Positions 1 through 23,621 of a stretch of 23,621 nucleotides of DNA are shown here, one piece after another (within the stretch, counting starts at the first letter, position 1; each line of letters begins with the position of its first letter). The position numbers and the translations under genes are program-made. The notes beneath the pieces were generated by a model. The model did not search any database, was not told where the DNA came from, and saw only the letters and a list, made by a program, of their open reading frames with translations. Source of the DNA: a virus; IMG/VR virus record IMGVR_UViG_3300042558_000354, positions 1 through 23,621 of that record; one strand, written 5' to 3'.

Positions 1-3000
1 AAAATGCTCAGGGAGTAGTAAACTCTGGAGCCTATGCACAGTGGACTAAGAAAGGAATAACTTTATATAAAGGTTCTGACTACACCGACCTTTACCACGA
101 AGCTTGGCACGAGTTTACTCAGTGGTTCTTAACTCCCCAGGAAAAAGCCATTCTTTATGGTGCAGTAAGAGCAAGAGAAGGCTCCGTTACTTTAGGAGAT
201 ATATCTGTTCCTTACTATGCACTAAGTCAACGTCAAGCTGAAGAAGTATTGGCGGAAGAGTTTAGAGCATTTTCTATTAAGAAAGCCCGTAACGAAAAAG
301 CAGAAAGCCTTGAGCCAAAAGTAAAAGGTTTCTTTGAAAGATTATATGATTGGTTGAACTGGTTATTTTCTGGCGCACCTAAAGATAAAAATGCTTCTGT
401 AGAAACCTTTAATCTGCAGAACGTAAATTCTTTGTTTGAAGCTTTCTACAATGGAGATATATCGACTACTAGAAAAGCTGCTGATAACATTATAGAAGAT
501 TCTTTAAATAGAAGTACTGCATTTAGTGTACCTATTGTTACTGACGAAGGGATTAAGCAGCGTGATATTGATCCTGCCACAGGTGCAGAGATTATTAGTT
601 ATGTAAGTTACAGTATCTACAAACAGATGCGCGACCAAAAAATCGGCATGAGTTCTTTGTTAAATCCTGAAACTAGAGCAAAACTTATTCCTGAACTATA
701 TACAGCAGTAAGAGCAGAGATTAACGACATCATTGATAAGTTAGAAGTTGATTACGAGAAAGCCATAGCTGAGGGTAAAGAGGCTACTGCTAGTATGATA
801 GATGAGCAGATGATCAACTTAATTGATTTGGTTAATGAGGACGAAGCATGGCAGCGTGTAATTGACATGCACCAAATTAGTTCTCAGGCGCAAATCTTCC
901 TTGTTGAGGAGGTAACAAATGAGCAACAGAGAACAACAATTGCCAATGGAAAGGACATTGACGATACTAAAGATGAAAAGCAAGACCAACAAGCAGATGA
1001 CCAGCCTATTGAAGAGAACACTCGTAACACAGTAGAGTACGGAGATAAATCAAATGTAAATCCTTTAGACCTCTACGATCCTTATGTGGTTGAGTTGATT
1101 AAAGGAATGCCTGATATTATTCGTTTAGGTGATAGAGAAATTCCAAGTACAGGGCGTAATTTAGGTTTACCTTTAAATGGAGACTTCCAACGCAACAAGA
1201 ACTTACTCCAGAACTTATTGTCTGGCGTAACTAACTATCAGCAAGCAATTGATACTTTAGTTATAGCGAGTGAACAACACCCACAACTTAATTATCTTAT
1301 TCAACTTCTACCTGACCCCAATGCAGAAACTCTTTCCCTAGAAGAGACTTCTCTACAGGCACAATTTGTACAAGCCTTATCTATGCCTCGCATAGACCCT
1401 TATTCTATTAAGGCAAGAGAGACTACTGAGTTAACAAATGACGGAGAAGTTAAAAATATAACCTTTAATACTTTCTACATAAGCACTCTTACTCAAGATG
1501 CTTTGTTGGAATACTTAGACGATGAGTTCCAGAAGTCTGCAGTTAATGATTTTAAATCAGAGGCTGACCAAGCTACTAGCAGACAAAGACAGTTTGTAAA
1601 CAAATCTATTAGTGGATTAGAGTTCGCTACATTCTCTACCGCTTCCGCACTTGATGAATATAAAATTACTCCTGAGACTTCAGACAAGCTTCTTTTTGAG
1701 TTTATGGATTCTGCTTTTGGTGTGGACTTATACCAGGGCATTGATCCGCAGTACTTGTTTGATGCTAAAGGAAATCTAAAACTTAGCAACAGTCGTTACA
1801 GCAAAGCAGAAAGAAACGCGCTTAACAAAGTCGCTATTGCCACTTATAATAAGGTAAAACTATACCATCTTATAAATAATCTTCCTAAAGGGATAGGCAA
1901 GTCAATGAAAGACTTAATTCCTGCTAGGATTGAAACTCCTGCAAAGACTTTTATTGAAGACGTAAAAGCATCTCTAGTAAAAGAAATAGAAGGATTAAAT
2001 ACAGTAATTGAAAAGACTGCCAAGGAAGAACACAAACAAGCACTACAAGAAATCTTAGATCTTTATAACTCATTAATTAAAGGTAATAATAATCTAAGAA
2101 ACGAAAGACAAATCCTGTTCCGTGCTATTGAGAATCACTACAACAAGGTAGTTAAGTCAGCTTCTTATTTGAATGATGAGAATAACTTAGAGTGGTCTAT
2201 TCGTGAGTGGCAGCATGTAGTAACTCAAGCAGCCCAAATAAACCAATCAACTAGCCTTAGTGAATTTACTGGTCACTTATCTACTAGTGACTTTGTACGT
2301 AACTCTAGATTAATTAACAGAGCATTTGACACAGAGACAGGCAGTCGCATTTCTAACAGAGACGGAGATAATGTACTCTTTGAATTAGTTAACATCTCTG
2401 GTTACTCAACTAAACCAGAAGGAAAGAAAACAATTAACCTTGACCCTGATGATAAGTTGATTCAAGACCTTACAGCCTTTATCAAAGACGGTATCGTAGA
2501 AAACTTACGTTATGGTGCGAAATCAACGAGTCTTGGTCTCAGAACAAATGGTTCGAGAGCAGACAGATTATTTTTTGATCGTAGTAAGTTTAGCTTTAAC
2601 GAAGAGACTGGTAGAATAATCCTAGACCCTCAGGTAATTACTACATTTAGAAACTACTTACGTTATGAACTAAGTAGAATGTATGACGACAGAGCCGAAT
2701 CTACAGCTAAAGAAAAACGTGGATTTGATTTAATTATCCTTAAAGACATCTTAGGAGATAGAGTTGATAGTTTAAAGGCAATGATTAAGAACTCTACTGA
2801 AGGCAAAGAAGCTACAGTAGAGAGCGCACTTAAAACAATCAGTGGAGCTGAGATGAATGTCCGCATAACTGATTACTTTAATAATGAAGTAGAGGCCTTT
2901 AAACAAGACTTAGCAGAAGCCCTTAACCAAGGTAATGTAGAAGCCAAAGGTAGGAAAGGAAAATCTTTAGCTCAAGTATTTAAAGATTTATACAAACAAG

Positions 3001-6000
3001 AACAACCATTAGAAGTTGTCCTTGCTGATTATATTACACACTACTATACACAACAGATTGAATTTGTACATTTGTTTGTAGGAGATCCTTCTAACTTCCA
3101 AATCAAAGGAGGTAATTGGCGTGAATTGTTCAAGCGTCTAGGTGCTTCTATTTCTCCAGGTAAGCAGCCTATTATTTCTCAACAGCTTTTAAGTTCTTGG
3201 AATAACTCAACTAACGGAGTATTGGCCCGTGGTTTAGAAAAACTTTACAAACAACCTAAGAAACAAGAACCAAGAGAATATGATGGAACTTTCAATTATG
3301 TTCAGTTTAAAGATGTTGCTTCATTTACACAAGAGCAGCATGATATTTATCGAGAAGATCTTGTAAATAACTACGCTGAGTGGTTACGTTCTACTGATAA
3401 AAAGAAACTTCCTATTGAGGCTTACCGAGCTAAAGCAGAGGAGTTGTTTGAAAAAACTATTACTGGAGCAGAAGGACAATCAAAAGAAGCGGACGGTCAA
3501 GCCTATGCTAACTTAGACTTTATAAGATTCTACCTAAACAGTATTGGTGAGTGGACTCCTAAGCAGGAGAAAGCATACCAACACGAGTTAAAGGTAGCAG
3601 CTAAAATACAAGAGTATAGAAAGAACCCAACCCAAGAGATGCGTAGTGAGGTTGAAGATTTAATATCTAATGCTAATGTAGGTATACTAGTTTCTTTGAA
3701 ATTAGGTTACTGGGGTTCTCCTACCAACAACCCTAAATACATTACTTTAGGTAAGTATTCGGTAGCTCCTCTTATTCCTTCAGCTTTGTTTGACAAAGAC
3801 CTAGAGTCTTTGATGACTGATATGTTAGAGAAAGGCGTAGACTTTGCTACGTTTGACTCAGGTAATAAGATGTCACTTCCTGTAGATAGTATTGATTTCT
3901 ACACCGAAGAAGGACAGGGAGACCAACAACGCCAAGTAATTAACAAGATTCCAGAAACAAACATAGTCAACTTCCCTATGCAGGGACTTAGAAGACAGCA
4001 GTATATTGCTCCTAAGTTTAAGAATGAAGCTACTCTTTCTACTCAGTTAGTTAAATTAATCTTTTCTAACTTTTACGTAGATGGTAAATTCTCTTCTGAG
4101 TATGCAGTTGTTCCTGGATTAGAAGATAAAATAAACAATCTACAAGCAGCCTTCATTAATAACTTACAAGTAATTGTAGAGACTGAAAAGACAAAAATTT
4201 ACTCAGCTATTGGGGCCACACTTGAAGGTGATGTAGTTACGTCTATAGATGTGCAGAAGTTTGCGGATTGGGTGCACAAAGAGTTCGATAAGAAAGATGT
4301 GCCACAATCTGTCTACAACTACTTACAAGTAGAGAACAATAGATTTAAATTCTCATTAGACGTTGCTCCTCAGCGTGCATTGTTTGAGAGTATTTTATCT
4401 TCAGCTTTAAGTAAAAGAGTAGTTAGACCAAAGATGTTTGGTGAGGCTCTTATCCAGGTTTCTTCTTTAGGATATAACAACCTTAATACCCGCTACACTA
4501 AACCTAGCAAGTCACAAGTTGCCAAATATGGTAACAGTGGACTAAGAGACTACGGTAGAATTGTAAACGGTAAACACCAACCTGCTGAAGTTAAGGTAGG
4601 ATTCAACCCTAAAAAGCACGCACCTTTACTTAAACTTCAATACCAAGGTGAGGAAATTTTAACTGTAAACAGATTAAATCAAGCCTTATTAGATGACGAA
4701 TGGGTACAGCAGCACTCAGACAGACTTACTATTGTAGGTGTGCGTATTCCTGTACAGGGTCTTAACTCTATGGAACACTTCCGCGTAAAGGAGTTTCTTC
4801 CAGAGGTAGTAGGCCCTATCATGATTGTTCCACCATCACTTGTAACTAAATCAGGATCTGACTTTGACATAGATAAATTATTTATGTTCGAGCCACAGTT
4901 GGATGATGACGCTAATCTTATTAGAAGGAAGTCTACTTTTGTTGATAATCCTAAAGCAGTCTACGAGTTTGTTAAACTAAAGAAACAGACTATTAGTGAG
5001 TTGTCTGAGTTAAATAACTTGTTAGAAAACAAAAGACAGCAGTTTATTTTAACTAACACAGTAGAGTCTTCAGAGTCTAAAACTTATGACGGTCTTATTG
5101 CAAGTAACGGAGCAATTATCCGCCCTCTAAAGAATAGCAAAAAAGAACTTAACGAACAAAAAGAAGGAGAGTTATTTGAGAAGATTGCTCTTCAAGCTAC
5201 CTCATTAGAGACTTTCTTAGAGACACAAAAAGGTGATCCTGAGATTACTGCATTACTTAAAAAGATTAAGAATGCTAAAAATCTTTTACTTCAACTTAAA
5301 GATTACTCTCCTGCAAGTATTAAAGCAGGTGCTTCTAATGCTTTAATTAGTAATATAAGTGACGTTCTTTCCGAGCCAGCAGTAATGCCTGCGTTCTTAA
5401 CTCCCAACGATTCACCTATTCTAAAAGGACTAGCCAAAGAGTACCAAGAGAAGTATCGTTCTAAGGAAGATAAGATTACATCTACTTCTATTTTCTCTCC
5501 TAGAACTTCTATTAAGATATTTAGAGAGAACGCTACTGGTAAGAAAGCACTTGGTATTGACGCAAAGACAAATGCCTTGCATAAGCTGTTCCAACAGGTA
5601 GGATTGAAATATACTTCATCTTTAGCCAATCTTTATTTCTTAAAGTCCAATAAAGATAATGAAGGACACATTATTCTAGGGGGTTTATACGACGCAAATG
5701 GTGAGCACTTAATCTCAGATATTATTAACGAGTTCATCAACGGACACGTAGACATCGAGAAAGAAGAGTGGATTAACTACTTTAATGCGGATAAGAATAG
5801 AACTAGCGTAATCTTACAAATGGTTCTTAGTGGAACTCCTATTAGAGATGCAGTGTTAATTGCTAACCAACCTATTGTTCAGCACTTCTTAAAAAATAAT
5901 AAGATAAGTCAGACTTCCGAACTCCTATCAGTTAAAAGAGCAAAGGTTATGTCTTACTTAGAAGCTGGGCTCCGTAAGTTAAACTTAAATAAGTTTATTG

Positions 6001-8780
6001 TAAGGAATAAGTCAGATGTTCCTGAAATAGGACCTACAATAGCTAAGATGTTAGAAGATGACTTATTTGCAAAACACCTAAACAATTTATCTGAGGCAAA
6101 CTATAAACCTTCGGTTGAAAATAGTCGAGCAGCATACAATGATATGTTGGACAGTAATTCTCCAGATATTGTTGCGCAGTTAGTATTCTTAAGCCAATAC
6201 TATGTAGCCTCTGAGATGAATCAAAACTTACTTGACTTAACAAGTATTGTCGACTTTAACACAGCAAGTTATAGAAACATAAATGACTTCTATCAATTAA
6301 ATAACCTAACAGAAGTAGCGGAGAATTTTAACCAAGAAGCCGTAGATAAGATTCTAAACAACAGTGTACTATCTCCGTTCAATATAAGTAACCAAGCAAT
6401 TTCTATAAGTGAGCAAATCTTTGATGTAATGGCTAGTCGAGAGTATCAAGCCATGCTTAATAATTTTGTAGAAACCAATGGTGAATTTTGGACTACTGAC
6501 CAACGTGTAACAGAAGTAAACAACTTAAACAATGCTGTAGTACATGCTCTTATTCAGCAATACTCTGAACTTGACGGTCAAGATTTCTATTCTAAGTACG
6601 GACCTAAATCCCCATTCTTAACTAAAGGGGCTACTGGAAACTTATTCAGTGAGTACATTACTTTGTTTTCTAAAGGTTCTGAGATCGCAGATGCAAATCT
6701 TAAAACCTTTACGCGCAAAAATCTATTCTTGAGAAACTTCCGCAAAAAAGACGTAGAAGGAACTAAGAAATTTTACATAGCTACTCTTACTAACGAAAAA
6801 GATGTAATCTACACTAACGCAATGCAACAGGCTTTCTCTGACGGATTGAACTATGATAAGTCAACTCCAGAGATAAATGCTAGGGTTCGTAAGTTCTTTG
6901 ATGATGTAGCCAACGCTACTATTGTAGGACAAGGTTTTTCTATTAAGTTTAGAAGTATACACCCTTATCTTCCTGTTGAAGCATTAGAAAGTGCTGCGCG
7001 TGCTTCTTTTGAATTACGTAGAGTAAAAGATCTATTGTTTAGTAAAGAAGCAAAGACTCAAAGAAAAGAAGGCAACGAAGAATTAAAAGAGTCTATGACT
7101 AGTCTTCTTGAGTTTATTCAATCGGTTCAGAAGATTTATGCTCGTAATGCCTACTCTCAGCGTAAGAAGTCACTTAATACCTGGAAGTTTTTCCCTGACT
7201 ATGTTAACTTAGCAGTAGATAAAGGTATTCGTATATCTTCTAGTTTGAAGAATGGTTTAGGGCTTGCTCTTTCATTAGCTTCAGAAAAACATCCTGTTAA
7301 CTTCAGAGGCAAAGAGTTTAAGACAGCAGAGCAAGCATTTGAATTTTATAAAGGTATTTATACAATTTCTGAGGATAACAACGCACAACTAGGTCAGGTA
7401 AAACTACTTAGAAATATTCTTGGAGAACGTTTCAAACAAAATTTACCTTTGTTTGCTGAGGTTTATAAGAAAGGCGGCTCAGAGTTTTTGCGTAAGTCTA
7501 CCTACAATCAAGGAGCAGATTTCTTAAAAACAACTACAACTAATATTGGTGGATACATAGAAGCTATTTCTAACGCATACGATGATGTATACGATGAGAT
7601 GTTTGCTGCTATGTTAGAGGCTGAAGAACAAGGACAAACTTTTGAAGAAGATACCACTGAACAATTTGTTATCCAAGGAGTAGAAGAACTTTTTAATGAG
7701 AATCCTGAGTTAGCTTCTATAGGCACACCTCAACAATACTCTGCATACTTAGATACTATCTTTCCAGATAGTAAAGTAAAAGATATTGTTTACCATGGAG
7801 GAAAAGTAAATAAAGACAGTTTTAAAAGATTTTTAAATAAAAAAGATTACGAAGAAAGAAATCCAAATTCTATAATTGGGTTTTTCTTTTCTTCTTCTAA
7901 ACAAACTGTTGCATCACAATATGCCCAAAAAGATTATGATGCTATAAAAAATGAATTAACAGGAGACCCAGAAACAGATGCTTTCATCAGTAGAAGTGCT
8001 CCTTTAAAACCAGGTAGTATATCACAAGAATTGCTTAATATTAAAAATCCTTATATTATTCAAGCGGAGGAGTGGGAAAATGAGACTTGGGTTAATAGAT
8101 TAGGTATTTTGACAGAGGAAGATAAAGACCAAAATTGGGTATCTGACTATCAGTGGACAGTTGATGCCTATGAAAAAGCAAAAAATCATTTGCAATCTTT
8201 AGGATATGATGGACTGTATATCAATTCAGATAAAAATTTATATAATAAAACAAATATAGTTGATTATATAACTGTTCAAAAGGTAGTATTTGAGCCAGAA
8301 CAAATTCACATCCTAGGAAATAAACAAGACATAGAAGGATTTAAGAAGTTTGTAAAAGATGCGCCTAAAAAGAAAGTTAAAAAATCTCAAAACAAGTTAA
8401 TTACTTCTAAAGGAGATGCGAATCCATTTTCTGAGGGAGATGGAATAGACTTTGATAACTTAGGTGACGTTACACAAAAAGGAGTTAATCTTCGTTCAAC
8501 TACCACAAAAAAGAAATCTACTGGACGTAAGCCTCCTAAGTCTATAGAGGATGAAGAAGTACCTGCAGCTCCTCCTAATTTAGGTGAAGATAGGCCTCGT
8601 CAAATTATAATACCCATGCCAGGAAATCCTATAACTCTAACTCCTGAAGATCTTACTATTGAAAGATTACAGTTAAAGTTTCCTGGTTTAAATCAAAACC
8701 AGCTTGCTGTTGTGGCTAAAAACGCACGTAAACAATTTGAAGGGTCTAGTAAAGAAAGAGATTTTGAATCTAAATGCTAA
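1..8780 (+). CDS. Giant virion RNA polymerase polyprotein (zincin + RNAP + NADAR-like + ART-like), 5' partial
   Basis: The reading frame is open from the left edge, so the real start lies outside the window; the ATG at 249 is internal. At least 2,925 codons are seen, ending in TAA. Domains in order: a zincin motif HEAWH at 96-110 with acidic residues (AEEVLAEEF) near 240-262 as a likely third zinc ligand; a long helical region; an RNA polymerase core with RIPVQGLNSM (about 4743-4773) and the catalytic loop SGSDFDIDKL (Asp codons 4860, 4866, 4872). DFDID is the magnesium-binding motif known from the crAss-like virion RNAP of Cellulophaga phage phi14:2, related to YonO and cellular RNA-dependent polymerases. 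A NADAR-like domain (about 7245-7590) and an ART-like domain (about 7779-8330) follow, then a Lys/Pro-rich tail. The family role is packaging in the virion and transcription of early genes after injection. RNAP assignment is strong; NADAR and ART are by motif. Confidence 0.85.
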   Translation, partial: NAQGVVNSGAYAQWTKKGITLYKGSDYTDLYHEAWHEFTQWFLTPQEKAILYGAVRAREGSVTLGDISVPYYALSQRQAEEVLAEEFRAFSIKKARNEKAESLEPKVKGFFERLYDWLNWLFSGAPKDKNASVETFNLQNVNSLFEAFYNGDISTTRKAADNIIEDSLNRSTAFSVPIVTDEGIKQRDIDPATGAEIISYVSYSIYKQMRDQKIGMSSLLNPETRAKLIPELYTAVRAEINDIIDKLEVDYEKAIAEGKEATASMIDEQMINLIDLVNEDEAWQRVIDMHQISSQAQIFLVEEVTNEQQRTTIANGKDIDDTKDEKQDQQADDQPIEENTRNTVEYGDKSNVNPLDLYDPYVVELIKGMPDIIRLGDREIPSTGRNLGLPLNGDFQRNKNLLQNLLSGVTNYQQAIDTLVIASEQHPQLNYLIQLLPDPNAETLSLEETSLQAQFVQALSMPRIDPYSIKARETTELTNDGEVKNITFNTFYISTLTQDALLEYLDDEFQKSAVNDFKSEADQATSRQRQFVNKSISGLEFATFSTASALDEYKITPETSDKLLFEFMDSAFGVDLYQGIDPQYLFDAKGNLKLSNSRYSKAERNALNKVAIATYNKVKLYHLINNLPKGIGKSMKDLIPARIETPAKTFIEDVKASLVKEIEGLNTVIEKTAKEEHKQALQEILDLYNSLIKGNNNLRNERQILFRAIENHYNKVVKSASYLNDENNLEWSIREWQHVVTQAAQINQSTSLSEFTGHLSTSDFVRNSRLINRAFDTETGSRISNRDGDNVLFELVNISGYSTKPEGKKTINLDPDDKLIQDLTAFIKDGIVENLRYGAKSTSLGLRTNGSRADRLFFDRSKFSFNEETGRIILDPQVITTFRNYLRYELSRMYDDRAESTAKEKRGFDLIILKDILGDRVDSLKAMIKNSTEGKEATVESALKTISGAEMNVRITDYFNNEVEAFKQDLAEALNQGNVEAKGRKGKSLAQVFKDLYKQEQPLEVVLADYITHYYTQQIEFVHLFVGDPSNFQIKGGNWRELFKRLGASISPGKQPIISQQLLSSWNNSTNGVLARGLEKLYKQPKKQEPREYDGTFNYVQFKDVASFTQEQHDIYREDLVNNYAEWLRSTDKKKLPIEAYRAKAEELFEKTITGAEGQSKEADGQAYANLDFIRFYLNSIGEWTPKQEKAYQHELKVAAKIQEYRKNPTQEMRSEVEDLISNANVGILVSLKLGYWGSPTNNPKYITLGKYSVAPLIPSALFDKDLESLMTDMLEKGVDFATFDSGNKMSLPVDSIDFYTEEGQGDQQRQVINKIPETNIVNFPMQGLRRQQYIAPKFKNEATLSTQLVKLIFSNFYVDGKFSSEYAVVPGLEDKINNLQAAFINNLQVIVETEKTKIYSAIGATLEGDVVTSIDVQKFADWVHKEFDKKDVPQSVYNYLQVENNRFKFSLDVAPQRALFESILSSALSKRVVRPKMFGEALIQVSSLGYNNLNTRYTKPSKSQVAKYGNSGLRDYGRIVNGKHQPAEVKVGFNPKKHAPLLKLQYQGEEILTVNRLNQALLDDEWVQQHSDRLTIVGVRIPVQGLNSMEHFRVKEFLPEVVGPIMIVPPSLVTKSGSDFDIDKLFMFEPQLDDDANLIRRKSTFVDNPKAVYEFVKLKKQTISELSELNNLLENKRQQFILTNTVESSESKTYDGLIASNGAIIRPLKNSKKELNEQKEGELFEKIALQATSLETFLETQKGDPEITALLKKIKNAKNLLLQLKDYSPASIKAGASNALISNISDVLSEPAVMPAFLTPNDSPILKGLAKEYQEKYRSKEDKITSTSIFSPRTSIKIFRENATGKKALGIDAKTNALHKLFQQVGLKYTSSLANLYFLKSNKDNEGHIILGGLYDANGEHLISDIINEFINGHVDIEKEEWINYFNADKNRTSVILQMVLSGTPIRDAVLIANQPIVQHFLKNNKISQTSELLSVKRAKVMSYLEAGLRKLNLNKFIVRNKSDVPEIGPTIAKMLEDDLFAKHLNNLSEANYKPSVENSRAAYNDMLDSNSPDIVAQLVFLSQYYVASEMNQNLLDLTSIVDFNTASYRNINDFYQLNNLTEVAENFNQEAVDKILNNSVLSPFNISNQAISISEQIFDVMASREYQAMLNNFVETNGEFWTTDQRVTEVNNLNNAVVHALIQQYSELDGQDFYSKYGPKSPFLTKGATGNLFSEYITLFSKGSEIADANLKTFTRKNLFLRNFRKKDVEGTKKFYIATLTNEKDVIYTNAMQQAFSDGLNYDKSTPEINARVRKFFDDVANATIVGQGFSIKFRSIHPYLPVEALESAARASFELRRVKDLLFSKEAKTQRKEGNEELKESMTSLLEFIQSVQKIYARNAYSQRKKSLNTWKFFPDYVNLAVDKGIRISSSLKNGLGLALSLASEKHPVNFRGKEFKTAEQAFEFYKGIYTISEDNNAQLGQVKLLRNILGERFKQNLPLFAEVYKKGGSEFLRKSTYNQGADFLKTTTTNIGGYIEAISNAYDDVYDEMFAAMLEAEEQGQTFEEDTTEQFVIQGVEELFNENPELASIGTPQQYSAYLDTIFPDSKVKDIVYHGGKVNKDSFKRFLNKKDYEERNPNSIIGFFFSSSKQTVASQYAQKDYDAIKNELTGDPETDAFISRSAPLKPGSISQELLNIKNPYIIQAEEWENETWVNRLGILTEEDKDQNWVSDYQWTVDAYEKAKNHLQSLGYDGLYINSDKNLYNKTNIVDYITVQKVVFEPEQIHILGNKQDIEGFKKFVKDAPKKKVKKSQNKLITSKGDANPFSEGDGIDFDNLGDVTQKGVNLRSTTTKKKSTGRKPPKSIEDEEVPAAPPNLGEDRPRQIIIPMPGNPITLTPEDLTIERLQLKFPGLNQNQLAVVAKNARKQFEGSSKERDFESKC
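7245..7590 (+). other. NADAR-like domain inside the giant RNAP protein
   Basis: This stretch contains HPVNFRGKEFKTAEQAFEF followed by YKG, then a helix and KKGGSEFL, ending in an AISNAYDDV segment. It resembles the phage branch of NADAR/YbiA-like proteins (DUF1768), where a short strand pair precedes the T/S-A-E-x-A-F/Y-x-x-x-K helix and a GG-x-x-FL motif follows. Known NADAR enzymes cleave N-glycosidic bonds and can remove ADP-ribose from guanine or from riboflavin precursors. Glu of AEQ and the following Lys would be the functional pair. The assignment rests on motif reading only; a divergent or inactive copy is possible. Confidence 0.5.
7779..8330 (+). other. ADP-ribosyltransferase-like (ART-PolyVal type) domain inside the giant RNAP protein
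   Basis: The order of motifs is that of polyvalent-protein ARTs: DIVYHGG (Tyr codon 7791, His 7794), GFFFSSSKQTVASQYA, LLNIKNPYII, LGYDGLYI and VVFEPEQIHILG. In this family His, Tyr and a late Gln/Glu hold NAD and catalyse ADP-ribose transfer to proteins or nucleic acids. About 29% G+C by hand count over 7801-8340, against about 35-38% in nearby lines, suggests a recent insertion. The target cannot be read from the sequence. Confidence 0.65.
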
Positions 8781-8797
8781 GTCTTGAATTATATTTG
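8764..8797 (+). promoter_or_regulatory. Putative Bacteroidota-type promoter before the second giant gene
   Basis: TATATTTG at 8790-8797 matches the -7 element TAnnTTTG. A TTG at 8764-8766 lies 23 bases upstream, at the long end of the allowed spacing. It starts inside the last codons of the RNAP gene and leaves a leader of about ten bases before the ATG at 8813. The sequence around it (AATTATATTTGTA) recurs before the gene at 14829. Confidence 0.5.
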
Positions 8798-8812
8798 TAT
8801 AACTAGAAAACA

Positions 8813-11800
8813 ATGCCTAAATTTTGTATAATTGATTTTAACAACCCTATGACTGGTAGAAGACACCCGTCTTTGATTGGCTACATGCTAAACAAACAGG
8901 GTGTTAGTGTAGATAATGTTACTGAATTACTTGACTCTGCTTACTCAACAATAACTTCAGACGGTACTAAACACTGGGGTTCTAACACTAGAGCAACTAG
9001 TGATTTCTTAGAACCACGTATTGGAGATTTTATAGATAACTTCGATATGGAAGTTGCTCCTTCTGTAATTGAGGAGATCGAGAACGTACAGAGATTCTAT
9101 GATTCTAAAAATCTAAACATAGGTTCAGACTTAAATTTAATTCAAGTTAAGGATATTGTTAAAGATGCACAAGATTACGGCATATCTTTAGAGGTAGAGA
9201 CTATTAATCCTGAAGATAAACCTTCAGATAGGATTTACAGAGTATTTCCAACAGAAATATCAGAGACAAATAACGACGCAGCCAATAGTTTTATCTATAA
9301 TCAGTTAGAGAATTACTATGAGCAAGTAGGGATGCCTAATGCTTTAAGTCGAATAGGAACTTATGTAGACGTAGTGAATCCTTCAGTAGTAAATATGCTG
9401 AAGAATATCGTAAATGATCCTAGCACTTCTCAGTTTGAGAAAGACATTCTCAACTCAATGCTGTCTGTCCTCCCACAGTTTCCAGAAATTTCTGTAAACT
9501 TTACCAAGGACTTAATGACATCAGAGATAAACCCTGAGAATATTGTACCTGCACGCTACGATTCTAAAACAAATACTATTACGTTTTATGTAGGCCCTCT
9601 TTCTGATATAGATGCTGGTCAATTTAGGCAGCTATTTTTGCATGAACTTACACATGCTCTTTTCTCCTCTACGTTAAAGAACCCTCAGACACAAGCTGAA
9701 AAAGTATTTGCTTCTGAAATAAAAAGAATATACGATTACTATAGGAGTAAGTATCCTAACGCAGCTTATGTAGGTCAGTTCTACGGACTATCAAATGAGC
9801 ACGAGTTCTTGTCTGAGTTTTTTAGTAACCCAGAGTTCCGTGCTATTCTAGAACAAGAAGCACCTCCTGTATATGGTTCTGTGTTTCAATCCGTTTTAAA
9901 TTTCTTTAAGAAAATCTTTGGTGGTTTCTTGGCAAATACCAATCGTACAGACGTTGACTACCTCAATAAACTTTCAGCTCATCTATTCAACAACGTTCTT
10001 AATACAGGCATAAACACTACGGAAGTCTACACTTCTGAAGATGCCTTTAATTATGAAGTTACAGATAAAGTTTACAATGACTTCTTAAAGAGTATGAGTT
10101 TGCCTGGACAACAGTCACTCGACCAGTTCTATGCAGCTTTAGATAGTCTTTTAAATAACCCTAAGTTAAATTGGGATTCTATTTATAAGCACGCTAATGC
10201 TACAGGTATTCAAACTCAACGATTAAACATATCACAGGAAGCATTAGAAAATCTCGAAGTCAACGCTATTATCAGAAGTGATTTAAAAACTTCCTTTAAG
10301 GGAGTAATGACTCACTTAACTGAGACTCATAGTTTCTTAAAAAACTTAGCTACAAGTATCAAAAATTTAGAAAAAGACCAAGCGTTACCTGAGGCTGAGT
10401 TATTTAAACGTGCTTATCACGCTAAACTTATAGGACAACAATACTTAGATTATATTTCAGACTTTAAAAGTTTGATGGATAATCCTAGTAGTACAAGCCC
10501 TATGGGAAGAACTATTCTTAACATTGAAGCAGTTGCTCGTGAATTGACTTTAGGGTTCGATAATATTGCCGCCCCAGCCATTGCTTCTAAGTTTGCGGAT
10601 TATTTTTGGCCTCAGACTGAGCAGTTAAAAAAACAAATTACTGCTGAGATTGAAAGACTTACAAAGATTAAAGAAACAGCAGAGCGTGCTGGTAACACTA
10701 AAAAGGTTAAGGCAACTCAAAAACTATTAAACACTGAGGTAGATAGACTTAAAAATCTAGCCACTAAAGAAAACCTAACACAAGCCCTTAAAGGTGTTCT
10801 TATTACTGGAGAATTAGGAGAGAATAATCTAGGATCTAAGTTAGGTGCATTTATGGAATCAGCTGCTTTAAGTGGTAACTTGATTACGGGTAGTTTAGCT
10901 GGATTTGTAGATGACCTTTATTCAAAGTCAGGAGAGGAAGCATTAGTTCTTGAGAGAACTATGAAAGACCTTGCTACTAGACTTCAGAATCATTTACAAT
11001 CACAGGGAAAGGTTGCTGTTACATCTTTAAACTTTGCTGATGTCTTTGGTAAGTACGTTAGAAAAGTAAAAGTTATAGAACTAAAAAACGTAGGTGGTGT
11101 GTTAGAAAAACCTGAGAGAGAGACTTACGTGTTCCAAACTGAGATGGATGAGGTTGGATATCTTAACAGACATGCGGAACTTAAGTACGAAATTACTAAG
11201 CTAGATAACAAGCCTAACAAAGACGAGGCAGACATGCTAGAATTAGACCGTCGTATAGATGAGTTAGCTGCATTTGAAGAAGAGCATTTAGAAAGTCTAT
11301 ACACTGATGAGTACCATCGTATACAAGGACTTCTTTCTGAACCTGCCCGTAAGGCACGTCAGACTATTATTGATGAGATGCGTAAGATACAAATTAACGC
11401 AACTCAAGGAGACCAGACAGACGAAGACTTAGATCGCCTAGAAGATTTAAAAATTCAGTTAGATGAATTAGAAAATCCTTTCGGTAAAACTCCTGAGCAG
11501 CAAGAGATTGCTTATAACATTCAAGAGTGGAAACAAGCTAGGCAAAATGCTGAGTTGTACACTTATAGAATAACAGATGAGAATCGTGCTATCTTCAACG
11601 ACTTTTTCGAAAGTAAGAAAGCAAAGGTTACTGAATATAAATTAGCTTTAGCTAACTTATTAAATATACCTGACCCGCAGACATTTCCTGACTTAGACGC
11701 AGAAATATCTCAGAGACTACAAACAACTACTTCAGATAGAATTGAACTTGCTAAAGCCCAATTAAAAGTAGCTGAGAATGACTTACAAAAATTTAAAAGA

Positions 11801-14746
11801 AACAACGTAGTAAAGAAGATTAGTCCAGAGTTCTACGAGCAGCGTAACTTTATCCTAGAAGGGATAGAAAACATCCACTCTAAGTACAGGACTGATATGG
11901 AGAGTAAAGAAGCCATAGGTGACTTATATCGTGAGCTATTTACTCTTTTAAAGGCGTATAAAAATAGAGACGGTGAGTACGAAGGTTCTAAAGTCCCTAC
12001 AGAGTTAGTTGAATACTTGACTGAGGATGGGGAACTTATCAGAGTTAGTGTTGCTACTCGTGTAAAAGACATTGAGAATAAAATTGACGCTATCCGCGAT
12101 GAGATGACTCGTGGTCTTCGTATGTCTAAAGAAGACAAGGACAACTTAATAGCTTTGTTTAATCAGCTTGGAGAGATCCAGGAAAGAACTACCACCGAAG
12201 ATTATAAAAGAATAGTTAAAATTGAGCAGGCAAAAGCGCGTACATCTGCTATAGCTGAGTTAGGAGATAAAGCTGCTAACATGACTAATGCTCAGATAAA
12301 CAGAAAAATTCTTCAAACTTACTATAAGTCTGAGTGGTACAAACAAAACCATAGAGATTTTAAGGCGACTGGAGAAGGTAGTCCTCTATTTCATTGGAGA
12401 GTTACTCTACCTACTAATCCTGCTTTTATTTCCGAAGAAGAACCTTCTTTCCGTTGGACTACTATCGAAGTAAATGATGCGGTTGATCCTAATACAGGAC
12501 AACCACTCTACATTAACAAGGCTGTAAGAAACTTTAGATACAGTAAACGAGTTCCTTTGAAGCGTACAAGTAGTTTCAGGAATAACGATTATGCTAAGTT
12601 AGATGCTACTGAACGCGAAATTATTGGAGAAGTAGTTGCTCAGTTAGGACAACTTGAAGACGGATTACCTGTAAAACTTAAGTTAGGAACTGAACTTCCT
12701 GCTTATATGAAGTCTGGACTTGAAGGTCTTAATGGAAGAGTAGGTAATCTTAAAGACCAAATTACAGGAGTTGCTTCTAACTTATGGGATAAGGCTTCAG
12801 GTAAAGACCAAGAAGACCCTACAGACAAAGTAAGTTTACTAGATAAACTAAGTGGAAACAAGTCTGAACTTAACAAGTACAGCGATAGAATCCATTTAAA
12901 GTATGTAAGTCCTATTGAGCCAGAAAAAATGAGCATTAACTTCTTTGAGTCAGTTACTCAATATGGAGCAGATGCTCTCCGATTCAAAAACTTGTATTCA
13001 AATATGGCTTACATTTTTGGTACAAGAGACTTGGTTAATAAGAATTTAGCAGGAACTACTACAGCTAACGTAGTTAATAACTTAATTGAACGTAAAATAA
13101 ACGGTAAATCCCGCGTATCTCTTACAGGTAATCCTATGTTAAATGCTCTAGGATACTTAAGTGATAAAGCTATTGTAGGACTTACAGCCAAAGCAACTCT
13201 TTCTGTCAACTTACCTTCAGCTATAAAGAACTTTTTGGCAGGTAGTTACAACATATATACTCAAGCAGGTCGTTTTGGACTAAGCCAAAAAGATATTGCA
13301 ATAGGTAAAGGAGTTGCAGCAGCTCACGTAAAAGATTTTTACAGAGCAAGTATAGAAGACGGTGTATCAACTCCTTATATCCAAAAGGTAAGGTACTTTA
13401 ATATTATGCCAGACGACCACTTGAATGAAGTCGGCAAGAATATGTACCGTACTAGTTTAGATAAGACTGATAACTACAATCTATTTAAGATGTACGGTTT
13501 TACTAGACAGGCTTTAGAATTTGAAATGAGGGTTGCTGTAGCCGAAGCTTTGTCTAAACAGCACTTAATCGAGCTAAACAACGGACAGTTTGTGCCTATA
13601 ATGGACGCATACGAAACCGTTAGCGGATTATTAGTTCCTCGTGCAGATATCAAAGACCTAGCAGGATTCTCTAACCAAGAAAGTTATTTTAAAGGTAGAT
13701 TAAACTTAATCAATAGTTTGATTCACGGAGCCTATGGTGCTATGGACAAGGCTGAATACCAACGTTATGCTCTTGGTCGTTTTATAATGATGATGCGTAA
13801 CTGGTTTGGTTATCAGTGGTTAAGTAGATTTGGTTCACGCAGAATGTCTATTAGAGCAGGTATGGAATTTGAAGGTATGTACAGAACTATGTGGAACGTA
13901 GTAGGATACAAAGGCAAGTTCTGGCAGCTTATGAGTTACTCTGCTACCTCAGATCTCTTAAGTAATAACGAGAAAGAAAACCTTAAGGGCGTTCTTCTCG
14001 ATACTATGGGTATGTCGGTTATCATGGGTCTTAGTTACCTAGTAAGTCAAGCTGTTTACTCAGATGACGATGATGATATAGATAATCCAATGGCTTATTT
14101 AGCTTTATATAATCTTCTTTACTTAGAGGACGAATTAAATACTCTTCATCCTATCTTTGGTCCAGCGGCTATTGGTTACGCTCGTATTGAAAATAAGGTA
14201 AGCGGAGATAACTTTGCTACCTACTATTTCAAGAAATACTTTTTTGAACCTTTCCGCGTAACTCAAGACATTACTAGAGCAATGATAGAGTACTCTCCAT
14301 TTGGAGATTTAGGAATGTTTGACGAATACGTACCTTTAAGTAAGAATGGTAAAGTAATGAATCCTAATCGTTATAAGCCAGATCCCTTCTTACAAGGTAT
14401 GCCTGACGTATTAGCTCGTACTCTTAAACTATTTGCATTAGATAAATCAGTAAACTATATAATAGGAAACCAAGAGTTTATGTATCGTAAATACGACTAC
14501 TTAAATCCTAAGTACTTTACTGAGTCTTATGAAAAAGAATTAAGACAAGCTAAAAGAGGACAGCGTTCTAACAAACTTGAGATAAAAGCAATCAGAGAAG
14601 AGATTAATATTATTGAAGATCCAGATACCAAGGCTCTTCTTTATGAAAAAATTGATCGTCTTGAAAATGAAATAGAAGCAGATAAAGAAAGACAAGAGAT
14701 ACTGCAACAAAACTATGCAGACTACCAAGCTGCTGACAGAAAGTAA
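8813..14746 (+). CDS. Giant internal virion protein with zincin metallopeptidase domain
   Basis: This 1,977-residue protein follows the RNAP gene after a 32-base gap. Residues 277-281 are HELTH (HExxH zinc site), preceded by the strand NTITFYVGPL and followed by NEHEFLSEFF (residues 328-337), where a Glu is the probable third zinc ligand. This layout is typical of metallopeptidase domains in phage polyvalent proteins. Residues about 600-650 and 785-915 are charged and heptad-like (coiled coil), as is the C-terminus (about 1905-1977). Residues about 1725-1750 form a hydrophobic segment followed by five Asp. Together with its place beside the virion RNAP, this suggests an ejected cargo protein that may cleave proteins during capsid maturation or after entry and may contact the host membrane. 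Its closest named relative is not recognised. The upstream bases are A-rich without a Shine-Dalgarno, normal for these hosts. Confidence 0.8.
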   Translation: MPKFCIIDFNNPMTGRRHPSLIGYMLNKQGVSVDNVTELLDSAYSTITSDGTKHWGSNTRATSDFLEPRIGDFIDNFDMEVAPSVIEEIENVQRFYDSKNLNIGSDLNLIQVKDIVKDAQDYGISLEVETINPEDKPSDRIYRVFPTEISETNNDAANSFIYNQLENYYEQVGMPNALSRIGTYVDVVNPSVVNMLKNIVNDPSTSQFEKDILNSMLSVLPQFPEISVNFTKDLMTSEINPENIVPARYDSKTNTITFYVGPLSDIDAGQFRQLFLHELTHALFSSTLKNPQTQAEKVFASEIKRIYDYYRSKYPNAAYVGQFYGLSNEHEFLSEFFSNPEFRAILEQEAPPVYGSVFQSVLNFFKKIFGGFLANTNRTDVDYLNKLSAHLFNNVLNTGINTTEVYTSEDAFNYEVTDKVYNDFLKSMSLPGQQSLDQFYAALDSLLNNPKLNWDSIYKHANATGIQTQRLNISQEALENLEVNAIIRSDLKTSFKGVMTHLTETHSFLKNLATSIKNLEKDQALPEAELFKRAYHAKLIGQQYLDYISDFKSLMDNPSSTSPMGRTILNIEAVARELTLGFDNIAAPAIASKFADYFWPQTEQLKKQITAEIERLTKIKETAERAGNTKKVKATQKLLNTEVDRLKNLATKENLTQALKGVLITGELGENNLGSKLGAFMESAALSGNLITGSLAGFVDDLYSKSGEEALVLERTMKDLATRLQNHLQSQGKVAVTSLNFADVFGKYVRKVKVIELKNVGGVLEKPERETYVFQTEMDEVGYLNRHAELKYEITKLDNKPNKDEADMLELDRRIDELAAFEEEHLESLYTDEYHRIQGLLSEPARKARQTIIDEMRKIQINATQGDQTDEDLDRLEDLKIQLDELENPFGKTPEQQEIAYNIQEWKQARQNAELYTYRITDENRAIFNDFFESKKAKVTEYKLALANLLNIPDPQTFPDLDAEISQRLQTTTSDRIELAKAQLKVAENDLQKFKRNNVVKKISPEFYEQRNFILEGIENIHSKYRTDMESKEAIGDLYRELFTLLKAYKNRDGEYEGSKVPTELVEYLTEDGELIRVSVATRVKDIENKIDAIRDEMTRGLRMSKEDKDNLIALFNQLGEIQERTTTEDYKRIVKIEQAKARTSAIAELGDKAANMTNAQINRKILQTYYKSEWYKQNHRDFKATGEGSPLFHWRVTLPTNPAFISEEEPSFRWTTIEVNDAVDPNTGQPLYINKAVRNFRYSKRVPLKRTSSFRNNDYAKLDATEREIIGEVVAQLGQLEDGLPVKLKLGTELPAYMKSGLEGLNGRVGNLKDQITGVASNLWDKASGKDQEDPTDKVSLLDKLSGNKSELNKYSDRIHLKYVSPIEPEKMSINFFESVTQYGADALRFKNLYSNMAYIFGTRDLVNKNLAGTTTANVVNNLIERKINGKSRVSLTGNPMLNALGYLSDKAIVGLTAKATLSVNLPSAIKNFLAGSYNIYTQAGRFGLSQKDIAIGKGVAAAHVKDFYRASIEDGVSTPYIQKVRYFNIMPDDHLNEVGKNMYRTSLDKTDNYNLFKMYGFTRQALEFEMRVAVAEALSKQHLIELNNGQFVPIMDAYETVSGLLVPRADIKDLAGFSNQESYFKGRLNLINSLIHGAYGAMDKAEYQRYALGRFIMMMRNWFGYQWLSRFGSRRMSIRAGMEFEGMYRTMWNVVGYKGKFWQLMSYSATSDLLSNNEKENLKGVLLDTMGMSVIMGLSYLVSQAVYSDDDDDIDNPMAYLALYNLLYLEDELNTLHPIFGPAAIGYARIENKVSGDNFATYYFKKYFFEPFRVTQDITRAMIEYSPFGDLGMFDEYVPLSKNGKVMNPNRYKPDPFLQGMPDVLARTLKLFALDKSVNYIIGNQEFMYRKYDYLNPKYFTESYEKELRQAKRGQRSNKLEIKAIREEINIIEDPDTKALLYEKIDRLENEIEADKERQEILQQNYADYQAADRK

Positions 14747-14751
14747 ATCTA

Positions 14752-14781
14752 TTGTTTTTATTTTATTTTAAATTATATTTG
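14752..14781 (+). promoter_or_regulatory. Putative Bacteroidota-type promoter for the 14829-18403 block
   Basis: TTG (14752-14754), a 19-base spacer and TATATTTG (14774-14781) fit the consensus TTG-N17-23-TAnnTTTG closely. It lies in the only sizeable gap of the rightward block and leaves a leader of about 40 bases. Downstream genes up to 18403 overlap or touch, so this promoter could serve the whole tail-fibre and lysis block. Confidence 0.65.
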
Positions 14782-14828
14782 TAAGAGCGAGTCGTAAGAC
14801 TGGTTTATTAACTTAAACGTATACAATT

Positions 14829-15140
14829 ATGGCATGGGACATTTCTCAAAAATTAGACGAGCAATCTAAGAAGTTAAGACAGATTGCTGCAAGTACAGGA
14901 CTAATGGCAGGAGCTGGAGGTTTTGTACGTTACTCAACAGGTACAGTTACTAATGTACAGCTTTCTGCACTTGTACCTCAAGAAGATACAATATTTACTT
15001 CATTTAGAGTTAATGGAGTAGAGTGCTTATCTACAAATGGTATGAGTGGAGTTACCTTTAAACAATTCACATACTTACCAGGCGGAGGAATCATTACAGG
15101 ATTTGCTATCTCTCAAGGTAGTGTAATTGCTTACAAGTAA
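14829..15140 (+). CDS. Small glycine-rich probable virion protein
   Basis: This gene encodes 103 residues of unknown family. The first 20 residues are a charged helix (DISQKLDEQSKKLRQIAA), followed by a short Ala/Gly-rich stretch (GLMAGAGGFV) and a beta-rich, Thr/Ser/Gly-rich remainder. No signal peptide or clear membrane helix is seen. It is the first gene after the 14752 promoter, and its TAA stop shares its last base with the ATG of the next gene (TAATG), so the two are probably translationally coupled. Position before a repeat-type tail protein suggests a small structural, fibre-base or chaperone role, but this is inference from context only. Confidence 0.75.
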   Translation: MAWDISQKLDEQSKKLRQIAASTGLMAGAGGFVRYSTGTVTNVQLSALVPQEDTIFTSFRVNGVECLSTNGMSGVTFKQFTYLPGGGIITGFAISQGSVIAYK

Positions 15141-16474
15141 TGATTGGGATTGGTATTGGTATTGGGCTAGTAGGAGGTGGTATAGTAAATCAACTTCCTT
15201 TTAGATTTACAGTAAATACAAATAATACCTCAGCAGGTAGTAGTACTAGCACGCAGTTCAAGTTACCCTTAGTTTCTTCGGGAACTATAAATGCCATAGT
15301 AGATTGGGGAGATGGAACTTCTAGTACTATTACTACCTGGAACCAAGCAGAAGTAACACATACCTACGCTACCGCAGGTGTATATGATATTAAAATTACT
15401 GGAGTACTTAGAGGATGGTTATTTAGTAATACGGGAGATAAATTAAAAATCCTTGATATTATTAGTTGGGGTATTTATACAGAAACTGGATATTCAGGAT
15501 TTGACGGAGCATTTTGGGGATGTTCTAATATGAACTCATCTGCTACTGACAAACCTTTATTGCTTCAAGGAACATTATGGAATTTTTTTCGTGGATGTTC
15601 TGCTTTTAATGGCAACATAGGCAATTGGAATATGTCACAAGTATCTCAAATAAGAAATTTCTTTAATGGATGTACTAATTTTAATCAAAATATTAGTGAA
15701 TGGGATGTGTCTAATGTGATTGATATGCAATCAATGTTTGAATCTGCAACTGCATTTAACCAAAATATTGGAGCATGGAATGTATCTAATGTGACAAATT
15801 TCTCATCTATGTTCTCCAACGCAACCGCTTTTAACAATGGTGGCTCAGCAGATATAAATAATTGGACAATTAGAACCGCAAGTGCAGTAAATATGGCAAG
15901 TATGTTTAGTGGTGCAACAACATTTAACCAGAACATAGGAGCATGGAATACAAGTGAGGTGACTGATATGAGTTTAATGTTTTTGGGTGCTAATTTATTC
16001 AATCAAAATATTGGTTTATGGAATGTGTCAAATGTAACAAGTATGACTTATATGTTTTATGGAACTTCGTTTTTTAATCAAAATATTGGTTCATGGAATA
16101 CCAGTAAGGTAACAGATATGAGTGCTATGTTCTATTCGGCACCTGCCTTTAATCAAAATATTAGTTCATGGAATGTGTCAAATGTAACGAATATGTTAAG
16201 AATGTTCCAAGATGCAACCGCATTCAACCAAGATATTGGTTCATGGAATGTATCAAACGTAACAAGCTTTTCCTTATTTATGTCGGGTAAAACCGCAGCC
16301 AACTATTCAGCAGCAAACCTTAATAGCATTTACAATGGATGGAGTTCAAGACCCGTTCAACCTAACTTGAGTATTAGTTTTGGAAGTATTAAGTACACTG
16401 CAGAGGCTCAAGTAGGTAAGAATATTTTAGACTTTGCACCTAACAACTGGACAATAGTAGACGGAGGTATATAA
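15140..16474 (+). CDS. BspA/DUF285-repeat protein, putative receptor-binding or tail-fibre protein
   Basis: The protein has 444 residues. Residues 1-20 are Gly/Ile-rich (GIGIGIGLVGGGIV). Residues about 45-95 look like a PKD-type Ig fold (VDWGDGTSS, then HTYATAGVYDIKITG). Residues 156-386 are nine repeats of a 25-residue unit of the form FNQNIGxWNVSNVTxMxxMF, one unit having 31 residues. This is the BspA-like leucine-rich repeat (DUF285), common in surface proteins of Bacteroidota, mycoplasmas and some eukaryotes and linked to adhesion. A closing beta-rich part ends in NWTIVDGG. In a phage late block it most likely binds a host surface receptor. No secretion signal suitable for a host adhesin is seen, which supports a virion location. 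It is coupled by TAATG to the genes on both sides. Confidence 0.85.
   Translation: MIGIGIGIGLVGGGIVNQLPFRFTVNTNNTSAGSSTSTQFKLPLVSSGTINAIVDWGDGTSSTITTWNQAEVTHTYATAGVYDIKITGVLRGWLFSNTGDKLKILDIISWGIYTETGYSGFDGAFWGCSNMNSSATDKPLLLQGTLWNFFRGCSAFNGNIGNWNMSQVSQIRNFFNGCTNFNQNISEWDVSNVIDMQSMFESATAFNQNIGAWNVSNVTNFSSMFSNATAFNNGGSADINNWTIRTASAVNMASMFSGATTFNQNIGAWNTSEVTDMSLMFLGANLFNQNIGLWNVSNVTSMTYMFYGTSFFNQNIGSWNTSKVTDMSAMFYSAPAFNQNISSWNVSNVTNMLRMFQDATAFNQDIGSWNVSNVTSFSLFMSGKTAANYSAANLNSIYNGWSSRPVQPNLSISFGSIKYTAEAQVGKNILDFAPNNWTIVDGGI
15605..16297 (+). repeat. Nine tandem DUF285 coding repeats (75-bp period)
   Basis: Eight 75-bp units and one 93-bp unit (the fourth) encode the repeats of the tail protein. 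Several neighbours share long near-identical DNA, for example versions of TCATGGAATGTGTCAAATGT near 16106, 16167 and 16241. Such units can expand, shrink or shuffle by recombination. Confidence 0.85.
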
Positions 16475-16845
16475 TGAGTGAGATAAAATTCCCAACACAG
16501 AGAACATACTTTATCACCTATACTGATACGAGTATTTTTAATTATGGTTATATTGATCCAGAACAGCAAATGACAAGCGGTCAACCTGAACTATACCAAA
16601 CAACAGATGAGCAGGCTTGGATAGTACAATTACAAACTGTATTTAATCTTGCTTATCCTATTTTGCCTTATGGTAAAGTATGGGGTTATCAGTATGTTAC
16701 AGAACATGCAGGCCAAGAAGCACTACAAGAAATTGCAATTGAGTTTTCTAAGACTCGGTTAAACTCTTTAAGTAACTTTTGGTACATTATTTTTGAAGAT
16801 GGTATGCAAACAACACTTGGTAATCCTTCTATAGTAAATCTATAA
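16474..16845 (+). CDS. Conserved-looking hypothetical protein, possible tail-associated
   Basis: This gene encodes 123 residues with no recognised family. The protein is mixed alpha/beta, rich in aromatic residues (YFITYTDTSIFNYGYIDPE), with no signal peptide or membrane helix. Its ATG overlaps the stop of the DUF285-repeat gene (TAATG), so it is likely translated together with it. It may be a fibre-assembly partner or a small tail component; nothing in the sequence decides between these. The holin gene begins six bases after its stop. Confidence 0.75.
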   Translation: MSEIKFPTQRTYFITYTDTSIFNYGYIDPEQQMTSGQPELYQTTDEQAWIVQLQTVFNLAYPILPYGKVWGYQYVTEHAGQEALQEIAIEFSKTRLNSLSNFWYIIFEDGMQTTLGNPSIVNL

Positions 16846-16851
16846 TAACTA

Positions 16852-17262
16852 ATGAAAACATCAGCACTACTATACACAGGTACAACTCTCCTAGCTTTCT
16901 TGGGAACTTACTTTCTTAATCTAGGAGCAGATAACGCTGAACAGTACTTAGCTGTAGTTGCTGTTGTGTTTATAGATGGTTTCTTTGGAATATGGGCAGG
17001 AACAAAAATGGAAGGCTTTAAGACGCATAAGGCTCTTAGCGTACTTAAAACTTTAATGGTTTGGGTATTTATGCTCACAGGGATCTTGATGATTGAGAAG
17101 GGCTTTGAAGGTACTTTTTGGTTGAGTGAAACAATCTGCGCACCTTTTATCTTATTCCAACTTATCAGTGCACTAAAGAACGCGGCTAGGGCAGGACTTA
17201 TAAAAAATGAATTACTCCAAATAATTCTAAGCAAAATAGACCAACACAAAGTCAATGAATAA
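16852..17262 (+). CDS. Phage holin (PF05105/holin-4-like)
   Basis: This 136-residue membrane protein has four hydrophobic segments at about 5-23, 32-50, 64-82 and 92-110. The core FIDGFFGIWAGTKMEGF followed by T-H-K-A-L-S matches the pattern of the phage_holin_4 (toxin-secretion/phage lysis holin) family, in which a D-x-x-x-G-x-x-x-A-x-K motif follows the second helix and a conserved Ser precedes the third. The C-terminus is charged. Holins form holes in the inner membrane at the timed end of infection. The gene overlaps the start of the next one by eight bases, and spanin-like genes follow, which supports a lysis role. Confidence 0.75.
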   Translation: MKTSALLYTGTTLLAFLGTYFLNLGADNAEQYLAVVAVVFIDGFFGIWAGTKMEGFKTHKALSVLKTLMVWVFMLTGILMIEKGFEGTFWLSETICAPFILFQLISALKNAARAGLIKNELLQIILSKIDQHKVNE

Positions 17263-17575
17263 ACTAACCACAGCCGTAATCGGCATACTACTATTAGTAG
17301 TGAGCTACTTGTTATGGGAACGATATATGTTTCCTGTAAGCCACGACGAAGAAAAATTTATGGCTTACCTAGATTCTATGAATAAACGTAATGAACTTAT
17401 GTTTAATAAACTAGATTCATTAAGCACAGTAAAACATGACCAGTACAGACTCTATGAACAAATCAATCTTAAATATGATACGATACAAGTGGCTATTGAT
17501 ACTATGCCTGACATTGATGGCACAAAACTCTTACTCACAATCTCTAGACAGCTTACCGCTAAAGGAGTTGAATAA
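17255..17575 (+). CDS. Single-pass membrane protein, i-spanin-like
   Basis: The protein has 106 residues. Residues 4-21 form one N-terminal membrane helix (TTAVIGILLLVVSYLLW), followed by a charged, mostly helical region that would lie in the periplasm (N-in, C-out). This is the topology of an inner-membrane spanin such as lambda Rz. Its 3' part overlaps the next reading frame by at least 100 bases, as in nested Rz/Rz1 pairs. No sequence similarity to a named spanin is recognised, so the role is inferred from topology and from its place just after the holin. Confidence 0.6.
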   Translation: MNKLTTAVIGILLLVVSYLLWERYMFPVSHDEEKFMAYLDSMNKRNELMFNKLDSLSTVKHDQYRLYEQINLKYDTIQVAIDTMPDIDGTKLLLTISRQLTAKGVE

Positions 17576-17825
17576 TGAATTTCTCAAAGGCATCAAAGCC
17601 AGAGAAAGAGTAGTGGTCCTAAAAGAGATTATCAGAGTAGACAGTCTTCAGTTAGGTATCTATAAAGACTCCATAGTTCCTAACTATGAAAGTGTAATTA
17701 AGAAGTCTAAAGAAGAAGTGACTAAGCTGAATCGTGACTTAGTTATAAAAGAATCTGAACTTAAGATTTACCGTTACGGATTTATAGGCATGACCATTCT
17801 AGCCGTACTAGGATTTATATTTTAA
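17475..17825 (+). CDS. Exported protein with C-terminal membrane helix, spanin-like, out of frame inside the upstream gene
   Basis: The frame is open from an ATG at 17436, but the ATG at 17475 puts a normal export signal at the N-terminus (MIRYKWLLILCLTLMAQNSYSQ) after an AT-rich leader, so that start is preferred, giving 116 residues. A charged coiled-coil middle (LKEIIRVDSLQLGIY to LVIKESELK) is followed by a terminal membrane helix (YGFIGMTILAVLGFIF). A signal at one end and a membrane helix at the other, with a coiled coil between, is the layout of unimolecular spanins; the Cys in LILCL is a poor lipobox, so lipidation is uncertain. Overlap with the upstream gene is 101 bases in another frame. 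Its TAA overlaps the ATG of the nuclease gene (TAATG). Confidence 0.6.
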   Translation: MIRYKWLLILCLTLMAQNSYSQSLDSLPLKELNNEFLKGIKARERVVVLKEIIRVDSLQLGIYKDSIVPNYESVIKKSKEEVTKLNRDLVIKESELKIYRYGFIGMTILAVLGFIF

Positions 17826-18403
17826 TGAAAAACTTTATCTTACCTTTATTCCTACTAGTTATTGCACCGTTGAGTGCACAGAGGGATAGTATTTTAATCA
17901 AAACTCCAATCTACTCTTGTGTATACTCTGAGGTACTACAACAACCTAAAAGAGTATGGTACACAGTACAATGCCCTAGTGGAAGTTATCCACGTAAAGG
18001 AATGGACTTCTATATAGTGGACAGTATTAAAACTTCTGACCACAAAGACTACGAGAATAACGTATGGGACAAAGGACACTGCGCACCAGCAGCGGACTTT
18101 AACTGTACCAGAGAAACTCTTTGGCAGACATTTTCTTACTTGAATTGTATTCTCCAACACGAGAAACTTAATAGAGGCGCATGGAGGTTACTAGAAGCAT
18201 ACGAGAGAGACTTAGCAAAGACAAATAAAATAGAAGTAGAGATAAGAGTAGTCTATGGGCCTAAGGCAGCCAAACTACCAACAGGTGCTACTATACCTAC
18301 AGCTTTCTACAAGACTATAAAATTTGGAAATAAAAAAGAGGTGTATTATTTCTTAAACGAAGCACCTAAAACAACTGATTTCAAGCAGTTCAGAGTTCTA
18401 TAA
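17825..18403 (+). CDS. Secreted DNA/RNA non-specific endonuclease (NUC, beta-beta-alpha-metal fold)
   Basis: The protein has 192 residues. Residues 1-19 are a clear signal peptide (MKNFILPLFLLVIAPLSAQ). The motif WDKGHCAPAADFN (about residues 81-93) corresponds to the DRGH/N-K-G-H motif of Serratia nuclease and EndoG, with His as general base. The TFSYLNCILQ helix and the following N-RGAWRLLEAYERDLA segment match the metal-binding Asn helix of the family. It is short but covers the core. The gene is coupled by TAATG to the spanin-like gene and sits where an endolysin would be expected. It should act in the periplasm or outside the cell, perhaps removing host nucleic acid at lysis or attacking incoming rival DNA; the role is inference, the family is well supported. 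Confidence 0.8.
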   Translation: MKNFILPLFLLVIAPLSAQRDSILIKTPIYSCVYSEVLQQPKRVWYTVQCPSGSYPRKGMDFYIVDSIKTSDHKDYENNVWDKGHCAPAADFNCTRETLWQTFSYLNCILQHEKLNRGAWRLLEAYERDLAKTNKIEVEIRVVYGPKAAKLPTGATIPTAFYKTIKFGNKKEVYYFLNEAPKTTDFKQFRVL

Positions 18404-18404
18404 G

Positions 18405-18434
18405 TTGTTTTATTGCAAATTATTTTTTAGTTTG
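18405..18434 (+). promoter_or_regulatory. Possible promoter for the small gene at 18459
   Basis: A TTG at 18405-18407 and TTAGTTTG at 18427-18434 resemble the Bacteroidota -33 and -7 elements with one mismatch in the TAnnTTTG core and a spacing of about 19. It lies in the AT-rich 55-base gap after the nuclease gene, the only unlinked gap in the late block after 14829. Confidence 0.35.
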
Positions 18435-18458
18435 CATAAAATATTATGAGAATTACCC

Positions 18459-18725
18459 ATGACTATTCATGAATTAGAGCTTGAAATCAATCAATTTTTC
18501 TTAGATTCTGAAAAAGAAGTTGATGATCAAGGTAACAGACAAAAGGGCATTTACCCTAATGCTGTAATTTTAACAGAAGACCATTACAAAAATTTTGTAA
18601 AAGAACTTCTGCACATTGCTAATGACGCAGAATTTCCTGAAGGTTTATTTATCAAATCAATTTGCGCCCTTAAAGTAATTATTTCCCAAGAGGATATGAT
18701 AAAGCCTAGAGTAGTTCGTTTATAA
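18459..18725 (+). CDS. Small acidic hypothetical protein
   Basis: This gene encodes 88 residues of unknown family. It is helical and acidic (ELELEINQFFLDSEKEVDD), with no signal or membrane segment. The ATG at 18446 is followed by an in-frame stop after eight codons, so 18459 is the usable start. It is separated from the nuclease gene by 55 bases with a possible promoter of its own, and is followed directly by the bidirectional terminator. Being apart from the lysis block and short, it may be an independently expressed host-interaction protein, but nothing in the sequence proves it. Confidence 0.65.
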   Translation: MTIHELELEINQFFLDSEKEVDDQGNRQKGIYPNAVILTEDHYKNFVKELLHIANDAEFPEGLFIKSICALKVIISQEDMIKPRVVRL

Positions 18726-18730
18726 AAAGA

Positions 18731-18757
18731 AAAACCCGACCATAAGATCGGGCTTTT
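18731..18757. terminator. Bidirectional intrinsic terminator between convergent gene blocks
   Basis: CCCGA (18735-18739) pairs with TCGGG (18748-18752) around an eight-base loop, flanked by A-runs on the left and CTTTT on the right. On the reverse strand the stem is followed by a strong T-run (TTTTTCTTTTTAT). It lies just after the stop of the last rightward gene and 22 bases after the end of the last leftward gene, so it can end both transcripts. Confidence 0.8.
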
Positions 18758-18778
18758 CGATGAACAAAAAAGAAGGGT

Positions 18779-19102
18779 TTAATATTCGGGACCGTTAGTC
18801 TCCTTAAAAAACTTTGCAATTTCGTAAGGATCTACCAAATTTACAACAATTGGTTCAGAAGTTATCTCAAATTTTTTGATTTTAACAGGAACTTTTTGTT
18901 TTGTAGCTGGATCTATCTTGTACTCGTACTCCACGGGATTAAGCTTGTCTGAGTTATGAGCAAGCACTACTGCTAGTCCATTCTTCTCAGGATAAGTCAT
19001 AATTACTCTGTCTAGATCGAAAGAAAAACCAGTTTTGGTAACTAGTTCCATCTCATCTCCGTCTTCGATTTTTTGCTTTTCGGTGTAATAAAATAGTCTC
19101 AT
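18779..19102 (-). CDS. Hypothetical protein, last gene of the leftward block
   Basis: This gene encodes 107 residues with no recognised family. The protein is rich in beta-strand patterns (MRLFYYTEKQKI, GLAVVLAHNS, KKFEITSEPIVVNLV) with many Lys and Glu, and is soluble. It starts one base after the stop of the upstream membrane-anchored gene and ends near the terminator. A small regulatory or modifying protein is possible, but the sequence does not show a function. Confidence 0.7.
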   Translation of the reverse strand: MRLFYYTEKQKIEDGDEMELVTKTGFSFDLDRVIMTYPEKNGLAVVLAHNSDKLNPVEYEYKIDPATKQKVPVKIKKFEITSEPIVVNLVDPYEIAKFFKETNGPEY

Positions 19103-19103
19103 A

Positions 19104-19466
19104 TTATTTTCTAGGTCTTTTAGGTCTGCTTTGAGTTACTGAATCAGTAATTTGGTCGTTAACTGGGTTGGCTTTAGGCTGTGCTTCGCAGTCAGGTCTT
19201 TCATTAGTCGGTTTATTTTTTTCAGACATTTGCTGAATCGCGTTTAATTCTAATGTTAATCTATGCTTTTGTAACTCATGGAGTTCAGAAGCCCTACCAA
19301 AATTAGCTTTAATCAACTCTACATTTTTCTGCGTTAAGTCTACCAAAATATCCTGTTGAGCCGCATGTCTAGCTGCTGTTTTGTTCAATGCTTTTACCTC
19401 ATTGATAAGTGCTATTCCTACAAACAGAAGTATAGCAGCAATAAGTGATAATACAAATAGTGTCAT
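19104..19466 (-). CDS. Hypothetical membrane-anchored coiled-coil protein
   Basis: The protein has 120 residues. Residues 2-22 are an N-terminal membrane helix (TLFVLSLIAAILLFVGIAL); residues about 25-85 are a heptad-like helix rich in Ala, Leu, Glu and Lys; the tail is Pro/Gln/Lys-rich and ends in RPKRPRK. This is single-pass topology with a basic end. It resembles small phage membrane proteins in layout only; no family is recognised. It starts three bases after the stop of the GroES-like gene. Confidence 0.65.
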   Translation of the reverse strand: MTLFVLSLIAAILLFVGIALINEVKALNKTAARHAAQQDILVDLTQKNVELIKANFGRASELHELQKHRLTLELNAIQQMSEKNKPTNERPDCEAQPKANPVNDQITDSVTQSRPKRPRK

Positions 19467-19469
19467 AGC

Positions 19470-19745
19470 TTACCAAACAATTGAAATGTCCATTGCTCTA
19501 ACTAACATCTTAGGTTCTCCGTCAATCTCCAATACTTCAGTCATAGCTAAAGTACTTGGACTAACATACACAGTGTCTCCAGGCTCAAGGTCAATAACTT
19601 CGTCGCCTACAGCATAAACGGTAAGAGCAGAAAACTTTTTAAGTTCATCTGCCATTAATTCTCTTTCAACTTCTGGAGACAATTCTAGTCCCAAGTCGTT
19701 AATTTTAGGTTGGTCTAATAAGACTCTTGTTCCTCTTAGTTTCAT
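19470..19745 (-). CDS. GroES-like co-chaperonin (Cpn10 fold)
   Basis: The protein has 91 residues, close to the usual 95-100 of GroES. It has the Cpn10 order: an opening strand RGTRVLLDQP, a variable mobile-loop stretch (about residues 13-35), VYAVGDEVIDLEPGDTVYVSP in the position of the GroES 'VGxxxxxxVKxGDxVxF' segment, and a final RAMDISIVW like the C-terminal 'E.DILAVV' strand. GroES caps the GroEL ring; phage versions (such as T4 gp31) let GroEL fold large capsid proteins. A leftward, early-type location fits a protein made before virion assembly. It follows dCMP deaminase after two bases. Divergence is high, so family placement is good but not certain. Confidence 0.65.
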   Translation of the reverse strand: MKLRGTRVLLDQPKINDLGLELSPEVERELMADELKKFSALTVYAVGDEVIDLEPGDTVYVSPSTLAMTEVLEIDGEPKMLVRAMDISIVW

Positions 19746-19747
19746 AA

Positions 19748-20188
19748 TTATAGTTTGTTGGTTGGTTTTTTATCTACGCGACTTACATCTATGTCGCAAT
19801 CTTTTAATAGTTTGATTCCAGAGTTATCTCTGTAATCTTTTAGATAATACACTTTTTTAATCCCACTCTGAATAATCAGCTTAGCACATTCTAAACAACA
19901 GGAGTGCGTTAAATACATAGTCGCTCCTTCTGTTGATATGGGTGACTTACAAGCCTTTGTAATTGCATTAGACTCTGCATGCAGGACATAAGGAAAGGTA
20001 ACGTTATTTTCCTCACACTTATTTGGCCTACCAGATGGTGTGCCATTGTATCCAAAAGAAATTATGTTTCCATCTTTTACAATAACAGCACCAACCTGTA
20101 AGCGTTCACAGTAAGATTCTTTTGCAATCCTTTGTGCTAGGTCTAAATATAGATTAAGTTTATTTTCAGCGTGATTTAATTTGCGCAT
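19748..20188 (-). CDS. dCMP deaminase (ComEB-like)
   Basis: The protein has 146 residues with the complete deaminase core: VGAVIVKDGNIISFGYNGTPSG (residues 32-53), zinc ligand and proton-shuttle HAE (70-72), and the zinc pair Cys98-x-x-Cys101 in THSCCLECAK. The enzyme turns dCMP into dUMP, feeding dTMP synthesis, a common phage function in AT-rich genomes. The Pro before the first zinc Cys (PCxxC) is replaced by Cys97, a mild oddity. Residue Cys58 in GRPNKCEE may join a second structural zinc site as in T4 dCMP deaminase. The 5' end overlaps the preceding gene by 13 bases. Confidence 0.88.
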   Translation of the reverse strand: MRKLNHAENKLNLYLDLAQRIAKESYCERLQVGAVIVKDGNIISFGYNGTPSGRPNKCEENNVTFPYVLHAESNAITKACKSPISTEGATMYLTHSCCLECAKLIIQSGIKKVYYLKDYRDNSGIKLLKDCDIDVSRVDKKPTNKL

Positions 20189-20607
20189 AACTGGTACCTG
20201 TAGATTTCTTTTGAATAATCTAGTTCAAAGTTAAAACTTCTAATTGGTAATACAGATAAAGCTGCTGTAGAAAAGTCATCAAATTTATTAGCTTTAAAGT
20301 TTTTAAAATCCTGTCTATAGTTAGGACCAACTTTAAACACCAACATTCTAAACTTATCGTCTACATCATACCAATCTTGAAAGGCTTTAAACCCAGTAAT
20401 TTTTTTCTCTAACTCATTGTAGTACTTATCGTTTGTATTAAATAAAAAATACAAACAATCTTTGTGTTTACCTCTGTATCCGTAATCATCAAGGTATACG
20501 TTTACAAGTCCCGAACCTAACAACAAACTAAAACTATCAGACATAAAAATGAAACTCGTGATAAGTTTTGTTGTTAAATTAAGTTGGGCTATTTCTTTCG
20601 CATTCAT
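20176..20607 (-). CDS. Hypothetical protein between nuclease and dCMP deaminase genes
   Basis: This gene encodes 143 residues, family not recognised. The sequence reads as a mixed alpha/beta protein with aromatic-rich strands (GLVNVYLDDYGY, CLYFLFNT, FRMLVFKVGPNY) and a helix with KFDDFSTAALS. There is no signal peptide or membrane helix. The ATG at 20607 lies one base after the TAG of the nuclease gene, so this start is preferred over a second Met at codon 22. Tight spacing on both sides places it in the early metabolic operon. Confidence 0.7.
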   Translation of the reverse strand: MNAKEIAQLNLTTKLITSFIFMSDSFSLLLGSGLVNVYLDDYGYRGKHKDCLYFLFNTNDKYYNELEKKITGFKAFQDWYDVDDKFRMLVFKVGPNYRQDFKNFKANKFDDFSTAALSVLPIRSFNFELDYSKEIYRYQLCAN

Positions 20608-20608
20608 A

Positions 20609-21592
20609 CTACAATTTAGGCAAATTTATAGGTCTTACTCCATTATTCAAATAGTCTTCCATACGATATTCCCACAAATCATTCTCTGTATGCCAAGCAA
20701 GACGTTTAATTGCTTGAGAAAAGCCATCGTACTCTTTAGAGATCATTTTACCACCGCTATGTCCAAACTTAATAATGTCTGGCCCAGCCTCAAACACAAG
20801 TGGGTTTTTAGCATTTGTTTGATTTACTACAATAAATCTAAACGTACCCACCTTATCACAGTTAAACTTGTACAGAGTATCTGAGAATAAGATTCCGTGA
20901 GTGTAGAAAGCTGCTTGAAAATCATATCTCAATGTCCAGAAGTTAGCAACCCAAGAATCTATTTTGTAGTTAGTGGTTTTGATGTCTACAGGATACACAG
21001 CCCGCTCTTCTTTGTCAACGATTAACATATCTAAAAGTCCTTTACACTCATAACCATCGTATTCAAAATAAAGAGGATACTGATAGTGCACTTCGTATCT
21101 TTCTGTGTTCCTAAAGTACTTACTGGTAAAAGGATGTGTCAAAAGAGTTTCTTTAGCCATCTGAATCTGAGCAAACTGCTGTGGGGTAATTACAGTTTTA
21201 TTTTCTCCCTCAATTAAGTCGTGGAAATAAGCAGCGCCTTCTGTTTTAAATCTTTCTTTTACCTTTTCTAAAGTATCTCGTTTGAACCCTGCTTCTTGGT
21301 AGGCGATCTCTTCTACATTTGGATTGTCTCTATGTATAAATAAACTCCATACATAGTCGCCCATTTGACCTGTAGGTCTTTCTACTGTGCTAATATGAAA
21401 CTTATCAAAGAAGGCATCTTCATTCTGCGTAAGAAGAATGTCTACACCATCTCCTACAGCAATATTTACTTTAGGCTCATCAAGTTCACTTTCAAAGTTA
21501 TCATCTAGAAAGTTAGAGGGGTGGGTGAGAATCTTTTTTAGTTTGCTTTGACTAATGGCTTTACTGCCTAGGTATTTTTCATCTGTTATCAT
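20609..21592 (-). CDS. PD-(D/E)XK nuclease, RecE/Cas4-like exonuclease
   Basis: The protein has 327 residues. The catalytic core is visible: KGLLDML with Asp188, PVDIKTT with Asp203 and Lys205, and RYDFQAAFY with Gln226. G-x-x-D ... D-x-K ... Q-x-x-x-Y is the signature of PDDEXK exonucleases of the RecE/lambda-exo/Cas4 type often found in crAss-like and other phage replication blocks. The N-terminal SQSKLKKIL helix with HPSNFL (residues 14-28) is the typical start of this group. It would resect double-stranded DNA ends for recombination or replication. It uses a TAG stop. The gap before its start holds a hairpin and a doubtful small frame. Confidence 0.8.
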   Translation of the reverse strand: MITDEKYLGSKAISQSKLKKILTHPSNFLDDNFESELDEPKVNIAVGDGVDILLTQNEDAFFDKFHISTVERPTGQMGDYVWSLFIHRDNPNVEEIAYQEAGFKRDTLEKVKERFKTEGAAYFHDLIEGENKTVITPQQFAQIQMAKETLLTHPFTSKYFRNTERYEVHYQYPLYFEYDGYECKGLLDMLIVDKEERAVYPVDIKTTNYKIDSWVANFWTLRYDFQAAFYTHGILFSDTLYKFNCDKVGTFRFIVVNQTNAKNPLVFEAGPDIIKFGHSGGKMISKEYDGFSQAIKRLAWHTENDLWEYRMEDYLNNGVRPINLPKL

Positions 21593-21774
21593 TTTCTTTT
21601 TTCAATTAAAAGTGTAAAGTAAAGCCAGCCTAAATGAAAGTGGCTACTTTGTGTTGTTGTTTTTGAGTAAGCCACTAAGGGTAAAAAATAAAAATACACA
21701 AAGGGTGTATCACGTTGTCCTATTTTCTTGCGGAAAAAACTAGTGACTGTTATCTTGAACTTTCCTATCGTCAT
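21589..21774 (-). CDS. Doubtful small reading frame in the gap before the nuclease gene
   Basis: The frame is 61 codons. It overlaps the preceding gene by 35 bases in another frame, and its TGA overlaps the ATG of the nuclease gene (ATGA), which would suit coupling. The peptide is aromatic and basic (TPFVYFYFLPLVAYSK) with one possible membrane segment, but the low quality of its second half and the hairpin inside it argue for an untranslated regulatory gap instead. Confidence 0.25.
   Translation of the reverse strand: MTIGKFKITVTSFFRKKIGQRDTPFVYFYFLPLVAYSKTTTQSSHFHLGWLYFTLLIEKRK
21639..21676. promoter_or_regulatory. Hairpin in the 147-base gap before the nuclease gene
   Basis: AGTGGCTACT (21639-21648) pairs with AGTAAGCCACT (21666-21676), giving ten base pairs with one bulged A and a 17-base loop. 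Neither strand has a clean T-run after it, so a simple terminator is unlikely. It sits in the only long gap of the leftward block. Confidence 0.45.
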
Positions 21775-22129
21775 AGTGTGGTTTTTCTCTTAAAATGTAC
21801 TCAAGGAACATTGTGTTGCACATCACGTGGCTGATATGTCTACAGCCCGACTCAGAATCTACGTCTTCTCCTTTTAGAAAAGCAAACAAGTGACGCATTA
21901 AACTCTCGCTAACTTGAGTTACAGGCATACCTTTCTTCCAGTTGTCTTTACTGTACTTCTTTGCACCATACTCTAACACTCTAACTAGTCCTTCTAATGA
22001 GTCAAAGTCTACCATAGACCAAGATAACTTACCCTGATTGTATCTGAGTGCTTGGTCTCGTTCAATTAATGCTTTCTCGAAGTCATCAACTTCTTGATCA
22101 ATTTCTTTTTTAATACTATTGTTTTCCAT
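21740..22129 (-). CDS. DUF5664-type dATP/dGTP diphosphohydrolase-like protein
   Basis: The protein has 129 residues. It shows the characteristic order of this phage family: ALRYNQGKLSWSMVDF, LVRVLEYGAKKYSKDNWKKG, ESLMRHLFAFLKGEDVDSES and CRHISHVMCNTMFLEYIL. The helix-rich fold with E, D, SG-x-x-H and N residues would bind metal and a dNTP. Members have been named dATP/dGTP diphosphohydrolase (N-terminal domain), functionally close to the MazG/MazZ enzymes; the likely reaction is dNTP to dNMP and pyrophosphate. With dCMP deaminase nearby, it points to remodelling of the dNTP pool. No 2-aminoadenine pathway gene (PurZ) is visible. The stop is TAG, and the start overlaps the preceding gene by 14 bases. 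Confidence 0.7.
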   Translation of the reverse strand: MENNSIKKEIDQEVDDFEKALIERDQALRYNQGKLSWSMVDFDSLEGLVRVLEYGAKKYSKDNWKKGMPVTQVSESLMRHLFAFLKGEDVDSESGCRHISHVMCNTMFLEYILREKPHYDDRKVQDNSH

Positions 22130-22580
22130 ATTGTATTTCTTTTATTGGTTCTGGTATTTCTACCCCTAGCATATCTCGGCCAAAATTAATAACGTCATCT
22201 ATAAACTTATGAACCTCATTCTTTTTAGCTTTAGATAAAGACATAGGTATTTTCTTAAATTCTTCTCCAAATAAAATCTCTTCATACAAAAAAAGAGTTT
22301 TCAAGATAGTCATGACTTCATCTTTTGTCATTGACCTACCTTCCAATTCTTCTAATGCTTCTTTTATTATCGGAAGAACAATTCCGTAAAAATATGCAAG
22401 TTGCGGCAAAGTTCTCTTACCATCTATCCTTGTTACGCATATTTCTACAAATATTTCAGGATCGCCCATCATCAACTCTTCGTAATAGGACTGTAATAAC
22501 TCTCTATCTACTTTAAGGTGTACGGTTCCGTCAATATTTTTACTTAGTTTGCCAGGTAAATAAATTCTATTTATTGACAT
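22116..22580 (-). CDS. Possible NinB-like recombination protein
   Basis: The protein has 154 residues. The stretch GKRTLPQLAYFYGIVLPIIK followed by a helix and MTKDEVMTILKTLFL resembles a phage family with the pattern R-S-x-x-Q-N-x-Y-x-W-G-V-V-x-P-x-I and a later 'E-x-H-x-x-L-K'. That family is often annotated as NinB/Orf-like or unknown. NinB-type proteins bind single-stranded DNA and help recombination, which would fit the exonuclease downstream. The similarity is by pattern only. It ends in TAG and overlaps the next gene by 14 bases. Confidence 0.4.
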   Translation of the reverse strand: MSINRIYLPGKLSKNIDGTVHLKVDRELLQSYYEELMMGDPEIFVEICVTRIDGKRTLPQLAYFYGIVLPIIKEALEELEGRSMTKDEVMTILKTLFLYEEILFGEEFKKIPMSLSKAKKNEVHKFIDDVINFGRDMLGVEIPEPIKEIQYGKQ

Positions 22581-22590
22581 CTTGTTTTTT

Positions 22591-22626
22591 CTAATTCTTT
22601 TTTAATTCTTTTCTAATTCTTCTAAT
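22591..22626 (-). repeat. Short 11-bp tandem repeat across a stop codon
   Basis: On the + strand the units are CTAATTCTTTT (22591-22601), TTAATTCTTTT (22602-22612), CTAATTCTT (22613-22621) and a partial CTAAT. The TAA stop of the 92-residue gene lies in the second unit (22602-22604). The period is not a multiple of three, so a change in copy number would alter the C-terminus. Confidence 0.6.
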
Positions 22627-22880
22627 AGCTTAAATGCTAATTCTTCTTCTTTGTTTATTAAACTGTCGTCGCTTAGCTTTTTCTTAAAAGCATCATCTAT
22701 CTGTTTAATAAAGAATGAGTTAGCAGCTTTAGCATTACTTGCTGCTTTCTTAAGTTCTGGACTAAGAAACTCTCGAATCCATTGGTATTGGATATTGAGG
22801 GCCCGTGCTAATACATAGGCCCTTCTAATATCCTTTAACTTTTGTTCCTCAGTTAGCTTGGGGAGGGTGGTGTTGTTCAT
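22602..22880 (-). CDS. Small helical hypothetical protein
   Basis: This gene encodes 92 residues, all-helical and charged: LTEEQKLKDIRRAYVLARAL, then a central Ala/Lys helix and an acidic end (NKEEELAFKLLEELEKN). No family is recognised. It begins inside the 3' end of the Api92/YubB-like gene (32-base overlap) and ends within a short tandem repeat. A DNA-binding or adaptor role is possible from size and charge but not shown. Confidence 0.6.
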   Translation of the reverse strand: MNNTTLPKLTEEQKLKDIRRAYVLARALNIQYQWIREFLSPELKKAASNAKAANSFFIKQIDDAFKKKLSDDSLINKEEELAFKLLEELEKN

Positions 22881-23508
22881 ACTTATTGAAAGCTTCTTCT
22901 AACTCTGTTTTCTCTTCTTCTGTAAGTTTCCAAATATCGGCATTAAATTCTTTAATAATGTCATCTAGAGAATCAAAAACCCCATCTTCAATGTTACAAA
23001 GTAATTGATCCCAATAAGATTCTGGATTGTTCTTTTGCATAAACTCACGGTAGGTTATTTGTAGTTCTGTAACTTCTCCGTCAGTAGTAATTTCAAACTC
23101 ACCTGCAAAATCCATTCCTGGTTCTTCATAGTTACCTTCTCCCTTTAGCTTATACTTTCTACAAATCTTTCGGAATAAAGGCAGCATAGGGCTCCAAGCA
23201 CTGTCTCCGTGTAGTACTATAGCATCATCTCCTTCATTGTATTCCCAATTACACTCAAACCATTTACTGCCATACTTTTCATACACATCAAAATGATTGC
23301 TTAGTTCTGTAGGTTTCTTAAAAAGAAGCTTAGGAGCACTAGTAGAGTGTACCCAAAATGCCGTCTCGTATTTAGGAATCTCTTTTCCTTTGTCGGTGTA
23401 CTCTTCTTTAAGAGCGTCGTCTCTAAGTTTAGTTAATCTGTTGTTTAGTCTTTTAACTTCTTTAGAGTCACCATAAAGAGTAATGTAGTTGTAACAATGA
23501 TTTGCCAT
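22849..23508 (-). CDS. Api92/YubB-like protein with ferredoxin-fold domain
   Basis: The protein has 219 residues. The opening MANHCYNYITLYGDSKEV, the central SAWSPMLPLFRKICRKYKL and the later YEEPGMDFAGEFEI with a following 'T-D-G-E' are the hallmarks of the Api92-like / DUF1281 (YubB ferredoxin-like) family found in phages and plasmids. The molecular function of this family is not established. A C-terminal acidic helix (LTEEEKTELEEAFNKYEQHH) is extra. The ATG overlaps the TAA of the upstream gene (TAATG). The stop is TGA, showing that TGA is not recoded. Confidence 0.75.
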   Translation of the reverse strand: MANHCYNYITLYGDSKEVKRLNNRLTKLRDDALKEEYTDKGKEIPKYETAFWVHSTSAPKLLFKKPTELSNHFDVYEKYGSKWFECNWEYNEGDDAIVLHGDSAWSPMLPLFRKICRKYKLKGEGNYEEPGMDFAGEFEITTDGEVTELQITYREFMQKNNPESYWDQLLCNIEDGVFDSLDDIIKEFNADIWKLTEEEKTELEEAFNKYEQHHPPQAN

Positions 23509-23621
23509 TAGTCATCCCCCCTTTCCTTCTCTCTTTCTTGGTCAATGAAGTTTCTTTCTTCGTCTCTTAGGTGATCAAAGGCAGGGTCATCGTCATCTAC
23601 TATGTCGGCATCTTCCCAATC
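23508..23621 (-). CDS. Partial gene, acidic C-terminus, continues past the right edge
   Basis: The reverse strand is open for 37 codons from the right edge to a TAA at 23508-23510. The visible peptide is very acidic (DIVDDDDPAFDHLRDEERN) and ends in GDD. Its stop overlaps the ATG of the Api92/YubB-like gene (TAATG), the same coupling seen elsewhere in the window, which supports it being a real gene. The family cannot be told from the tail. Confidence 0.55.
   Translation of the reverse strand, partial: DWEDADIVDDDDPAFDHLRDEERNFIDQEREKERGDD

Follow-up and report, generated by a model that had tools for sequence, protein, structure and literature searches.

A putative exchangeable ART-PolyVal cassette inserted beside a divergent NADAR-fold domain in a crAss-like virion RNA polymerase gene

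The family that appears closest to the ART described here is that of the polyvalent-protein ARTs (Tox-ART-HYD2 clade) which, according to Iyer et al. 2017 (PMC5512222), are fused to N4-like virion RNA polymerases. In the same source the fused ART is proposed to act like Alt of phage T4, which would be the closest functional model, and the active site of the ART-PolyVal family is given as an H-Y-D motif. The present domain belongs to the same Pfam family, is likewise fused to a virion RNA polymerase within a giant protein and is similarly predicted to act after injection; however, the polymerase described there is N4-like, whereas here it is of the crAss-like DFDID type, and the accessible part of PMC5512222 does not describe a cassette with conserved DNA ends and a variable core. 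T4 Alt is also a phage ART, but it is assigned there to the R-S-E clade and is a separate protein, while the ART reported here is a domain in the RNA polymerase (RNAP) frame and nothing found points to host RNAP as its target. Alt is packaged in the phage head and injected with the DNA. Polymorphic bacterial toxins combine a constant flank with an exchangeable enzymatic module; the cassette described below would instead be phage cargo, its module is internal with conserved ends on both sides, and no immunity gene was identified. In the literature searched, there was no account of ART or NADAR domains in crAss-like RNAPs; what looks new within that literature is the setting of the ART in a crAss-like polymerase and its organisation with conserved ends around a variable core.

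The window analysed is the 23,621-base virus record IMGVR_UViG_3300042558_000354, which lacks the 5' end of the RNAP gene (Table 1). The RNAP region matched crassvirus RNAP genes in tblastn with a best E of 4e-14, examples being crAssphage KP06_gp44 (E 5e-8) and the PhiCrAssBcn phages (E 4e-10); by its DxDxD motif, its giant size and this relatedness, the frame is a predicted crassvirus virion RNA polymerase. Pfam and PHROGs returned nothing useful for the full-length 2925-aa protein, and domain slices were required instead. The product of gene 2 weakly resembles crassvirus proteins named "putative RNA-polymerase subunit". In phi-crAss001 the virion carries RNAP-associated proteins as cargo (PMC10172136); the gene 2 product may be packaged in the same manner, and the earlier suggestion that the ART is delivered with the polymerase is reasonable on the same grounds.

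Table 1. Features of the window around the ART cassette (positions refer to the window)
Feature	Position	Strand	Evidence
crAss-like virion RNA polymerase frame (predicted), 2925 aa, open at 5' end	3..8780	+	ORF; tblastn to crassvirus RNAP genes
DFDID catalytic motif of RNAP	4860..4874	+	
NADAR-fold domain, divergent; E2443 at 7329-7331, K2450 at 7350-7352	7209..7592	+	hhalign 94.8% with controls; AlphaFold and Foldseek (viral)
Segment missing from closest relative L001, 720-nt insertion by alignment; right edge soft to ~8420	7643..8362	+	
Cassette leader GVEELFNENPELASIGTPQQ	7677..7736	+	
Conserved N-border YSAYLDTIFPDSKVKDIVYH, last residue catalytic-type His H2598	7737..7796	+	
Variable ART core, 167 aa; F2628 at Tyr position, D2736 at 8208-8210	7797..8297	+	
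Conserved C-border EQIHILGNKQDIEGF	8298..8342	+	
C-terminal tail, common to relative without ART	8421..8780	+	
Gene 2, the giant gene that follows, candidate RNAP-associated cargo; in other phages, ART cassette in its N-terminal part	8813..14746	+	

A sequence-only reading of this DNA had placed NADAR and ART patterns together in the RNAP frame within 7245-8330, and all of them are there: AEQAFEFYK at 7326-7352, VYHGGK at 7788-7805, FFFSSS at 7881-7898 and EQIHIL from 8298. Its view that one domain directly follows the other held in part, since the two do lie side by side in one frame, but about 60 aa of linker lie between them and the modelled NADAR-like domain begins slightly upstream, at about 7209. 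The presence of both folds in one protein of virion-RNAP type was borne out, for the ART by Pfam and for the NADAR fold by hhalign and Foldseek; structure prediction and fold search, the check proposed with that reading, matched the NADAR-like model to viral NADARs and the ART model to the phage pre-ejectosome protein 9k3a_B.

The ART extends over about 7713-8372 on the + strand, in the RNAP frame. A slice of the C-terminal region of the protein matched Pfam PF18760 (ART-PolyVal) at E 1.9e-10, its 42.1 bits exceeding the cut-off of 31.2, while the same Pfam search gave no match to DarT; the assignment is secure. The AlphaFold model has a mean pLDDT of 79, with a middle part of moderate confidence (about 66-80), and its top Foldseek match in the PDB was chain B of 9k3a, a pre-ejectosome protein of cyanophage A4 (probability 0.97, E 2.9e-3), with weak tankyrase matches ranking next; a PDB sequence search with the ART profile gave only chance matches.

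Comparison with related loci revealed that the ART-PolyVal domain entered the crAss-like RNAP gene between its conserved tail and a NADAR-fold domain that was there earlier. In L001 and L002, whose RNAP region is 96% identical to that of the window, the conserved tail comes straight after the NADAR-like domain, with no ART; DNA similarity to both ends at window position 7642 and resumes by about 8421. The same NADAR-like domain is also found without an ART in the RNAP frame in L034-L038; since these other lineages lack the ART as well, the NADAR-like domain predates it here, and the ART is, as judged from the alignments, a recent insertion.

In related loci, near-identical sequence is found on either side of a variable core, YSQYLDTIFPDSKVKDIVYH before it and EQIHILGNKQDIEGF after it, the core ranging from about 65 to 240 aa across cassettes. 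A scan of metagenomic collections, in which duplicate contigs swell some counts, found a degenerate N-border pattern in at least 79 viral contigs; in a bacterial genome collection it occurred in only 5 contigs. Among 32 loci that also hold an RNAP, all gathered by motifs other than the N-border, mean identity over 478 pairs, which are not independent, was 25.6% for RNAP and 83.3% for the N-border. At identical residues, codon agreement reached 79.5% in the N-border, where the RNAP of these phages would predict 51.2%, and 72.3% in the C-border, where it would predict 54.0%; at the amino-acid level, the C-border had in part served to gather the loci. Such an excess of shared codons over the RNAP level speaks for an exchange of DNA. 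No cassette was seen in named phages, since tblastn of window positions 7113-8400 against INPHARED phages gave no match and a short cassette gave generic partial matches only.

The 89 distinct cassettes provided 87 usable cores, which fell into 15 clusters plus 54 singletons. One and the same core can stand behind different leaders (core identity 98.6% for L013/L125, 90% for L012/L018 and 88% for L099/L191), hybrid borders are seen in L061 and L088, and L003, which has the core nearest to that of the window (66-67% over the region), nevertheless differs in its borders. The occurrence of nearly identical cores behind different leaders indicates that ends and cores have been reshuffled; the cassettes are mosaic, and the ART is, on these comparisons, a mobile cassette with common ends and hypervariable cores. 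Most of the cassettes that were mapped, duplicates included, occupied the RNAP gene, gene 2 or a small frame close to these: RNAP frames held 21, gene 2 held 30, mostly ahead of its conserved part, and 33 had a separate frame on a stretch that also carried RNAP or gene 2; 32 more had neither in the stored stretch, many such stretches being short, so that some cassettes may be ordinary stand-alone genes.

The same zone also hosts canonical NADARs (50-63 bits), DUF7831 and GNAT-like acetyltransferases (weak to moderate matches), and a related leader, GVxELFDSNPELANxVYEALGF, is found ahead of many unrelated domains.

Conservation of the borders could instead reflect a job shared by the protein ends, in packaging, processing or folding, with cores that diverge fast and recombination in a minor role. 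In the ART model, the borders do make up the first helix and strand at the N-terminal end as well as the final strand and helix; their amino-acid conservation is high, and protein-level selection explains part of it. However, synonymous codons are held in common above the RNAP expectation, near-identical cores stand behind different leaders, hybrid borders exist and the cores are too unlike for divergence alone, as the 54 singletons indicate; this explanation is unlikely.

The domain preceding the ART was compared with the NADAR family (YbiA, DarT1-associated and phage NADARs; PMC11543638, PMC9503650). Pfam gave no match to NADAR (PF08719) at the curated cut-off for the window domain, domain slices included. 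When the window domain and its relatives were aligned by hhalign with nine true NADARs (YbiA and phage proteins), the probability was 94.8% and the score 51.7, while 60 column-shuffled control alignments did not exceed 3.7% and 21.2, and the ART profile reached 0.2%. The AlphaFold model has a mean pLDDT of 82, above 90 across most of the core, and Foldseek matches in BFVD were mainly viral NADAR proteins, the top ones with probability 0.97-1.00, E 0.02-0.1 and TM 0.41-0.52; against the PDB, the top TM-score (0.45) was also that of a NADAR, 8bau, with a non-significant E of 4.7, and a PDB sequence search with the NADAR-like profile gave chance-level matches only. Profile and structure comparison thus support a divergent NADAR fold.

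The window domain shares with the family the fold and the active-site E and K, E2443 and K2450 aligning with E43 and K50, the conserved Glu/Lys pair of the Phytophthora NADAR (PMC11543638). It differs in lying below Pfam detection, in being eroded in its relatives and in the absence of the third catalytic residue (Glu/Asp, His in phages) and of the D..W motif, since the window has FLRKSTYNQGADFLKT at the sites that are LvE/LTH and D..WG in NADARs. In the sister locus L001, 85-87% identical over the domain, Ala replaces the essential Lys; in other relatives Glu is changed to Gly, Met or Trp, and E and K are not retained together. With neither the third acid/His nor the Trp left, and with E or K gone from close relatives, the domain is probably not active as a hydrolase.

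These losses weigh against the proposal of the sequence-only reading that the phage injects a self-protected ADP-ribosylation tool. As a dedicated pair, the ART would mark a target and the NADAR would reverse the mark or counter a DarT-type defence. The two domains are indeed side by side in the window, a canonical NADAR and an ART share a single RNAP frame in L005 and L009, in opposite order, and L158 holds a NADAR-like domain and an ART within one small frame. However, besides being degenerate, the NADAR-like domain occurs without the ART in the nearest relatives, as seen above. The survey of homologous RNAP genes that had been suggested (50 deduplicated loci, gathered by RNAP similarity or with the L064 NADAR-like query) did yield L005 and L009, but an ART was present in 1 of 5 loci with a canonical NADAR versus 7 of 45 without, that is, no more than expected (Fisher p = 1, in a small sample of limited stretches with low power); a general NADAR-ART pairing is not supported, and a weak association is compatible with the sample. 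The DarT1-NADAR toxin-antitoxin pair (DarTG1) is alike in having an ART beside a NADAR fold, whereas the window ART is ART-PolyVal and not DarT, the window NADAR is degenerate and the pairing is not fixed; the predicted domains do not amount to an ART of the DarT family together with a working NADAR antitoxin. On balance, a dedicated pair is highly improbable.

Putative active-site residues of the ART were assigned by motif: H2598, in the first motif, and D2736, the Asp of GYDGL, are kept, and Phe (F2628, in GFFF) occupies the Tyr position. It is very unlikely that the fold is enzymatically inactive and only a structural part of the ejected protein, as this Phe and the moderate-confidence middle of the model could suggest, given that the His and Asp motifs are retained in an intact frame and that Tyr and Phe alternate at that position across cassettes.

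The reading that we prefer, and consider moderately probable, sees the ART as an effector cassette that can be exchanged and that rides on virion cargo. It draws on the ART-PolyVal and pre-ejectosome matches, the empty site in L001, the N-border contigs, the border codons, the recurrence of a core behind different leaders and the location of cassettes in RNAP, gene 2 or their own frames, as well as on known crassvirus cargo (PMC10172136) and on ARTs fused to N4-like polymerases (PMC5512222); the Phe at the Tyr position, the non-independence of the codon pairs, the 32 cassettes with neither RNAP nor gene 2 and the protein-level selection on the borders count against it. Virion delivery, enzyme activity, a host target and a selective reason for the cassette are what we infer. 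The shared ends would act as homology arms for core swapping; the RNAP-ART protein would be packaged and ejected with the polymerase, like the RNAP-associated cargo of crassviruses (PMC10172136), and the refolded ART would, early in infection, use host NAD+ for the modification of a host target, in a manner comparable to T4 Alt. Core variation may mirror an arms race, and the NADAR-like domain would be a worn-down former cargo domain, retained for its fold or for binding, rather than the antidote of the ART.

For environmental crAss-like phages as a whole, there is about an even chance that effector exchange is modular, with short DNA-conserved borders serving as recombination handles by which ART cores would be swapped into the polymerase and the protein next to it, as would, via related leaders, further domains including acetyltransferases, so that each lineage carries a different injected enzyme. 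If the proposed exchange is real, crAss-like phages would diversify enzymes that are probably injected early by swapping ready-made modules between conserved ends, and the border DNA would provide a signature for discovering many new phage effectors. It would also open a direct route to asking which host targets drive core diversity, and the pairing of NADAR and ART would move from an anecdote to a question testable on many phages.

Where the RNAP core ends, after the motif LDYLINKYDW, SHATALDYLINKYDW is common to many phages (related loci L019, L064, L066 and L086-L122), and the domains found downstream of it are wholly unlike from phage to phage, including NADAR, DUF7831 and others. A leader, GVxELFDSNPELANxVYEALGF, stands in front of many domains that are unrelated to one another, including GNAT-like acetyltransferases.

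Two further related loci, L005 and L009, each carry a canonical, Pfam-detected NADAR and an ART cassette on one RNAP frame, in opposite orders; the E...K and the phage-type His are kept in both NADARs. A small frame of L158 (1-1509, minus strand) carries three elements in succession: leader, NADAR-like domain and ART cassette. A single frame of L186 (2-4018, minus strand) holds two tandem ART cassettes. In Microcoleus phage OR578708, a 3410-aa protein annotated as hypothetical (L217, 322-10554, minus strand) includes a canonical NADAR scoring 73.4 bits.

Coordinates of the domains, motifs and leader
Feature	Position	Location
L005 NADAR and ART cassette (either order)	aa 2015-2163 and 2403-2524	crAss-like RNAP frame
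L009 NADAR and ART cassette (order opposite to L005)	aa 3029-3188 and 3217-3363	crAss-like RNAP frame
HExxH motif, HEAWH	window 96-110	RNAP frame
HExxH motif, HELTH	window 9641-9655	gene 2
Leader GVxELFDSNPELANxVYEALGF	L004 9964-10581; also L013, L018, L088, L135 and others	

The HExxH motifs of the window's RNAP frame and of gene 2, the giant gene following it, resemble the metallopeptidase-like HExxH of polyvalent proteins. The RNAP frame ends in DF(E/S/T)xxC (window 8750-8780), a terminus conserved in every relative compared, and a protein at window 15140-16474 contains repeated MFxxAxxFNQNIxxWNVSNVT units, judged by eye to be BspA-like repeats.

The site after LDYLINKYDW and SHATALDYLINKYDW, at the RNAP core's end, appears to be a general slot for accessory domains.
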